From assembly GCA_016201205.1 (NCBI GenBank), contig JACQDF010000056.1, forward strand, positions 1 through 64,000: a stretch of DNA of 64,000 nucleotides. The letters are read 5' to 3'. The notes beneath the pieces were generated by a model. It searched no databases, was not told the origin of the DNA, and worked only from the letters and a program-made list of their open reading frames with translations. Below, piece after piece: positions 1-64,000 of the stretch. Position 1 is the first letter of the stretch, and each line of letters begins with the position of its first letter. The translations under genes and the position numbers were made by a program. This stretch comes from Acidobacteriota bacterium. GTDB taxonomy: Bacteria > Acidobacteriota > Terriglobia > Bryobacterales > Bryobacteraceae.

Positions 1-121
1 CGACGAAGGCCATTTCCGGCCGGTCGGGCGCCAGAGCCGGCTCGGAAAAATAGTTGCGCGGGACTTGCTGGGCGGCGGCAATCCCCCCGCTGAGAATGGA
101 AACAACGGCGGTAAGCAACAT
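1..121 (-). CDS. Secreted beta-propeller/tricorn-like protein, N-terminal fragment
   Basis: Reading leftwards from an ATG at 119-121 gives a hydrophobic signal-peptide-like N-terminus ending near AAAQ, followed by a segment of the form SEPALAPDRPEMAFV. That pattern matches the first blade of PD40/WD40-like propellers in secreted Tricorn-type peptidases and TolB-like proteins. Only about 40 residues are inside the window, so function beyond a secreted propeller-like protein is inference. It is divergent from the ABC transporter operon, with about 190 bp of intergenic sequence between them. Confidence 0.5.
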   Translation of the reverse strand, partial: MLLTAVVSILSGGIAAAQQVPRNYFSEPALAPDRPEMAFV

Positions 122-312
122 GGCGATCCCCAGGGAACGTTTCTATTGTAGACGGGATCGGGCGTAACGGTTGGCGGCCGCCGCCGTCTGAACCATTTGA
201 CACCGCCGATCGAGATTTCTATGATGTTTACTGCAACACCATCCTGAGTCTGACAGCGCTGGAGCAGCGCTGAATCCCATAGCTCCCGGAGATGGTCATT
301 CCTTAAGTCACT

Positions 313-1284
313 ATGATCAAAGTAGAAAACCTCACCAAACGGTACGCACGCAACGTCGCCGTGGACGGCATCTCATTCGAGGTGGAGAAAGGCCAGATCG
401 TCGGGTTTCTGGGACCGAACGGGGCCGGCAAGACCACCACGATGCGCGTGCTCACCTGCTTCCTGCCGCCGACGGAAGGCAAAGCCGAAGTCGCCGGCTA
501 TGACGTTATCCGCGAGCCGATCGAAGTGAAAAGGCGGATCGGATACCTGCCGGAAACGCCGCCGCTGTACCCGGAAATGGAAGTGTCCGAGTACATGGAG
601 TTCGTGGGCAAGCTGAAAGGCGTGCCGCGGGTGGACCTGGCGCGGCGCGTCGAGGAAGCCTGCGAGCGCTGTCATTGCGAGGACGTGAAAGCGAAGCTGA
701 TCAGCAGACTGTCGAAAGGGTACCGCCAGCGCGTCGGTCTGGCTGCGGCGATTCTCCACAATCCGGACGTTCTGATCCTGGACGAGCCGACTTCGGCTCT
801 GGACCCCGAGCAGCGTCGCGAGACGCTGCATCTGATCAAAGAATTGGGCAAGGAGCACACCATCATCCTCAGCACCCACGTGCTGCCGGAAGTCGAGCAG
901 ACCTGCGAGAAGGTGATCATCATCAACAGAGGCAAGCTGGTGGCCACCGACACGATGGAGAACCTGAACCTCCGGCTGCGCGGAGCGGAGCTGGTCTCGG
1001 TGGAGGTGGAGGGCCGCAACGGCGCTTTGAGCCACGACGCGGTCAAGCAGAAGCTGGAAACCGTGGATGGAGTCAGCCGCGTCACGTTCAAGGAAAACCG
1101 CAACAACCGGCTGGTGTTCACGGTGGAAAGCGCGCAGGGCCGCCCGGTGCGGGCGGACCTGGCCAGGGCGGTGGTGCAGTCCGACTGGAACCTGATCGAG
1201 CTGCACTCGATGGGCCTGAGCCTGGAAGAAATCTTCCTTCAATTGATGGCCTCGGACAAAGCGGCCGCGGGAGGCGCCAAGTGA
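313..1284 (+). CDS. ABC transporter ATP-binding protein, GldA type
   Basis: Cytoplasmic ATPase of an ABC-2 type exporter. The Walker A motif GPNGAGKTT is at residues 34-42, the signature LSKGYRQRVGLA at about 135, and Walker B VLILDEPTSALDP at about 155, followed by the switch histidine in STHVLPEV. At 323 residues it has the extra C-terminal regulatory region usual for the GldA/NatA/CcmA-like branch. Its stop overlaps the GTG start of the permease (GTGA at 1281), so the two are translationally coupled. The next two genes are GldG-like and DUF4340, which identifies a Gld-type system. The substrate is unknown. Gliding is not implied, because this operon is widespread in non-gliding bacteria. 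Confidence 0.93.
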   Translation: MIKVENLTKRYARNVAVDGISFEVEKGQIVGFLGPNGAGKTTTMRVLTCFLPPTEGKAEVAGYDVIREPIEVKRRIGYLPETPPLYPEMEVSEYMEFVGKLKGVPRVDLARRVEEACERCHCEDVKAKLISRLSKGYRQRVGLAAAILHNPDVLILDEPTSALDPEQRRETLHLIKELGKEHTIILSTHVLPEVEQTCEKVIIINRGKLVATDTMENLNLRLRGAELVSVEVEGRNGALSHDAVKQKLETVDGVSRVTFKENRNNRLVFTVESAQGRPVRADLARAVVQSDWNLIELHSMGLSLEEIFLQLMASDKAAAGGAK

Positions 1285-2048
1285 ACAACATTCTGATCCT
1301 CTGCCGGAAAGAGCTGAAGAGCTATTTCGCCTCGCCGATCGCCTACGGGCTGATGGCGTTTTTTGCGCTGGTGTGCGGTTATTTCTTTTACGCCGCCACC
1401 GCCATCTTCGTGATGCGCAGCACGGACATGATGATGATGGGCCGGGGCATGCCGATGGACGTCAACGAGTGGGTGGTGCGGCCGGTGATGATGAACGTGA
1501 GCGTGATCGGGCTGTTCATCATTCCGATGATCACCATGCGCCTGTTCGCCGAAGAAAAAAAGACGGGCACCATCGAGCTGCTGGCGACTTCGCCGATCCG
1601 CGATCTCGAGATCATCACCGGCAAGTGGCTGGCGGCCGTGATTCTCTTTCTCTGCATTTTGCTGATTTCGGCGCTCGATCTCTCGATCCTGTTCCTGTAC
1701 GGGAAGCCGGAATGGAGACCGATCCTGATTTCCTATCTCGGGCTGCTGCTGCAAGGGAGCTGCCTGCTGGCGATCGGCACCTTCATCTCGAACACGACGC
1801 GCAATCAGATCATCGCCGGCGTGGGCACGTTTGCCATCTGCCTGATGTTATGGGTGCTGGACTGGGTGGCCGCCTACAGCACGACGGCGACGGGCAAGGT
1901 GCTGGCATATCTGTCCGTGATGGGGCATTTCGAGAGCTTCGCCAAGGGCGTGCTGGACACCAAAGATGTCGTCTACTACGCCTCGGTGATCTTCTTCGGC
2001 CTGTTCCTGACGGCGCGCTCGATGGAATCGCTGCGGTGGAGGGCGTAA
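1281..2048 (+). CDS. ABC transporter permease, GldF type
   Basis: ABC-2 type membrane subunit of about 255 residues with roughly six hydrophobic segments. The cytoplasmic motif LFAEEKKTGTIELLATSPI lies between the second and third, which is characteristic of the CcmB/GldF permease family. The start is the GTG at 1281, overlapping the ATPase stop by four bases; longer reading-frame extensions upstream lie inside the ATPase gene and are not coding. It should pair with the preceding ATPase to form the exporter core. The next gene begins two bases after this stop. Confidence 0.9.
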   Translation: MNNILILCRKELKSYFASPIAYGLMAFFALVCGYFFYAATAIFVMRSTDMMMMGRGMPMDVNEWVVRPVMMNVSVIGLFIIPMITMRLFAEEKKTGTIELLATSPIRDLEIITGKWLAAVILFLCILLISALDLSILFLYGKPEWRPILISYLGLLLQGSCLLAIGTFISNTTRNQIIAGVGTFAICLMLWVLDWVAAYSTTATGKVLAYLSVMGHFESFAKGVLDTKDVVYYASVIFFGLFLTARSMESLRWRA

Positions 2049-2049
2049 G

Positions 2050-3426
2050 ATGACAACCGACTGGATGAAAACCCGGCAGACGAAATACACGCTGTACCTC
2101 GTCGTTTATGTGGCCGTGATTCTGGCGATTCTCGGAGCGGGCAACTGGCTCGCCCAGCGTCACAACAAGAGCTATGACAGCACCTCGAACAAGCGGTTCA
2201 GCCTGTCCGATCAGACCGAGAAGCTGGTCAAGGGGCTCAAGAGCGACGTCAAGGTCCTGTACTTCGACCGAACCTCGGACTTTCCGCGCGCCAAGGATCT
2301 TCTGGATCGCTACGACGCGCTGTCGACGAAGCTGTCGGTGGAGTATGTCGACCCGGACAAGAAGCCGCAGATCGCCAAAGCTTACGGCTTCCGGACGGCG
2401 GGCACGATCTACGTAGAAGCGGGCGCAAAGCGCGAGGAAGCGCGAAGCCTGACGGAAGAGGAATTGACGAGCGCGCTGATCCGGGCGCTGAAGACCGGCG
2501 AGCGCAATGTGTGCTCGGTGACCGGCGGCGGCGAGAAGAGCTTTGACGACTCGGACCGCACCGGGTACTCGCGGCTGAAGGAGCTGCTCGAAAAGAACAA
2601 CTATAAGTCGCGCTCGGTCCGTCTGCTCGAGTCGCCGGAAGTGCCCAAGGACTGTACCATCGTGCTGGTGGCCGGCCCGCGCTTTGACTATGACCAGCGG
2701 ATCGTGGACGCGCTCAAGAAATACTTCACCGGCGGCGGGCGGCTGCTGGTGGCGCTGGACCCGCCGCTGAAGGCCGGCCGGGGAGACATCTCCGAAAACG
2801 CCGCCCTGGGGAAGCAGCTCGAAGAATGGGGCGTCACTGTCAGCAGGAATCTGGTGCTGGACACCAGCGGCATCGGACAGCTTTTCGGGCTGAGCGAAGT
2901 GGTGCCGCTGGTGGTCAGCTATGAGTCCCACGTCATCGTGCGGGACATGAAGGAGATCGCGACTGCCTTCCCGCTGGCGCGTTCGCTGGAAGTGAAATCG
3001 CCGTCAAACATGACAGCGGAGAAGCTGTTCTCAACCTCCGGCAACAGCTACGCGACCGACAACCTGACGTCGGCGGAAATCAGGCTGAATCCATCCAAAG
3101 ACAAGAAGGGACCGTTCACGCTGGGGGCGGCCGTGCAAACGACGGGTGCGGGTGACGCGCCGAAGGGACGGCTGGTGGCGGTGGGCTCGTCGAGTTTCAT
3201 GGCCAACAACATCCTCGGCTTCAACGGCAACCGCGACCTGTCGATGAACATGTTCAACTGGCTGTCGGCCGATGAGGACCTGATCTCGATCCGGCCCAAG
3301 GATCCGCAGGACCGGCGACTGAACCTGACGCGCATGCAGATGCAGTTTGTTCTGTACTCGAGTGTCTTCGCGCTGCCGCTGATCGTCATCGCCGCCGGCC
3401 TCGGCGTCTGGTGGAAGAGGAGATAG
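2050..3426 (+). CDS. GldG-like ABC transporter auxiliary protein
   Basis: A 458-residue protein anchored by an N-terminal transmembrane helix (about residues 14-34) and a C-terminal helix (about 433-455). The long extracytoplasmic part between them matches the ABC_transp_aux/GldG family. The motif FSLSDQTEKLVKGL after the first helix and the segment GGGRLLVALDPPLK typify the family. It follows the permease by one base and is the third gene of a four-gene Gld-type operon. In relatives the GldG protein is a membrane partner of the ABC exporter. Its mechanism is not established, so only the family assignment is made here. Confidence 0.85.
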   Translation: MTTDWMKTRQTKYTLYLVVYVAVILAILGAGNWLAQRHNKSYDSTSNKRFSLSDQTEKLVKGLKSDVKVLYFDRTSDFPRAKDLLDRYDALSTKLSVEYVDPDKKPQIAKAYGFRTAGTIYVEAGAKREEARSLTEEELTSALIRALKTGERNVCSVTGGGEKSFDDSDRTGYSRLKELLEKNNYKSRSVRLLESPEVPKDCTIVLVAGPRFDYDQRIVDALKKYFTGGGRLLVALDPPLKAGRGDISENAALGKQLEEWGVTVSRNLVLDTSGIGQLFGLSEVVPLVVSYESHVIVRDMKEIATAFPLARSLEVKSPSNMTAEKLFSTSGNSYATDNLTSAEIRLNPSKDKKGPFTLGAAVQTTGAGDAPKGRLVAVGSSSFMANNILGFNGNRDLSMNMFNWLSADEDLISIRPKDPQDRRLNLTRMQMQFVLYSSVFALPLIVIAAGLGVWWKRR

Positions 3427-3429
3427 CCC

Positions 3430-4776
3430 ATGCAGTTGCGCGGATTGCTCGCGGCGCTGGCGGTGCTGGCCGTGCTGAGCGGCGCTGTCTATTTTTCCAG
3501 CAAAAAGAAAGCGCAAGAGGAGAAGAAAGGGCCCACCAGCGATTCGCCAAAGCTGATGGCCATTCCCGAGGATCAGATCCAGCAGATCGAGATCCGGCGT
3601 AAAGACGGCAAGATCACGACGCTCAAGAAAGGCGACAAGTGGCAGATCACGGCTCCGGAGGCGCTGGCCGCCGACCAGGATTCGGTGAATTCGGTGGTGT
3701 CCACAGTCTCCTCGCTGAGCTCCGACCGGCTGGTGGAAGAGAAGGCCGAGGATCTGGCGACGTTTGGCCTGAAGGCGCCGCAACTGGAAGTGATCGTCAC
3801 CAGGAAAGACGGCAAGGCAACCAAACTCGAGATCGGCGACGAGACGCCGGGAGGAAGCGGATTCTTCGCCAGGCTGGACGTCGAGACCAAGGTGTACACG
3901 ATTGGCAGCTTCAACAAGACGTCACTCGACAAGACCGCCCAGGATTTGCGCGACAGACGGCTGGTGGCCTTTGATTCGGAAAAGCTGACGCGCGTCGAGC
4001 TGACGGCGAAGTCGCAGACGATCGAATTCGGCAGGAACAATCAAAACGAGTGGCAGATCGTGAAGCCGAAGCCGTTGCGCGCGGATAACTGGGCGGTGGA
4101 AGAGCTGGTGCGCAAGATCAAAGACGCCAAGATGGACACTGCGGTGTCCGAGGAGGACGCCAGGAAGGCGGCTTCGTCGTTTGCATCCGGCGTCAAGGTG
4201 GCCGTGACACGGGTCACCGATGCGGCCGGGACCAGCGAGATTGAAGTGCGCAAGAAGGAGAAGGACTACTTCGCCAAGGGCTCCGCCGTGGCCGGGGTCC
4301 ACAAGGTCGGCAATGATTTGGGCGAAGGACTGGACAAAGCGCTGAGTGATTTCCGCAACAAGAAGCTGTTTGATTTCGGCTTCAACGATCCGGCAAAGAT
4401 CGAAATCAAGGGCAGCGGCGGCCAGACAAAGGCCTACCAGAAGTCGGGCGAAAAGTGGATGCTCGGGAACCAGCAGATGGATTCCGTCGGCGTCCAGTCC
4501 TTCGTCGACAAGCTGCGGGACTTCTCTTCCATCAAGTTCGCCGACTCCGGCTTCACCACGCCGGTCTTCGACGTGAAAGTGACCGCAAAAGAAGGCAAGA
4601 TCGCCGACCACGTGCAGATTTCCAAGAGCGGCAACAGCTACTTCGCCATCCGCGTCAACGAGCCTTCCGTGTATGAGCTGGATTCGCAGGCGGTGGACGC
4701 CCTCGAGAAAGCCGCCGGCGACATCAAGCCGCCCTCCTCGGGCAAAGATGAGAAGAAAGACGGAAAAAAGAAATAG
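3430..4776 (+). CDS. DUF4340 domain protein of Gld-type ABC operon
   Basis: A 448-residue protein with a single N-terminal membrane helix (about residues 5-22), then a lysine-rich extracytoplasmic region built from repeated beta-rich DUF4340 units. Each unit includes a pattern of the type LKKGDKWQITAPE followed by a VxxLVxxLSSL-like stretch; three such units can be recognised. DUF4340 proteins are almost always encoded directly after GldG-like proteins, as here (three bases separate them). The C-terminus ends in a charged lysine/aspartate tail. Its biochemical role is unknown. Confidence 0.8.
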   Translation: MQLRGLLAALAVLAVLSGAVYFSSKKKAQEEKKGPTSDSPKLMAIPEDQIQQIEIRRKDGKITTLKKGDKWQITAPEALAADQDSVNSVVSTVSSLSSDRLVEEKAEDLATFGLKAPQLEVIVTRKDGKATKLEIGDETPGGSGFFARLDVETKVYTIGSFNKTSLDKTAQDLRDRRLVAFDSEKLTRVELTAKSQTIEFGRNNQNEWQIVKPKPLRADNWAVEELVRKIKDAKMDTAVSEEDARKAASSFASGVKVAVTRVTDAAGTSEIEVRKKEKDYFAKGSAVAGVHKVGNDLGEGLDKALSDFRNKKLFDFGFNDPAKIEIKGSGGQTKAYQKSGEKWMLGNQQMDSVGVQSFVDKLRDFSSIKFADSGFTTPVFDVKVTAKEGKIADHVQISKSGNSYFAIRVNEPSVYELDSQAVDALEKAAGDIKPPSSGKDEKKDGKKK

Positions 4777-4779
4777 TTC

Positions 4780-6120
4780 GTGAACGCGCTGCTCACCGAC
4801 CTGTACCAGCTCACGATGGCGGCCGGCTATCTCGAAGCCGGCAAGTCGCGGGAGACGGCGACCTTCGAGCTGTTTGTGCGGCGGCTGCCGCGGAACCGCA
4901 ACTACCTGGTGGCGGCGGGCCTCGAGCAGGTGGTGGAATACCTGCTGGGATTCCGGTTCACAAGCGACGCCATCGAGTATCTGCGAGGACTGCCGCAGTT
5001 TGCGGGCGCCCGGCTCGAGTTCTTCGAGTTTCTGGCCGGGCTGCGGTTTACCGGCGATTTGTTCGCGATGCCCGAAGGCACGCCGGTGTTTGCCGGCGAG
5101 CCGCTGTTGACGGTGCGGGCGCCGCTGATCGAAGCCCAGATTCCGGAGACGTATCTGCTGTCGTCGATCTCTTTCCAGACGCTGATCGCCAGCAAGGCGT
5201 CGCGGGTGGCGGAGATTGCCGCCGGGCGCTCGGTGGTCGAGTTCGGCACGCGGCGGGCGCATTCGCCGGAAGCGGGCGTGCTGGCGGCGCGGGCCGCCTA
5301 TATTGGCGGATGTGCCGGCACGAGCAATACGCTGGCCGGGATGCGGTTCGGGATCCCGGTGTTCGGCACGGCTGCGCACAGTTGGGTGCAGGCGTTTGCC
5401 GAAGAGATCGAGGCCTTCCGGCAACTTCAGCGGCTGCTGGGCGAGAACACCGTGTACCTCATCGACACCTACGACACGCTCGAGGGGGCTCGAAAGGCGG
5501 CCTCCCTTGGGAAACCGCTGTGGGGCGTGCGGCTGGACAGCGGCAACCTGGTCGAGCTCTCCCGCGCGGTGCGCAGAATCCTGGATGAGGCGGGCCTGCC
5601 CGATGCCAAGATCATGACGACTGGCGACCTGAACGAGTACAAGATCCTGGAAATCATGGCCGCCAAAGCGCCCATCGATGCGTTCGGCGTGGGAACGGAT
5701 CTGGCGACGTCAGCGGATGTGCCCAGCCTGGGCGCCGTGTACAAACTGGTCGAGCTGGACGGGGAGAGCAGCCGCCGCTACACCGCGAAATTCAGTGAGG
5801 GCAAAGGAACGATGCCTGGCGCCAAGCAGGTGTTCCGCTACCCGGACCGCGACTTGATCGGCTGCTCCTGGGAGTGCCCGTCCTGCGGCGATCATCCGCA
5901 GCAGCAGGAAGCGCTGCTGAAACCGGTGATTCTGGGCGGCGAGCTGGTCGAGCCGTCGCCTTGCGCGAAAACGATTCGCCAGCGTGCAATGGAGAGGGTG
6001 CGCAACCTGCCAGCCGCTTTGCACATGCTGACGGACGCGCAGCAGCCGTGGAAGGTCGAGCACAGCGCGGAGCTGCTGGCGCTCCTCGATCGAGTACGGC
6101 ACAATCAGATCGGAAGCTAG
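4780..6120 (+). CDS. pncB: Nicotinate phosphoribosyltransferase
   Basis: Converts nicotinate and PRPP to nicotinate mononucleotide, the entry step of the Preiss-Handler NAD salvage route, in the cytoplasm. The N-terminal motif TDLYQLTMAAGYLE, the FELFVRRLPRNRNYLVAAGLEQ region and the RLDSGNL phosphate-binding motif are typical of the family, and 446 residues is a normal length. The start is a GTG at 4780, three bases after the DUF4340 stop; no in-frame ATG precedes the conserved N-terminus. The gene is followed 9 bp later by a nicotinamidase-type hydrolase, so the pair would take nicotinamide to NaMN. Confidence 0.93.
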   Translation: MNALLTDLYQLTMAAGYLEAGKSRETATFELFVRRLPRNRNYLVAAGLEQVVEYLLGFRFTSDAIEYLRGLPQFAGARLEFFEFLAGLRFTGDLFAMPEGTPVFAGEPLLTVRAPLIEAQIPETYLLSSISFQTLIASKASRVAEIAAGRSVVEFGTRRAHSPEAGVLAARAAYIGGCAGTSNTLAGMRFGIPVFGTAAHSWVQAFAEEIEAFRQLQRLLGENTVYLIDTYDTLEGARKAASLGKPLWGVRLDSGNLVELSRAVRRILDEAGLPDAKIMTTGDLNEYKILEIMAAKAPIDAFGVGTDLATSADVPSLGAVYKLVELDGESSRRYTAKFSEGKGTMPGAKQVFRYPDRDLIGCSWECPSCGDHPQQQEALLKPVILGGELVEPSPCAKTIRQRAMERVRNLPAALHMLTDAQQPWKVEHSAELLALLDRVRHNQIGS

Positions 6121-6129
6121 CCGCGGCCG

Positions 6130-6711
6130 ATGAACACCGTCCTTTTCGATATCGATACGCAGATCGATTTTCTTTACCCGGCGGGCGCACTCTACGTCCC
6201 CGGGGCCGAACGCATTGTTTCTCGCGTCGCGAAGCTGAATCAATGGGCGGCCGCGCAGGACGCTTTTGTCGTTTCCACGGCGGATGCGCACGAGGAAAAC
6301 GACATCGAGTTCCGGACGTGGCCGCCGCACTGCGTGGCCGCAACCGTCCCGCAGCGGAAGCCGTCGGCGACGGTGCTGGAAAAGCGGGTCGTGATCCCCA
6401 GCCGGGAAGCGCGCATCTCGCTCGGTGGCGCGCGGCAGGTGATTCTGGAAAAGCAGACGGTCGATTGCTTCACCAATGCCAATATTCAAGCGCTTCTTGA
6501 GACCCTGGGGGCGGACCGGTATGTCGTCTATGGCGTGGTGACGGAGATCTGCGTCCGGCACGCCGCATTCGGCCTTCTGAGGACGGGCAGGCCAGTCGCG
6601 CTGGTGACGGACGCCATCGAGTGCCTGAGCAGGGACGAAGCCGCGAGCATGATGGCGGAATTCCAGGCGGGCGGCGGAACCCTGACGACGGTCGCGGAAG
6701 TCACTGCATGA
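6130..6711 (+). CDS. Nicotinamidase-type cysteine hydrolase (isochorismatase fold)
   Basis: A 193-residue isochorismatase-like hydrolase. The expected catalytic triad is visible: D9 in DIDTQIDF, K108 in LEKQ, and C141 in VVTEICV. The metal-site pattern D52-x-H54 and H67 is as in PncA nicotinamidases. Placement directly after pncB supports nicotinamide deamidation to nicotinate. Sequence is slightly more divergent than classical PncA, so another amide substrate cannot be excluded. Its stop overlaps the start of the next gene (ATGA at 6708). Confidence 0.85.
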   Translation: MNTVLFDIDTQIDFLYPAGALYVPGAERIVSRVAKLNQWAAAQDAFVVSTADAHEENDIEFRTWPPHCVAATVPQRKPSATVLEKRVVIPSREARISLGGARQVILEKQTVDCFTNANIQALLETLGADRYVVYGVVTEICVRHAAFGLLRTGRPVALVTDAIECLSRDEAASMMAEFQAGGGTLTTVAEVTA

Positions 6712-7985
6712 GATTGCTGATCGCGCTGTGGGCCGCCTCTGCGGCCGCCCAGCAACTCACCTACCTGGACAACGGCAGCATCCGCATCGGGGTGGACCTC
6801 GAGCTTGGGGGCTCGATTACATATCTGGCCGCCGCCGGTCAGGAGAACATGATCAACTCGGCCGATTATGGCCGGCAGATCCAGCAATCGTATTATTCGG
6901 GCCCCGCGCCTTTCGGCAGGCCGCATCCGTCGTGGCCGAACTGGCCCTGGAATCCCATTTCGACGGGGGATGTATACAGGAACCGTTCGCGCCTCCTCAA
7001 GTACTCCAACGACGGCACGACGCTGTACGTAAGAGCGGCGCCGCTGCAATGGGCTCTCGACAACGTAGCGTGCGAATGCACCTTCGAGACGTGGATCGAG
7101 CTGGACCACAACATTGCCCGTGTGCGGGCGCGGCTGAACAACCTGCGTCCGGACCGCTCGCAGTATCCTGCGCGGGACCAGGAGCTTCCGGCCGTGTACA
7201 CCAACGGGCCGTTCCATCATCTGTTCACCTACGACGGACTGGAACCGTTCACGAAAGCGCCCGTGCGCGAGATCGTGAACTCGGGCCCGCCCTGGGCCAA
7301 CTGGCAGGCGACCGAGAATTGGGCCGCACTGGTGAACGACGACGGCTTCGGCCTCGGCGTCTTTCACCCGGGCGTCTTTCGCTTCATCGGCGGCTTTCAC
7401 GGGACTCGCGGGGTCGGCGGGCCGAAAGACAATCCGACGGGCTACATCTCACCAGTACGCCGCGAAATCCTCGATCACGACATCCGTTACAGCTACGAGT
7501 ACCAGTTGATTGTCGGAAGCGCCGATCAGATCCGCGACTATGCGTACGCCAACCGGCCCGATCCGCGCCCCGAGTACATCTTTCGCCGCGACAGGCAGCA
7601 CTGGACCTACACGAACGCGTCCGACACGGGCTGGCCGGTGCGGGGGCGTCTGCGTATCGGCGTCGAAGGCGAAGACCCATACCTGACCGGGCCGCCTGGT
7701 CTGTGGAGAGCGGAGGAGGTCGCGAAACTCTACATTCGGGCTGCTCACCGCACAAAACAGGACCGTGCTGAATTGTTCTGGTCCGTGCCGGGGCAGGGAT
7801 TCTCCGCGGTCCGGCGGCTGCCGTTCGACGTGATCACCGACGGGCGCTATCATACCTATGAAATCGATATGGCGTCGTCGCCCGAATGGCGCGGCTGGAT
7901 CACCGGGCTGCGTCTCGATCCTGTCGCGTCGGGATCGCCCGGCGAGTTCGTGGATGTGAAGTACATCTCATGGCGCGAGCGGTAA
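6708..7985 (+). CDS. Secreted protein of unknown function
   Basis: A 425-residue protein starting with a short signal peptide (MRLLIALWAASAAAQQ, cleavage near residue 15). The rest is rich in tryptophan, tyrosine and acidic residues and looks like a beta-rich secreted domain, possibly carbohydrate related, but no named family is recognised. The ATG at 6708 overlaps the preceding stop by four bases. The C-terminal part (YHTYEIDM, GLRLDPVASG, VDVKYI) resembles a jelly-roll carbohydrate-binding module, which is inference. Its location between NAD salvage genes and a secreted amidohydrolase gives no clear functional clue. Confidence 0.75.
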   Translation: MRLLIALWAASAAAQQLTYLDNGSIRIGVDLELGGSITYLAAAGQENMINSADYGRQIQQSYYSGPAPFGRPHPSWPNWPWNPISTGDVYRNRSRLLKYSNDGTTLYVRAAPLQWALDNVACECTFETWIELDHNIARVRARLNNLRPDRSQYPARDQELPAVYTNGPFHHLFTYDGLEPFTKAPVREIVNSGPPWANWQATENWAALVNDDGFGLGVFHPGVFRFIGGFHGTRGVGGPKDNPTGYISPVRREILDHDIRYSYEYQLIVGSADQIRDYAYANRPDPRPEYIFRRDRQHWTYTNASDTGWPVRGRLRIGVEGEDPYLTGPPGLWRAEEVAKLYIRAAHRTKQDRAELFWSVPGQGFSAVRRLPFDVITDGRYHTYEIDMASSPEWRGWITGLRLDPVASGSPGEFVDVKYISWRER

Positions 7986-7990
7986 CTGTC

Positions 7991-9037
7991 ATGTCAACGA
8001 GCTCGGTTGCAGCAGTCCTGATGGCAGTCCTCTGCCGGGCTTCGATGCCCGCACCGCAAGCCGCGGCCGGAGAAGGGCCACAGTGGAAATGGATTGACAC
8101 ACACGCTCACCCCTTGGGAGGGCCTGGAATCAGAGAGCATGTCTTCTCTCCCGAGCGCCTGGCCGAGACACTGGCGATTCACGAGCGAAGAGGCGTTATC
8201 AGGACGGTGATGGCGCTGCCCCCCGCCCCCAGGGAAATGCCGCAACTGGAGCGGCTGCTCGTGGAAGCGGCGAAAAGCAATCCCAAGCGGATTGCATTCC
8301 TTGGCGGCGGCTTACAAGCCTTGATTCAGCAGGCGGTGGATCGCGGGGAGACGCCGGAGCTTCGACGCCGGTTCGAGGCGAAGGCCGCAGAGCTGGTTCG
8401 CACCGGCGCCGTGGGATTCGGAGAGATGACGGCATTGCACTTCTCCTTTCGCGAAGAGCACCCGTATGAGGCGGTCCCTCCGGATCATCCGCTGTTTCTG
8501 CTTCTGGCGGATCTCGCGGCCCGCTACGACGTACCCATCGACCTCCACATCGAAGCCGCCGTCCGCGACATGGCCGTGCCGCCCCGGCTGCTCGAGATCA
8601 GTCCTCTGAATCCGCCAACCGTGCGAGAAAATATCACCGCCCTCGAGCGGCTTCTGTCCAGCAACCGGAAGGCGCGGATCGTCTGGGCGCATATTGGCTG
8701 GGACAACACAGGGAATCTGACGACCACGCTGCTGCGGCGGCTGCTCCAAGCGCACGCCAATCTCTACCTGCAACTGCGGGCGCCGGTCCGGCCGCCCCTG
8801 TTTCCCGAAAATCAGCTCTTGGATGGAAACGGAATCCTGCGTGCTGCGTGGCTGGACTTGATTCGGTCCTTTCCCGAGCGCTTTGTGCTGGGCTCAGACA
8901 CGTTCATGGCCCGGCCGGGTTTTGAAGAGGGGCTGAAACGGACGGGATCCCTGCTCGGAGGTCTGCCGCCGGAGCTGGCCCGCAAAGTCGGCCAGGAGAA
9001 CGCGATTCGCATCTATCGCTTGAGACTCGAGGACTGA
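7991..9037 (+). CDS. Secreted amidohydrolase-family protein
   Basis: A metal-dependent TIM-barrel hydrolase. Metal-site signatures in order are the HxH of WIDTHAHP (about residues 38-40), a GEM strand end, DLHIEA, WAHIGW and LGSDTFM, consistent with the amidohydrolase-2/TatD-like superfamily. The N-terminal 27 residues are hydrophobic and alanine rich, suggesting export. The ATG at 7991 is chosen. An in-frame ATG at 7970 would overlap the previous gene by 16 bp and cannot be ruled out. The substrate is not predictable. This is the last gene of the run starting at 4780. Confidence 0.8.
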   Translation: MSTSSVAAVLMAVLCRASMPAPQAAAGEGPQWKWIDTHAHPLGGPGIREHVFSPERLAETLAIHERRGVIRTVMALPPAPREMPQLERLLVEAAKSNPKRIAFLGGGLQALIQQAVDRGETPELRRRFEAKAAELVRTGAVGFGEMTALHFSFREEHPYEAVPPDHPLFLLLADLAARYDVPIDLHIEAAVRDMAVPPRLLEISPLNPPTVRENITALERLLSSNRKARIVWAHIGWDNTGNLTTTLLRRLLQAHANLYLQLRAPVRPPLFPENQLLDGNGILRAAWLDLIRSFPERFVLGSDTFMARPGFEEGLKRTGSLLGGLPPELARKVGQENAIRIYRLRLED

Positions 9038-9269
9038 GTCTCACTGCTGGACGCGCAGGAACGCGGCCCGGTGGCGTCGCGAATCTAGGATTGTAGAAGA
9101 GTCAATATTAGTCAATATACAATTGGGCTAAACTTAATCCAAGTCGTTAAGATCGAATAGAATCAAATTCTTGACTGCAAACGGCTGAGGATTTCTGTGC
9201 AAATCCAGGTACCTTGGGGAATCCCGGCATCCGAGGCAGTAAACCGGTAGAATGTAAGGTTCCGCGTTT
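9038..9269 (+). other. AT-rich boundary of accessory island
   Basis: No gene is seen. Between about 9090 and 9180 the composition drops sharply in GC compared with all flanking genes and includes a direct repeat GTCAATAT (twice, about 9101-9118). A TAGAAT hexamer at 9248-9253 sits 16 bp before the hsdM remnant start and could be its -10 box, but no convincing -35 is placed. The base-composition break is consistent with the left edge of acquired DNA. Confidence 0.5.
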
Positions 9270-9869
9270 ATGGCCAGTTCTGCTAGTCACGCGAGTCTCC
9301 CTGTCCTCGAAGGCCATCTTTGGGCGGTGGCGAACATCCTACGCGGCCCCGTGGACGCGGCGGATTTCAAGAGCTACATCTTCCCGCTGCTCTTCTTCAA
9401 GCGGATCTCCGACGTCTTCGACGAGGAGTTCGAGCTATGCGGCGCCGCCTGGTGGAGCACGACATTCTCGAATGTGTGCTGGGGCTGGGGCCGAATCTGT
9501 TTTACAACTCGCCCATGGAAGCGTGCGTTGTGGTTTGCCGGATGAACAAGCCGGCCGCGCGGCGCCGCAAGATTCTGTTCATCAACGCCGTCAATGAAGT
9601 TACGCGCGAGCGGGGCCAGAGCTTCCTGGATGAGTCCCACATTGAGAAGATTCACCGCGCGTACCGGGCGTTCCGCGACGTGGAAGGGTTTGCAGAGGTG
9701 GTCCATCTGGACGAAGTGCGGGCCAACCAGGGGAATCTTAACATTGCCATGTACTTGCGCCCGCCGCTGGCGGCCGGAAACGGTAACGGCGCCAATGGCT
9801 CCCAGGCTGTCCGGGAGGCGGCGCGCCGTTGGCAGGCGAACGCCTCGTCGCTTCGGGAAGAAGTGGCCA
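9270..9869 (+). pseudogene. hsdM: hsdM remnant: type I restriction methyltransferase with core deleted
   Basis: Residues from the ATG at 9270 (LEGHLWAVANILRGPVDAAD..., then SYIFPLLFFKRISDVFDEE) are the conserved N-terminus of HsdM. After about 55 residues the frame jumps. From about 9437 a second frame gives ILECVLGLGPNLFYNSPMEA and a following region that is the C-terminal part of HsdM. The whole SAM-binding methyltransferase core, including the NPPF/Y catalytic motif, is missing between them. The gene is therefore a deletion pseudogene of about 600 bp instead of about 1.5 kb and cannot methylate. An ATG at 9437 could still express the C-terminal piece. Confidence 0.85.
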
Positions 9870-10169
9870 GTCTGCAACCGTCAGGAGTTGCTTGTTCGCA
9901 AACACGGACCGGAGAGGGCGAAGCGAATCCGCCAGCGGCTCGACGATCTCGATGCCGCCGCGACGCTCGAAGATTTCCGTTTCCTTCCAGGACGCTGCCA
10001 CGCGCTCACCGGGAACCTGGACGGACTGCTTTCCCTGGATCTGGACGGACCGTACCGTCTCTACTTCCGTCCCGACCGCGATCCGTTGCCGTCGAAGCCC
10101 GACGGAGGCCTCGATTGGTCGAAAGTGACTGCCGTAATCATCGAGAGAGTGTTTGACCCCCATGAGTAA
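9870..10169 (+). pseudogene. higB: higB toxin remnant, N-terminus deleted
   Basis: From 9870 the frame reads VCNRQELLVRKHG and then a complete RelE/HigB-type body (RIRQRLDDLDAAATLEDFR, LPGRCHALTGN, LSLDLDGPYRL, LDWSKVTAV). The usual first dozen residues, containing the first beta strand and start codon, are absent. The open frame upstream belongs to the hsdM remnant read in the wrong phase. A TTG at 9888 is the only nearby possible start. The junction with hsdM near 9868 suggests a deletion that removed the end of hsdM's normal neighbour and the start of higB. Its stop overlaps the antitoxin start (10162). Confidence 0.75.
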
Positions 10170-11253
10170 CGAACCGACCGCTTACACTCCTGACCAGGTT
10201 TCGCCGCCCGGCGCGACCCTCGCCGAGTTGCTCGAAGGCCGGAGCATGACCCAGGCGGAACTGGCCGCGCGCACGGGACGCCCGAAACAGCACATCAACG
10301 AGATCGTGGCCGGCAAGGCGCCGATCACTCACGACATGGCGATCCAACTGGAGCGCTCGCTCGGCGCTCCGGCTGCCTTTTGGAACACCCGCGAGGCCCG
10401 CTACCGGGAGCATCTCGCCCGCCAGGCGGAGCACGACCGTCTCTCCGGCCAGATCGAGTGGCTTGCTCAGTTCCCCGTAAAAGAGATGACGAAATGGGGC
10501 TGGCTGAAGCCGGTTCAGGACAAGGTGGGGCAGGTTCGGGAGTTGCTGAACTATTTTGGCGTCGCTTCTCCGGTGGAGTGGCGCGACATCTGGTCCAGCC
10601 GCCAGTTCGCTTTCCGGAAGTCGGAAGCGTTCGAGGGCTATCTTGGAGCGCTGTCGGCGTGGCTGCGCCGGGGGGAGGTGGTGGCTCGCGAGATAGCATC
10701 GCAGCCATTCGATGAAGCGCGGCTGCGCGCGAGCCTGCGGAAGCTGCGCGCGCTGACTCTCTCCGGCGACCCACGTGAGTTTGTTCCGCGCATCACCGAA
10801 CTGTGCGCCGCGACGGGAGTGGCCGTGGTGTTCGTCCCCGAGTTGACCGGGTGCCGCGCCAGTGGCGTCACCCAGTGGCTCACGCCCGAGAAGGCTCTGA
10901 TCCAATTGAGCCTGCGCTACAAGACCGACGATCATCTCTGGTTCACTTTCTTCCACGAGGTGGGACATATCCTGCTGCACGGGAAAAAGGAGGTATTCGT
11001 GGAGTGGGACGGGTCTGACACCGACAAAGAGCATCAGGCCAACCGCTTCGCTGCCGAATCGCTCATCCCCGCCGCGCAGTGGAAAGCGATCCGTTCGATG
11101 GGCCGCTACAGCAAGGCCGCCATTCGGAACGTCGCCGCCAGCGCGGGCGTGGCGCCCGGCATCGTTGTGGGCCGGCTCCAGCACGAACGCCTGTTGCCGC
11201 CCAGCCACTGCAACGACCTGAAGCGGCGCTATCTGTTCAAGGTGAAGCAGTGA
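10162..11253 (+). CDS. higA: HigA-type antitoxin with XRE and ImmA/IrrE peptidase domains
   Basis: A 363-residue two-domain protein. Residues about 20-75 form an XRE-family helix-turn-helix of the HigA type (SMTQAELAARTGRPKQHINEI). The second half carries an ImmA/IrrE-like zinc metalloprotease core with HEVGH at 265-269 and a downstream KEHQANRFAAE motif. ATG 10162 overlaps the toxin stop; an in-frame TTG at 10153 is also possible. It is intact while its cognate toxin is 5'-truncated, so it is probably an orphan antitoxin/repressor. Its stop overlaps the GTG of hsdS (11250), showing the cluster was translationally coupled. Confidence 0.88.
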   Translation: MSNEPTAYTPDQVSPPGATLAELLEGRSMTQAELAARTGRPKQHINEIVAGKAPITHDMAIQLERSLGAPAAFWNTREARYREHLARQAEHDRLSGQIEWLAQFPVKEMTKWGWLKPVQDKVGQVRELLNYFGVASPVEWRDIWSSRQFAFRKSEAFEGYLGALSAWLRRGEVVAREIASQPFDEARLRASLRKLRALTLSGDPREFVPRITELCAATGVAVVFVPELTGCRASGVTQWLTPEKALIQLSLRYKTDDHLWFTFFHEVGHILLHGKKEVFVEWDGSDTDKEHQANRFAAESLIPAAQWKAIRSMGRYSKAAIRNVAASAGVAPGIVVGRLQHERLLPPSHCNDLKRRYLFKVKQ

Positions 11254-11786
11254 GCGTCAAGCCGAAACCGCGCGCGGCAGCGGACCAGGCGCCGGAAGGA
11301 TGGGAAGTCGTACGTTTCGGTGAGATCGCCAACTGCATCGGCGACCGTGTGGATGACCCGTCGAAGGCCGGCGTCGAGCGCTACGTTGGCCTGGAGCATC
11401 TCGACCCGGAGTCGTTGAAGATCCGCCGATGGGGCAAGCCGACGGACGTCGAAGCACAGAAACTCCGGTTCAAGCCGGGCGACATCATCTTCGGGAAGCG
11501 GCGCGCCTATCAGAAGAAGCTCGCCGTCGCGGATTTCGAGGGGATTTGCCCGGCGCATGCAATGGTCCTCCGAGCCAACACGGAACGCATCGAGAAGGAC
11601 TTCCTGCCGTTCTTCATGCAGAGCGACGTGTTCTTCGACCGGGCTCTGGCGATCTCCGTCGGGTCGCTGTCGCCAACGATCAACTGGCGCACGTTGGCGG
11701 AACAGGAATTCCTGCTCAAATACCAACTTCACCGCGAGCAGGAGTTGTTCGACAAGGCGTACGCGTACATCAAGCAGTATTACTGA
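11250..11786 (+). CDS. hsdS: Truncated type I restriction specificity subunit HsdS (one target-recognition domain)
   Basis: The 178-residue product begins with PEGWEVVRFGEIA, the classic start of an HsdS target recognition domain, and continues through KPGDIIFGKRRAYQKKLAVADF to about residue 150. A normal HsdS has two such domains separated by long coiled coils, so more than half is missing. The last about 25 residues (LHREQELFDKAYAYIKQYY) do not resemble HsdS and may be the tail of another deleted gene of the locus; its origin is not identified. With hsdM also broken and no hsdR present, the restriction system is inactive. Start is GTG overlapping the higA stop. Confidence 0.75.
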   Translation: MSVKPKPRAAADQAPEGWEVVRFGEIANCIGDRVDDPSKAGVERYVGLEHLDPESLKIRRWGKPTDVEAQKLRFKPGDIIFGKRRAYQKKLAVADFEGICPAHAMVLRANTERIEKDFLPFFMQSDVFFDRALAISVGSLSPTINWRTLAEQEFLLKYQLHREQELFDKAYAYIKQYY

Positions 11787-11990
11787 CACTCCGCGACGCT
11801 GCCCGCTGCCGTTCCCACTCCGTCACGGCACATAGCGCCCAAATCCCACTTTCGGCAAGCGGAGAACCGCCCTCGGGCAGCGGCAGGAGCAGCAAGTATT
11901 CCTGGATCTCCGGCGCGAGGTTGAGCAGGTTCATGATCTGCGTGATGCGGGCCCGCGAGACGAAGCCCAGAGCTAGACTTTGGATTCCGT
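11780..11990 (-). pseudogene. Remnant of recombinase-associated HTH/ParB-like protein
   Basis: Read on the minus strand, the segment VSRARITQIMNLLNLAPEI followed by QEYLLLLP closely matches the HTH region of small ParB-like accessory proteins that accompany site-specific recombinases. It then continues through a degraded tail ending in TEWERQRAA. No proper start or N-terminus exists upstream. This is a fragment marking the right edge of the restriction/toxin island, directly before the two-component genes. Confidence 0.5.
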
Positions 11991-12010
11991 GCGGACAACC
12001 GTGCTTCAGG

Positions 12011-13354
12011 CTACACTTCCCCGCTCTCCAGACCCATCTGCGACAGCCGGTAGCGCAGCGCATTCCGCGTCAAACCCAACAGGCGCGCCGCCTGGCTCTT
12101 GTTGCCGCTGGCGCGTTTCAGCGCTTCGCGAATGATGGTCTGCTCGTATTCGTCGAGCGACATGCCCTCCGGCAGAAAGTAATCGCCCAAGCCGCGCGTC
12201 TTCGGCGCGGTATCGAGCCGGATATCGGCCGCCTCGAGCGTCCTGCTCGAGCACAGCACCAGGCTGCGCTCGATGACGTTCTCCAGCTCCCGCACATTTC
12301 CCGGCCACTGATAATGCATCAATTTCTCGATGGCCGCATCGGAAATGGATTCCACGCCGCTGCCCAGCTTGGCGACAAAATGGTGCGCCAGCAAGGGGAT
12401 GTCCTCCATGCGCTGCCGTAAAGGCGGGAGATTGATGGGCACCACGTTCAGCCGGTAGTAGAGGTCTTCCCGGAAAGTGCCCTGCTCGAGAGCGGCACGC
12501 AGATCGGCATTGGTGGCGGCGATGACGCGGACGTCGATGCGCAGGGTCTTGTTGCTCCCCAGCCGTTCGAACTCGCGCTCCTGAAGCACGCGCAGCAGCT
12601 TCACCTGGATCGAGGCCGGGACGTCGCCAATCTCGTCGAGGAAGGCGGTACCGGTGTCAGCCTGCTCGAACTTGCCCGGCTTGCTGGTGTTGGCCCCGGT
12701 GAATGCGCCTTTCTCGTAGCCGAACAGCTCGCTCTCCATCAGGTTTTCCGGAATGGCGGTGCAGTTGATCTTGACAAAGGGGCGGTCGCGGCGCGGCGAA
12801 TGGTAATGGATGGCGCGCGCGATCAGGTCCTTGCCGACGCCGCTCTCTCCGGCCAGCAGAACGGTGGCGCGGGTGGCCGCCACCCGGATCACAGTGGCGA
12901 AGATCTCCTGCATGGCGCGCGAGTGTCCGATGATGCTGTCGAACTGGTAGCGGTGGCCGAGCTCCTCGCGCAGCTTGCGATTCTCGTCCCGCAGCGCGCT
13001 CACCTCGAGCGCTTTCGCGATCACCCGCAGCAGATGGTCAAGCGAGAACGGCTTGAGAACAAAATCGACAGCGCCCGCTTTCATTGCCTCGACCGCGGTT
13101 TCCACCGTCCCAAAGGCGGTCATGATGATCACCGGCAACTGCGCGTTCTGCCGGTGCGCGGCGGCGAGCAGATCCTGGCCGCTCATGGCTGGCAGCTTCA
13201 GGTCCGTCAGCACCAGATCCGCGCGATCGAGCAGCGGAACGGCTTCTTCGGCGGTTCCGGCCAGATCGACGTCGTAGCCGGCGCCGGAAAGCTGAAGCTC
13301 GATGACGCGACGGAGCTTCTCTTCGTCCTCGACGGCGAGAATGCGCTTCTTCAT
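12011..13354 (-). CDS. NtrC-family sigma-54-dependent response regulator
   Basis: A 447-residue transcription activator. The receiver domain spans about residues 1-115 with phosphoacceptor D51 (VLTDLKLP). A sigma-54 interaction AAA+ domain follows, with Walker A GESGVGKD at about 168 and the GAFTGA loop at about 216. The C-terminal Fis-type helix-turn-helix contains GNKSQAARLLGLTRNALRYRL. The intact GAFTGA motif means it should act with sigma-54. It is co-transcribed after a histidine kinase with an ATGA overlap at 13351-13354. The regulated genes cannot be told from context. Confidence 0.93.
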   Translation of the reverse strand: MKKRILAVEDEEKLRRVIELQLSGAGYDVDLAGTAEEAVPLLDRADLVLTDLKLPAMSGQDLLAAAHRQNAQLPVIIMTAFGTVETAVEAMKAGAVDFVLKPFSLDHLLRVIAKALEVSALRDENRKLREELGHRYQFDSIIGHSRAMQEIFATVIRVAATRATVLLAGESGVGKDLIARAIHYHSPRRDRPFVKINCTAIPENLMESELFGYEKGAFTGANTSKPGKFEQADTGTAFLDEIGDVPASIQVKLLRVLQEREFERLGSNKTLRIDVRVIAATNADLRAALEQGTFREDLYYRLNVVPINLPPLRQRMEDIPLLAHHFVAKLGSGVESISDAAIEKLMHYQWPGNVRELENVIERSLVLCSSRTLEAADIRLDTAPKTRGLGDYFLPEGMSLDEYEQTIIREALKRASGNKSQAARLLGLTRNALRYRLSQMGLESGEV

Positions 13355-14604
13355 GCGGCGGGTTCGCGGGCGGCCAGCGGCAGCAGCACGCGGAAGGCGC
13401 TGCCCATGCCGGAGTCGCTCTCCACCGTAATCTTACCGCCGTGCTCGTCGATGATCTTGGCGACGATGGCGAGACCGAGGCCGACGCCTTCGCGCTTGGT
13501 GGTGAAGAATGGGTTGAAAATCTGCTCCCGAATGGCGGGATCGATGCCGGCCCCGCGGTCGATCACGCTGAACTCGGCATAGCCGTCGGCGGGCCGGGTC
13601 TTGACGGTGACGGCGGACCCGGGTGGGCTGGCCTGGGCGGCATTGAGCAGCAGGTTATACGCGACCCGCTCGATGAGTTGCGCATCGAACGGGAAGGGGC
13701 GGATGTCGGGCGAGTAATTTCTGTAAACGAGGACCTCAAACGGCGGGCTGTGATGTTCGAGTTGTGCGATGGCGCGGTCGAGCACTTCGCCAAGTTCGTT
13801 GTCGAGAGGCTGGAGCTGGAGCGGCCGCGCGAAATCCAGAAATCGCGTCATCAGGGAGTTGGCGCGGTCCACTTCCGAAGTGATGAAGCCGGCCAGCTCG
13901 CGGCCGACGGAATCGTCCGCGGGGAGGTTCTTGACGAGCATCTCGGCGGAGCCTTTGACGGTCCCGAGCGGGTTGCGCAGCTCGTGAGCCAGTCCGGCGC
14001 TCATTTGGCCAAGAGCGGCCAGCCGCTCGGAACGGCGCACGGCGGCCTCGGCCTCCTGCAGGCTGCGATTGGCTTCGGCGAGCTGCTCCGCCGTCACCTG
14101 AGAGCGGCGCGCCTCGGTGCGGTTGGCTTCAGCGAGCTGATTCGTCAGGAATCCAACGACCGGGAGAAAAATGACGCGCAGGCTGAGAATCCGCACACCC
14201 TCGCGAGTCAGCTCGTAACGCTCCGGATCGAGAAAACGCGGGTGCGCAAACAGCAGGTAAGACCCGCAGGCAAGCAGCGTCACCACCAGCGTTCCCACCA
14301 ACCCCAGCGATGTGGCCGCTGAGACCACCGGCAGCAGCAGGATCAGGTGGTAGCTGCTGATGATGCCGCCGGAAAACCCGATCAGCAGGAAGCCGAGCAG
14401 AAGCTTGACGCCGATGGAAACCAGGTTTCCACGGCGGCTGCTGAAAAAACGGATGCGCGGCTCCGCTAGCTGAAGGATGGCCAGCGCCGCCAGCAGCTCG
14501 AGATCGCTCCCGGAGCGGTCCGGGCTGGCCAGGAACAGGCCGCCGAACAGCAGCAGCCAGACGAAATCCTGCCCCCGGATCCATTTGCTCCAACGCGACG
14601 GCAT
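13351..14604 (-). CDS. Membrane sensor histidine kinase
   Basis: A 417-residue kinase from the ATG at 14604. The N-terminal about 155 residues hold five or six hydrophobic segments. A short coiled coil follows (TAEQLAEANRSLQEAEAAV), then a HisKA domain with H207 in LAHELRNP, and a HATPase domain with NLLLNAAQASPPG, DRGAGIDP and GVGLGLAIV. The upstream in-frame extension to 14688 is rejected because an AGGAGG Shine-Dalgarno lies directly before ATG 14604. It is the NtrB-like partner of the response regulator that overlaps its stop. It is divergent from the S1 gene, with only 48 bp between the two starts. Confidence 0.92.
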   Translation of the reverse strand: MPSRWSKWIRGQDFVWLLLFGGLFLASPDRSGSDLELLAALAILQLAEPRIRFFSSRRGNLVSIGVKLLLGFLLIGFSGGIISSYHLILLLPVVSAATSLGLVGTLVVTLLACGSYLLFAHPRFLDPERYELTREGVRILSLRVIFLPVVGFLTNQLAEANRTEARRSQVTAEQLAEANRSLQEAEAAVRRSERLAALGQMSAGLAHELRNPLGTVKGSAEMLVKNLPADDSVGRELAGFITSEVDRANSLMTRFLDFARPLQLQPLDNELGEVLDRAIAQLEHHSPPFEVLVYRNYSPDIRPFPFDAQLIERVAYNLLLNAAQASPPGSAVTVKTRPADGYAEFSVIDRGAGIDPAIREQIFNPFFTTKREGVGLGLAIVAKIIDEHGGKITVESDSGMGSAFRVLLPLAAREPAA

Positions 14605-14652
14605 TCCCCTCCTGATTGTGCCAGAATAAATGCTTACCCATTCACTTCCCGC

Positions 14653-16341
14653 ATGAGTTCCACCAAGCCCCCCGAGCCGGCGTCCCAAGAGCCGGCCTCA
14701 GAAACATCCACCTTTGGCGAAATCCTTTCGCAGTTCGAGCAGGAACAGAAGGCGGAGGGCCGCCAGGCGCTTCAAGGCACGGTGGTCGCGGTGACTTCGG
14801 AAGCCGTGGTGGTCGACATCGGGCGAAAGATGGAGGGGATCCTGCCGCCGGCTGCCTTTCGCGACGACGCGGGCGGCTTGAGCGTGAAGGCCGGCGACGT
14901 GCTGCCCGTGACCATCACCGGACGCGCCGAGGGCTACTACGAATTGTCCATGCTCAAGGTGAAGCGGCCGGTGGACTGGAGCGGACTCGAGGAGGCCTTC
15001 CGCGAGAAGAGCGTGATCGGCGGCATGGTGACGGAAGTCGTCAAAGGCGGCCTGCGTGTGGATGCCGGCGTGCGCGCCTTCCTGCCCGCCTCGCGCAGCG
15101 GCGCCAAGGATCCGGCCGAGATGGAGAAACTGGTGGGCCAGGAGATCCGGTGCCGCATCACCAAGCTCGACCAGGCGAGCGAGGATGTCGTGGTCGACCG
15201 GCGGGTGGTGCTGGAAGAAGAGGCCGCGCTCGAGAAGGAGCGCGTATTCGCCAGTCTCACAGAGGGCGTCGTGGTGCATGGCACGGTGCGAACGGTGACC
15301 GATTTCGGCGCTTTTGTCGACCTGGGCGGCATCGAGGGGTTGTTGCACGTCGCGGATATGTCCTGGAGTCGCGTGTCGAAAGCGAGCGATCTCGTCTCCG
15401 CCGGCGACTCAGTGGAAGTGAAGATCCTGAAAGTGGATCCAGGGACACGCAAGGTTTCGCTCGGAATGAAGCAACTGACCACCGATCCGTGGACGCTGGC
15501 AACCCGGAATCTGAAGACGGGCGACCGCGTCCGAGGCAAGGTGGTGCGGCTGGCGGATTTCGGCGCTTTTGTCGAGATCCAGCCTGGCGTGGATGGCCTG
15601 ATTCATCTGTCATCGCTGGCCTGGGGCAAGCGGGTGCGCAAACCTTCCGACGTGGTCAAAGTGGGCGACATGGTCGAGGCGGTGGTGCTGGATATCAAGC
15701 CGGTCGAGAAACGAATCTCGCTGAGCCTGAAAGAGGCGCTTGGCGACCCCTGGGAGGAGGCGGACACGCGATTCCCGGTTGGGTCCATCGTGGAAGCGGC
15801 GCAGGTGACAAACCTGGCGAAATTTGGCGCCTTCGTGGATCTGGGGGACGGACTGGAAGGCATGATCCACATTTCCGACATCACCAGCGAAAAGAGACTC
15901 GATCATCCGAAAGAGGCAATGGCAGCCGGGCAAAAAGTCCGCGCCGTGGTGCTCGAAGTCGATAAAGAAAAACGCCGCATCCGCCTGGGCATGAAGCAAC
16001 TCGAGCCCACCGTGGTGGACAGATTTATCGCCGAGCATAAGGTGGGCGACACCATCAGCGGCCGTGTGATCTCCATGCACCACGATACTGCGCGAGTGGA
16101 GCTGGCCGAGGGAGTCACCGGCCTGTGCCGCCTGCCGAAAGACAAACCTGGCCTCAAGCAAGCGCCTGTACCGCAGAAGGCCGATCTGACCTCGCTGACT
16201 GAGATGCTGTCGGCGCGGTGGAAGGGAAGTGGCGCGCCCGCGGGTGCAGAGCCGGAGAAGATCCGTCCGGGCGAAATACACCCCTTTAGAATCAGTGCGT
16301 TAGACGCCGCTCGCAAGGCTGTCGAGATCGAGCTTGCCTGA
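14653..16341 (+). CDS. rpsA: 30S ribosomal protein S1
   Basis: A 562-residue protein with a run of six S1 OB-fold repeats, starting at about residues 37, 115, 203, 290, 378 and 465. The central repeats carry the conserved core of the type TDFGAFVDLGGIEGLLHVADMSW, seen in three closely similar versions. It binds mRNA leaders on the small ribosomal subunit. Repeats 1, 2 and 6 are diverged, as in bona fide S1. The C-terminal about 70 residues are low complexity and proline rich. Start ATG 14653 was chosen because the divergent kinase leaves little room for anything longer. Confidence 0.9.
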   Translation: MSSTKPPEPASQEPASETSTFGEILSQFEQEQKAEGRQALQGTVVAVTSEAVVVDIGRKMEGILPPAAFRDDAGGLSVKAGDVLPVTITGRAEGYYELSMLKVKRPVDWSGLEEAFREKSVIGGMVTEVVKGGLRVDAGVRAFLPASRSGAKDPAEMEKLVGQEIRCRITKLDQASEDVVVDRRVVLEEEAALEKERVFASLTEGVVVHGTVRTVTDFGAFVDLGGIEGLLHVADMSWSRVSKASDLVSAGDSVEVKILKVDPGTRKVSLGMKQLTTDPWTLATRNLKTGDRVRGKVVRLADFGAFVEIQPGVDGLIHLSSLAWGKRVRKPSDVVKVGDMVEAVVLDIKPVEKRISLSLKEALGDPWEEADTRFPVGSIVEAAQVTNLAKFGAFVDLGDGLEGMIHISDITSEKRLDHPKEAMAAGQKVRAVVLEVDKEKRRIRLGMKQLEPTVVDRFIAEHKVGDTISGRVISMHHDTARVELAEGVTGLCRLPKDKPGLKQAPVPQKADLTSLTEMLSARWKGSGAPAGAEPEKIRPGEIHPFRISALDAARKAVEIELA

Positions 16342-16410
16342 GCCCGTTACTTTTTTGCTGCCTGCACGTCCAGCAACGTAGGCCTCCGGCCTGCGAAACC
16401 ACAACCTACG

Positions 16411-17037
16411 ATGCCCATTCCGGGAGAGGGTCACATTACAGCGGCGTTCCTACCGGCGGCTGCCCGGATCGAGGAAGCGGACCTGATTCGCGCCGCGCAG
16501 AGAGGCGACCAGGGCGCCTTCGAGTCCTTGGTTCAGGCCCATGATCAGAGCGTGCTGCGTCTGGCGTGCAACCTGCTGCGCAGCGAGCAGGATGCCTTCG
16601 ATATCTACCAGGAGGCGTTCCTCCGCGTCTACAGGAAACTGCATCTGTTCCGGTTCGATTGCAGCTTTCGCACCTGGCTGTTCCGGATTGTGACGAACTT
16701 GTGCCTGGACCATCTGCGCAAAAAAAAGGTTCGCAAAGAAGAGCCGGCGGCGATAGCGACGCCGGAAGGAGAGGTGGACCGTATGGCGGCAGTGGCCCAG
16801 GAGAATCCTTACGATGATCCGCAGCGGAGTCTGATGAGCGGGCAACTGCGGTCCCGGATCGAGCGCGCTTTGAGCGAGCTGACGCCGCGCGAGCGGATGG
16901 TCTTCGAGATGAGGCATTACCAGGGGATGCGTTTACGGGCGATCGGGGAAGCGCTTGGCGCCACGGAAGAAGCAGCCAAGAACTGCCTGTTTCGCGCGAC
17001 CCAGAAAATGCGGTCGGCGCTGGGAGATTTCCTATGA
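16411..17037 (+). CDS. ECF-type RNA polymerase sigma factor
   Basis: A 208-residue sigma-70 family factor of the RpoE-like ECF group. Region 2 is visible as LRLACNLLRSEQDAFDIYQEAFLRVYRKL followed by RTWLFRIVTNLCLDHLRKKK. Region 4 is visible as LTPRERMVFEMRHYQGMRLRAIGEAL and a KNCLFRATQKMR helix. No extra domain is present. The stop overlaps the start of the next gene, an anti-sigma factor with a zinc-finger N-terminus, the standard arrangement for ECF regulation. Confidence 0.92.
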   Translation: MPIPGEGHITAAFLPAAARIEEADLIRAAQRGDQGAFESLVQAHDQSVLRLACNLLRSEQDAFDIYQEAFLRVYRKLHLFRFDCSFRTWLFRIVTNLCLDHLRKKKVRKEEPAAIATPEGEVDRMAAVAQENPYDDPQRSLMSGQLRSRIERALSELTPRERMVFEMRHYQGMRLRAIGEALGATEEAAKNCLFRATQKMRSALGDFL

Positions 17038-17927
17038 ACTGCGAGTCGGCCAGAAAAGACTTTTCTCTGTACTTGTATGGCGAGCTGGAACCCGGCCAGG
17101 AAGAGGCTCTCGAGCAGCACCTGGACGGCTGCGAGGCATGCCGGCGGGAGCTCGAGCTCGAGCGCGCAATGCATCGCGCGATGGACCGGCGGGAACACCA
17201 GTTCTCGCCTGAATTCCAGGCGGCGTGCCGCCGCGAGTTGCTCTCGCGGATCGCCGCCGAAGCGCTGCCTCGCGGCTGGATGGATCGAGCAAAGCAATGG
17301 GCGCGCCGGAACGTGTATTGGCCGGCCATTCTGCGTCCCGCGGCGGCGTTGGCCCTGGTGGCTCTTGGCTTCTTCGGCGCCAGAGTCTGGGAAGCGGCGA
17401 GAGCCTCGAGCGAGCCGGCGTCGTGGCGTGTGCGGAACCTGGCGCCGAATCCCGAGGGCGGCGTCCAGCTCGAGCTCGAGCAGGTGCGGCAGCGCACGAT
17501 GACGGGCCGGGTGGACGATGAAAAGATTCGCCAGATGCTGCTGGCTGCCGCTGCCGATCCCACCGATGACGGCCTGCGGGCGCGGACGATGGACGTCTTG
17601 AAGGACCGCTGTGAGCGCGCCGAAGTTCGCCATGCTCTCTTAAGGGCCTTCCAGCACGATCCGAACCCGCGGGTGCGGCTGAAGGCGCTCGAAGGGCTGA
17701 GACCTTTCGTCCGGGATCCGGAAATGCGCAAAGCGTTGTCCACCGTCGTGCTGGCGGACGACAATGCCGGGGTGCGCACCCAGGCGGTCGATCTGCTGGT
17801 CGAGAACATGCAATCCGAGATGATCGGCACGCTTCAGGAATTGATCGTTCGCGAGAGCAACCCCTACATCCGGCAGAAGAGCTTGCATGCTTTGCGCCAG
17901 ATGAACGCCTCGGTGGAGACGTTCTGA
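17034..17927 (+). CDS. Anti-sigma factor with zf-HC2 domain and HEAT-like repeats
   Basis: Residues 1-45 form a zf-HC2 anti-sigma domain with the HxxxCxxC motif (HLDGCEAC) after an initial cysteine at residue 3. One transmembrane helix follows at about residues 100-120 (AILRPAAALALVALGFFGA). The extracytoplasmic half is alpha-helical, with at least three HEAT-like repeats (for example HDPNPRVRLKALEGLRPF and ADDNAGVRTQAVDLLVE). Coupled by ATGA to the ECF sigma gene, it should hold that sigma inactive at the membrane. A HEAT-repeat sensor half is less usual than a plain anti-sigma and could bind a periplasmic partner. Confidence 0.85.
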   Translation: MNCESARKDFSLYLYGELEPGQEEALEQHLDGCEACRRELELERAMHRAMDRREHQFSPEFQAACRRELLSRIAAEALPRGWMDRAKQWARRNVYWPAILRPAAALALVALGFFGARVWEAARASSEPASWRVRNLAPNPEGGVQLELEQVRQRTMTGRVDDEKIRQMLLAAAADPTDDGLRARTMDVLKDRCERAEVRHALLRAFQHDPNPRVRLKALEGLRPFVRDPEMRKALSTVVLADDNAGVRTQAVDLLVENMQSEMIGTLQELIVRESNPYIRQKSLHALRQMNASVETF

Positions 17928-17992
17928 GCGCACAGGCCGCGGCGGCCCCCATGTTGACCAATCAAACGCCGCCGCCGCGGTCCGTTGTGCGC
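17928..17992. repeat. Intergenic hairpin repeat, family H copy A
   Basis: Begins directly after the anti-sigma stop. The outer arms GCGCACA and TGTGCGC pair, and the inner arms CCGCGGCGGC and GCCGCCGCGG pair, around a loop rich in A and T. It shares the outline GCxCAGGCCG...CG(T)TGTGCG with copies at 41577, 44491 and 54053. The position, tight against a 3' end, suggests it acts as or near a transcription terminator or mRNA stabiliser. Confidence 0.6.
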
Positions 17993-18065
17993 GTTGGACT
18001 GGAGACGCGGTGACGTTTTTGGCGTTCCCTCGTCTACCAGGATGAGGACCGGGCCAGCCGTTCGG

Positions 18066-18176
18066 GACCGCTTGCTGACGCGCGCGGCTCAGCAACGGCT
18101 TGGACCGCTTGCTGACGCGCGTGGCTGAGCAACGGCTTGGACCGCTTGCTGACGCGCGCGGCTCGGCAACGGCTTG
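18066..18176. repeat. Triple 37-bp tandem palindromic repeat, family P
   Basis: Three consecutive 37-bp units (18066-18102, 18103-18139, 18140-18176), each starting GACCGCTTGCTGACGCGC and ending CAACGGCTTG with two or three substitutions between copies. Each unit is an imperfect palindrome, CCGCTTGCTGA pairing with the reverse of its own second half. Single or partial copies lie at 32154, 34603 and 41520. It occupies the gap between the anti-sigma gene and the PDZ gene. It is not a CRISPR: there are no spacers. Confidence 0.8.
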
Positions 18177-18218
18177 GCGCCGCGGGGCGCGGCCTCTGTG
18201 CTTTTCAGGAAGGACGTT

Positions 18219-19097
18219 ATGAAAAAGATGTTTTGGATCAGTGGCGCCGCTGCGGCGGTCTGGATGGCAGCCGCACCCTCTCTATTCGCGCAGAACCCGC
18301 GCGACGAGAAGGAGAAAGCCAAGCGCGGCATGTACATGGTCTATCCCGGCGAGCGGAGTTTTCTCGGCGTGGGCGTGGCGGAAGTGAACGCGGAGAGGGC
18401 CAAAGCGCTGAATGTGCGTGAGGAGCGGGGCGTGGAAATCACCCGCGTCGAGGACGACAGCCCGGCGGCAAAGGCTGGACTCAAGACGGGCGACGTCGTT
18501 CTCGAGTACCAGGGCCAGCGCGTAGAGGGCGTCGAGCAGTTTGTTCGTCTGGTTCGGGAAACCCCGGCCGGGCGTCTGGTGAAGCTGCTCATCAGCCGCA
18601 GCGGGCAGACACAAACGGTAACGCCGACGATCGAGCCGCGCAAGATGCGGACCGTGGAAATAGGCGACATGCACATCTCGATTCCGCATATCGAGGTGAT
18701 GCCGCCGCAGATCCGCATTCCCATGCCCGACATTCCGCGTCCGGTCATCAACTGGCGCAGCCGGGCGCTCGGCGTGGAAGCCGAGTCGGTGGGCTCGCAG
18801 CTTGCCGATTTTTTCGGCGTGAAAGAAGGCGTGCTGGTGCGCAGCGTGACCAAGGGCTCGGCCGCGGACAAGGCGGGCGTGAAGGCCGGCGATGTGATCA
18901 CGAAGGTGGATGACAAGAAGGTAACTTCGCCTGCTGAAGTGACTCGTGCAATCCGATCCCAGGAGGGCCGGAGAAGCTTTGTTCTGAGCCTGACGCGCGA
19001 GAAACGCGAGATGTCGGCAACGGTGACGATCGAGGAGGAAAGCCCTCCGGCAACGCCGCGCGGCCGGACCATCCGTCAGCAGGAATTTGAGCTGTAG
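18219..19097 (+). CDS. Secreted double-PDZ domain protein
   Basis: A 292-residue protein with a signal peptide (MKKMFWISGAAAAVWMAAAP, cleavage after LFAQ). Two PDZ domains follow, at about residues 65-135 (FLGVGVAEV, SPAAKAGLKTGDVVLEYQG) and about 200-270 (VLVRSVTKGSAADKAGVKAGDVITKVDD). No protease domain of the DegP/HtrA type is present. Start ATG 18219 is preceded by AGGAAGG; the upstream open frame is only the 37-bp repeat. The gene lies downstream of an ECF sigma/anti-sigma pair and might be in the same envelope-stress response, which is inference. Confidence 0.85.
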   Translation: MKKMFWISGAAAAVWMAAAPSLFAQNPRDEKEKAKRGMYMVYPGERSFLGVGVAEVNAERAKALNVREERGVEITRVEDDSPAAKAGLKTGDVVLEYQGQRVEGVEQFVRLVRETPAGRLVKLLISRSGQTQTVTPTIEPRKMRTVEIGDMHISIPHIEVMPPQIRIPMPDIPRPVINWRSRALGVEAESVGSQLADFFGVKEGVLVRSVTKGSAADKAGVKAGDVITKVDDKKVTSPAEVTRAIRSQEGRRSFVLSLTREKREMSATVTIEEESPPATPRGRTIRQQEFEL

Positions 19098-19495
19098 CCG
19101 GAAGCGGTTCCGGAGGCGGCCAGCCGGTGTGCCTTTTCGAGCAGCCCGGCCTCACGAGAGCTGATTCCGAGAGCGGCGGCTACCTGCTCCGGGGTGTGCC
19201 CGCGCCGGATGAGACGGATGGCGTGGGTCCGGCGGTTGAGATTCATGCCCGATGGCGCCGCTGGAGGAGGGACCAGGACCGCCGCCCGGCGCTCGGCGTC
19301 GTCGACTCTGGCCGTCAGATCCTGAACCAGGCAGCGCAGCTTTCCCAACTCCGTGTGAAGGGCCTGCTGGCGTCTGGCCCACCGCACCTGGAATTCGCGC
19401 TGAATTCGCCTCATTTCGAGGAACAGGAACAGGGCCAGTCCAACGCCGGCCAAGCCGGCCAGATAGGGCGCCAGTTCGAGTAGATCTCTTGGCAT
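19076..19495 (-). CDS. Small membrane coiled-coil protein at end of flagellar operon (DUF6115-like)
   Basis: A 139-residue protein with an N-terminal membrane helix (about 10-27, YLAGLAGVGLALFLFLEM), a coiled-coil stretch with repeated arginines (about 30-70), and a C-terminal HTH-like segment (AIRLIRRGHTPEQVAAALGI). This architecture resembles DUF6115 proteins found beside flagellar genes in Gram-positive bacteria. It is the last gene of the minus-strand flagellar operon, four bases after the FliN-like gene. Its 3' end overlaps the convergent PDZ gene by 22 bp. Function is unknown. Confidence 0.7.
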   Translation of the reverse strand: MPRDLLELAPYLAGLAGVGLALFLFLEMRRIQREFQVRWARRQQALHTELGKLRCLVQDLTARVDDAERRAAVLVPPPAAPSGMNLNRRTHAIRLIRRGHTPEQVAAALGISSREAGLLEKAHRLAASGTASGYSSNSC

Positions 19496-19498
19496 CAG

Positions 19499-20341
19499 TT
19501 AATACAGCGTCCGCAGGCGCTCCTCCCGGCTGATGATCTGCCTGATGCGGATGCCGTAGTTGCCCTCCAGGACAACCACTTCTCCACGGGCGATCACACA
19601 GTTGTTCACGATCAGTTCCACGGGCTCGGTGACAGCGCGGTTCAGCTCGACGATGGAACCCGAGTTCAGCTTCAGAACATCTTTCAAAGGCAGTTGCGTG
19701 CGTCCGAAGGACACACTGACCGGCATTTCGACTTCCAGGAGCAGGGCCAGCGTTCGTGAGTTGTCGGCGGGGGCGATCGAGGGTCCGGCCGCGGCCGGCG
19801 CGGGTTTTGCTTGCGGCTCCGCCCGGGGCGCGGGCTCGCAGAACCGCTGCAACTCTCGGCTCCACCGAACTGAGAGCTCAAAGGATTCACCGCCCAGCGT
19901 GAGCTTTAGTTGAATGCCGGTGTCCGCCGTGGGAGGTTGTTCGAGATCTTTGCCTTGCTCGCAGTTGACTTCCCGCTGCACAAGCCTTCCGATGGCCTGA
20001 GCTACGGAAGATAGTCCCTGGTTCGTGATCTCATGCCATGTGCCGAGGCAGTCCTCGCGTTTGGCATCTTCGACCCCTGCCGCGGCCAGGGCCTGCCTTC
20101 CGACGGTGAGGCAAACAGTCTCCGGCGCTCCCACCCAGCAGGTTGCGTCCACGGCTGCGGAGAGCGTCTGCTCCCACCACAGCCATTCTGGTGTGGCTGA
20201 GATGGCATCTTTGCCCACCGGCTGCCACTCGCAGGAAGGCCGCTCTCCCGTCATCGCCTCGAGCGACTGCGCCAGTGCGCCGGCGAACGTGTCCGCAAGC
20301 CAGCGTTCCGCTCCGTCGGGTAGTTTGGGTTCTTCGGCCAT
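19499..20341 (-). CDS. FliN/FliY-like flagellar motor switch protein
   Basis: The C-terminal about 85 residues of this 280-residue protein form a SpoA/FliN domain (LEVEMPVSVSFGRTQLPLKDVLKL, then SGSIVELNRAVTEPVELIVN and GEVVVLEGNYGIRI). The N-terminal about 190 residues contain a diverged, CheC/FliM-like region (DTFAGALAQSLEAMTGERPS). A separate short FliN is encoded at 27749, so the cell has two SpoA-domain C-ring proteins. This longer one may take part of the FliM role, because no FliM is present in the window. It lies four bases downstream of fliA. Confidence 0.8.
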   Translation of the reverse strand: MAEEPKLPDGAERWLADTFAGALAQSLEAMTGERPSCEWQPVGKDAISATPEWLWWEQTLSAAVDATCWVGAPETVCLTVGRQALAAAGVEDAKREDCLGTWHEITNQGLSSVAQAIGRLVQREVNCEQGKDLEQPPTADTGIQLKLTLGGESFELSVRWSRELQRFCEPAPRAEPQAKPAPAAAGPSIAPADNSRTLALLLEVEMPVSVSFGRTQLPLKDVLKLNSGSIVELNRAVTEPVELIVNNCVIARGEVVVLEGNYGIRIRQIISREERLRTLY

Positions 20342-20344
20342 GGC

Positions 20345-21124
20345 TCACCGCCCACGGGTCATGGGCCAGCGCTTTTCAATGTAAGCTCGCAGCCGGAGGA
20401 TACCCTGGGACTTCAACTGGGAGATGCGCGATTCGTGCAAATCCACGATTTTGGCGATCTCCCGCAGCGTCATTTCTTCGTGGTAGTAAAGACTCAAGAC
20501 CGTTCGTTCCACCGGAGGCATCTTGTCGATCGCTTCGGCCACCAGGCGCTCGAGCTCCGATCTCTCGAGCAGGCGGGACGGCCATGATTCCTCATCATCG
20601 GAGATGTATCGGAGCAGGTCCCGGCTGTCGTCGTCGGAAGACGTGGACTCGAGGCTTCCGAGATTCACGCCGCGCACTTCCACCAGCCAGCCGTGGTAGT
20701 CCTCGATGCTCAACTGTAGCTGCGCCGCGATCTGCTCCTCGGTCGGCGCGGTCTTGAACTTCTGTTCCAAAGCCGCGATGGCAGCCTCAATCTGCTTGAC
20801 CCGTCTGCGCTGCTGGCGGGGGGCCCAGTCCAGCCCGCGCAGGCTGTCCAAAATCGCTCCGCGGATCTTGTATTCAGCGTAGGTTCGCAGCTTCACGTTG
20901 TGTGTGGGGTCGAAGTGATCGATGGCGGAGATCAGGCCCACGATCCCCGTCGAGATCAAGTCCTCGATGCTGACGCTTTCCGGCAAACGCTCGTGGATCC
21001 GCCGGGCGATCAACCGCACCTGCGGCAGGTGCTCCAGGATCAGCCTCTCCCGCTCTTCGCTGTCGAGCTTGGGGCTCGCCCGGTATGGATGCATGAGGCG
21101 GTGATTACCCTCCCAGGTTTTCAA
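20345..21124 (-). CDS. fliA: Flagellar sigma factor sigma-28 (FliA)
   Basis: A 259-residue sigma-70 family factor. Region 2 is seen at LPQVRLIARRIHERLP, then ISTGIVGLISAIDHFDP and RTYAEYKIRGAILDSLRGLDW. A region-3 segment follows (RRVKQIEAAIAALEQKFKTAPT), then region 4 (LSLYYHEEMTLREIAKIVDLHESRISQLKS). The insertion-free core and the SLRGLDWAPR motif mark the FliA/WhiG subgroup. It should drive late flagellar genes; a sigma-28-like promoter is seen upstream of flaG. An in-frame ATG at 21094 is an alternative start. Confidence 0.92.
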   Translation of the reverse strand: MKTWEGNHRLMHPYRASPKLDSEERERLILEHLPQVRLIARRIHERLPESVSIEDLISTGIVGLISAIDHFDPTHNVKLRTYAEYKIRGAILDSLRGLDWAPRQQRRRVKQIEAAIAALEQKFKTAPTEEQIAAQLQLSIEDYHGWLVEVRGVNLGSLESTSSDDDSRDLLRYISDDEESWPSRLLERSELERLVAEAIDKMPPVERTVLSLYYHEEMTLREIAKIVDLHESRISQLKSQGILRLRAYIEKRWPMTRGR

Positions 21125-21153
21125 TGCTCTTGGCCAACCGCTGCTCCGCGGTG

Positions 21154-22500
21154 CTACAGGCCGGCGACGGCGCGGCCGGCCTGTGCTGAGAAAACGGCTC
21201 CTTCGGTGAACCCGGGTCCCATCCCCTGGGTCACCAATTCGACGATGCGCTCAGCGCTGGCGGCTTCGACGTCCTCGGGAATCTGCTGCCCGTTGGAAAG
21301 AAAAGAAACGGGCTTGCCGCTTTGCGCCGCCAGCGTATAAATGGCTCCGAGACTCTCCGTTTCGTCCAGGTGCGTGAACAGCAGCTTGGACGGGCGGAAG
21401 CGGGCATAGCGCTCGAAGGCTAACCTCAAGTCGGCAATGCGTGTCGCTGCTGACAGAACCAGATGCACGTCCAGCTCCAGTTGCCCGTCAAAGCAGCTTG
21501 CCAGCTCCTCGGCCATATCCATGTCCCGCGGCCCGAAACCCGGCGTATCGATCCAAATCCAGACTTTGCCGCGCTGCTCCTCGATCAACTGCCGCAGTGC
21601 GTGGCCCGTTTCCAGCGCCAGGAAACCGGCTCCCAGAATCGCCGCATAGGATCTGAGCTGCTCGGACGCCGCCACCCGGCAGTTGTCAAAAGAGACGATC
21701 AGCATGGGACGCCGGCTGGTGAGCCCATATTGAGCAGCCAGTTTCACCAAAGCGCTCGTCTTGCCTGCCCCCGGGGGACCGGTAAACGCCACCAGGCGAG
21801 TCCGGCCCCCCAGGCAACACAGGTCGCTGTCTACCCGGATGCGTTTTCTCATTTCCTGCTGAAGGGCGACTCCCAGCGAGGCTGGCCGCGCCGATCCGGC
21901 CGCCTCCAAAACGGGCTCACCGGCGCACTTCACCAACAGATCCTGCGCCAGTGCGGGAGACACTTCCGAGGCCAGCAGCAGCGAATACAGGCGTGCGCAC
22001 TCCGCGTTCTGCAAGATGTGATGCGCCGACATGGTCAGAGTGCTCGAACGCGCCACTGCCTCCCGCATACGCTCCATTTCGCGCCTCAGCGAAACCAGAT
22101 CCTTCAGCAAGTGCGAAGAGTCCTCGGGACTGGCCAGGGGCTCTTCGGAAAGTGGCGTGTTGTCTCGCCCGCGCAAGCGGGCCTGCCGCCCCGCCAGGGG
22201 CTCTTCGGAAAGCGGCGTGTTGTCTCGCCCGCGCAAACGGGCCTGCCGCCCCGCCAGGGGCTCTTCGGGAAGTGGCGTGTTGTCTCGCCCGCGCAAGCGG
22301 GCCTGCCGCCCCGCCAGGGGCTCTTCGGATGACGGCGGCTTGTTCTCCGGGAGCGCGAATACCACTTCATACGCGCCCAGCTTGCTGGCGTCGGGTGGTG
22401 AAGGCCGCGACTCGAGCAGCAAGGCTTCCCCGCCGATCTCGGCTCGGGCTTGCTCCATGGCTGCCTCGACGGATGGCGCATAGTAGGATTTGAGCCGCAT
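21154..22500 (-). CDS. flhF: Flagellar SRP-like GTPase FlhF with internal 20-residue repeats
   Basis: A 448-residue FlhF. The N-terminal B domain starts MRLKSYYAPSVEAAMEQARAE. The SRP GTPase motifs are G1 GPPGAGKT (241-248), DTPG (318-321) and THLDE (376-380). FlhF sets the number and polar position of flagella. Between the B domain and the GTPase there are three exact or near-exact 20-residue repeats at about residues 61-120 (unit PLAGRQARLRGRDNTPLSEE), encoded by a 60-bp tandem repeat. No flhG follows; the next gene is fliA. Start ATG at 22500 is ten bases downstream of the flhA stop. Confidence 0.93.
   Translation of the reverse strand: MRLKSYYAPSVEAAMEQARAEIGGEALLLESRPSPPDASKLGAYEVVFALPENKPPSSEEPLAGRQARLRGRDNTPLPEEPLAGRQARLRGRDNTPLSEEPLAGRQARLRGRDNTPLSEEPLASPEDSSHLLKDLVSLRREMERMREAVARSSTLTMSAHHILQNAECARLYSLLLASEVSPALAQDLLVKCAGEPVLEAAGSARPASLGVALQQEMRKRIRVDSDLCCLGGRTRLVAFTGPPGAGKTSALVKLAAQYGLTSRRPMLIVSFDNCRVAASEQLRSYAAILGAGFLALETGHALRQLIEEQRGKVWIWIDTPGFGPRDMDMAEELASCFDGQLELDVHLVLSAATRIADLRLAFERYARFRPSKLLFTHLDETESLGAIYTLAAQSGKPVSFLSNGQQIPEDVEAASAERIVELVTQGMGPGFTEGAVFSAQAGRAVAGL
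22141..22320. repeat. Three 60-bp tandem repeats inside flhF
   Basis: Three head-to-tail 60-bp units at 22141, 22201 and 22261, differing at only a few positions. Partial copies extend to about 22133 and 22329. Each unit holds the hairpin CCCGC-GCAA-GCGGG next to CCTGCCGCC. The length is a multiple of three, so the flhF frame stays open and a 20-residue peptide is repeated. Near-identity of the copies suggests recent expansion. Confidence 0.95.
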
Positions 22501-22509
22501 GCTGTCTCC

Positions 22510-24663
22510 TTATTGACCCGCCGTCCCCAGCGAGACCACCCGGACCCCTGGCGGCACCTCATTGTGAGCGACGATCACCAGATTCGGCAGTGTGCTTTCC
22601 ACGATCTGCCGCAGAAAATAGCGGGCCCCGGAGCCCGCCAGCACCACCACCGGCGTTTCCACGCTCCCCAGGACGCGCGAAAGTTTGTCCAGAATCTCCC
22701 GCACTCGCTGCGGGGGCAGCCCCAGATGTGAGCTGTTTTCGCCGTGCTCGACCGCCGACTCGACGCTTCGCTCGAGCCCTGGATCCAGAAAGAAAGCCGG
22801 CAGTTCGCCACCCGGGTTCAAGTACGGTTTGGTCACGACGCGCCGGATCGACTGGCGTACGTACTCGGTCAGCACGACAGGATTCTTGGTGATGGCCGCC
22901 GCTTCTCCCAGCGCTTCCAGAATGGAAGAGGCGTCCCGAATTGAAACCCGCTCTCGCAGTAAGTTCTGCAAAACCTTCTGCACGATGGCCAGTGGGAGCA
23001 ATTTGGGGACCAGATCCTCGACCACTTTCGGATTCTCCTCGACCACGCGGTCCAGCAGCTTTTTCGAGTCTTGCCGCGAGAACAGCTCATACGCGTGACG
23101 ACGTACGATCTCCCCCAAATGCGTGCCGAGTACGCTCACTGCATCCACGACGGTGTAGCCTGCCAGGCGCGCTTCTTCGGCGCGGGCCGACGGAATCCAG
23201 ATCGCCGGCATGCCGAAGGCGGGTTCCTTTGCAGGAATGCCATCGACACGAGCCGTGACACGCGGTCCTGGAATCGCCAGTTCATGGCCGGCCGGCATCT
23301 GGAATCGGGCCACATCGACGCCCTTCAGCAGAATCACGTACTCGGATGCACCGAGCGAGAGGTTGTCGGTAACGCGGACGGAGGGCAGAATAAAGCCCAG
23401 CTCAGTGGCCATCTGGCGCCGGATGGCGGCGATGCGGCGCAGCAGTGTCGAGTGCTGCCCGCCTTCCACGAGTTTAACCAGCCCCAGCCCGACTTCCAGA
23501 GCCAGCGCATCTACTCTCAGCAGCCCTTCGACATTCTCTTTGGGCTGCGGAACCGCCGCCGGCGTGGCTGCCTCTTCAGAGGCGCTCTCTCTGCGCCGCA
23601 TGCGCCAGGCGGCGGCGCCAGTGGCGACGCCGATCAGCAGGAACGGGATCTTCGGCAAACCGGGGAAAGCCGACATCGCCAGCAGCACACCGGCCGCCAG
23701 AAGCAGCGGCTGCGACTGGCCAAACAACTGGCGGCGGAAATCCGCTTGCAGGCCGCCCTCGGTGCTGGCGCGGGTCACGATCAGGCCGCCGGAAATCGAG
23801 ATCATCAGCGCCGGAATCACCGTGACCAGGCCATCTCCGATGGTCAGCACGGTGTAGGTCTCGAGCGCTCGTCCGATTTCCATGCCATGCTGCAACACGC
23901 CGATCAGAATTCCGGCGACGATGTTGATCGCTGTGATCAGAATGCTGGCCACCGCGTCGCGCTGGGTGAACCGGCTGGCTCCGTCCATGGCGCCGTAGAA
24001 TTCCGCTTCGGCAGCCAGTTGGCGGCGGCGATAGCGAGCTTCCGCTTCATCGATCAGCCCGGCATTCAAGTCCGAATCGATGGACATCTGTTTGCCCGGC
24101 AGCGCATCGAGCGTAAAGCGTGCAGTCACTTCCGAGATACGCACCGCTCCGTGGTTGATCACCACATACTGGATGGCGATCAGCACCAGGAAAATGACCA
24201 CCCCGATGATGGTATTGCCACCGACGACAAATTGCCCGAACGCTTCGATGACTTCACCGGCAGCGGCTGTTCCGGTATTGCCGTTCAGCAGGATCAGCCG
24301 CGCACTGGACACATTCAGCGCCAGCCGGAACAGCGTCATCAGCAGCAGCGTTGTCGGGAAAATGCTGAATTCCACCGGCTTCAGGATGTGCATCGCCACC
24401 AGCAGCACGATGACCGAGAGGGTAAGATTGGCGCTGATCAGAATATCGAGCAGGAAGGGCGGCAGCGGCGTCACCATCGCCATCAGAATGCCCAGCACCG
24501 AAAGGGGCACGACCAGATCTTTCCAACTGGCCTGGGTCAGCCGGCCGCCGAATATGTCCGCCAGCGGGCTCTGCGGAGGCCTCTGGGGAACAGACGGACG
24601 GCTCTCGGCGCTTCGCGACAAGCTGGGCGCGCTGATCGTAGGCAGGGTGGGACTAGTTGCCAT
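22510..24663 (-). CDS. flhA: Flagellar export gate protein FlhA
   Basis: A 717-residue inner-membrane export protein. The N-terminal third has about eight transmembrane segments with the FHIPEP-family cytoplasmic loop (RFTLDALPGKQMSIDSDLNAG). The C-terminal part is the soluble substrate-docking domain (DNLSLGASEYVILLKGVD; IVQKVLQNLLRERVSIRDASSILEAL). Length and domain order are normal. It is transcribed between flhB (18 bp upstream) and flhF. It forms the nonameric ring that receives late substrates. Confidence 0.96.
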   Translation of the reverse strand: MATSPTLPTISAPSLSRSAESRPSVPQRPPQSPLADIFGGRLTQASWKDLVVPLSVLGILMAMVTPLPPFLLDILISANLTLSVIVLLVAMHILKPVEFSIFPTTLLLMTLFRLALNVSSARLILLNGNTGTAAAGEVIEAFGQFVVGGNTIIGVVIFLVLIAIQYVVINHGAVRISEVTARFTLDALPGKQMSIDSDLNAGLIDEAEARYRRRQLAAEAEFYGAMDGASRFTQRDAVASILITAINIVAGILIGVLQHGMEIGRALETYTVLTIGDGLVTVIPALMISISGGLIVTRASTEGGLQADFRRQLFGQSQPLLLAAGVLLAMSAFPGLPKIPFLLIGVATGAAAWRMRRRESASEEAATPAAVPQPKENVEGLLRVDALALEVGLGLVKLVEGGQHSTLLRRIAAIRRQMATELGFILPSVRVTDNLSLGASEYVILLKGVDVARFQMPAGHELAIPGPRVTARVDGIPAKEPAFGMPAIWIPSARAEEARLAGYTVVDAVSVLGTHLGEIVRRHAYELFSRQDSKKLLDRVVEENPKVVEDLVPKLLPLAIVQKVLQNLLRERVSIRDASSILEALGEAAAITKNPVVLTEYVRQSIRRVVTKPYLNPGGELPAFFLDPGLERSVESAVEHGENSSHLGLPPQRVREILDKLSRVLGSVETPVVVLAGSGARYFLRQIVESTLPNLVIVAHNEVPPGVRVVSLGTAGQ

Positions 24664-24681
24664 GCCCCGCGGCCTCCCTTA

Positions 24682-25746
24682 CTACCCCGGCAGATTGCCG
24701 CGCAGAAGCCGGTAGATATAGGCGAGGATCTCGGCGACTGCCTGGTACAGCGCAGGCGGGATCTCCTGGCCGACTTCGGCGGATGTGTACAACGCCTGCG
24801 CCAGCGGCGGGTTCTCGACCACCGGCACCTGATGGCGCACGGCGACTTCGCGGATGCGCTGCGCCAGCCAGTTCTTCCCTTTGGCCACCACTTTGGGGGC
24901 CGCCATGGTTTCCATCTGGTAGCGAATGGCGACTGCGTAGTGAGTCGGATTCACAATGACCGCTGTCGCCTTCGGAACCTGCTCCATCATGCGACGCCGC
25001 AACAGTTCGCGTTGCAGGCGCCGGATGCGCATCCGGATCAGCGGATTGCCCTCCACTTCCTTGTGCTCCTCGCGCACCTCCTGCTTGGTCATGCGCATCT
25101 GGCTCATCCAGCGGCGGCGCTGGCGGAAATAATCGATCGCGCCCAGCAGCACAAAGACGAAAGCCGCTTTCCACAGCAGGTCCGCCAGCGATCGCCCCAC
25201 CACCAGCACTGCCTGCTCGTGCGGCATCCGCGGGAACACGAGAAACGACGCAAAGTTGTCTCGAGCCACGCGGTACACAACCCATGCAAAAACCGGCAGC
25301 AGGATCAGGGCTTTGAAGAAAGCGGAAAGATTCTGCCCCGGAAGCTGCCCGAGCCGTGGCAGCGGGTTCAGCCGGGTAAAGTCCGGTGCGAGCTTCTTCC
25401 AGGCAAGCCCGAATCCAGTGCTGACCCAGTGGAATCCGAAGGCGCCGGCCGACAGCAGAAGTCCAGCCGCCACCCAGACAGCCAGATGCTGAAGCCCCAC
25501 CCATTCCATCAGCCGGATCACAGCCAGCGGCGTCACCTCGATGCGAAATGCCTGTTCGAGAAAGTAGCGGATCGAGGATCGCCATTGCCCGAGCAGGGAT
25601 CCGGCTGTCGCCGTAGCCATCCAGACGAAGCCCAGGAAGGTAAAGCTCGCCACCAGCTCCCGGCTGGCCGGAAACTGCCCTTCCCGGCGCGCTTTCTCGA
25701 GCCTCCGAGGCGTGGGTTGCTCGGTGCGTTGTCCTTGGTCCGGCAA
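24682..25746 (-). CDS. flhB: Flagellar export switch protein FlhB
   Basis: A 354-residue export protein with four transmembrane segments and the autocleavage motif NPTH in VIVNPTHYAVAIRY at about residue 265, which sets substrate specificity from hook to filament. The N-terminus TEQPTPRRLEKARREGQFP is the canonical family start. It lies 30 bp after fliR and 18 bp before flhA. Its partner FliK is encoded at the head of the same gene run. Confidence 0.96.
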   Translation of the reverse strand: MPDQGQRTEQPTPRRLEKARREGQFPASRELVASFTFLGFVWMATATAGSLLGQWRSSIRYFLEQAFRIEVTPLAVIRLMEWVGLQHLAVWVAAGLLLSAGAFGFHWVSTGFGLAWKKLAPDFTRLNPLPRLGQLPGQNLSAFFKALILLPVFAWVVYRVARDNFASFLVFPRMPHEQAVLVVGRSLADLLWKAAFVFVLLGAIDYFRQRRRWMSQMRMTKQEVREEHKEVEGNPLIRMRIRRLQRELLRRRMMEQVPKATAVIVNPTHYAVAIRYQMETMAAPKVVAKGKNWLAQRIREVAVRHQVPVVENPPLAQALYTSAEVGQEIPPALYQAVAEILAYIYRLLRGNLPG

Positions 25747-25776
25747 GCGTCACCTCTCTGCTCATGCGGGAGTCCC

Positions 25777-26547
25777 TCATCGCGACACCAGCGCCACAAA
25801 CCGCTCCGCCTGCTGGCGGAACACGATGGGAAACGAGCCCGCAAGCAACGCCAGCATCGCCAGCGTCGCCAGCATCTTGGCGGGAAACGCCAGCGCCAGC
25901 AATTGCAACTGTGCGTTGACGCGGCTGACCAGCGCCAGGGCAACGTCCAGCATCAGCAGCAGCGCCACCACCGGCAGCGCCAGCCGCAGCGCAGTCGTCC
26001 ACATCGCTGAGCCGAAACCGATCAGCCCCTCCAGATTGGTCCACCCCGTTTGCCACTGGCCCGGTGGATAGCGCTCGAAGCTCGAAGCCAGCGCACGCAA
26101 GACTCCCTCCTCCAGCCGGAAGCTGAAAAACAGCAGGCTCGCCGCCAGTTGCGCCAGCACCTGGAGCACCGCCGAGTCAGCCTGGCTCGTCGGGTCGATC
26201 GTCGAAGCGTACGAGTAGCCGGCCTGCAACCCGAAGATCTGCGAGGCCAGCACGAACCCCTCAGTCAGCAGGCTGAGGGCCAGCCCCACCACCAGTCCGA
26301 CGCTCATCTCAGCGGCGATCCACACGGCAGCCTCTCCCAAGCCTGGGTCCTGCTTCGGCGGGGACGGCCAGACCGGATAGAGGGCCGCTGTGAGAGCGAC
26401 CGCCAGCGCCACCCGCGCCAGATCCGGGCCCTGACGCCATCCAGGCACCGGCGCCAGCGCGACCAGGCCGCTGACACGCGCCAGCGCCAGCAGAAATCCC
26501 CATAGCAGCGAAGATTCCAGCCGGATCTCAGCGGGCATAGCGGCCAA
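25777..26547 (-). CDS. fliR: Flagellar export protein FliR
   Basis: A 256-residue inner-membrane protein with about six hydrophobic helices. Typical FliR features are LARVSGLVALAPVPGW near the N-terminus, AAEMSVGLVVGLALSL, and a QIFGLQAGYSYASTIDPTSQ segment. It is part of the FliPQR export channel. The start overlaps the end of fliQ by 20 bp, implying coupled translation. Confidence 0.94.
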   Translation of the reverse strand: MAAMPAEIRLESSLLWGFLLALARVSGLVALAPVPGWRQGPDLARVALAVALTAALYPVWPSPPKQDPGLGEAAVWIAAEMSVGLVVGLALSLLTEGFVLASQIFGLQAGYSYASTIDPTSQADSAVLQVLAQLAASLLFFSFRLEEGVLRALASSFERYPPGQWQTGWTNLEGLIGFGSAMWTTALRLALPVVALLLMLDVALALVSRVNAQLQLLALAFPAKMLATLAMLALLAGSFPIVFRQQAERFVALVSR

Positions 26548-26809
26548 AGTCTCCCAGCAGGTTCGCCGTGTACGACAAGATGCGAGACAGCATCCACGGC
26601 AGAAACAGCAGCAATCCCCCCAAAAATGCCGCCAGCCGCGGCACGGCTCCGAAACTCGAGTCCTGGATCGAGGTGACGATCTGCACCAGGCTGATGGCGA
26701 CGCCCGCCAGAAAGCCCAGCGCCAACAGCGGCAGGCTCAGCCAGAAGGTCGTCCAAAAAACCTGCCGCAACAGGTCCACCACTTCTTGCGCACTCATCGG
26801 TTGGTTCAA
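26528..26809 (-). CDS. fliQ: Flagellar export protein FliQ
   Basis: A 93-residue protein with two transmembrane helices, about 18-40 and 52-75. The family motif AISLVQIVTSIQDSSF lies between them. It is part of the FliP5Q4R1 channel. It overlaps fliP at its start (4 bp) and fliR at its end (20 bp). Confidence 0.94.
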   Translation of the reverse strand: MNQPMSAQEVVDLLRQVFWTTFWLSLPLLALGFLAGVAISLVQIVTSIQDSSFGAVPRLAAFLGGLLLFLPWMLSRILSYTANLLGDFGRYAR

Positions 26810-27474
26810 CCTCCTTGCGGATATAAACTGCGCACCAGCGAGCCGATCACCAGGTTCCAGCCATCCACCAAAACGAACAGCAGAATCTTGAACGGCGCCG
26901 AAAGCATCACTGGCGGCAACTGCACCATGCCGATCGAAAGCGTCACACTGGCCACCACCAGATCGATGATCAGAAAAGGCAGAAACAGGATGGCGCCGAT
27001 CTGGAACCCGGCGCGGAGCTCGCTGAGTACGTAAGCGGGCATGAGAATCTTCAGCTCGAGCTCCCGCGGCTTGGAGGGCGGCGGTGTGTGGGTGACTTCG
27101 AGCAGCAGCCGGATGTCCTTTTCGCGGCAGAAACGCAGCAGGAAATCGCGCATCGGCCGGCTGCCGGCCTCGAAGGCCTCGATCGCGCTCATCTCCCCGC
27201 GTTCGAGCGGCAGCCAGCCCCGCTCATACACCTCGCCAAGCACCGGCTGCATGATCAGCAGCGTGAGAAACAAAGCCATGCCGATCAACACCTGATTGGA
27301 GGGCGTGGACTGGGTCCCCAAAGCCTGCCTCAGAAAATGCAACACCACCGTGATGCGGAGAAACGGCGTCAGCGACATGAGCACCGCTGGCAGCAGTGTC
27401 AGCGCGGTGAGCAGAATCACGATCTGCATGGGAATGCCCGTGTTCTTATCGAGCAATCCGACAGAAGGCGTCAC
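26806..27474 (-). CDS. fliP: Flagellar export protein FliP
   Basis: A 222-residue FliP core with the conserved LRITVVLHFLRQALGTQSTPSNQV, LLIMQPVLGEVY and LPFLIIDLVVASVTLSIGM regions. The start is taken as GTG 27474, overlapping the fliO stop by four bases; an internal ATG at 27429 would remove part of the first segment. Many FliP proteins carry a cleavable signal peptide, and a clear one is not visible here. The longer open frame to 27783 runs across fliO in another phase and is not coding. Confidence 0.93.
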   Translation of the reverse strand: MTPSVGLLDKNTGIPMQIVILLTALTLLPAVLMSLTPFLRITVVLHFLRQALGTQSTPSNQVLIGMALFLTLLIMQPVLGEVYERGWLPLERGEMSAIEAFEAGSRPMRDFLLRFCREKDIRLLLEVTHTPPPSKPRELELKILMPAYVLSELRAGFQIGAILFLPFLIIDLVVASVTLSIGMVQLPPVMLSAPFKILLFVLVDGWNLVIGSLVRSLYPQGG

Positions 27475-27740
27475 CGCGCCACCTCCCCCGGCCAGGCGAA
27501 GTTGTCGAGCAGCGTGCACCCCCGCTGATGAACCGCCACCAGCAGACCCCGGTCCCGGAAGCGAACCAGATGAAGCGAGTGCTGGGGAGTCAGGTGCACC
27601 CGATCGACAGTCTCGAGGCAACTGCCGCCCGGCGCGCGCTTTCCCAAGCGCCGCCACCGTCCGGGTGCGATGGCAAGCCGCAGCGCCACCACCAGACCGA
27701 GGATGAAAAGCACAACCCCTAGCTGGCCAAATGGTCCCAT
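27471..27740 (-). CDS. fliO: FliO-like flagellar assembly protein
   Basis: An 89-residue protein with one N-terminal membrane helix (about 7-25) and a short basic cytoplasmic domain containing LETVDRVHLTPQHSLHLVRFRDRGLLVAV. This is the pattern of FliO (helix plus small beta-rich LTPQHSLHLV domain). The position between fliN and fliP is the standard one. It is short, so the assignment rests on pattern and position together. FliO helps assemble FliP. Confidence 0.82.
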   Translation of the reverse strand: MGPFGQLGVVLFILGLVVALRLAIAPGRWRRLGKRAPGGSCLETVDRVHLTPQHSLHLVRFRDRGLLVAVHQRGCTLLDNFAWPGEVAR

Positions 27741-27748
27741 GCTGCCGC

Positions 27749-28018
27749 TTATCCCTCCAGGTTGAAGTCCGTGATGCGGACACCCATCATGTCTTCGATC
27801 ACCACAATCTCGCCATACGCCACCACGGTTCCGCCGATCACGATGTCGATGTTCTCTCCGGCCGAGCGGGTGAGCTTCACCACGCTGCCCGCCTCCAGCT
27901 CGAGCATCTGGCGCATGCTCAGAGACTTCCGATCCAGCTCGACTTCCAGATCCAGGACCAGGTCGGCAACATGCTGAATCTCGTCGAGCGGCTGGGGCAG
28001 GACGTCTGTGCCGGCCAT
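27749..28018 (-). CDS. fliN: Flagellar motor switch protein FliN
   Basis: An 89-residue single SpoA domain protein (LDLEVELDRKSLSMRQMLEL, AGSVVKLTRSAGENIDIVI, AYGEIVVIEDMMGVRITD), the minimal length of FliN. It forms the lower C-ring with FliM/FliG and binds the export ATPase complex. It starts three bases after the flgE stop and sits ahead of fliO. It is the second SpoA-domain protein in the window besides 19499-20341. Confidence 0.93.
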   Translation of the reverse strand: MAGTDVLPQPLDEIQHVADLVLDLEVELDRKSLSMRQMLELEAGSVVKLTRSAGENIDIVIGGTVVAYGEIVVIEDMMGVRITDFNLEG

Positions 28019-28021
28019 GCG

Positions 28022-29266
28022 CTACCGCTTCAGATTGATCGTCTCCTGGCTCAACTCGTCGACGGTCGTCACCACCCGCGCGTTGGCCTGGTAGCCGCGC
28101 TGCAACACGATGAGGTTGGTGAACTCCCTTGCGATGTCCACCGTGGAAAACTCGATCGCTCCGCCCAGGATCGTCCCTCGTCCGCCGGTGCCCGGGATGC
28201 CGATGGCCGGCAACGCGGATCGCGCACTCAACTGGAAATTATTGTTGCCCACGGCCACCAGCGACTCCGGGTTGCGGATGGCCGCCATCGACAGTTGCCC
28301 GACTGCGATCTGCTGGCCGTCGGAGTATTGCGCCAGAATCTTGCCGCCGTCGTCCAATCCGACACGAATCAATTGCGCTGCCGGCGAGCCGTCCTGTGAG
28401 TTCGCCGATACCGCCGAAGGCTGCGCAAACTGCGTCACGCGGGCGGTTGTTCCGTTGTACAACTGCCAGGTCATTGTCATGTCGGCGGCGCCGTTGACCA
28501 AACCGCTGACCGTGAGCGCCGGCAAAGGACCGGCGACGGGCGGATCCGTGAGCCGGCCCTGGTTGTCAAACGTCAGCGTTCCGGTGACCGGGGTGATCGG
28601 GCTGGTTACATCCGAACTCGGAAACGAGATCGAGTAGTCCCATTGGCCCGCAGTCGCGTTCTTGGTGAAGTTCACCGTCACCAGATGGGATTGGCCGAGC
28701 GAGTCGAATACCTCGATCGAGGTCGAGAATTGCGATGGCGGAGGTCCGGCCGTGGCAGCCGCGTTCAGGTTCAGGTCAAATGAATAGTTGGTGGTGGCCA
28801 AGGGCGCTTTCAGCGCGCCCACAGGTACGATGATGTCGCCGATGGCGCGGTTGGTGTCGACCACGCCGCCGATGCTGGTCCAGCCCTGGACGCGTTCCCC
28901 GGTCGACGTGAGCAGATTGCCGGCCTTGTCCACTTGCAGGTGCCCGCCGCGCGTATAGAGCAGAGCGCCCAGCCGGTCGCGCACCACCAGGAATCCGTCA
29001 CCTTGAATAGCCGCGTCCAGCGGCCCCGGGCTGCTCTGGATGGCGCCCTGGGAGAACTGGCGGATCGTAATCGGACGTCCGACTCCGAAACCGACCTGGG
29101 TTTCGCCCAGCCCGGCGCCCAGCGACTGAGTCACCAGGTCATGGAAGGCGACCAGACTGCTCTTGAAACCAGGCGTGTTGAGATTCGCCAGGTTGTTGCC
29201 GACGACATCCACTGCCGTCGAAAGGGCGCCGAGCGCCGAAAGTGCGGTGGAAAAGGAAGTAAACAT
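28022..29266 (-). CDS. flgE: Flagellar hook protein FlgE
   Basis: A 414-residue axial protein. The N-terminal rod-like motif LSTAVDVVGNNLANLNTPGFK, the FLVVRD region of the D1 domain, and the C-terminal IAREFTNLIVLQRGYQANARVVTTVDEL heptad region are all present. Length fits a hook protein rather than a rod protein. Preceded in the operon by its cap protein FlgD and length controller FliK. Exported through the type III gate encoded downstream. Confidence 0.95.
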   Translation of the reverse strand: MFTSFSTALSALGALSTAVDVVGNNLANLNTPGFKSSLVAFHDLVTQSLGAGLGETQVGFGVGRPITIRQFSQGAIQSSPGPLDAAIQGDGFLVVRDRLGALLYTRGGHLQVDKAGNLLTSTGERVQGWTSIGGVVDTNRAIGDIIVPVGALKAPLATTNYSFDLNLNAAATAGPPPSQFSTSIEVFDSLGQSHLVTVNFTKNATAGQWDYSISFPSSDVTSPITPVTGTLTFDNQGRLTDPPVAGPLPALTVSGLVNGAADMTMTWQLYNGTTARVTQFAQPSAVSANSQDGSPAAQLIRVGLDDGGKILAQYSDGQQIAVGQLSMAAIRNPESLVAVGNNNFQLSARSALPAIGIPGTGGRGTILGGAIEFSTVDIAREFTNLIVLQRGYQANARVVTTVDELSQETINLKR

Positions 29267-29298
29267 AGAAGATCGAATTCACTCCTGCGGAAATCGGA

Positions 29299-29576
29299 CT
29301 AGCTCTTTGGCCGGGCGTCCTGCCCGGGCGGTGGTCCAGCGCCCAGAATCTTGTGAATCTCTTCGAGCTCACGGCGAACTTCGACCAGTTGCTCGAGCGA
29401 GCTGATCTGGCTCAACTGCGTCAGAAAATCGACACCGTCGACAGGGCTCAGCGGGTTCTGATTGCGAAGCTGGGCCACCATCAGCCGTAGAAACATCTCT
29501 TTGTTGACCGGCTCCTTGCCAATCCCTGCTCCGGAGGGAGACAGGGACGAGGAGGCGGGGCCACTCAAGGGCGTTG

Positions 29577-29589
<13 letters not shown>
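29299..29589 (-). CDS. flgD: Hook capping protein FlgD, short form
   Basis: A 96-residue protein from ATG 29589. The FlgD N-terminal signature is clear: KEMFLRLMVAQLRNQNPLSPVDGVDFLTQLSQISSLEQ. The FLN/tudor C-terminal domains of longer FlgD proteins are absent, and the protein ends in a short proline-rich tail. The upstream extension of the open frame runs through the CAG repeat of fliK in another phase and is rejected. The start overlaps the fliK end by 13 bp. Confidence 0.9.
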
Positions 29590-31187
<1,598 letters not shown>

Positions 31188-31249
31188 GCCGGGTTCGCAT
31201 GCAGATGAGAGGCCAAATACGAGGCTGCCAGAAAATCAACGGGTTCGAC

Positions 31250-31276
31250 ACAATACGGCCGAACCAGGCTTGTCAA
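31250..31276 (-). promoter_or_regulatory. Candidate sigma-70-like promoter for the fliK operon
   Basis: On the minus strand a perfect TTGACA (31271-31276) is followed after 15 bp by TATTGT (31250-31255), about 65 bp before the fliK start. The spacer is short, so activity is uncertain. No sigma-54 -24/-12 element was found in the same gap. Confidence 0.35.
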
Positions 31277-31409
31277 ATCCTTGTCGTTTTTTTTCGAACT
31301 GCCAGAATTCCGGCGATTTCCACCCTCCCTACCTTGCCATATCGTGACGCGTTGCCATGATCTTCAATGCTTTTTCCGGTTCGGCCCTGCACATGCAAAC
31401 AAGCCGCCC

Positions 31410-32150
31410 GTGGACGCGCTCCTCACCGCCGCCGCCAGCGGGCTCCGGGCTCGCATCGAGAGTCTCGAGCTGCTGGCGAATAATCTCGCCAACGCCGCTA
31501 CTGCCGGCTATAAAGCAGACCGGGAATTCTACAGCACCTATATTGCGCCTGAGGCACTGGATGGGCCCGGGGGCACTTTGCCGGTGTCTGCTCCGGTGGT
31601 CGAGCGCAATTGGATTGATTTCGCCCAGGGTGTGCTGGGGACCACCGGCAGTCCTCTGGACTTCTCGATCGCCGGGCCCGGGTTCTTCGTCATCCAGAGC
31701 TCGCAGGGCGTGCTGTACACACGCAACGGCAATTTCCGGATCAACGCAAGCGGAGGGCTCGTCACCGCTTCCGGTCATGCGGTCCTCGGCCGGGATGGCC
31801 GTCCGATCCGCCTCGATCCGGACCAAACGTTCCAGGCAGACCCCACCGGGGTCATCCAGCAGAACGGCCGGCAGGCGGCGCAACTTCAGATTGTCGATTT
31901 CGCGGACCGGAGCCTGCTGGCCAAATCGGGCTCAACCTATTTCCGGTATGACGGCGCCGGCGCGGCTCCGCAAAACGCGCCGGCCAGGATCGAGCAAGGG
32001 CGGCTGGAGGGCGCAAATTTCCAGCCGGCTGAAGCCGCCGTGCGGCTGGTGAACGTCTTGCGGCAGTTTGAAATGTTGCAGCGGGCGATCGCTTTGGGCG
32101 CGGAGATGAACCGCCGTGCCATCGAAGAGGTGGCCAGAATTCGAGAGTAA
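31410..32150 (+). CDS. flgF: Flagellar rod protein FlgF
   Basis: A 246-residue rod/hook family protein. The N-terminus matches the axial motif (SGLRARIESLELLANNLANAATAGYK) and the C-terminus ends in the paired heptad region (AAVRLVNVLRQFEMLQRAIALGAEMN). Sequence length and the position directly before flgG indicate the proximal/distal rod protein FlgF. The start is GTG 31410; the open frame extends upstream to 31281 but without family similarity. It is divergent from fliK and heads the plus-strand arm. Confidence 0.9.
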   Translation: MDALLTAAASGLRARIESLELLANNLANAATAGYKADREFYSTYIAPEALDGPGGTLPVSAPVVERNWIDFAQGVLGTTGSPLDFSIAGPGFFVIQSSQGVLYTRNGNFRINASGGLVTASGHAVLGRDGRPIRLDPDQTFQADPTGVIQQNGRQAAQLQIVDFADRSLLAKSGSTYFRYDGAGAAPQNAPARIEQGRLEGANFQPAEAAVRLVNVLRQFEMLQRAIALGAEMNRRAIEEVARIRE

Positions 32151-32153
32151 GGG

Positions 32154-32184
32154 ACCGCTTGCTGACGCGACCGTGAGGGAGCGG
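32154..32184. repeat. Collapsed family P repeat upstream of flgG
   Basis: Thirty-one bases just after the flgF stop carry the left end (ACCGCTTGCTGACGCG) and right end (ACCGTGAGGGAGCGG) of the full family P element seen at 34603, fused without the central hairpin. This looks like an internal deletion product of that element. Confidence 0.65.
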
Positions 32185-32205
32185 ATGGCAGAGAAGGAGC
32201 AGAGA

Positions 32206-32997
32206 ATGATTCGAGCTTTATACAGTGCGGGCAGCGGCATGATTGCGCAGCAACTGAACGTCGATAACATCGCCCACAATCTGGCCAACGCCAACACCGT
32301 GGGTTTCAAGATGCGCCGGGCGCAGTTCCAGGATCTGCTCTATCAGAACCTGGTGCAGCCGGGCGCCGCCGCCGGATCGCAGACGATCGTCCCCAGCGGA
32401 TTGCAGCTTGGGCTCGGAACGCGCCCGGCGGCCAACGAGATCCTGTTCTCGCAGGGCAATTTCTCCTCGACTTCCAATCCGCTCGATCTGGTCATCGAGG
32501 GCAAGGGGTTCTTTCAGATCCGCCGGCCTACCGGAGAATTGGCGTATACGCGCAGCGGCGCCTTTCATCTGGATCGTGACGGCAACGTCGTCACCGCGGA
32601 TGGCGATCCGCTCGAGCCGCAGATCAATCTTCCGCCGGAGGCGCAATCGATCACGATCGCCTCGGACGGCACCGTGAGTTATTCCTTGCCGGGGCAGACA
32701 GCGATCCAGCAGGCAGGTCAAGTCCAGCTCGCCAGCTTCCCCAACCCGGCCGGACTGCACAGCCTGGGTCGGAATCTGTTTGCGCCCACGGATGCTTCCG
32801 GCGAGCCGACGTTAGGCATCCCGGGCGGCCAGGAAGGTCTCGGCTCGCTCCAGCAAGGCTATCTCGAGCAATCCAACGTCAGCGTGGTCGAGGAGTTCAT
32901 CAACCTGATCATCAGCCAGCGCGCCTATGAAGCCAATTCCAAGATCGTGCGTGCGGCGGATGAGATGTACCAGCAGGTCAACAACGTGACGCGATGA
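32206..32997 (+). CDS. flgG: Flagellar distal rod protein FlgG
   Basis: A 263-residue protein beginning MIRALYSAGSGMIAQQLNVD, followed by DNIAHNLANANTVGFK, the canonical FlgG N-terminus. The C-terminus (LEQSNVSVVEEFINLIISQRAYEANSKIV) is the matching heptad region. Length is exactly that expected for FlgG. ATG 32206 has AAGGAG six bases upstream, so it is preferred over the in-frame extension to 32116. It overlaps flgA by four bases. Confidence 0.97.
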   Translation: MIRALYSAGSGMIAQQLNVDNIAHNLANANTVGFKMRRAQFQDLLYQNLVQPGAAAGSQTIVPSGLQLGLGTRPAANEILFSQGNFSSTSNPLDLVIEGKGFFQIRRPTGELAYTRSGAFHLDRDGNVVTADGDPLEPQINLPPEAQSITIASDGTVSYSLPGQTAIQQAGQVQLASFPNPAGLHSLGRNLFAPTDASGEPTLGIPGGQEGLGSLQQGYLEQSNVSVVEEFINLIISQRAYEANSKIVRAADEMYQQVNNVTR

Positions 32998-33989
32998 TGC
33001 CGATACTGTGGCTGGCATGGATCGGGCTGGGCTGGATCGACGCCAGAGACTGCGTCCTGGTGCGGGGCGAGTTTGTGCATGCAGCCGATCTGGCGCCGCA
33101 CGTGGCGGGCTTTGCAGAACTCGATCCGGATCTGGCTCTGTTCCGGACGCCATCGGCTGGCGTGCGCCGTTGGCTGCCGGCGGCCGAACTGGCCGGCATC
33201 CTGCGCAAGTACGGTGCTGGCGCGTTTCCGGAAGAACCGCTTTGTGTTATCGCCGGGACACGGCGGCTGGCCAGAGAGGAACTCATAACGGCGATGCGGC
33301 AAGCCTGGCCGGACCTGGAATCGCTCACGCTGGAGATTGTCGATTGGAACAACTATCCGGTTCCGGAGGGGAAACTCGAATTCTCGCCGAACGGGCTGAC
33401 GGCATCGGCATGGACAGATCCGGATCAGGTGGTTCTCTGGCGTGGCCGTGTGGTGGCCGGCGACCATCGAAGTGTGCCTGTCTGGGCTCGAGTGCGGATG
33501 AGTGTGGTGCGGACTTGTCTGGTGGCTGGAAGAAGGATCGAAGCCAGCCGCATCCTCGAGGCCGGCGATCTGCGGCTCGAGGACAAGCGCATATCCCCTT
33601 TGGCGGGTCCCTGCCTGACGAACGCGGACGAAGTGGCCGGGCGCAGGCCGCGGCGGGCGGTTAGCGCCGGCCAGCCGCTTACGACGGCTCTGTTCGGTCC
33701 GCGCCGGGAGATTGAAGCGAAAGCGGCTGTCAAGGCAGTCGTGGAACGCAATGGTGTGCGCCTCGAGCTGCCGGTGATCGCCGAAAGCCCGGGGCGTGTT
33801 GGCGAGCTGATCTGGGTTCGCCGCGTCTCCGGCGGGAGCCGGTTCCGCGGGCGAGTCGCGGGTCCGGACAAAGTTCTGGTGGAGGTGACAAAGAATGCGA
33901 CTGCTCAAGATCTGGTGCGCGATGCTGGCGCTGGCAGCGTCCTCGCCGGGCGCGAAGAGGAAGGAAACGCCACCGCCCTCCGGCATTGA
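32994..33989 (+). CDS. flgA: P-ring assembly chaperone FlgA
   Basis: A 331-residue protein with an N-terminal signal-like segment (MMPILWLAWIGLGWIDA). The C-terminal SAF/FlgA domain is recognised by RRIEASRILEAGDLRLEDKRI, AGRRPRRAVSAGQPLTTAL and a final GLVVE-like beta region (VELPVIAESPGRVGELI...RVSGGSRF). It is a periplasmic chaperone for FlgI. Its final about 30 codons overlap the start of flgH by 95 bp and lie beyond the conserved domain, suggesting a lost original stop codon. Confidence 0.85.
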   Translation: MMPILWLAWIGLGWIDARDCVLVRGEFVHAADLAPHVAGFAELDPDLALFRTPSAGVRRWLPAAELAGILRKYGAGAFPEEPLCVIAGTRRLAREELITAMRQAWPDLESLTLEIVDWNNYPVPEGKLEFSPNGLTASAWTDPDQVVLWRGRVVAGDHRSVPVWARVRMSVVRTCLVAGRRIEASRILEAGDLRLEDKRISPLAGPCLTNADEVAGRRPRRAVSAGQPLTTALFGPRREIEAKAAVKAVVERNGVRLELPVIAESPGRVGELIWVRRVSGGSRFRGRVAGPDKVLVEVTKNATAQDLVRDAGAGSVLAGREEEGNATALRH

Positions 33990-34590
33990 ACGCTACCTCG
34001 AGGAAGCGACTGCGCGGGGCGCGATCGCGGGGAGTACAGCTTCGGTTGGTTCGCTCTACGCTCCGGGAGCGCGCATGAGCGATCTGGTGCGCGACCCGCG
34101 TGCCTACCGGACAGACGATCTGGTGACGATTCTGGTGAGTGACCGCGCCTCGGCAATCGCCAAAGGCGCCACCAGCACGTCACGCAAAACGAGCGCCAAG
34201 AGCTCGATTACGTCGCTGGCGGGCACGCTGCCTGCATCGAGTCCCTGGGCCAACCTGGCTGCCATGGGCGGCGATACGAAGCTGGACGGCCAGGGGCAGA
34301 CGAGCCGCGAGACACAGCTCACCACGACGCTGTCGGCCAGAGTGACCCACGTGTTGCCGAACGGGAACCTGGTGCTGGAAGGCATGAAGGAAATCGCCGT
34401 GAACTCCGAGCGCCAGACGATCGCGGTTCGGGGTGTCTGCCGGCCGCAGGACTTGACGCAAGGCAACGTGGTTCGCTCCGAGCGGCTGGCGGAGCTCGAG
34501 GTTCGTATCAACGGAAAGGGTGTTGTGAATGATGCGGTGCGCAGGCCGTTCATCCTGTACCGGATCTTGCTGGGGCTGCTTCCTTTCTAG
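33895..34590 (+). CDS. flgH: Flagellar L-ring protein FlgH
   Basis: A 231-residue outer-membrane L-ring protein. Family features are SLYAPGARMSDLVRDPRAYRTDDLVTILVSD, then THVLPNGNLVLEGMKEIAVN and RPQDLTQGNVVRSERLAELEVRINGKGVV. A signal peptide is present (MRLLKIWCAMLALAAS) with a cysteine at residue 8, but no clear lipobox, although FlgH is usually a lipoprotein. It starts inside the last 95 bp of flgA. Its presence proves an outer membrane. Confidence 0.94.
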   Translation: MRLLKIWCAMLALAASSPGAKRKETPPPSGIERYLEEATARGAIAGSTASVGSLYAPGARMSDLVRDPRAYRTDDLVTILVSDRASAIAKGATSTSRKTSAKSSITSLAGTLPASSPWANLAAMGGDTKLDGQGQTSRETQLTTTLSARVTHVLPNGNLVLEGMKEIAVNSERQTIAVRGVCRPQDLTQGNVVRSERLAELEVRINGKGVVNDAVRRPFILYRILLGLLPF

Positions 34591-34594
34591 TGTT

Positions 34595-35749
34595 ATGTCC
34601 CACCGCTCCCTGACGGTCGCGGCTCAGAATCAGCGCCTCCGAGCCGCGCGCGTAAGCAAGCGGTATGCGGCATGGATGCTCGTGCTGCTGCTGGCGGCTC
34701 CGCTGCCGGCCGCGCGCCTGAAAGACCTCGGCAACTGGGAAGGAGTGCGCGACAACCAGCTTGTCGGCTACGGGCTCGTCGTAGGGCTGGCGGGCACGGG
34801 GGACAAGCGGCAAACTGTCTTCTCGGCGCAATCTTTGACGAACCTGCTCGAACGGATGGGCGTTACGGTAAACCCCGCAGCCATCCAGGTGCGCAATACC
34901 GCATCCGTGATGGTGACAGCCACGCTGCCGCCGTACGCGCAGCCCGGCAACCGGATCGACACGCACGTGGCCGCGGTGGGCGATGCGACCAACCTGCAAG
35001 GCGGCCTGCTGGTGCTGACTCCGCTGAAGGCGGCCGACGGCCAGGTTTTCGCGGCGGCGCAAGGTCCGGTGGTGACTGGCGGATTCTCCGCCGGCCGTGG
35101 CGGCAACACGCAATCGCTGAATCATCCCACGGCAGGACGCATTCCCAATGGAGCGATCATCGAAAAAACCGCCCCGTCGCCTGCACCGTCGAGCCGCCTG
35201 CGCCTGCAACTGCGGCAGGCGGATTTCACCACCGCGGCGCGAATCGTGGAAGCGATCAACAAGAAATTTTCCGAGGGCGGGCCGGCGGTCGCCAAAGCGG
35301 AGAATTCCGCTCTCGTGACCATCGATGCGCCAGCGCGTTACTCGACACACCCCGTGCAATTCGTCTCCGAGCTGGAAAACCTGGCGGTGGATGCCGATCG
35401 CAGAGCTCGCATCGTGATCAATGAGCGAACCGGCACGATCGTACTTGGCAAGGAAGTCAGGATCGCACCGGTGGCGATTCTGCACGGCGCGCTGAGCGTC
35501 GAGATTCAGACTACGTACGATGTTTCACAGCCGGCGCCGCTGTCCGGCGGGAGAACCACCGTCACCCCGCAAACCAATGTTGACGTCAAGGAGGAAAAGG
35601 CCAAGAGCATCATGCTGAAGAACGGAGCGACCGTCGAAGACCTGGTCAAGTCGCTGACTGCCATCGGCTCGACGCCGCGCGATATCATTGCCATCCTGCA
35701 AAACTTGAGGGCAGCAGGAGCCCTGGAAGCAGAGCTGGAGGTGATTTGA
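34595..35749 (+). CDS. flgI: Flagellar P-ring protein FlgI
   Basis: A P-ring protein with the canonical mature start (RLKDLGNWEGVRDNQLVGYG, then LVVGLAGTGDKRQTVF) and conserved TPLKAADGQVFAAAQGPV and NGAIIEK regions. The protein body ends at a GALEAELEVI C-terminus. From ATG 34595 the protein is 384 residues; its first 23 codons coincide with a dispersed family P repeat (34603-34664) and are not part of the family. From ATG 34676 it is 357 residues with a very short signal (MLVLLLAAPLPAA). The true start is uncertain; no strong ribosome-binding site precedes either. Confidence 0.93.
   Translation: MSHRSLTVAAQNQRLRAARVSKRYAAWMLVLLLAAPLPAARLKDLGNWEGVRDNQLVGYGLVVGLAGTGDKRQTVFSAQSLTNLLERMGVTVNPAAIQVRNTASVMVTATLPPYAQPGNRIDTHVAAVGDATNLQGGLLVLTPLKAADGQVFAAAQGPVVTGGFSAGRGGNTQSLNHPTAGRIPNGAIIEKTAPSPAPSSRLRLQLRQADFTTAARIVEAINKKFSEGGPAVAKAENSALVTIDAPARYSTHPVQFVSELENLAVDADRRARIVINERTGTIVLGKEVRIAPVAILHGALSVEIQTTYDVSQPAPLSGGRTTVTPQTNVDVKEEKAKSIMLKNGATVEDLVKSLTAIGSTPRDIIAILQNLRAAGALEAELEVI
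34603..34664. repeat. Full-length family P palindromic repeat at the flgI start
   Basis: About 62 bp with end sequences CCGCTCCCTGACGGTCGCGG and the reverse-oriented CGCGCGCGTAAGCAAGCGG; the internal GGCTC and GAGCC pair to form a hairpin. On the minus strand its frame would read SRDRQGAVGH-like and LAYARGSEAL-like peptides, a combination familiar from short hypothetical proteins of Solibacter-type genomes. It overlaps the presumed flgI signal region. Confidence 0.75.
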
Positions 35750-35752
35750 GCT

Positions 35753-36058
35753 ATGCAGGTAACTGGGGTAGGTGTTTCGGCGGGCTCGATCGAGCGTCCC
35801 AAGAATCTGGAAGAAGCCTCAGCCGCCTTCGAGGCGTTGTTTCTGAGCCACCTGTTGAAAGCGGCCCGGGACGCCGGCCAAGGGGGGTGGCTGGGGGAAG
35901 CAGACCACGCCGGCGCCACGATGATGGAAGTGGCCGAGGAGTATCTGGCGCGTGAGATGGCGCAGAACGGAGGCCTCGGGTTCGGGCGGATGGTGGCTGC
36001 TCAACTGAAAGTCAAAGCGAGCAATGCACCGGATGGTGCGAATCCAACTCCGCGCTGA
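35753..36058 (+). CDS. flgJ: FlgJ-like rod-binding protein
   Basis: A 101-residue protein corresponding to the N-terminal rod-cap domain of FlgJ (LEEASAAFEALFLSHLLKAARDA, then EVAEEYLAREMAQNGGLGFGRMVAAQL). The muramidase domain found in enterobacterial FlgJ is absent, as in many bacteria. It is three bases after flgI and overlaps the convergent fliS gene by 47 bp. A separate peptidoglycan hydrolase would be needed for rod penetration. Confidence 0.85.
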   Translation: MQVTGVGVSAGSIERPKNLEEASAAFEALFLSHLLKAARDAGQGGWLGEADHAGATMMEVAEEYLAREMAQNGGLGFGRMVAAQLKVKASNAPDGANPTPR

Positions 36059-36437
36059 AGCGAGCACTCTGTCCGTGGGCGATGCTTTCCCAGCCTTCCT
36101 GAAGAGTCGTCAGGAGGTGGATAGCCTCGGTAAATGCGGCATCGTCGCCCTGGAAGTTGGCCTCGTGAATCCGGCGGAGGAGGTAATCATAAAGCTGGAG
36201 GAGGTTGCGAGTGAGATCCCCGCCTTGCGGCGCATTGAGGGATTGAGTGAGCTCGGCCAGGATTGCCGTGGCCCGGTTGACGGCTTTGGCCCGGCCGGCT
36301 GCGTCGCCGGCGGCAAGGCATCCGCGGGCAGCTTCCAACGAGTGGATGGCGGCTCCGTAGAGCATCACAATCAGTTGAACCGGACTGGCCGAGAGCACCT
36401 GGCTTTCGACGTAGGCATCGTGTGGGTTCCGCGACAT
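36012..36437 (-). CDS. fliS: Flagellin export chaperone FliS
   Basis: A 141-residue all-helical protein with the FliS signature NPHDAYVESQVLSASPVQLIVMLYGAAI and the later LLQLYDYLLRRIHEANFQGD segment. FliS binds the flagellin C-terminus before export. It follows flaG on the minus strand by 25 bp. No flagellin gene is in the window, so the substrate is encoded elsewhere. Confidence 0.92.
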   Translation of the reverse strand: MSRNPHDAYVESQVLSASPVQLIVMLYGAAIHSLEAARGCLAAGDAAGRAKAVNRATAILAELTQSLNAPQGGDLTRNLLQLYDYLLRRIHEANFQGDDAAFTEAIHLLTTLQEGWESIAHGQSARFSAELDSHHPVHCSL

Positions 36438-36462
36438 AGGCCCAATTGGCGCTCCCGTGTGC

Positions 36463-36750
36463 TCACTTTCTGTCCGACTCTAACTGCCGCGCTAACCGTA
36501 GCACGTAGTCGGGTGGAATTTGCGTGATCACCTCGTGGGTCCTGCGATCGACGATCTTCAGCACTGGCCGCCGCGTGTCCCGGTCCATCACGAACGTCAG
36601 CTCGTGATTCCCGCCGAAAACCTCGGCGCCATTGACCGCCCGCACCGCCTGAATGATTTCACGCTGTTCAGCGAGCCGTTCCGCCGGTTGTGGAGCAGTC
36701 AGAGATGCAGCCATTGACAAAGCCACCGGGTTGATAGATCCGGTTTCCAT
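36463..36750 (-). CDS. flaG: FlaG family protein
   Basis: A 95-residue protein with the FlaG pattern in its second half: GNHELTFVMDRDTRRPVLKIVDRRTHEVITQIPPDYVLRLARQL. A strong GGAGGA ribosome-binding site lies seven bases before the ATG. FlaG influences filament length; its mechanism is not settled. It is the first gene of a two-gene unit with fliS, and a sigma-28-like promoter is located upstream. Confidence 0.9.
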   Translation of the reverse strand: METGSINPVALSMAASLTAPQPAERLAEQREIIQAVRAVNGAEVFGGNHELTFVMDRDTRRPVLKIVDRRTHEVITQIPPDYVLRLARQLESDRK

Positions 36751-36786
36751 AAATTGTCCTCCGGGGAGAAATTTCCTCCAAAGGGC

Positions 36787-36813
36787 TCATCGGACAAATC
36801 GATGGAGTCTTGA
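36787..36813 (-). promoter_or_regulatory. Candidate sigma-28 (FliA) promoter of flaG-fliS
   Basis: On the minus strand TCAAGACT and TCCGATGA are separated by 11 bp. The sigma-28 consensus is TAAAGTTT-N11-GCCGATAA. The -10 element matches at six of eight positions and the spacing is exact. It lies 37 bp upstream of flaG, a late flagellar gene, and fliA is encoded in the window. Confidence 0.45.
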
Positions 36814-36956
36814 GCCTGCGGGCCTTCGCTCGACAGCCGTTTTTCAATGTCGAAGCCTAACGGCTCGGGCATCACCTGCCGCCCGGTCTTGTGGGCGGTC
36901 GGGTGCGGCCTTGGTTAGGCCCACCCTCCGCAGGGAACCTGGGAGTATGGGAGTAT

Positions 36957-38000
36957 CTAGAGGAAGAGCAGCTTGCCAACGATGAGGAGCACGATCATGA
37001 CAGCCGCTGCCCCTACGAAAGCAAAGCGTACCGGATGCTGCTTGGCGCCTGGGAACGGTATGCTTCCCCTCGCACTCGCATTCCCACCCAAGAAAGCGGC
37101 TGAAAGGCCACCGGACAATGCTAGAACAGTGACAACGAGATAGCGGACGTCTCCGGGTGGTGACTTGCCCTGTAAGCTGAGGATGATAAGCAGCATAAAA
37201 AACAGCAGCGTGAAGCCACCGAACAGAGCCCCCAGTTTGACCGAGAACATGTCTGGTTTCCGCATCGACCGTTCCGAGTGAGTTTGCCGCGCCGAGGCTT
37301 GCGCAACACTCCCTGAGCTACCCATGGTCCTGCGCTGGGGCGATGCAGCACGCTCGAGCGCCTCAACCATCTGCTTGGCCAGGAGGTCCCCCAATAATCC
37401 CTCCATTTGGGACACGTCAATGATGCCCGTTTCGTTGGCGCTGTCTGCAGCCTCGAGAGCCTTGTAGTAAGGGGCCTTGTTCTCTGCAACCAACTCCGGT
37501 ACCGTGGTGACACCGGGAATGTGAAAGCCGAGCTTCGAACAAAGGACGTAGTACGATACCGCTCTCGTTGTTCGTCCGTTGCCGTCTACGAAGGGATGAA
37601 TCCAGTTGAGCCGCCACATGACGTACGCAGCCAGGTGCAGCGCGCTGCCCTCGCTCCAGTGCTCATTGACGTAATCACAAAGCTCGTCAACGTGTCTTGG
37701 CACCTCGTTGGGAGGTGGGGGGACGTGCCGGCTGTTGCCGATCGACATGTCGACGTCTCTCCAACGGCCCGCGTCGTCTTCGAGCCTTTGTATGGAGATG
37801 CGATTAAGCTCTTGGATCACATGGGGGCGGAGTTGAAACCGCGCTCCCCCGACGGAGGCAGTTATGAGTTCGACCGTCCGGACGGACTGGAGGTAGGAGT
37901 TTGCTGCTTCCTGCTGGGCCTTCTGCCCCTCCGTCAAGGCAGGAAGGGGGTCGCTGCGTACGGGTTTGCTATGTCTTTCGGCTTTGGGCGTTTCCGCCAC
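36957..38000 (-). CDS. Fic family protein with three C-terminal membrane helices
   Basis: A 347-residue protein. The Fic AMP-transferase motif HPFVDGNGRTTR is intact at residues 135-146, including catalytic H135 and both arginines. The flap-like strand and helices before it fit the family. After the Fic core (about residue 220) come three hydrophobic helices at about 248-273, 281-303 and 325-347, so the catalytic domain is probably tethered to the inner membrane facing the cytoplasm. A 67-residue partner is encoded 8 bp upstream. The target protein and nucleotide are not known. Confidence 0.85.
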   Translation of the reverse strand: MAETPKAERHSKPVRSDPLPALTEGQKAQQEAANSYLQSVRTVELITASVGGARFQLRPHVIQELNRISIQRLEDDAGRWRDVDMSIGNSRHVPPPPNEVPRHVDELCDYVNEHWSEGSALHLAAYVMWRLNWIHPFVDGNGRTTRAVSYYVLCSKLGFHIPGVTTVPELVAENKAPYYKALEAADSANETGIIDVSQMEGLLGDLLAKQMVEALERAASPQRRTMGSSGSVAQASARQTHSERSMRKPDMFSVKLGALFGGFTLLFFMLLIILSLQGKSPPGDVRYLVVTVLALSGGLSAAFLGGNASARGSIPFPGAKQHPVRFAFVGAAAVMIVLLIVGKLLFL

Positions 38001-38008
38001 CGCGCTCC

Positions 38009-38212
38009 TTACCTGTCTGGCGAGCGCGAAGATGCGCTCTCTTCTTCTGCCAGCTCTGCCGCCGCCTTATCAACCATTTCACGCGTAACCGCGGAGTTCT
38101 CAATATTGGCGTTTCCGTAGGCGAAACTCCTACGCTGAGCTTCCTTTTCGGGCGGTGTCATCTCAATACGCCGCGCACGATCCACCAGCAACTCAAATTC
38201 TCGATCGCTCAT
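38009..38212 (-). CDS. Small Fic-partner protein, likely antitoxin
   Basis: A 67-residue charged protein (MTPPEKEAQRRSFAYGNANIEN in the middle) always met directly upstream of Fic genes in similar operons, by recollection of family context. The NANIEN segment resembles the inhibitory helix motif (S/T)xxxE(G/N) of Fic antitoxins, except that Asn replaces Ser/Thr. The glutamate that would clamp the second Fic arginine is present. It has an AGGAGG site ten bases before the ATG. It is probably the regulator of the adjacent Fic enzyme; direct evidence is lacking. Confidence 0.7.
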   Translation of the reverse strand: MSDREFELLVDRARRIEMTPPEKEAQRRSFAYGNANIENSAVTREMVDKAAAELAEEESASSRSPDR

Positions 38213-38320
38213 CCGGGGTTTCCTCCTCAGGGAACCAGTCTACTCTCCTCGGGAAGCGGGCGCAACTATTGCGAGGACAATCACTCCCGAGGCGCGGCCG
38301 CGTCTCGGCCGGCCTAACCC

Positions 38321-38344
38321 TATGCGGACCGGCCGGTCCGCATA
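38321..38344. repeat. Perfect 24-bp palindrome
   Basis: Two 12-bp half sites, TATGCGGACCGG and its exact reverse complement, with no spacer. It lies 29 bp beyond the stop of a tyrosine-recombinase remnant and about 110 bp upstream of the Fic-partner gene. A perfect palindrome of this length is either a recombination site, an operator or a strong hairpin; which one cannot be told from sequence alone. Confidence 0.85.
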
Positions 38345-38372
38345 ATCCACAGGGTCTCGTCGAAGACACGCA

Positions 38373-38480
38373 TCAGGAGCGGTCGCGGGGAACTGTGCCC
38401 CGCCCGTCACGGTTCAACGCGTCCGTGTAGATCAAGGTCGCCTGGACGTTCTTATGCTCCAGCAACTTCTGCACTTCCAC
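38373..38480 (-). pseudogene. Tyrosine recombinase/integrase, C-terminal remnant
   Basis: The minus strand reads VEVQKLLEHKNVQATLIYTD then ALNRDGRGTVPRDRS and a stop. This matches the end of IntI/XerC-like tyrosine recombinases, which read QELLGHxDVxTTMIYTHVLNRGGxGVxSPxD, including the catalytic Tyr. Nothing upstream as far as nuoB (38689) is in frame or recognisable. The rest of 38213-38688 (476 bp) holds only this fragment, the palindrome and no other gene. Confidence 0.65.
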
Positions 38481-38688
38481 GCGTCGTCGGTCGCTTCCTG
38501 GAGAGAACAGCCCTTCCGTCCACCGATCCTCCTCGACTGGAGAAAGCTGCCAACACTTGACCGCGGGGTTGCTAACCCCGACACAGAAGCCTAAACCCGC
38601 CTCGGGGCACGAGAGTTTGTGTGTCTGCCCGTTGCGCACTTGATCGCGCACCGCCGTGGGCGTGCTCCCCGGGAGAGCCAAGTACGGC

Positions 38689-39249
38689 TCAGGCCAGGTT
38701 CAGCACCTTCTTCGTGCTGCCCCTTTCGGCCTGGATCTTCTTCTGCAACAACATGATGGCGTAGATCAACTGCTCCGGCCGCGGTGGGCATCCAGGCACG
38801 TACACGTCCACTGGAATCACCTGGTTCACCGGAACCAGCGCGTAGTTGCTGAAAACGCCGGTCGACGTGGCGCACGCCCCCATCGAGATCACCCACTTGG
38901 GCTCCGGCATTTGCTGGTAGAGGTGCAGGATGATCGGGGCCATCTTGTTCGAGACGCGCCCGGCGATGATCATGACATCGCTCTGCCGCGGCGATCCCCG
39001 GAATACCTCCGCGCCGAAGCGGGAGATATCAAAGCGGGACGCGCTCATCGCCATCATCTCGATTGCACAGCAGGCAAGGCCGAACGTCATCGGCCAGAGC
39101 GAGTTTTTCCGTCCCCAGTTGATCACCTGATCGACGGTGGTCGTGATCACACCCTGCGAGACAAGTTGGTATTCCTCATTGTCCAGGCGGCTGAAGAGAT
39201 CCTCAGGCCCGGTAAGGTTGAGTTTGGTTTCGCCGACAGTGCCTTGCAT
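38689..39249 (-). CDS. nuoB: NADH-quinone oxidoreductase subunit B
   Basis: A 186-residue subunit of respiratory complex I carrying the N2 iron-sulfur cluster ligands: the CC pair in [14 protein letters not shown] in MGACATSTG, and C in [10 protein letters not shown]. It is a peripheral cytoplasmic subunit. It stands alone, flanked by the recombinase remnant and malQ, so the other nuo genes lie elsewhere or this is an additional copy. The start ATG has the usual family N-terminus length. Confidence 0.94.
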
Positions 39250-39297
39250 ATCGTATTCAATCGTATTGATTATCTCATGATTCCGGGCGCAACGGGG

Positions 39298-39303
39298 TAG
39301 AAT
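39298..39303 (+). promoter_or_regulatory. Candidate -10 box (TAGAAT) for malQ
   Basis: TAGAAT lies six bases before the TTG start of malQ, so transcription would begin at or next to the start codon. No convincing -35 element is seen. It is reported because an equally spaced TATAAT precedes murB. Confidence 0.3.
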
Positions 39304-39309
39304 CGGAAG

Positions 39310-41508
39310 TTGCAGCTACTGGCGCAGGCGGCGACGCTTTGGGGGATCGAGCCCGAATACTGGGACATTTGGGGGCAACGTCACGTCCCCTCCGAACCTG
39401 CGCAGCGCGCCATTCTCAGCTCCCTCGGAGTGAATTGCCAAACCGAGGATGAGTTGAGCGATTCCATCCGCGCGCGCGAGCTCGGAGAGTGGACGCGTCC
39501 GCTTCCGCCGGTGGTGGTGACCACCGCGAGCGAAGTGCTGCGCTTCCCGATCCGTGTGCGGCTGGATCAGGCGGACCAGGCAGTTGAGGCGGAGATCGAA
39601 TTCGAAGACGGGAGCCGCGCGAGCGGCCGCATCGAGCTGGCAGCCTGTGCCGAATCAGCGCGACAACAGGCGGCACAGCAGACCTATGTTGAAAAGACGG
39701 CCGAGTGGCCCTTGTCCTCGCCGCCCGGCTATCACCGGTTGCGAGCGCGGCTGGCTGGATTGGCGGATGCCGAGTGCCGCCTCATCGTGACGCCGGAGCA
39801 GGCCTGGCTGCCGGAGTGTTTGGGCACGGGCGGCAAGATGGCCGGCCTGGCGGTCAGCCTGTTCGGCGTACGTTCGGCCCGCAACTGGGGCTGCGGCGAT
39901 TTCACCGATCTTGAACACCTGCTCGAATGGCTGAAGGAGGATCTGGGAGCGAGCTTTCTGGCGCTGAACCCGCTGCATGCGATCGACAACCGCCAGCCAT
40001 ACAACATCAGCCCGTACTTGCCGAGTTCGGCATTCTTCCGCAACCCTCTGTACCTGGACATCGAACGAGTGCCGGAATTCCAGCGCTCGACGGCCGCGCA
40101 GCGCCTGCTGGCGCGGGCGTGGGTGCAGAACGAGCTGGCGAAGCTGCGGGAATCGGAATTCGTCGAGTACGAGCGCATCTGGCGCCTGAAGCAGCTTTTT
40201 CTGATCCTCTCGTTCCGTCAATTGCTGCGCAACCCAGCGTCCCGGCGGTGGCGCGAGTTGCAACGCTTTGCCGGACAGGGCGGAGAACGGCTGCATCGGT
40301 TTGCCGTGTATTGCGCGCTTTGGCGTCATCTGCACAAAAGCGACCGAAACCTCTGGATCTGGCAGGATTGGCCGCCGCAGTATCAGCACCCTGACACGCT
40401 CGCGGTGCAGGAATTCGCCCGAAGCCATGGGCGGCAGGTGCTGTTTCACAAGTATCTGCAATGGCTGGTGGATGAGCAGCTCGCAAACGTGCAGGACAAG
40501 GCGAAACAGCTTGGCCTGCCCATCGGCCTTTACCACGACCTGGCATTGACGACGGACAAGTGCGGCGCCGACCTGTGGGCGTACCGGCCTTTCTATGTGT
40601 CCGGATGCCGGGTCGGATCTCCTCCGGACAGCTTTGCTCCCAACGGCCAGGACTGGGCGTTCCCGCCGCCGAATGCTGAAAAGCACCGGGAAGACGGCTA
40701 CCGGTTTTTCATTGATTCGATTCGCGCCAACAGCCGGCACGGCAGCGCACTTCGCATCGATCACGTGATGCGGCTGTTTCGACTTTACTGGATTCCGGAT
40801 GGCATGGAAGCCAAAGACGGCGCCTACGTGCGCGATTTCCACGCAGACCTGCTGGGCATTCTGGCGCTGGAAAGCGTCCGCGGGCGGTTCCTCATCGTGG
40901 GCGAAGATCTCGGCACGGTGGCGGACAACGTTCGCCGGGAGCTGGATCGTTTCGGTGTTCTCGGTTACAAGGTGTTCTATTTCGAGAAGAACCGCGGGAG
41001 CTACCGCAAACCGGAGGACTTTCCCCGGCAAGCTCTGGTCTCCTCGACGACACACGATCTGCCCACGCTTGCCGGCTTCTGGCTGGGCCGCGACATCGAA
41101 GCGCGCAAGGCGGCCGGCCTTCTTCCGGATCAAGCAAGCTATCAGAGACAGCTCAGCGATCGCGCCCGGGACAAGCAGCTCATGCTCGATCTTCTGCACG
41201 AGCTCGAGCTTGTGCCCGGGTGGTTTCCACACGATGCTTCCCGGGTGTCCGAGCTCGCCGGCGAACTGCACAATGCGATCATCGGCCTGCTGATGGAAAC
41301 ACCCTCCATGCTGATGGTCTTGAACCAGGAAGACTTGACCAAGGAAACAGAGCAGCAGAACCTGCCGGCCAGCACCTGGCAGTATCCAAACTGGCGGCGC
41401 AAGATGAAGTACAGCGTCGAGGAACTGCGCACGCTGCCGGCGGCGAGAGATTTCGCCGCCATGTTCCACAACTGGCTTGTCAAGAGCGGCCGCACGCGCG
41501 GGAAATAA
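39310..41508 (+). CDS. malQ: 4-alpha-glucanotransferase (amylomaltase)
   Basis: A 732-residue GH77 enzyme that transfers maltosyl units between alpha-1,4-glucans. The N-terminal about 150 residues form the beta-sandwich found in long MalQ proteins. The catalytic barrel shows the nucleophile Asp in [15 protein letters not shown], the acid/base Glu in IVGEDLGTV, and the transition-state Asp in [12 protein letters not shown]. The start is a TTG at 39310; no ATG in frame precedes the conserved region. It is divergent from nuoB with 60 bp between them. No other glycogen genes are adjacent. Confidence 0.93.
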
Positions 41509-41519
41509 ACACAATGTTT

Positions 41520-41545
41520 CTGAGCCGCGCGCGTCAGCAAGCGGT
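41520..41545. repeat. Half copy of family P repeat
   Basis: CTGAGCCGCGCGCGTCAGCA followed by AGCGGT matches the right half of the full element at 34603-34664. The left half is absent. It lies 11 bp after the malQ stop and about 30 bp before a family H hairpin. Confidence 0.6.
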
Positions 41546-41576
41546 CTTACGCGGGCGCGGAGCGTGCCGGCTCAGA

Positions 41577-41661
41577 AGCTCGCACAGGCCGGGCCGGCCT
41601 CCATACCGGTGAGGAAATCGCCGGCTGCGGGTAGGCCCGGCGCGTTGTGCGAGCGAGTTCC
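41577..41661. repeat. Intergenic hairpin repeat, family H copy B
   Basis: The outer arms GCTCGCACA and TGTGCGAGC pair. Inner arms GGCCGGGCC and GGCCCGGC pair around a central CCGGTGAGG segment. It is nearly identical to the copy at 54053-54135. It lies between the convergent malQ and murB genes and ends GAGTTCCT, the same sequence that marks the IS110 insertion in copy C. Confidence 0.75.
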
Positions 41662-42627
41662 TCATAACCCGACATATTGCACCTCTTCTTCCAGTGCGAG
41701 GCCGAAGCGCTCGAGCACGCGTTTTTTCAATTCCTCAATCACCGTCTTCAAGTCTTCCGCCGTACCTGCCCCCGTGTTGTAAATCAGATTGGCATGATAC
41801 GGGGCCACTTCGATATCCCCGCGGCGCATGCCTTTGGCGCCGACCTGTTCGAGAAACCACGCGGAAGGCGCCTTGCCTTCGCGTATCACCGGCGGCGGAA
41901 CTTGTGCCTTCACGGCTCCGGCAAGGTCCTCGATCAGCAGGTTCTTGAAGATGCTGCCCGCGCACCGCATCGTGGGCGGATACTTGGCGTTGCGGATCTC
42001 GAGGATTCTGGCCGCCTGCTCGCGCAGGTGGTTGCACTCACCGGAAGGCAGCGTCAGTTCGGCGGAAACAATGACCCGATCCTTGTGCCGCTTGAATGCG
42101 CTCTCGCGATAGCCGAATTCGCAGGCGGAGTTGTCGCAGGACAGCGCCTGGCCGCCGCCAACGAAGCGCACACGCTCGATGAACTCCGAGATCGAATGCC
42201 CGTAAGCGCCGGCGTTGCCGTAGATGGCGGCGCCCACCCATCCCGGAATGCCGGTCATGGTGTGCAGGCCTTCGAGCCCCTGCTCGATGCTGAAATCCAC
42301 AAGCTGCTGCAACACGGCGCCCGCCTCGACCACAATGCGGTTGCCGTCGCCGCGGATGGCATGGGCCGTGTAGCGCAGCACGATTCCGGGATAGCCGGCC
42401 TCGGAAACGATGAGATTGGTGCCGGCGCCGATCACGGTGTGGGGCAGGCCGCTTTGCCGCGCGATCCGCAGAGCATCGAGAAACGCCGCCTCGTCGCCGG
42501 CGTCGGCCAGGATGGCCGCCGGGCCGCCGATTGCGAAACGGGTGTACTCGCTCAGGGGAGCGTTCTTTCGCAGCGCGAGTTTTCCAAGAGCAGCGAGCGC
42601 ATCCAATGCGTCTTCGGTGGCAGTCAC
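41662..42627 (-). CDS. murB: UDP-N-acetylenolpyruvoylglucosamine reductase
   Basis: A 321-residue FAD-dependent enzyme of peptidoglycan precursor synthesis. FAD-binding features are RFAIGGPAAILADAGDE, then VIGAGTNLIVSE, and LHTMTGIPGWVGAAIYGNAGAYGHSI. The catalytic serine region is AGSIFKNL. The C-terminal KVxVE-like region is present (FLEQVGAKGMRRGDIEVAPYHANLIYN). The start is a GTG at 42627. It is an isolated murB away from the mur cluster. Confidence 0.95.
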   Translation of the reverse strand: MTATEDALDALAALGKLALRKNAPLSEYTRFAIGGPAAILADAGDEAAFLDALRIARQSGLPHTVIGAGTNLIVSEAGYPGIVLRYTAHAIRGDGNRIVVEAGAVLQQLVDFSIEQGLEGLHTMTGIPGWVGAAIYGNAGAYGHSISEFIERVRFVGGGQALSCDNSACEFGYRESAFKRHKDRVIVSAELTLPSGECNHLREQAARILEIRNAKYPPTMRCAGSIFKNLLIEDLAGAVKAQVPPPVIREGKAPSAWFLEQVGAKGMRRGDIEVAPYHANLIYNTGAGTAEDLKTVIEELKKRVLERFGLALEEEVQYVGL

Positions 42628-42633
42628 TTTTAG

Positions 42634-42639
42634 ATTATA
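42634..42639 (-). promoter_or_regulatory. Perfect -10 box (TATAAT) for murB
   Basis: On the minus strand TATAAT lies six bases upstream of the GTG start of murB, so the transcript would be leaderless. The -35 region is weak. A TATACT on the plus strand (42659-42664) could serve the divergent gene at 42694. Confidence 0.4.
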
Positions 42640-42693
42640 GAAGGGGACCCGAAGCGCGTATACTGGCAGGAGTAATCATCAGGAGAGGGACGG

Positions 42694-43410
42694 ATGCGCA
42701 GCGGATTTCCCGGATTCCCGCCACCAGGCATTTCTTTCCTGCGCGGGCTGAAACGCAATAACAAACGCGAGTGGTTCCAACCGCGCAAGGAGATCTTCGA
42801 GCAGTCTGTCAAGACGCCGATGGAGCAGATGGTCGAGGCCATCAACGCGGAGTTCGTGAAGTTCGCCCCTCAATACATGACCGAGCCCCGCAGCGCCATC
42901 TATCGCATCTATCGCGATACACGCTTCAGTAAAGACAAGACGCCTTATAAAACGCACGTCGCCGCCAGCCTCACCCGCTCCGGCATGCAGAAGCATATCA
43001 GCGCGGGATTCTATTTCAGCGTTGCACCGGACGAGATTGAGGTAGCCGGCGGAATCTACATGCCGGGGCCCGATCAGCTCCGCGCCATTCGCGACCACCT
43101 CGCCGAACATCATGATGCATTCCGGCGCCTCATCCGGAATACGGCGCTGAGACGGCTGATGGGCGAGCTTTGGGGAGACCAGCTCGCGCGGACGCCGAAA
43201 GGCTACTTGCCGGATCATCCCGCCGAAGATCTGATCCGCTACAAGCAATGGATCTTCTATGACACACGCCTGGATGCGGCGCTGGCCACCACGCCGAAGT
43301 TGTTGGTCGAGATCATCAAGCGCTTCCAGGCGATGACACCGTTCGTGGAATTTCTCAACCAGCCGCTGCGGCCCAAGCGCCCCAGGGATCCGCTGCTGGC
43401 GCCGTGGTAG
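42694..43410 (+). CDS. DUF2461 family protein
   Basis: A 238-residue protein of the DUF2461/TIGR02453 family. The N-terminal FLRGLKRNNKREWFQPRKEIFE and the middle YRDTRFSKDKTPYKTHVAASL are hallmark segments, followed by a GGIYMPGPDQLRAIR region. The family is widespread and has no established function. ATG 42694 is preceded by AGGAGAGGG. It is divergent from murB with 66 bp between the starts. Confidence 0.88.
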   Translation: MRSGFPGFPPPGISFLRGLKRNNKREWFQPRKEIFEQSVKTPMEQMVEAINAEFVKFAPQYMTEPRSAIYRIYRDTRFSKDKTPYKTHVAASLTRSGMQKHISAGFYFSVAPDEIEVAGGIYMPGPDQLRAIRDHLAEHHDAFRRLIRNTALRRLMGELWGDQLARTPKGYLPDHPAEDLIRYKQWIFYDTRLDAALATTPKLLVEIIKRFQAMTPFVEFLNQPLRPKRPRDPLLAPW

Positions 43411-43592
43411 CGATACAATGGGGACGGTTCAGACCCGCCTCCTCGCATTGGTTGGTGTGTTGGGGAAAGGGTTGATTGCGAGGAGGCGGTTGTCGTTTTG
43501 CTATATAGACGGACGCAGCGTACAGGCTGTTTGTTCCACCACGCCCGGAATTTACATCCGGTCAACCGGATCCGGGCAACCAGGCGGTGCCT

Positions 43593-44468
43593 ATGCAGTC
43601 GAACAAACGCAGGATGACCATCCACCTGACGCCGGGGGCCATCGGCGTCAAAGCCAGCCAGATGGAAATCATCGACCTGGCGCACAACTACGGTTATGAA
43701 GCAGCCGAGCCGCAGCCGGACTATTTGGCGAAACTGTCCGCCGGCGAGATCCGGAAACTGGTGGACTACCTCGAGTCGCGCCACCTCGTTTGGGGCGCCG
43801 CTGGTTTGCGAGTCGATTTCCGGACGACGCAAGAAGTCTTCGACGACGGGATGAAGCTGCTGCCTGCTCACGCCAACGCTTTGCAGACAGCCGGTGTGAC
43901 TCGGATGGGCACCTGGATCCGTCCCGCCCACGACACGCTCACCTACCGCCGCAACTTCGACCAGCACGGGAAGCGCCTGGGCGCCATCGCCGGCCTGCTC
44001 GCCGCGCACAACATCCGGCTGGGCCTGGAGTACGTCGGACCCAAGACAAGCTGGACCAGCCAGCGCTATCCCTTCATCCACACCATGGCCGAAATGAAGG
44101 AGCTGATCGCCGCGATCGGCCGCAAGAACATCGGGTTCGTTCTCGATAGCTGGCACTGGTACACAGCGCAGGAAACCAAGGCGGATATCCTCTCGCTCAA
44201 GAACGAAGATGTGGTCACCTGCGATCTGAATGACGCGCCTGCCGGCATTCCCGTGGATCAGCAGCGGGATTCGGCGCGGGAACTGCCCTGCGCCACCGGC
44301 GTGATCGACGCCGGCGCATTCCTGAACGCACTGCAACAGATCGGTTATGACGGGCCGGTGCGCGCCGAGCCATTCAATCAAAAGCTCCGGCAGATGCCTC
44401 CCGAAGAGGCGCTCTCGGTCACTGTCGAAGCGATGAAGAAAGCGTTCGCGTTGATTGTGGCCTACTAA
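43593..44468 (+). CDS. Sugar phosphate isomerase/epimerase-like TIM barrel
   Basis: A 291-residue protein with the xylose-isomerase-like AP2EC barrel pattern. It includes IRLGLEYVGPKT, NIGFVLDSWHWY with the metal-site DxxH, a DLND pair, and a final GPVRAEPFNQ with a metal-binding Glu. Substrate is unknown; the family covers hydroxypyruvate, inosose and sugar isomerases. The ATG at 43593 follows AGGCGG at a suitable distance; a GTG at 43587 is also in frame. A family H hairpin and the IS110 element follow directly downstream. Confidence 0.82.
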   Translation: MQSNKRRMTIHLTPGAIGVKASQMEIIDLAHNYGYEAAEPQPDYLAKLSAGEIRKLVDYLESRHLVWGAAGLRVDFRTTQEVFDDGMKLLPAHANALQTAGVTRMGTWIRPAHDTLTYRRNFDQHGKRLGAIAGLLAAHNIRLGLEYVGPKTSWTSQRYPFIHTMAEMKELIAAIGRKNIGFVLDSWHWYTAQETKADILSLKNEDVVTCDLNDAPAGIPVDQQRDSARELPCATGVIDAGAFLNALQQIGYDGPVRAEPFNQKLRQMPPEEALSVTVEAMKKAFALIVAY

Positions 44469-44490
44469 CCCTCCGGAAGTGTAAACAAAG

Positions 44491-44575
44491 CGCAAAGGCC
44501 GCGGGGCGCGGCGCGATAGCCTTGAGGAACACCGGAGTGTCCCTGCCGCGGGCGCGGTCCGTTTTGCGAGTTCCT
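44491..44575. repeat. Intergenic hairpin repeat, family H copy C, IS110 target
   Basis: The outer arms CGCAAA and TTTGCG and inner arms GGCCGCGGGGCGCGGC and GCCGCGGGCGCGGTCC pair. It lies 22 bp after the isomerase-like gene. Its right edge, GAGTTCCT, is shared with copies B and D and is exactly where the IS110 element begins. Confidence 0.65.
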
Positions 44576-44581
44576 TAGAAG

Positions 44582-44836
44582 CATCGCGCCCGCGTGGCGG
44601 GACCAACGGGAAAGGAACTTGGCTTGGCTCTGCGGACTGACGGACACTGGAAAGACTCAGGCAGCGGAAGTAGGCCGGAATTACAGTGGTGCTTTCAAAC
44701 CCGTTTAGAAGCTTGGTCCCAAGTCCCGTGCACCAAACAGTGGTTACGGTCCGGAGCACCATCCCGGACTGATTCCGATTAGAAGAGTGCCTTCCTTTGC
44801 GCGGCTTGGCCGGTTGCCGGAGCGAAAGGAATTGGA
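44582..44836 (+). ncRNA. Presumed bridge RNA region of the IS110 element
   Basis: IS110-group elements encode a structured bridge RNA in the noncoding segment before the transposase. It carries guide segments for target and donor DNA. This 255-bp segment has no open frame of interest. It contains AAGGAAC (44612-44618), complementary to the left half of the core (GTTCCTT), and TTAGAAGC (44705-44712) and TTAGAAG (44779-44785), identical to its right half. The mix of complementary and identical guides is what the bridge mechanism predicts. Exact ends and structure are not determined. Confidence 0.6.
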
Positions 44837-46270
44837 GTGTCCAAGAAAACACGGCAGCAAGGGGTACGTGGCAGCCGAGGCCCCGTACCAGCCAAAAGTA
44901 AGAAGAACAAACAACCGAACCGGCCGGGGCAACCGGATCGCCCGGTGTTTGAGCCCAATGCGGCTGGCATCGATATCGGAGCCAGAGAGATCTTCGTGGC
45001 CGTACCGCCGGAGCGGGATCCCGATCCCGTCCGGAAGTGCGAAACGTTCACCGGGGATCTGCACCAGATGGCCGAATGGCTGGTCAGTTGTGGCATCACC
45101 ACAGCGGCGATGGAGTCTACCGGAGTGTATTGGATTCCGGTGTACGACGTGCTGGAGCAACACGGAATCAAGCCGTGTTTGGTGAACCCGCGGAACATGA
45201 AGAACGTGCCGGGAAAGCGCACCGATTTCCATGAATGCCAGTGGATCCAGCATCTGCATTCGCTGGGCCTGCTGCATTCGGCGTTCCGGCCAGATGGGGA
45301 GGTCTGTGCAGTACGGTCGCTGATGCGGCATCGCAACGACCTGGTCATGATGGCGAGCGAGCACATCCAGCATATGCAAAAGGCTCTCACTCAGATGAAC
45401 GTGCAGTTCCAACACGTCATCAGCGACATCACAGGCTTGACAGGGTTGGCGATCCTGGATGCCATCCTGGCTGGCGAGCGGGATGCGGCGGTGTTGGCCA
45501 AGTTGCGCGATCCACGCATCACGGCCGATGAAGAGACGATTCGGAAATCGCTGGAGGGAACCTGGCGAGCGGAACATATCCTGGCTCTCAAACAAAGGTT
45601 GTCGCTCTATCGAAGCCATCGTGACTTGATCGACGAGTGCGACAAGGAAATCGAGAAGCTGGTCGCGGCCTTCGAGCCAAGAGTGGATCCCGACGAAAAG
45701 CCAATGCCGGAAGATCGCAAGCAGAAGCAGCGCCGGCGCAAGAAGAAGAGCGGCAGTCCGGACTTCGACATGCGAACCGAAGCGTACAAGCTATTCGGCG
45801 TGGATCTGACCCAGATCCCCGGGCTGATGATGCTGGTGTTCATGCTGTTCAGCGAAGTAGGGCGAGACATGTCGCGGTGGCCTACGGCGGCGCACTTCGT
45901 TTCCTGGTTGGGATTATGTCCGGACAACGATATCAGCGGCGGCAAGGTGCTGTGGCGCGGGGCGCGGCGGACAAAGAACCGTGCGGGAGCACTGTTCCGG
46001 CTGGCGGCGCATTCGCTGCACCGCGACCCATCGCCGATGGGGAACTATCTGCGGCGGATGAAAGCGAAATTGGGGCCAGCGGCGGCAACGACGGCGACGG
46101 CACACAAGATCGCGATCGTCTTTTACACGATGGTGAAGAATCAGGTCGAATACGATGCTTCACTTTGGGCGCAACGCGATCAGAAGCGCGAGAAGCGACT
46201 CGAAGCCAGGCTCCGCAAGCAAGCCGCACAGCGCGGCTACAAATTGGTGCCGGTGGAGGCCGCCGCGTAA
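44837..46270 (+). CDS. IS110-family transposase (bridge recombinase)
   Basis: A 477-residue recombinase with an N-terminal RuvC-like DEDD domain and a C-terminal Transposase_20 domain. Acidic residues are D46 (AGIDIGAR), E93 (AMESTGVYW), D130 and E133 (GKRTDFHECQW), so the fourth position is Glu instead of the commoner Asp. The catalytic serine is expected in SGGK of DNDISGGKVLWRG at about residue 375. A basic linker (KQKQRRRKKK) precedes the second half. No frameshift or stop is present, so it could be active. The start is GTG 44837 after AAAGGA. Confidence 0.93.
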   Translation: MSKKTRQQGVRGSRGPVPAKSKKNKQPNRPGQPDRPVFEPNAAGIDIGAREIFVAVPPERDPDPVRKCETFTGDLHQMAEWLVSCGITTAAMESTGVYWIPVYDVLEQHGIKPCLVNPRNMKNVPGKRTDFHECQWIQHLHSLGLLHSAFRPDGEVCAVRSLMRHRNDLVMMASEHIQHMQKALTQMNVQFQHVISDITGLTGLAILDAILAGERDAAVLAKLRDPRITADEETIRKSLEGTWRAEHILALKQRLSLYRSHRDLIDECDKEIEKLVAAFEPRVDPDEKPMPEDRKQKQRRRKKKSGSPDFDMRTEAYKLFGVDLTQIPGLMMLVFMLFSEVGRDMSRWPTAAHFVSWLGLCPDNDISGGKVLWRGARRTKNRAGALFRLAAHSLHRDPSPMGNYLRRMKAKLGPAAATTATAHKIAIVFYTMVKNQVEYDASLWAQRDQKREKRLEARLRKQAAQRGYKLVPVEAAA

Positions 46271-46329
46271 TCTATTGACAACACAGCGTCGCCGTAGAGG
46301 TTCCTTAGAAGCCGGACAAGAAGTGAGTT

Positions 46330-47379
46330 TCATCTCGAAAGCACCAGAATGCCCCACGGGCGATCCTGAACCTTTATTCTCTTAAGAACCGTCCGCGAAG
46401 CCAGATCCACCACCGAGACGTCATTGGACGGCCCGTTGGCGGTGTAGAGCAGTTTGCCGTCAGGAGAAACGCCGATGCCCCACGGCCGCTGACCGGCTTC
46501 GAAAGACGAGACAATCCGGTCTGTGGCCGTGTCGATCACAAACACCTTTCTTGTGCGGCCGGTGCTGACATACGCCTGGGCGGCGTCCGGGGAAAGAATC
46601 ACCGCCATGGGCAGAACATCTTCCCCGCCCAAGCGGATCTCGCCGGCCTTCTCGTGCTTTGCCGCATCGATCACGGTCAGCTTGCCCTCGTTCTCGCAGG
46701 TTACGTACGCCTTCCGTCCGTCGGAGAGGAACGCCACGTCCCGAGGGCGCAAGCCGACCTTGAAGTTCTTCACGACCTTGGCAGCCGACGTGTCAAGGAC
46801 GAAGACGGCCCCCTCGTCTTCCGAGGTGACGTAGACGAACTTGCCATCGGGGCTCGTCGTGACTCCTTCCGGCTCGCCGCCCACCTTAAGACGCTGAATC
46901 ACTTTCGCCGACTCGATATCCACGATGCTGATCGACCCTGCGTCCTCATTGGCGACATAGAGCAGTTTCCCGTCTTTGCTCAGGTCGAACTCCTCCGGAT
47001 CGTCGCCGGCGGGGATGACTCGCAACAGCCTGGATGCCCGCACGTCAAACACTCCAATGCCGTCGGCGCTGCGATCCGGAGGCGGCAGCTTGCTCTCGTC
47101 CACCCCCGGCGGGGCAAACGGCGATCCGCTGAGCGCCACGTAGATGGTGCTGGCGTCGGGACTGGCGTGGATTCCGCGCGGCCGCTTGCCGAGCTTGACG
47201 GTGGCGATCACCTCATGGCTGGCCGAGTCGATCACACTCAGGTCGCCGGACGCCTCGTTGGTGACGTAAATGCGATAGGCGCCCCGCGCTTCCGGGGCCC
47301 TGAAAGCCTCTTCGGTGGATCGGCAGCACAACAGGATCGCAATGAAAAAGCAGAGAAGGATCCACCGGGTCTCTTTCAT
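46330..47379 (-). CDS. YncE/YVTN-type beta-propeller protein
   Basis: A 349-residue protein with a signal-peptide-like N-terminus ending in CC (MKETRWILLCFFIAILLCC), so probably a lipoprotein. It has seven propeller repeats of the YVTN type, such as YRIYVTNEASGDLSVIDSAS, LLYVANEDAGSISIVDIES and FVYVTSEDEGAVFVLDTSA. The closest group is the PQQ-associated or YncE family of periplasmic propellers. It starts six bases after the receptor gene's stop, so both are one operon. The IS110 right end is 17 bp beyond its stop codon, close but not interrupting. Confidence 0.85.
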   Translation of the reverse strand: MKETRWILLCFFIAILLCCRSTEEAFRAPEARGAYRIYVTNEASGDLSVIDSASHEVIATVKLGKRPRGIHASPDASTIYVALSGSPFAPPGVDESKLPPPDRSADGIGVFDVRASRLLRVIPAGDDPEEFDLSKDGKLLYVANEDAGSISIVDIESAKVIQRLKVGGEPEGVTTSPDGKFVYVTSEDEGAVFVLDTSAAKVVKNFKVGLRPRDVAFLSDGRKAYVTCENEGKLTVIDAAKHEKAGEIRLGGEDVLPMAVILSPDAAQAYVSTGRTRKVFVIDTATDRIVSSFEAGQRPWGIGVSPDGKLLYTANGPSNDVSVVDLASRTVLKRIKVQDRPWGILVLSR

Positions 47380-47385
47380 CGTTGT

Positions 47386-50300
47386 TTAGAACAACACTTT
47401 CATCCCAAACTGAATCTGCCGCGGATCGCCCGCTGAAGTAATCCGCCCGAGGCTCGCCGCCACCGAGATGTTCGCGCCCGGGCCGCCGAAGTTCGGATGA
47501 TTCGGCATGTTGAAGAACTCCGCCCGGAATTGCGTCTTCACTCGCTCGGTGATCGCCGTGTCCTTGAGGAAGCTGACGTCGAACACGATATCCCCTGGCG
47601 CGAAGAGCAGGTTGCGCGCCGAGTTGCCATAGGTGAACGGCGCGGGAACCTTGTAGCCGGAAGCGTCAAACCAGCGGTTAATGCTCCGCTCGCCGCGCGG
47701 CAGATTGCCCACGCTGGTGGCATCGGCGCGGCCCGAGAACCAGCCGGGCAGGGTCGCGTTATATCCAACCGAGAACGGCTGTCCCGTGCGCAGATAGGTG
47801 ATGCCCGCGACCGCCCATCCGCCGATCACCTTGCCCGCGACACCTCGCACATTGGCAAGCGGCTTGCCCGGACCGAAGGGCAATTCATAGCTGTAGGCCG
47901 CAGTGAGAATGTGCCGGCGGATCTGGTCGGAATTTCCGCGGCTGCCCCGGCTGTTATAAGGATCCTGCGGGCCGCCGACGATCGGCACATTGTCCAGAGA
48001 CCGGTTCCAGGAGTACTCGATCTGGAAATTCAGCCCGTAGGAGAACCGCTTGACCGCCTCCAGTTGCAACTGGTGGATGGTCGAGTCGCCTGCGCCTTGC
48101 AACATGAGCACGTCCGACCACGGCTGATACGGACGCCTCGGCTGGACGGCGCCGGGCGCTTGCACGCTCGGCAGATTGATCGGGTAGTTGTAGAAGGGCA
48201 GGTTGCTCGTCTTGTTGCCGACATAGGAAGCCCGCAGGCCGAGATTGGCCACCAGTTCGCGCTCCAGCGTCAGGTTCCATTGCTGGGATGCACTGTTGCG
48301 GATCCTGGGCTCGACGACTGTGATCGATGGATTCGGCGAAACCGCGCCTGCGCCGGGGAACGGCCTGGCCAAAGTCAGCGATGGCGCGCGGCCTGGGTCC
48401 GCTTCGAAAGTTTCCGCGAGCAGAAATGGCGGGTTCGAGAAACCCATTTGCCGGAAGCCGATGAAGACCGGCAGCATGTTGTAGTAGAAACCGGCGCCGC
48501 CGCGGATCACCGTCTTGCTGTTGTTGAACGGGCGGTAGGCAAATCCGATGCGAGGCGCGAAGTTGTTCTTGTCCGCTTCCAGAATGGAATAGCCGGGATC
48601 AGTCACGATCGGATAGGCGGCCGCCAGCCGCGGATTGGCCTGCGGCGGCAGATCCTTGCGCGGGATGACGAGTTTGCCGGAGCGTACGTCCATGTTGGCT
48701 TGCGCCAGGTCGCGCTCTTTCCACGTCGTCTGCATCATGTAGCGCAGGCCGAGATTCAGCGTCAGCTTGCTTGACACCTGCCAGTCGTCCTGCACGTACA
48801 CGCTGTAGCGCGTGTGGTAGAAAAGGTTCACCGCGCTCGGTGTCGAGCGGTAGGTGAAGTTGGGATAGCCCAGCAGAAAATCAGCGAACGCATGAGCCGG
48901 CTGCGCGGCCGCCGCCGGATTGTCGTTGGTGAAGCGCCCATTGAAGTCGAAGCGGCCGAACCCCGCGTTCTGCGCCACGCTCGTCAGCAGCCCGAAGGCG
49001 CCCGGCGGGCTCGAGACGCGGAAGTTGGCGATGTCGAAGCCCGTTTTCCAGGTGTGCCGCCCGCGGATGACCGTCAGGTTGTCGACGATCTGCCGGGTGA
49101 ACTGCTTGCCCCGCGCGCTTCCGCCATAGTCGCCGATGGAAACGTGGCTGTTGACGTTGATGTTCGGCAACCCGCCCACCGGCAGCGGGCCGTACAGATC
49201 GGGAAACAGAGTCCGCGGATCGAAATCGGTGTTCATGCCCAGACGCAGGCTGCCGTGGTAGAGGTAACCGAAGCGCGCTTCGTTCAGCACGCGAGCCGAG
49301 AAGTTCCGCGACCAGGTCAGGTTCCAGATCTTGGTGTCGTAGCCGCCGTTGGACCATGAGCCATAACCTGGCGGATACGCTTGCGCCACAACGTATGGCT
49401 CGCCCTTCGACGAGCTGAAGTTGCCCCAGATCTGGTCCTTGCTTGTCAGCCGGTGATCGATCCGCAGGAAGTAACGGTTGATGTCGGAGTCGTTGGGGAT
49501 GTTGACCACGAGGTTGTTGATGGTGCCGGCCGGTCCTGTGCCGGCCTGGTTTGGCAAGGCCACCCGGTCGATGAGCGACTTCGAGCGCGAGTCGATGCGC
49601 GAGCCGGGAACGCTGTTGCCGGCGAACGGAACACCGGCCAGCGGGTCGAGGATATTGGGCAGCCCGGCGAAGCTGCCTCCGCGCATCGCGGCGGTGGCCA
49701 CGCTCAGCGTGAAGGTGCGGGGGGAGCGCTCTTTCAGACCCTCGTAACCGCCGAAAACGAACGTCTTGTCGCGGCGGATGGGGCCGCCCGCCGTGACGCC
49801 GAACTCGTTGCGGTTGAACGGCGGGTTGATCGGCGAGAAGAAATTGCGCGCCGCCGTGGCTTTGTTGCGATTGAAGGAAAACAGAGAGCCGTGAAAGCTG
49901 TTCGTCCCCGCCTTGGTGGCGATGGTAACCGAAGCCGCGCCTTCGAACTCCGCCTTCGAGCTGTTCGAGTCAATCTTGAACTCGCTCACCGCGTCCACGC
50001 TCGGCAGCGTCGCCATGCCGTGGCGATAGGAATAGGCGCCGCCGCCGTTGCCCGGATCGTTGAACGCCGAGCCATCGACGTTGAAGTTCATGCCGCCCCA
50101 GTACGAGCTGCCGGCGACGCGAGGGTTCGAAGCGCTGTCCGTCGTGACGCCTGCCGAGATGCGGATCAACCGGTCCAGCATGCGCCCGTTCAACGGCAGC
50201 GTTGTGATCTGATCGGCTTGCAGCACGTTGCCGATGGTCGCATTCTCGGAATTGACCACCGGAGCGGTCGAGGCCACCTCGACGGTCTGCTGCACGGCGC

Positions 50301-50628
50301 CGACTTCGAGACTGAAGTCCTGGCGTAACGTCCGGTTGGGCAGCAGGATGAGCCCCTTGGCCACATTCAGGCGGAAGCCCTGCGCCTCCACTTTTGCCGT
50401 GTATGTGCCGCCAGCCAATCCGGGCGCTGTGTAGTCGCCGGCGGCATTGGTCCCGGTGCGAAACTCGACATTGGTTCCTTCGTTGATCACCGAGACGCTG
50501 GCGCCGGGCACGGTGGCCCCCGAGGCGTCGCGGACCGTTCCGACGATTGTGCCGGTCACGTTTTGCGCCGAAGCCGGCATTGCCAGCAGAAAACCTGCCA
50601 GACTGAGACAGAAAGCATAGGAGCGCAT
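47386..50628 (-). CDS. Oar-like TonB-dependent outer membrane receptor
   Basis: A 1080-residue protein. The order is signal peptide (MRSYAFCLSLAGFLLAMPAS, cut after AQN), carboxypeptidase-regulatory-like domain (about residues 25-105, GTIVGTVRDASGATVPGASV), plug (TTLPLNGRMLDRLI), then a long beta-barrel ending in a terminal aromatic strand (QIQFGMKVLF). These Oar-like receptors are strongly expanded in Acidobacteriota. The start at ATG 50628 has GGGGAGG seven bases upstream; the open frame to 51237 crosses the divergent gene and is rejected. The ligand is unknown. Downstream comes the propeller gene. Confidence 0.92.
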   Translation of the reverse strand: MRSYAFCLSLAGFLLAMPASAQNVTGTIVGTVRDASGATVPGASVSVINEGTNVEFRTGTNAAGDYTAPGLAGGTYTAKVEAQGFRLNVAKGLILLPNRTLRQDFSLEVGAVQQTVEVASTAPVVNSENATIGNVLQADQITTLPLNGRMLDRLIRISAGVTTDSASNPRVAGSSYWGGMNFNVDGSAFNDPGNGGGAYSYRHGMATLPSVDAVSEFKIDSNSSKAEFEGAASVTIATKAGTNSFHGSLFSFNRNKATAARNFFSPINPPFNRNEFGVTAGGPIRRDKTFVFGGYEGLKERSPRTFTLSVATAAMRGGSFAGLPNILDPLAGVPFAGNSVPGSRIDSRSKSLIDRVALPNQAGTGPAGTINNLVVNIPNDSDINRYFLRIDHRLTSKDQIWGNFSSSKGEPYVVAQAYPPGYGSWSNGGYDTKIWNLTWSRNFSARVLNEARFGYLYHGSLRLGMNTDFDPRTLFPDLYGPLPVGGLPNINVNSHVSIGDYGGSARGKQFTRQIVDNLTVIRGRHTWKTGFDIANFRVSSPPGAFGLLTSVAQNAGFGRFDFNGRFTNDNPAAAAQPAHAFADFLLGYPNFTYRSTPSAVNLFYHTRYSVYVQDDWQVSSKLTLNLGLRYMMQTTWKERDLAQANMDVRSGKLVIPRKDLPPQANPRLAAAYPIVTDPGYSILEADKNNFAPRIGFAYRPFNNSKTVIRGGAGFYYNMLPVFIGFRQMGFSNPPFLLAETFEADPGRAPSLTLARPFPGAGAVSPNPSITVVEPRIRNSASQQWNLTLERELVANLGLRASYVGNKTSNLPFYNYPINLPSVQAPGAVQPRRPYQPWSDVLMLQGAGDSTIHQLQLEAVKRFSYGLNFQIEYSWNRSLDNVPIVGGPQDPYNSRGSRGNSDQIRRHILTAAYSYELPFGPGKPLANVRGVAGKVIGGWAVAGITYLRTGQPFSVGYNATLPGWFSGRADATSVGNLPRGERSINRWFDASGYKVPAPFTYGNSARNLLFAPGDIVFDVSFLKDTAITERVKTQFRAEFFNMPNHPNFGGPGANISVAASLGRITSAGDPRQIQFGMKVLF

Positions 50629-50688
50629 CCTGAACCTCCCCATGGACTGGAATTTGCGAGTAGCATAGCATTGTTTGGCGGTGAAAAA

Positions 50689-52803
50689 ATGAGCCTTGTC
50701 ATTTTGCTCCTGTTGCCGCTCCTGCTGCCGGCCGAGAAGCACTGGTGGGAGCGGGAGCCGCTGAGCATTGTCGATGTCACCACCAGCATCGGCCGCGGGG
50801 GGCCCGAGGATCCGGCAAAGTCCGTCGGTCGCAAGCTGGGGCTGTTCTACAACGCCGAGCACCTCGAGATTATGGACATGCCGGCCGGGCTCGATGACGA
50901 GCATTTCCATTTCCGGACGAAGCTGGCGGCCCGGCAGAACCCGGACTACCTGGGCCTCTACATGCCGGAGGCAAAGAAGCGCGGCCTTCGCGTGTTCGTC
51001 TATTTCAACGTGCACTGGTATCGCATGGCGTTCGCCGCGAAGCATCCGGACTGGCGGCAGATTCGCGAAAACGGCTCGCCTGTCGATGGCGTCTACGAGA
51101 CGGGCGCCGATTTCTGCGTCAACACGCCGTGGCGCGAGTGGGTCTTTCAACTGCTGCGCGATCTGGCCGTGTACCGGATCGACGGCATTTTTTTCGACGG
51201 CCCCATCTACCGTGCCGACACCTGCTACTGCCAGCATTGCCGCGATAAATTCCGGCGTCGCTACGGGCGGGACTTGCCCTCGAAGAGTGTGCGGAAAGGC
51301 GCGGATTTTGCCCGGCTGATCGAATTTCAGGCCTCGAGCCTGGCCGATTTTCTGCGCGACTCGCGGCGTGTTCTCAACGCCATCGATCCGGAGATCGCCC
51401 TCTACATGAACGGCGGCTTGCGCGCTTCCAATTGGGCGACGGCGCGGCTGAATCGCGTGCTCGCCGCCGAGCAGGATCTGCTCGGAAGCGAGGGCGGCTT
51501 CTTGTCCGGCGACTTGACGCGAGTCCCCTTATGGAAGCCGGGGCTGAATGCGAGGCTGCTGGAAACGCAAGCCGGCGGCAAGCCAACGATCATTTTCTCA
51601 GCAGCATCTCATAAGCCGTGGACGTTCTCCCTGCTGCCGGCGGCGGAGCTCCGCTTGCTCTACGCAGACACGATCGCCAATGGGGCCGGCGTCTGGTTTG
51701 GCATCGATCCGTTCAGCTTCCAGCAGCCGGAAATGGAGGCCATCGCCGGCATGAACCGTTTCCTCGGCCGCAACGCGGAATCCTACGCAGACACAAAATC
51801 GGAAGCCCGCCTGGCGCTGGTGTGGTCCGACATCACCGCGAACTTCTACTCGGGCGCGGATGCGCAGATGATCGACATCGATCGGATTCCGCAGCGAAGC
51901 GAAGTGGGGAATCTGGAGGCGGAGTTCTCCGGCCTCGCCGAGGGCCTGCTGCGGGCGCACGCGCCGTTCGATGTGATCGATGACGTGACGCTGGAGCGCG
52001 AGCCGCTGGACCGCTACGACGCCGTTTTCCTGCCGAACGTGGCCTGTATGAGCGATCGCATCGCCAGCCGGCTGCGCGACTACGTGCGCGGCGGCGGCAG
52101 GCTCTTGGCCACCTTCGAGACGTCTCTCTACGACGACTCAGGCGTGCTCCGCAAGGATTTCGCCCTGGCGGATGTGTTCGGCGCAACCGGCACACAAAGA
52201 ATTGCCGGCCCGGCGCGGTGGGATTTCATGAAACCGGTGGCGCGCGATCTCTTGCTCGACGGCATTACCCGCGAGTTCATTCCTTCCACCACCTACCACG
52301 TGCGTGTCAAACCAGTCACGGCGCGCACTCTGCTGCGCTACACCGCGCCGCTCAAAGGGCGCTACGACGGCGTGCCGGCTTTATCGGACGAGCCGGCGCT
52401 GCTGGTGCATTCCTACGGCAGGGGATCGGCGGCCTATTTCAGCGGAGACCTTGGCGGCGCGATCTCGGGTTTCCGCTTGCCCGAGCTGATGGATCTGGTG
52501 GCGAATGCGGCACGGCAGATGGCGAAACCAGTGGTGCGGCTCGAGAATGCGCCGGGCTCGCTGGAGATGGTTGTGCGATCGCAGCAGCAGGGCAAGCGTC
52601 TGCTGGTGCACCTGGTCAACTTCACCGGCGAGATGACGCGCCCGATTCGCAAGGTGCAGCCGCTGACCCGGATCCGCCTTTCCATCGATGGGCAGTGGAG
52701 CACTGCAAAGGCGCTGATGTCGGGACAAACTCTGCCACTCACCAAAGGCTCTGTCGTCCTCCCTCGAGTGGATGAGTACGAGGTGGTCGCGCTGGAGAAA
52801 TGA
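50689..52803 (+). CDS. Secreted glycoside-hydrolase-like protein
   Basis: A 704-residue protein with a short N-terminal signal (MSLVILLLLPLLLPAEK). The first half resembles a TIM barrel (GLYMPEAKKRGLRVFVYFNVHWY, then YRIDGIFFDGPIY). The middle resembles the trimerisation/GATase-like domain of GH42 beta-galactosidases (YDAVFLPNVACMSDRIASRLRDYVRGGGRLLATFET). The protein closes with a small beta domain (VVRSQQQGKRLLVHLVNFTGEM). The acidic catalytic residues are not obvious, so substrate and activity are open. It is divergent from the Oar-like receptor gene, with 60 bp between them, which suggests joint polysaccharide use. Confidence 0.75.
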   Translation: MSLVILLLLPLLLPAEKHWWEREPLSIVDVTTSIGRGGPEDPAKSVGRKLGLFYNAEHLEIMDMPAGLDDEHFHFRTKLAARQNPDYLGLYMPEAKKRGLRVFVYFNVHWYRMAFAAKHPDWRQIRENGSPVDGVYETGADFCVNTPWREWVFQLLRDLAVYRIDGIFFDGPIYRADTCYCQHCRDKFRRRYGRDLPSKSVRKGADFARLIEFQASSLADFLRDSRRVLNAIDPEIALYMNGGLRASNWATARLNRVLAAEQDLLGSEGGFLSGDLTRVPLWKPGLNARLLETQAGGKPTIIFSAASHKPWTFSLLPAAELRLLYADTIANGAGVWFGIDPFSFQQPEMEAIAGMNRFLGRNAESYADTKSEARLALVWSDITANFYSGADAQMIDIDRIPQRSEVGNLEAEFSGLAEGLLRAHAPFDVIDDVTLEREPLDRYDAVFLPNVACMSDRIASRLRDYVRGGGRLLATFETSLYDDSGVLRKDFALADVFGATGTQRIAGPARWDFMKPVARDLLLDGITREFIPSTTYHVRVKPVTARTLLRYTAPLKGRYDGVPALSDEPALLVHSYGRGSAAYFSGDLGGAISGFRLPELMDLVANAARQMAKPVVRLENAPGSLEMVVRSQQQGKRLLVHLVNFTGEMTRPIRKVQPLTRIRLSIDGQWSTAKALMSGQTLPLTKGSVVLPRVDEYEVVALEK

Positions 52804-52811
52804 ACCCTGGG

Positions 52812-53021
52812 CTATGCGCCGCGGCGATGAGTCCGCGTCAGGAATTTTTCCAGTGCGCCGGGGTTCTCGAGGATTTCTGTCTCCAGCTCGCGGAGCTCCC
52901 GCTCGATCAGGGACCACTCGGTGTCGAGCCCCAGGGCCGGGGACCGCATTTCGATCCGCTTTCGATCCAGCTTCGTCAGGATGGCGACGCTTTGTTCCAG
53001 CCGTTCGCTTAAGCTCCTCAT
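52812..53021 (-). CDS. Small coiled-coil protein of unknown function
   Basis: A 69-residue, charged, helical protein (MRSLSERLEQSVAILTKLDR, then ERELRELETEILENPGALEKF). The start at ATG 53021 has AGGAGG eight bases upstream, so the longer frame to 53195 is rejected. It is convergent with the glycosidase-like gene eight bases away. No family is recognised. Confidence 0.6.
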   Translation of the reverse strand: MRSLSERLEQSVAILTKLDRKRIEMRSPALGLDTEWSLIERELRELETEILENPGALEKFLTRTHRRGA

Positions 53022-53427
53022 GGCTGCCCCTCCTTTCTCCTTTTCGGGTCTCCTTGTAAGGCCTTGTTTTCGAGCCTCACACCTATAGACGCGGAAAACG
53101 GAGACAAAACTTCCCTCATTCTGCCCTTTTTTTTGGGTTCTTTGGAAAATAAAGTTGGCGGGATGGGTGGCTATCGTTCGGCGACGACCACGCACCGGCG
53201 GGCAGATCGTGCCTGCGGTCCATCGATCTGGATCGCATCAAATCCGTGTGCGCGCGCCTTCCAGCGTCGCGAACCCATCTCGCGGAACATACGCGTTATC
53301 AAGGGGTTGGCGAACCTCCCGGAGGAGCCCGCGCGGCGTCGTGAACATCCGGAGTAGGGGAGTGCCCTTCACAGTTTTGCCCAGGGGATGCTACACTGCC
53401 AGTGCGAGCCTCGTTCTTGAGCCTTAA
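53022..53427 (+). other. Intergenic stretch before a toxin-antitoxin pair
   Basis: About 400 bp with no gene that can be supported. The stretch includes a poly-T run (about 53127) and, on the minus strand, a 39-codon open reading (about 53165-53290) with no recognised similarity. A promoter candidate for the next gene is given separately. The rest shows no clear structure. Confidence 0.4.
53368..53397 (+). promoter_or_regulatory. Candidate sigma-70 promoter of the toxin-antitoxin pair
   Basis: TTCACA and TACACT with an 18-bp spacer. The -35 box matches five of six positions and the -10 box four of six. It ends 31 bp before the antitoxin ATG. Confidence 0.4.
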
Positions 53428-53757
53428 ATGTCTTCCAAACCCATGACGATAACCGTCACCAATGAAATCCAGCGCATGTTGCCGCCCCGTGTCCGGCGCA
53501 CGGCCGGCTTCAAGAGCGGCGACCAGCTCGAGGTGAAAGCCATCCGCGGCATCGTCACCCTCATCAACAAACCACCGGCTGTCCCCGATGACGAGTACAC
53601 CCCGGAGCAGCGGCGCGCGATTATGGCCGAAATTGAGGAAGCGCGCAAAGGCCCCTACCACGGCCCTTTCAAGAGCGGCGAGGAGTTTGCCGCCTATTTC
53701 AAGGCGTACAAGCGCCGCCGACGTAGCTCATCCACTAAACCCCAAAAATCTCGATGA
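53428..53757 (+). CDS. AbrB/SpoVT-like antitoxin
   Basis: A 109-residue protein whose first 50 residues form a swapped-hairpin AbrB DNA-binding domain (TITVTNEIQRMLPPRVRRTA, GFKSGDQLEVKAIRGIVTLI). The rest is charged and ends in a basic tail, as in antitoxins whose C-terminus wraps the toxin. It overlaps the next gene by ATGA at 53754. The pair is therefore a type II toxin-antitoxin operon. Confidence 0.8.
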   Translation: MSSKPMTITVTNEIQRMLPPRVRRTAGFKSGDQLEVKAIRGIVTLINKPPAVPDDEYTPEQRRAIMAEIEEARKGPYHGPFKSGEEFAAYFKAYKRRRRSSSTKPQKSR

Positions 53758-53999
53758 ACGTTTACCTCACCCGGCGCGCCATCGAAGCGCTGGTGGCGGC
53801 TCCTCTGCCCGTTCAGAAAGCCTTCATCAAGCAGCTCAGCTTTTTGGTCCGTGACCTCCGGCACCCAGGCTTGCACGCCAAGAAGTTCAACGAATCCGAA
53901 GATCTGTGGCAGGCCCGCGTCACCCAAGACTGGCGGTTTTACTTCACCATCAAAGGTGACACCTACCTGATCGAAAGCATTCGGGCTCATCCCAAGTAA
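53754..53999 (+). CDS. RelE/ParE-superfamily toxin
   Basis: An 81-residue protein of the RelE/ParE fold, of normal length. Features are the N-terminal helices (AIEALVAAPLPVQKAFIKQL), the LHAKKFNESEDLWQARVTQD segment, and WRFYFTIKGDTYLI near the end, with the catalytic region of mRNA interferases of the YafQ/RelE type. It is coupled to the AbrB-like antitoxin by a four-base overlap. Target (ribosome-bound mRNA versus gyrase) is not decided by sequence. A family H repeat follows 50 bp downstream. Confidence 0.82.
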   Translation: MNVYLTRRAIEALVAAPLPVQKAFIKQLSFLVRDLRHPGLHAKKFNESEDLWQARVTQDWRFYFTIKGDTYLIESIRAHPK

Positions 54000-54052
54000 T
54001 CCGTTTGAGGTTGCAGACCGGGGTGTCCTCAAGCGACCGAAAGTGCCCCAAA

Positions 54053-54135
54053 AGCTCGCACAGGCCGGGCCGGCCTCATACCGGTGAAGAACTCGCCGGC
54101 TGCCAGGCCCGGCGCGTTGTGCGAGCGAGTTCCCT
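54053..54135. repeat. Intergenic hairpin repeat, family H copy D
   Basis: Nearly identical to copy B at 41577-41661: GCTCGCACAGGCCGGGCCGG at one end, CGCGTTGTGCGAGCGAGTTC at the other, with pairing arms. It lies 3' of the toxin gene. The rest of the gap to 54290 has no gene. Confidence 0.75.
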
Positions 54136-54289
54136 GGAAGCTTGATCAACTCGACTGCATGCACTACCGAGGCAGCTCCCCCTGCCCGGCACGTTGAACC
54201 ACCACGTTGCGCGGGTTGTGACTTTTTCCGCAACCCGTGCTACGAAGGCGATGGAAGGACCATTCACGTTATAGTGTGGGTTCATAGCT

Positions 54290-55297
54290 ATGCGATTGAC
54301 TGCCAAGGCCCCCTGCCGGGTCGATATGGCGGGCGGGACGCTCAACATCTGGCCGCTGTACCTTTTCCACCCCGGTGCGGTGACCGTGAACTTCGCCGTG
54401 GACCGCTACACCCACTGCACCCTGGAGACACATGCTTCTCCCCGGATTGTCTTGCGTTCCCGAGACTTAAAGAGCGAAGAGAGCTTCGATTCCATCCGCC
54501 ACCTGAGGAGCGCACGCCGGTACAAGCTGCCGTTGCTGGCCTACCTGGTCGATTTCTTCGCCCCGCGGAAGGGGTTCGTCATGGAAACGGATTCGGAAGC
54601 TCCGGCCGGGGCGGGCATCTCCGGCTCGTCTTCGCTCATCATCTCCATCGCCAGCGTTCTAAACAAGCTGACCGGGGCCGGACACTCCATCGAGAAGATC
54701 CGCGAGATTGCTCAGAGCAATGAAGCGCGCATCCTCCGCGTTCCCACGGGGTGCCAGGACTACTACCCGGCAATGTACGGGGGAGTCAGCGCCATCGAGA
54801 TGGACTGCGCCGGCATCCGCCGCAAAGAAATAAAAGTGGACCTCGAAGATTTCAACGAGCGGATCGCGCTTTCCTACACCGGAGAGCCGCGCAACTCGGG
54901 CATCAACAACTGGGAAGTAAACAAGGCGTACATCGACGGCGACAGGACGGTGCACCGCAATTTCGACCGCATCTCGGCGATCGCCTGCACCATGCGGAAA
55001 GCGCTCGAAGCGGGTGACTGGAGCCAGGCCGGCCGACTGCTGCGCCAGGAATGGGAGCATCGCAAAAAGAACGCACCCGGCATCACCACGCCGCTCATCG
55101 ACCGGCTGGTTGAAGTGACCCGGCGATGCGGCGCCCGTGGAGCCAAGGCTTGCGGAGCGGGCGGAGGCGGCTGCGTCTTCTTCCTGGTCGACCGCGGCGC
55201 CAAACAGCGCGTCTGGAGCGTGATTGAAGATGCCGGTGCGACCGTGCTGCCGGTGCGCGTGGCGCCAACGGGAGTCCAGGTGAGCGTGCATGAGTGA
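54290..55297 (+). CDS. GHMP-family sugar kinase
   Basis: A 335-residue GHMP kinase. Motif 1 is CRVDMAGGTLNIWPLYLF, motif 2 (ATP loop) is PAGAGISGSSSLIISI, and motif 3 is KACGAGGGGCVFFLV. The fold is galactokinase/heptose-7-phosphate kinase-like. The N-terminal DMAGGTLD-like motif is typical of D-glycero-D-manno-heptose 7-phosphate kinases and related L-fucose kinases, so a sugar-1-phosphate product is likely. The substrate is not certain. It overlaps the CPBP gene by eight bases. Confidence 0.85.
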   Translation: MRLTAKAPCRVDMAGGTLNIWPLYLFHPGAVTVNFAVDRYTHCTLETHASPRIVLRSRDLKSEESFDSIRHLRSARRYKLPLLAYLVDFFAPRKGFVMETDSEAPAGAGISGSSSLIISIASVLNKLTGAGHSIEKIREIAQSNEARILRVPTGCQDYYPAMYGGVSAIEMDCAGIRRKEIKVDLEDFNERIALSYTGEPRNSGINNWEVNKAYIDGDRTVHRNFDRISAIACTMRKALEAGDWSQAGRLLRQEWEHRKKNAPGITTPLIDRLVEVTRRCGARGAKACGAGGGGCVFFLVDRGAKQRVWSVIEDAGATVLPVRVAPTGVQVSVHE

Positions 55298-56162
55298 AGC
55301 CGCTCCAGCGCCCGCGCCGCCGAAGCCATCCAGCCTGGGCGTGCTGCTTCGCGTGGGGGTCTTTGCCTTCCTCGAGATCGCCGGCCTGTTCATTTGCGGC
55401 TCGCTGATGACCCCGGTGGCGGGCTACGCCGTTTCGGCCTCCCTGAGCACGTTTGCCGCCGCCGCCGCCGCCAACGCCATCGCGATGCGGGTATACGAGC
55501 GCCGCCACATGGCGGACGTGGGCCTCCTTTGGACCCCTGCCTCCCGGCGCAACCTGCTGCTGGGTTTCGCGGGCGGGGCGGGCGCCGCAGTCCTCGTGCT
55601 GGCGCCGCCGCTGGCGCTGGGGTTGGCGGAATGGAAGGTCGCCGAAGGATGGCAGGGCAACATCGCCAGCGCTCTTTTCCTGGCCGTCGTCCTGTTGTTC
55701 GGCGCCGTGGGCGAGGAGCTGCTGTTTCGCGGCTATGGCTTTCAGGTGCTGCTCGGCTCGTTGGGGGTGTATGCGACGATCCTGCCTGTCAGCGTCCTCT
55801 TCGGCCTGGCCCATACGAACAACCAGAACGCCACCACGCTCGGGATGGTGAACACGATCCTTTGGGGACTGCTGTTTTCCCTGGCGTTTCTGCGCAGCCG
55901 CGACCTGTGGCTGCCCATCGGGTTGCATTACGGCTGGAATGTGACGCTGCCCCTGTTCGGCGCCAACCTCAGCGGATTTACAATGTATGTGACGGGCTAT
56001 TCCATCGACTGGAAGGTAGCCGATCTCTGGAGTGGAGGCGCCTATGGCCCCGAGGCCGGGTTGCTGACGTCCATCATGGTCGGGTTGCTCCTTCTGGCCT
56101 TGTGGAAGGCGCCGGTTCAGCGTCAGGCGGCTTTTCTGTATCACCCTGACCGCGAGGTGTAA
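55290..56162 (+). CDS. CPBP family intramembrane metalloprotease
   Basis: A 290-residue polytopic protein with about seven or eight hydrophobic helices. The CPBP/ABI motif is visible: EE followed by R in GEELLFRGYGFQ, then FGLAHTNNQN with the second histidine motif, and GLHYGWN with the third. It is the Rce1-type intramembrane protease family. Its biological role here is unknown. Translationally coupled to the preceding kinase gene. Confidence 0.88.
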   Translation: MSEAAPAPAPPKPSSLGVLLRVGVFAFLEIAGLFICGSLMTPVAGYAVSASLSTFAAAAAANAIAMRVYERRHMADVGLLWTPASRRNLLLGFAGGAGAAVLVLAPPLALGLAEWKVAEGWQGNIASALFLAVVLLFGAVGEELLFRGYGFQVLLGSLGVYATILPVSVLFGLAHTNNQNATTLGMVNTILWGLLFSLAFLRSRDLWLPIGLHYGWNVTLPLFGANLSGFTMYVTGYSIDWKVADLWSGGAYGPEAGLLTSIMVGLLLLALWKAPVQRQAAFLYHPDREV

Positions 56163-56163
56163 T

Positions 56164-56934
56164 ATGCGCGCGCTGCTTTGGCTTGCCCTGCTGTTCGTGG
56201 CTCCGCCAAGCGAAGCCCGGAAGCTCACCGACGATGAGCGGATCGAGATTCTGCGCGGGCTGAACGCCGAATTCGCCACCCTCAAGACAATCCTGCCGCG
56301 TTCGAGGAAGCCTCTTGGAATCGAGGCCAATGGCGCGTACGACAAGAAACAGTGGGAGGAGGCGGCCAGGCAGTTCGGGCCCGCCGGCCGCACCGGCGAC
56401 CTGATCCAGATCACCAAAGTGACCATCGACAGCGACAGGATTCTGCTCGAAATCAACGGCGGGCTCAAGACCGGCGCCAAGTGGTACGAGCGCATCGAGG
56501 TGGGCATGGGCTCGCGCACCACGCCTGTCGGGCAGGGAGGCAATCCGACCGCGGGCAGCACTCTCGCCCTTTTGTTCCCCAAGGGCGTTCCCCCGCTGTC
56601 CGCGGCGGAACTCAAGAAGATCCTCGTGCTGATCATGGATTTTGAAAAACGCTCCGCCACCGAGCAGTTTGTCAACACGCTGCCGCCCGAGATTCAGAAG
56701 GCAGTCAAAGAACAGCGCGTCGTCGAGGGGATGGATAAGGACACGGTCCTGACGGCGGTAGGCCGCCCGCGCAACAAATCCCGTGAGACCAAAGACGGTA
56801 TCGACTACGAGGACTGGGTCTACGGGATGCCGCCCGGCAAGATGGTCTTTGTCACCTTCCAGGGCAACAAAGTGGTGAAGGTGAAGGAGACATACGCGGG
56901 GCTGGGCGGGAGCGTGGCGCCTCCGCCGCAGTAG
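56164..56934 (+). CDS. Secreted protein with SmpA/BamE-like C-terminus
   Basis: A 256-residue protein with a signal peptide (MRALLWLALLFVAPPSEA). The C-terminal part reads VEGMDKDTVLTAVGRPRNKSRETKDGIDYEDWVYG, then MVFVTFQGNKVVKVKE. This is the GMxxxxVxxxxGxP...W pattern of the SmpA/OmlA (BamE-like) fold. The middle has no recognised family. It directly follows the CPBP gene and is probably exported to the periplasm. Confidence 0.7.
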   Translation: MRALLWLALLFVAPPSEARKLTDDERIEILRGLNAEFATLKTILPRSRKPLGIEANGAYDKKQWEEAARQFGPAGRTGDLIQITKVTIDSDRILLEINGGLKTGAKWYERIEVGMGSRTTPVGQGGNPTAGSTLALLFPKGVPPLSAAELKKILVLIMDFEKRSATEQFVNTLPPEIQKAVKEQRVVEGMDKDTVLTAVGRPRNKSRETKDGIDYEDWVYGMPPGKMVFVTFQGNKVVKVKETYAGLGGSVAPPPQ

Positions 56935-58002
<1,068 letters not shown>

Positions 58003-58059
58003 CTCTGTGAGATTCCCGTGCTTCTCGCGCCACCTACTCTATAGCGCGGAAGCACCAGC

Positions 58060-58824
58060 GTGAGTGGATTCTACCTCCAAGCCGATCCGAAGCCTGCCGC
58101 GGCGATTCCCACCGGCGTGGCCGGCATCGATGAGATGCTGGGCACAACGGGACTGCCCCGGGGACGCATTGTCGAGATGTTCGGGCCGGCGGCGTGCGGC
58201 AAGACAACGCTGGCGCTGAATTGGGCGGCGGCGGCGCAACAGCAGGACTTGACGGCGGTGTGGGTGGACGCCGAGCGGGTGTTCGACGCCGGATGGGCTG
58301 CCGCCTGCGGGGTGAAGCTCGACGATCTGGTGCTGCTGCGTCCGGACACCGGCCCACAGGCTGTCGGAATGGTCGAGTCGCTGTTGCGGACGTTCAGCGT
58401 CGACCTGGTGGTTGTGGATTCGGCCGGCGCGCTTGTCTCCGAGGAAGAGATCGAGGTGGCGCTGGAAGACGCGCCCCCGGACTTGCACATCGAGTTCCTG
58501 TGGCGGGCGTTGCGGCGGGTCCAAATGCTGGCCGAACGAGGCCGGTGCTGTGTGGTGTTCCTGAATCAGCTTCGAGGCGGCGGGTGGAACGACACGCCCG
58601 AACAAACCCCCGGATTCCGGGCCTTGGCGCTCTATGCAGCCGTGAGGATCCGCATCCTCCCCGTTGCGGCCGGGCGCGTCAAGCTGCTGACGGTCAAGAA
58701 CAAACTGGGCGAGCCGTTCCGGGAGGCGGAAGTGGAGCTGCGCGGGGGCAGGGCCGGGGAGTTGGCGCGGAAGGGGCCGGTCCGCCAGACTGCTCAAACG
58801 GCTGCAAAAACAGGATCGGCCTAG
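58060..58824 (+). CDS. Short RecA-like ATPase (RecA paralogue)
   Basis: A 254-residue RecA-fold protein. Walker A is GPAACGKTT (RecA has GPESSGKTT), the catalytic Glu is in DAERVFD, Walker B is DLVVVDSAGALV, and FLNQLR corresponds to RecA FINQIR. The N-terminal polymerisation helix and C-terminal domain of true RecA are missing, and it is about 100 residues shorter. It may be a regulatory or mutagenesis-related RecA paralogue such as ImuA/SulA2-like proteins. No imuB or dnaE2 is adjacent. The start is GTG 58060. Confidence 0.8.
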   Translation: MSGFYLQADPKPAAAIPTGVAGIDEMLGTTGLPRGRIVEMFGPAACGKTTLALNWAAAAQQQDLTAVWVDAERVFDAGWAAACGVKLDDLVLLRPDTGPQAVGMVESLLRTFSVDLVVVDSAGALVSEEEIEVALEDAPPDLHIEFLWRALRRVQMLAERGRCCVVFLNQLRGGGWNDTPEQTPGFRALALYAAVRIRILPVAAGRVKLLTVKNKLGEPFREAEVELRGGRAGELARKGPVRQTAQTAAKTGSA

Positions 58825-58919
58825 AATGTTTTATGCTTGCGAGCCCCGCCCGGACGGGTCCGGAAAGCCGGCGGCTCCAAAAAAACTCAGGAAAATCGGC
58901 CTTTTTTCCCACATTTCTC

Positions 58920-58949
58920 TTTACACGCGCTGCGGGATTCCCTTATGAT
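58920..58949 (+). promoter_or_regulatory. Sigma-70 promoter of the HU gene
   Basis: TTTACA and TATGAT separated by 18 bp, each with one mismatch to consensus. It is located 95 bp upstream of the HU start, giving an mRNA leader of about 88 bases. A GAGAGGAG ribosome-binding site precedes the ATG. Confidence 0.6.
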
Positions 58950-59043
58950 GAGGATGCGTTGAGCGCGCGTGCGGTCTCGCGCTTGCCACACGTGACGCGA
59001 CGTACCGAGACGTTTCTATTGGGAGGATTCCGAGAGGAGTTTT

Positions 59044-59343
59044 ATGGCCGATCGCATGACGCAATCGCAGTTGGTGAAAGAGCTCGCCGGCGCCACCGGC
59101 GTAGCTAACAAAGTGGCCAAGCAGTTGGTCGAATCGTACGCGGGGATCGCCGTTCGCGAGACGAAGAAGAATGGGGTGTTCGTAATGCCGGGTGTTGGCC
59201 GCCTGGTGCGCGTGGATCGCAAGGCGAGGATGGGCCGCAACCCCGCCACCGGCGAGGCAATCAAGATTCCCGCCAAGAAGGTGGTGAAATTCCGTGTCGC
59301 CAAGTCGGTGAAGGACGCTATCGTTCCGCCGAAGAAAAAATAA
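59044..59343 (+). CDS. HU family DNA-binding protein
   Basis: A 99-residue nucleoid protein. It has the HU/IHF fold pattern: N-terminal helices (TQSQLVKELAGATGVANKVA), central beta arm region (VFVMPGVGRLVRVDRKARMG, RNPATGEAIKIPAKKVVKFR), and a basic C-terminus ending PPKKK. The RNPATGEAIKIPA arm is the diagnostic motif. Own promoter upstream and a clear terminator downstream make it a stand-alone unit. Confidence 0.95.
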   Translation: MADRMTQSQLVKELAGATGVANKVAKQLVESYAGIAVRETKKNGVFVMPGVGRLVRVDRKARMGRNPATGEAIKIPAKKVVKFRVAKSVKDAIVPPKKK

Positions 59344-59371
59344 CGCCGCACGCGTCCGAGCCGGAAAATAC

Positions 59372-59403
59372 GAAACCCCGCGGCTCCATGCTCGCGGGGT
59401 TTC
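59372..59403. terminator. Bidirectional intrinsic terminator after the HU gene
   Basis: An 11-bp perfect stem, GAAACCCCGCG (59372-59382) with CGCGGGGTTTC (59393-59403), and a ten-base loop, followed by TTTTG on the plus strand. On the minus strand, TATTTTCC follows the stem, so it may also end the convergent tatA transcript. Confidence 0.85.
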
Positions 59404-59456
59404 TTTTGGAACCCGAATGATGCGGCGCCCTGATTGCGGGCAGCCCCAGGAAGCCT

Positions 59457-59624
59457 TTATGCCTGCTTCTTTTCTTCGGCCTTCTCTTCGCCTTTGAGGG
59501 CGTTCTTGAAGTTGCGGATGCCTTCGCCCAAGCCTTTCGCCACTTCGGGAATCTTCCGGCCGCCAAACAGCAGCACGGCGATGCCCAGAATGATGAGAAG
59601 CTCCGGCAAGCCAAGTGATCTCAT
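59457..59624 (-). CDS. tatA: Twin-arginine translocase subunit TatA/TatE
   Basis: A 55-residue protein with one N-terminal membrane helix ([19 protein letters not shown]), the hinge motif [20 protein letters not shown], and a charged amphipathic tail. This is the TatA/E type. ATG 59624 has AAGGAGG eight bases upstream; the longer frame to 59846 overlaps maf in another phase and is rejected. TatBC are not adjacent. Confidence 0.93.
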
Positions 59625-59685
59625 GGGGCCTCCTTCGACCCTTTCATTGTATGAACAGGGTTTTCCCGGCGTCAAGCCAGCAAAA

Positions 59686-60249
59686 TCAAACAGCTTTTCC
59701 AAGGGTTTTCCACAGGCGGTAGACGAGGGAAACCGGCAGCCCGACCACGTTGAAGTAGCAGCCGTCGATCCGCTCGACGAATTTCGAGGCCAGCCCCTGG
59801 ATCGCATACGCTCCGGCCTTGTCCATCGGCTCGCCGCTGGCGACATACGCTTGAATCTCCGCTTCCTCCAGGGTTGCGAAACGGACCCGTGTGCGCGCGG
59901 AGTCGACGATCTCCCTCGAGCGGTCCCGGAGGCAAACGGCGGTCAGCACCTGATGGTCGCGGCCGGAAAGCAAACGAAGCATCCTCGCCGCATCGTCGGG
60001 ATCCGTCGGTTTTCCCAGCATGTGGCTGTCTGTCAGGACAATCGTGTCGGCGGCCAGCACAGCGTTCTCGCCGGGGTCCACACAGGCGGCTTTTTCTCTG
60101 GCCAGCCTTCGCGCATACTGCTCGGGTTCTTCCCCCGGGCGGCGGATCTCCGCCACCGAGGCCGCCTGTACGATGAAGGAAAACCCGGCGTTGCGAAGGA
60201 TTTCCTGCCGGCGCGGCGATTGCGAGGCCAGAATCAGCATGCATCTCAT
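59686..60249 (-). CDS. maf: Maf-like nucleotide pyrophosphatase
   Basis: A 187-residue Maf family protein that hydrolyses non-canonical or modified nucleoside triphosphates. The opening motif [18 protein letters not shown], the AADTIVL loop with catalytic Asp, and [21 protein letters not shown] are all present. The start is at ATG 60249; an internal ATG at 60240 is four codons in. It is convergent with nothing and lies 61 bp upstream of tatA on the same strand. Confidence 0.92.
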
Positions 60250-60317
60250 GGTATAGAAATCCTGCTCGCGGACGCTCGGGTTCGGAATCACCCTGCTAGA
60301 ATGAAACTCTTGCGGCC

Positions 60318-60731
60318 ATGGAGCGGGCAGGACGAATTCTCGGCAAAACGCGCCTCAGGGCGATCGAAGTAGCCGGCGTCAAGACGTATCATCTGGCGCC
60401 CAAAGCGTGGGCGGCTGCCGTGGGAAAGACCATCGCCGCACGCACGCGGCCGGCGTTTCTCGATGGCAGCAAGCTGATCGTCGAGGTGGAGGACGCAATT
60501 TGGCGAAACCAGTTGAGCGCTTTGAGCGGATCGATCTTGCAGCGATTGGATAAGGTTCTGGGGCCGGGCCTCATTGCCGCCATCGAGTTCCGGGTGGCCC
60601 CTCCGCGGCGGCAGCCTCTGATCGCCCGTGCGCCGGTTGCCGCTCAGGCGCCCGGTGACGAGTCCGACCACATCGAAGATCCTGTGCTCCGCCGCCTGTA
60701 CCGCACGGCGCGCAGGAGGGCAAACGCGTGA
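60318..60731 (+). CDS. DUF721/DciA family protein
   Basis: A 137-residue protein with the DUF721 domain at about residues 20-95 (AWAAAVGKTIAARTRPAFLD, then LIVEVEDAIWRNQLSAL). This family includes DciA, the helicase loader that recruits DnaB at replication origins in bacteria lacking DnaC/DnaI. The C-terminal half is short and basic. It overlaps gatC by ATGA-type coupling at 60728. A TAGAAT box lies 15 bp before the ATG. Confidence 0.82.
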   Translation: MERAGRILGKTRLRAIEVAGVKTYHLAPKAWAAAVGKTIAARTRPAFLDGSKLIVEVEDAIWRNQLSALSGSILQRLDKVLGPGLIAAIEFRVAPPRRQPLIARAPVAAQAPGDESDHIEDPVLRRLYRTARRRANA

Positions 60732-61027
60732 AGATCACTCAAGACGAAGTCCGCTACGTGGCGGACCTGGCCAATCTCCGGCTGACGGACGAGGAGATCG
60801 TGCGCATGACGCACGATCTGGACGAGATCCTGACGCACATGGAGAAGCTGAACGAGCTCGACACCAGCCAGGTTGAGCCCATGGCTCAGGTGCTCTATGA
60901 AGCGGAAGAAACAGCCACTTTACGCCAGGATCAGGAGAAGCCCACCTTGTCCAATCGCGATGCGCTGGGATGCGCCCCCTTAGGCGGCGGCGGCTACTTT
61001 AAGGTGCCCCTGGTGATCGAGCGATGA
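60728..61027 (+). CDS. gatC: Asp/Glu-tRNA(Asn/Gln) amidotransferase subunit C
   Basis: A 99-residue GatC. The N-terminus KITQDEVRYVADLANLRLTDEE and the LDTSQVEPMAQVLYE segment are family standard. It stabilises GatA in the transamidosome. It overlaps both neighbours by four bases, so dciA-gatC-gatA form one coupled operon. Confidence 0.96.
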   Translation: MKITQDEVRYVADLANLRLTDEEIVRMTHDLDEILTHMEKLNELDTSQVEPMAQVLYEAEETATLRQDQEKPTLSNRDALGCAPLGGGGYFKVPLVIER

Positions 61028-62463
61028 GCATCGATGCCGCCGGGCTTACCATCAGCGCCGTGCGCCGGGGCCTCCAGGAGAAGCGCTTCAGCGCCTGCGA
61101 GCTGGCCAAAGAAGCGCTACGGTTCGCCGAACGGGAGAATCCAAAGACCAACGCCTATCTGCATTTCTGCCCCGAGCGGGCGTTGGAGGCGGCCCGTCGA
61201 GTCGATGAAGCGCTGGCGCGCGGGGAGCATCCGGGGCCCCTGGGCGGCGTCCCCGTGGCGGTGAAGGATGTCATCGTCGCGCGGGGCGTCCGAAACACCT
61301 GCGGCTCCCGGCTGCTCGCAAACTACATTCCGCCCTATGACGCCACCGCCGTGATCCGCCTCGAGCAGGCCGGCGGCGTGATTCTGGGCAAGACCAACTG
61401 CGACGAATTCGCCATGGGGTCCTCGACCGAGAACTCCGCCTTCGGCCCGGTGCGCAATCCGGCGGCGCTGGACCGGGTGCCGGGCGGGTCCAGCGGCGGC
61501 TCCGCTGCCGTGGTGGCGCAGGGAACGGCCGTGGTGTCGCTGGGATCGGACACCGGCGGCTCAATCCGCCAGCCGGCGGCTTTCTGCGGGGTAGTGGGCG
61601 TCACGCCTACCTATGGCCGCGTCTCCCGCTACGGCCTGGTCGCCTTTGCCAGCTCGCTCGATCACATCGGGCCCTTCGCCCGCAATGTGTCTGACGCCGC
61701 CGGTTTGTTAAAGGTGATCGCCGGGCGCGACGAGATGGACTCGACTTCCGCCTTTGCCCCTGTCCCGGACTACCACGCCGCCATGAGCGGCGAGGTGCGC
61801 GGCCTCAAGATCGGGCTGCCAAAGGAATACTACGCCGGGCTCGCCAGCGAAACCGGCGATCAGATCATGAAGGCGGTCGAGGTGTTGAACAGGCTTGGCT
61901 GCCAGGTCGTGGATATCAGCCTGCCCCACACCGAGTATGCTATTTCCGCCTATTACATCATTTGCACCGCGGAGGCCAGCTCGAATCTGGCTCGCTATGA
62001 CGGCGTGCGTTACACCATCCGCTCTTCCTGTTCCGAGACGCTGACCGACATGTACCGTTCGACGCGCGGGGAGGGATTCGGCGCCGAATGCAAGCGGCGG
62101 ATCATGCTCGGCACGTATGTGCTCAGCCACGGCTACTATGACGCTTACTATCTCAAGGCGCAGAAGGTCCGCTCGCTGATTACACGCGACTTCCAACAGG
62201 CCTTCCAGCAGGTGGATGCGATTGTGACTCCTGTTTCGCCCTTCCCCGCCTTCAAGCTTGGCGAGAAGCTCTCCGATCCGCTCGAGATGTACCTTTCCGA
62301 CATTTACACCATCACCGGGGATCTGGCCGGCATCCCCTGCATGAGCCTGCCGTGCGGGACTACGGCGAACGGGCTCCCGATTGGAATGCAGATCCTGACA
62401 AAGCACTTTGACGAGGCGGGCATGTTCCGGCTGGCGCATGCCTATGAGCAGGCCGCAGGATAG
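61024..62463 (+). CDS. gatA: Asp/Glu-tRNA(Asn/Gln) amidotransferase subunit A
   Basis: A 479-residue amidase-signature enzyme that generates ammonia from glutamine. The Ser-cisSer-Lys triad is visible: K81 in VAVKDV, S156 in GGSSGGSAAV, and S180 in DTGGSIRQPA. Length is typical. It is the last gene of the dciA-gatC-gatA operon and overlaps the convergent methyltransferase gene by 22 bp at its 3' end. gatB is not in the window. Confidence 0.97.
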   Translation: MSIDAAGLTISAVRRGLQEKRFSACELAKEALRFAERENPKTNAYLHFCPERALEAARRVDEALARGEHPGPLGGVPVAVKDVIVARGVRNTCGSRLLANYIPPYDATAVIRLEQAGGVILGKTNCDEFAMGSSTENSAFGPVRNPAALDRVPGGSSGGSAAVVAQGTAVVSLGSDTGGSIRQPAAFCGVVGVTPTYGRVSRYGLVAFASSLDHIGPFARNVSDAAGLLKVIAGRDEMDSTSAFAPVPDYHAAMSGEVRGLKIGLPKEYYAGLASETGDQIMKAVEVLNRLGCQVVDISLPHTEYAISAYYIICTAEASSNLARYDGVRYTIRSSCSETLTDMYRSTRGEGFGAECKRRIMLGTYVLSHGYYDAYYLKAQKVRSLITRDFQQAFQQVDAIVTPVSPFPAFKLGEKLSDPLEMYLSDIYTITGDLAGIPCMSLPCGTTANGLPIGMQILTKHFDEAGMFRLAHAYEQAAG

Positions 62464-63254
62464 TAGGCCTCCTTTCTCGCCACTGCCAGCAAGTGCATGC
62501 TGCACCCGAGAATCACAGGCTCGCGCTCGACGCGCGCGACCAGATCCAGCAGCCGCGCGCGCCGCTTCTCATCCCTCCATCGCTCGTCCAGATCTTTGGC
62601 AAGCCAGCCCGGCCCTTCCACGCCGATCACGTCCGCGTCCGCGAAACCAGCTTCGGCGGCCTCGGCGCGCAATTCCTCCGGCAGATGAAACACCGCCGTC
62701 GTGAAGTATTGAATCTTGCCGGTGTCATTGCGATGCTGGCCTTCCGCCAGATCCCGCAGCAAGACCGGCCAGAAGGCGTCATCGTCGACAAAGCCATCCA
62801 CCAGCGAGTGCAGCAGCGAAGCAAAGCGGCTGATGGCGGAGGCGGCCACCAGACCGCCCGGGCGCAACGCCCGGTGCGCTTCCCCGAAAGCGTGAATCCG
62901 GTCCGTCCGCTCCGGCAGATGATAGAGCGGCCCCAGCAGCAGCACGGCATCGGCAAAGCCGTCTTCCCACGGCAATGCGCCCGCGTCTCCCTTGTACACT
63001 CCGGCCAGCGGATACCGCCTGGCCTGCTCGAGATGCTTCTCCACCGGATCAAGCAGGTAGACTTCATAGCCGAGCGAAGCCAGCCAGCCCGCATAGACCC
63101 CCGGTCCCCCGCCCACGTCGAGAATCTTCGCCGGCGGCGGCGCCAGGTATCGAAGCAGAATCCGCTCGGTGCGTTCGCGCTCGAGCAGGCCGGAGCCGGT
63201 GGCCAGCCGGTCCGCTTCCTCGTACTGCCCGTAGTACTGAATGATTTCTTCCAC
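62442..63254 (-). CDS. SAM-dependent methyltransferase
   Basis: A 270-residue class I methyltransferase. SAM-binding motif I is ILDVGGGPGVYAGWLASLG, motif II is VYLLDPVEKHLEQA, and a further acidic motif is in AVLLLGPLYHLPERTDRI. The YHLPERTDR segment is common in a group of small-molecule methyltransferases. The substrate is unknown. It is convergent with gatA and follows the sugar-acid dehydratase gene on the same strand with three bases between them. Confidence 0.83.
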   Translation of the reverse strand: MEEIIQYYGQYEEADRLATGSGLLERERTERILLRYLAPPPAKILDVGGGPGVYAGWLASLGYEVYLLDPVEKHLEQARRYPLAGVYKGDAGALPWEDGFADAVLLLGPLYHLPERTDRIHAFGEAHRALRPGGLVAASAISRFASLLHSLVDGFVDDDAFWPVLLRDLAEGQHRNDTGKIQYFTTAVFHLPEELRAEAAEAGFADADVIGVEGPGWLAKDLDERWRDEKRRARLLDLVARVEREPVILGCSMHLLAVARKEAYYPAACS

Positions 63255-63257
63255 CGT

Positions 63258-64000
63258 TTACAACCCCAAGGCGCGCTTACCCGCATCGAGCACACGCAAG
63301 ATCGCATCCACGTCATAGACGCAACCACCCCAGACGCCGCCGCTCACATCCTGCAATGCCGCCCACAGGCGCGTGTCATCCGGGAGAGCGGGATCCGGCG
63401 ACAGATCCGCCCGTGGTTCACCGGCCCCGCCGCTCACCAGGTTCACCGAGCCCTCGAGGCGGTTGCGGTCAATGATGATCTCGATCAGATCACCGTCCCG
63501 AACCTTGCCGATCGGGCCTCCGGCGAGCGCTTCCGGCGATACGTGGCCGATCGAGGCTCCAGTCGAGACGCCGCTGAAGCGCGCGTCGGTCACCAAAGCG
63601 ACTTGCTTGCCAAAGGCAAGATGCTTGAGCGCGGAAGTGAGCTGGTAGGTTTCTTCCATGCCGGAGCCCATCGGCCCGCGGCAGATGAGGACGAGGACAT
63701 CGCCTGCTTGAATGTCGCCCCGCTTGATCGCGGCGATGGCGGCGGACTCGGTGGTGAAAACCCGCGCCGGGCCCCGTTTGCGATAGATGCCGTCAGCGTC
63801 GAGGACGCCGGGATCGATCGCGGTGCTCTTGATGACCGATCCCTGGGGCGCCAGATTGCCGGTGGGGAAGCACACCGTCGAGGTGAGCCCCGCACGGCTG
63901 GCGGAGTCCGGTGAGTGAATCACGTCGCCCGGATTCACGCCATCGCGCGCTTCGAGCAGGCGGCGCAATTGACGGCGCCGCTCAGAGTTCTCCCACCATT
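63258..64000 (-). CDS. YjhG/YagF-type sugar-acid dehydratase (IlvD/Edd family), partial
   Basis: The visible 247 residues are the C-terminal part and run into the window edge, where the frame is still open (reading [20 protein letters not shown]). Characteristic segments are [54 protein letters not shown] and [15 protein letters not shown], which match D-xylonate dehydratase YjhG/YagF rather than the biosynthetic IlvD. The substrate is therefore probably an aldonic acid, an inference from family. Cluster-binding residues lie outside the window. Confidence 0.85.

What the first reader, a model, noticed from the sequence alone, without database searches (positions are those of the whole stretch)
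44570..46313. Apparently intact IS110 element inserted at the edge of a palindromic repeat
The 13-bp sequence GTTCCTTAGAAGC bounds the element on both sides. Its left part, GAGTTCCT, is the conserved right end of a dispersed hairpin family that exists without the insertion at 41577 and 54053. So copy C supplied the target. Some IS110-family elements are known to target REP-like palindromes through their bridge RNA; here the native repeat, the filled site and two unfilled homologous sites are all visible in one window.
Basis: partly seen in the sequence, partly recalled or inferred. Interest (0 to 1): 0.75.

Follow-up and report, generated by a model that had tools for sequence, protein, structure and literature searches.

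The report
RNA-guided IS110 beside its miniature relative
A bacterial jumping gene that appears to find its landing site with a guide RNA sits at the end of a short hairpin repeat; the hairpin looks like a stripped-down relative of such jumping genes rather than ordinary host DNA, which suggests a guide RNA that sends the element to the ends of its own kind.

Summary
The IS110 element is real and looks intact: a 477-aa recombinase, a conserved structured RNA in the left end, and both ends present. The hairpin to its left is real too. (1) The 13-bp repeat is not a target duplication: donor end and target share 12 bp by sequence, and the crossover core is most likely AG at the right end of that stretch. 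The loop-1 guide matches the left junction (8 of 9 elements perfectly) and the loop-2 guide matches the right junction (11 of 11). (2) The hairpins at 41577 and 54053 belong to another repeat family; copy C's homologues are 45 further matches elsewhere in the genome. (3) The hairpins are best read as miniature, non-autonomous IS110-type elements: they end in the element's right end, carry the same subterminal repeat, and follow an AG at sites resembling the guide; in four genes, joining the flanks restores a Pfam domain. The left ends of the window's own hairpin families give no significant match, so this remains an inference. Here target and donor guides are identical, so the element targets right ends of its own kind, which accounts for head-to-tail arrays. 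IS110 insertion into REPs is known; this self-targeting hairpin system is a new variant.

The parts
44491..44581 (+). Hairpin repeat, family A (91 bp here, 93 bp in most copies listed); core AG of its own insertion at 44489-44490; its right end GTTCCTTAGAAG was the target of the IS110 element
   Evidence: folded as DNA z -1.95, 10 of 200 shuffles as good
44570..44582 (+). Left 13-mer GTTCCTTAGAAGC: right end of the hairpin, core AG at 44580-44581, plus the first base of the IS left end
   Evidence: core placed by guide-junction comparison and by the second copy's right flank
44582..46311 (+). IS110-type element, from the first base after the left core to the end of the right core (1730 bp)
   Evidence: relatives with the same ends
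44589..44601 (+). Small hairpin in the left end, CCCGC-GTG-GCGGG, kept in relatives (90% of cells paired, one pair with two-sided changes)
44612..44618 (+). Left subterminal inverted repeat AAGGAAC
   Evidence: AGGAAC 31-35 bp inside the core in 10 of 10 elements; flanking bases complement the right copy in 10 of 10 and 8 of 10
44658..44811 (+). Conserved part of the putative bridge RNA
   Evidence: 19 of 44 pairs (whole left-end alignment) with two-sided changes, shuffled mean 6.5, 0 of 500 shuffles as high, 2-6 in slid controls; no Rfam match
44705..44711 (+). Putative left target guide TTAGAAG (loop 1), same sense as the target's top strand
   Evidence: position
44779..44785 (+). Putative left donor guide TTAGAAG (loop 2), identical to the target guide
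   Evidence: position
44837..46270 (+). IS110 recombinase, 477 aa, GTG start; PF01548 (1.6e-17) and PF02371 (2.4e-08); fourth acidic position is Glu in this clade
46300..46306 (+). Right subterminal inverted repeat GTTCCTT, followed by the rest of the donor end and core AG at 46310-46311
41579..41668 (+). Hairpin repeat, family B (core AG 41577-41578; right end degenerate, TCATAAC)
   Evidence: z -4.13
54055..54140 (+). Hairpin repeat, family B (core AG 54053-54054; right end CTGGAAG)
   Evidence: z -4.22

Best explanation
This is an autonomous IS110-type element that recombines as a circle through a two-nucleotide AG core, guided by an RNA from its left end. Loop 1 reads the target and loop 2 reads the element's own right end. 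In this copy both loops carry TTAGAAG, so the preferred target is a sequence equal to the element's own right end. That sequence is presented by short hairpin repeats, which are best explained as miniature non-autonomous IS110-type elements: no recombinase gene, a left part with the subterminal AGGAAC repeat, and a right end GTTCCTTAGAAG. They would be mobilised in trans by a recombinase and RNA of this kind. Here the element landed behind such a miniature, giving hairpin-AG-IS-AG. Shown by sequence: the ends, the guide-junction agreement, the covarying RNA, the AG before hairpins, their guide-like flanks, and restoration of genes when flanks are joined. Inferred: the circular intermediate, RNA expression, and trans-mobilisation by this particular recombinase.
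For: Guides: the loop-2 7-mer equals the right-junction 7-mer at 77 of 77 positions in 11 elements (shuffled mean 60.3, p 1e-5). The loop-1 7-mer equals the left-junction 7-mer at 56 of 63 positions in 9 elements (8 perfect; shuffled 38.9, p 2e-5). Crossed comparisons are not significant, p 0.63 and 0.24. RNA: 19 of 44 pairs with two-sided changes, 0 of 500 shuffles reach that, slid structures give 2-6 (RNAalifold's own count is 18). Ends: the bases flanking the subterminal repeats complement each other in 10 of 10 (p 0.003) and 8 of 10 (p 0.011) elements. Hairpins as elements: in 40 solitary own-genome copies, A at -2 in 40 of 40; the left flank matches TTCCTYAGAAG at 8 or more of 11 positions in 17 of 40, against 1.2% of 7136 AG sites in the window, p 5e-5. 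At 25 cleaned sites in other genomes: A at -2 in 25 of 25 and 8 or more of 11 in 10 of 25, against 1.9% of 15,618 AG sites. Joined flanks of four insertions in genes, picked by eye from the sites, align across the joint to AhpC-TSA, CoA_transf_3, LysE and OMP_b-brl_4, 4 of 4 joined fragments submitted. Family C units match an IS left-end profile end to end (26.3 and 24.4 bits; 24.4 and 23.5 with the window element left out); best of 3000 shuffled units 8.5 bits. Arrays with joints at AG: A-A, A-C, C-C, A-IS, IS-hairpin-hairpin and hairpin-IS, hairpin-IS-hairpin-hairpin, hairpin-IS.
Against: The left ends of families A and B, the ones in this window, do not appear among the profile matches (3 of 15 units tested, E up to 10); only the position of AGGAAC, a hairpin and the right end are shared. 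Of 32 solitary family-A right ends only 11 are exactly TTAGAAG. Many solitary hairpins sit at targets that do not match TTAGAAG, so other guides, older elements or decay must be assumed. The per-copy match of left flank with own right end is not significant (p 0.058). Three genomes with pattern hits (G003 with 23, G004 with 2, G059 with 1) show no match to this recombinase at 1e-20. The second IS in L062 matches its left junction at 6 of 7 only. The right-hand guides of both loops were not identified. The compared windows were chosen after seeing the sequences. All is inference from draft assemblies; no reads were seen.
Confidence: 0.77

Rival explanations
1. The hairpins are ordinary host REP-type repeats (spread by a Y1/RAYT transposase), and the IS110 element simply targets them, as IS621 and ISPpu9 do.
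For: IS110 insertion into REPs is documented (passages, abstract starts). Three Y1_Tnp (PF01797) matches exist in the genome.
Against: In the loci fetched around the three Y1 genes (1.8-3.2 kb each) units of families A, B and C give nothing better than pieces of 12-15 bp at E 0.019. The hairpins lack the GTRG tag that I recall for RAYT REPs. They carry IS110-type right ends after an AG, and their own flanks look like IS110 targets. Family C contains a clear IS left end.
Confidence: 0.13
2. The 13-bp repeat is a target-site duplication made by a conventional cut-and-paste or replicative transposition.
For: The element is bounded by 13 identical bases.
Against: Family-A copies without any IS already end in GTTCCTTAGAAG. 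In relatives the left and right 7-mers differ from each other (L061 TGGAGAG and TCAAAAG, L067 TCACTAG and TTGGAAG), which a duplication cannot give. The second copy shares only 12 of the 13 bp.
Confidence: 0.03
3. The core is CT inside CCTTAG (as in IS621), loop 1 is the donor loop, and the right-junction 7-mer belongs to the target.
For: CT is the core used for IS621, and CT precedes or opens the 7-mer at most left junctions.
Against: The right-junction stretch is the conserved one and continues into the conserved right end, while the flank beyond AG differs from copy to copy (by eye). Left-junction 7-mers vary more. L066 has GT, not CT, at the left junction. Before 40 solitary hairpins AG is invariant, while at the place of CT only 20 have C and 19 have T. 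The right-end 7-mer tends to travel with the hairpin: 11 of 32 TTAGAAG and 4 of 32 TCAGAAG.
Confidence: 0.05
4. The hairpins were once moved by IS110, but the arrays and the IS-hairpin pairing grew by homologous recombination between repeats.
For: Units are about 87-94% identical to copy C and often tandem.
Against: Recombination does not easily explain exact joints at AG between unlike units (A-C, A-IS, and hairpin-IS in three further genomes).
Confidence: 0.1

Closest known systems
IS621 (IS110 group, E. coli) and its bridge RNA
   Same: PF01548 plus PF02371 recombinase, long left non-coding end with a two-loop RNA, insertion at a palindromic repeat, two-base core (PMC11208160: passages and sections 5 and 12 seen)
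   Different: Core AG instead of CT; subterminal repeats of 7 bp or more instead of 2-3; target and donor guides identical; the palindromic repeat shares ends with the element
IS1111 group
   Same: Subterminal inverted repeats of 7 bp or more at asymmetric distances from the ends (seekRNA paper PMC11187229, passages seen; length range)
   Different: The RNA lies before the gene, not after it; the left repeat is 31-35 bp from the core rather than about 7
ISPpu9, ISPpu10 and ISPa11 in Pseudomonas REPs (Tobes and Pareja 2006, PMC1525189, passages seen)
   Same: IS110-family elements whose copies in the genomes examined all lie in palindromic repeats (7/7, 7/7, 6/6); a passage, cut in my view, also mentions similarity to the circle junction for other members of the family
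   Different: In the passages seen the repeats are REPs, not units with the IS ends
IS1111 in QMITE2 of Coxiella burnetii (PMC5896051, passages seen)
   Same: An element of this superfamily inserted in a miniature element (20 of 21 annotated copies in one strain, according to the paper)
   Different: QMITE2 has terminal repeats and 7-11 nt duplications; in the passages seen it is not presented as a derivative of IS1111
Rickettsia palindromic elements (review PMC10969869, passages seen)
   Same: Short palindromic elements that form in-frame fusions in protein genes
   Different: About 150 bp; no mobilising enzyme was named in the passages seen

Membership tests
IS110 family (recombinase) | N-terminal PF01548 and C-terminal PF02371 domains | tested here: met
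   both above the curated cut-offs
IS110 family (recombinase) | DEDD catalytic tetrad and conserved serine | tested here: inconclusive
   D46, E93, D130 and S367 invariant in 6 sequences; the fourth acidic position is Glu in 4 of 6 (window, L061, L065, L068), Asp in L050 and L052. Which residues form the tetrad is recalled, not from a call
IS110 group | Long left non-coding end with a structured RNA carrying target and donor guides | tested here: met
   expression not testable here
IS110 group | Subterminal repeats absent or only 2-3 bp | tested here: not met
   at least 7 bp in 10 of 10 elements, 8 or more in 8 of 10
IS1111 group | Subterminal inverted repeats of 7-17 bp | tested here: met
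IS1111 group | Guide RNA in the right non-coding end | tested here: not met
   39 bp lie between stop codon and right core in the window element
RAYT-type REP (hairpin) | GTRG tag and a RAYT gene beside the repeats | tested here: not met
   for three Y1 loci with fetched flanks (tag recalled, not from a call)
Miniature IS110-type element (hairpin) | Short, no recombinase gene, shares both ends with an autonomous element | tested here: inconclusive
   Right end present in families A, B, C and those of other genomes; left end significant for C, moderate for G059, G105 and G102b units (12.6, 12.2, 9.2 bits), not found for A and B
Miniature IS110-type element (hairpin) | Inserted after the core at a target like that of the family | tested here: met

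The most novel reading that the evidence does not exclude
An RNA-guided transposition system in which the bridge RNA has converged on self-targeting (target guide equals donor guide), so that element and miniatures build head-to-tail arrays on each other's right ends. The same kind of RNA and recombinase mobilises in trans a swarm of hairpin parasites, SINE-like, some of which sit inside protein genes in frame (31 extra codons per 93-bp unit). This would be a mechanistic candidate for in-frame palindromic elements.
Probability: 0.4. Interest if true: 0.82.

Novelty: new variant of a known kind. Interest (0 to 1): 0.62.

Why it matters
Bridge-RNA recombinases are being developed for genome editing, but I found no account of non-autonomous IS110-family relatives in the papers searched (an open-access library only, listings and abstract starts, with passages of a few papers). 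If the hairpins are such relatives, minimal donors of about 93 bp exist in nature and show what a donor really needs. It would also mean that some REP-like repeats hit by IS110 elements are miniatures of the element's own kind. A natural guide set with identical target and donor loops is a ready test of how these systems avoid, or exploit, self-integration.

Tried and rejected
Rejected: target-site duplication, CT core, and RAYT-REP origin (see rivals). The idea that family A and B copies carry the IS left end as sequence was tested by profile and not supported; I keep only shared position and architecture. A per-copy match of left flank and own right end was tested and is not significant (p 0.058). 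The idea that unit length is always a multiple of 3 fails: 86, 88, 91, 94 and 95 bp units exist. An attempt to show the empty CoA-transferase site in genus mates found no hit at 1e-20 in the 11 other genomes. Rfam found nothing, and neither did the PDB sequence search. The right-hand target and donor guides were looked for by eye and not found. Contig C159 ends 11 bp into a left end behind a family-A hairpin, but IS and family C share those bases, so it is not counted as a second insertion.

Rows dropped. L063 and L056 lack a left junction; L050 was kept in a fixed frame in which it scores 0 of 7, although shifted by 2 nt it matches; the second IS of L062 (6 of 7) was seen later and is not in that test. 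One search lists only copies fitting two fixed patterns (41 of family A, 8 of B) and misses some copies. Of these 49 rows one search uses 40: 7 were left out because another unit lies directly to the left, 1 as the same site on two contigs (L023), 1 at a contig end (L026); 6 of its 40 rows come from three tandem arrays. One search left out 15 of 58 rows as tandem; one search left out a further 18 of 43 as duplicates or tandem remnants.

Association test: 6 of 13 genomes with a close IS relative have 2 or more pattern hits, against 2 of 99 others (Fisher 1.8e-5, table filled by me). 11 of the 13 were chosen for having the IS, some genomes may be in both sets, and relatedness is not corrected, so it is only a hint.

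Full report
What is there. The window is part of contig C79 of a 7.0-Mb draft genome in 392 contigs. Of 13 related loci found by the protein, 12 are in records labelled Acidobacteria or groups within it, 1 in a Bacteroidetes MAG. The IS110 ORF at 44837-46270 is intact and has both family domains. GTTCCTTAGAAGC bounds it at 44570 and 46300. A second copy's right end opens contig C315; no second complete copy was found.

The hairpin to the left. The repeat ending at 44581 is one of 46 matches in the genome at E below 0.001 (only 40 of 122 first-look candidates were scored, so this is a minimum). Units are mostly 93 bp, several in tandem. Of 41 family-A units listed, 31 are followed by unrelated sequence, 8 by another unit or an IS-like left end (the window's included), and 2 lie at contig ends. 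The repeats at 41577 and 54053 are a second family with the same layout but a different sequence. A third family (C, period 128 bp, contigs C132 and C217) begins with the IS left end itself: it matches a left-end profile over its whole length at 26.3 and 24.4 bits, against at most 8.5 bits in 3000 shuffled units and 3.5 bits in the masked window.

Where the crossover lies. I compared the left-end RNA with the element's own junctions in relatives found (junctions). The 7-mer in loop 2 equals the right-junction 7-mer in 11 of 11 elements, and the 7-mer in loop 1 equals the left-junction 7-mer in 8 of 9; crossed comparisons are at chance. The right-junction stretch is conserved and continues into the element, while the flank beyond AG differs from copy to copy. 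So loop 2 most likely reads the donor, loop 1 the target, and the core is AG at 44580-44581 and 46310-46311. The windows compared were chosen by me after seeing the sequences; the shuffles control for composition, not for that choice. The RNA has a conserved structure: 19 of 44 pairs show a two-sided change, 0 of 500 shuffles reach that (mean 6.5) and structures slid by 1-3 columns give 2-6. The order of guides (bottom-strand match first) agrees with what the seekRNA paper says for the IS110 type (passage).

Self-targeting. In the window element, L064 and L065, target and donor guide are the same 7-mer. Of 10 elements with a visible left junction, 4 follow a hairpin directly (window, L064, L065, second IS of L062). 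All 4 have the target guide TTAGAAG or TCAGAAG, against 1 of the other 6 (Fisher p 0.024, table filled by me). L065 lies in the array hairpin-IS-hairpin-hairpin, all head to tail. In L062 the first IS is followed by two hairpins, and the second IS follows a hairpin; there the donor guide reads TCAAAAG, so that element is not self-targeting in the strict sense.

The hairpins behave like IS110-type elements. In 40 solitary copies of families A and B the two bases before the unit are AG in 40 of 40 (the G is given by the search pattern for family A, the A is not). The 11 bases before the unit resemble TTCCTYAGAAG: 17 of 40 reach 8 or more matches, 1.2% of window AG sites do. Position -12 carries no information (0.02 bits), so these look like sites, not decayed neighbours. 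In other genomes 25 cleaned sites give the same picture. Joining the flanks of four copies that lie in genes, picked by eye, gives proteins that align across the joint to AhpC-TSA, CoA_transf_3, LysE and OMP_b-brl_4 (three further fragments, from right flanks only, gave no match). In the CoA-transferase and the LysE gene the 93-bp unit (two units in LysE) keeps the frame open; in the thioredoxin-like and outer-membrane genes 94- and 95-bp units bring a stop. The pattern GAGGAAC-N20-50-GTTCCTNARAAG has 26 hits in the own genome, 45 in 6 of 11 genomes of IS relatives, and hits in 5 of 100 other relatives (23, 2, 1, 1, 1; two of the single hits, G027 and G061, do not look like these units). The reversed control gave 1 hit in all (G091).

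Variant features. The element has the IS110 layout (RNA before the gene) but subterminal inverted repeats of at least 7 bp, as in IS1111; the bases flanking them complement each other between the ends in 10 of 10 and 8 of 10 elements. The fourth catalytic acid is Glu in this clade.

What is not shown. No circle, transcript or transposition was observed. Families A and B lack a left-end match to the IS profile. Which recombinase moved the old copies is unknown: G003 has 23 pattern hits and no match to this recombinase at 1e-20. The right-hand guides are unassigned.

Literature. I saw sections 5 and 12 and passages of PMC11208160, and passages of PMC11187229, PMC1525189, PMC5896051, PMC10969869, PMC3718332 and PMC11578231. 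IS110 elements in REPs, and IS1111 in a miniature element, are known. I saw no account of miniature IS110-family elements in the listings, which cover an open-access library only.

Verdict. The element and its site are real. The pairing of an RNA-guided element with hairpins bearing its kind of ends, and a guide RNA aimed at those ends, is a new variant of a known kind.

Noticed in passing
L036 (C357), L039 (C124), L027 (C160): Hairpin units lie inside or near the start of reading frames and leave them open, adding 31 residues per unit; LysE carries two in tandem. This resembles Rickettsia palindromic elements.
   Followed up: partly
window 44837-46270 and L061, L065, L068: The fourth acidic residue of the DEDD tetrad is Glu (TDFHECQW or TDWHECQW) in this clade, Asp in L050 and L052.
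   Followed up: partly
window 17927-18204: A further hairpin of this kind (AGCGCACAGGCCGCGG...CGCGGTCCGTTGTGCGCG, no recognisable right end), then a roughly 35-bp sequence in three copies and an inverted piece of a family-A left part.
   Followed up: partly
L017 (C279:1555-1641): An orphan fragment, 93% identical to the loop-1 part of the bridge RNA, beside a sequence reading GAGTTCCTTACC.
   Followed up: no
window 46275-46280: TTGACA just after the stop codon in the right end; could be the -35 box of a circle-junction promoter like that reported for IS621.
   Followed up: no
L068 right flank: Right of that IS lies a second left-end-like sequence (GGGGCCATACCGGGGAGGTAC), as if it had inserted in front of an older element or miniature.
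   Followed up: no
G003: Same-genus genome with 23 pattern hits of a family-A-like hairpin but no match to this recombinase at 1e-20.
   Followed up: partly
L074, L075, L076: Three Y1_Tnp (PF01797) loci in the own genome, one with a stop inside; no hairpin of families A, B or C beside them in the fetched flanks.
   Followed up: partly
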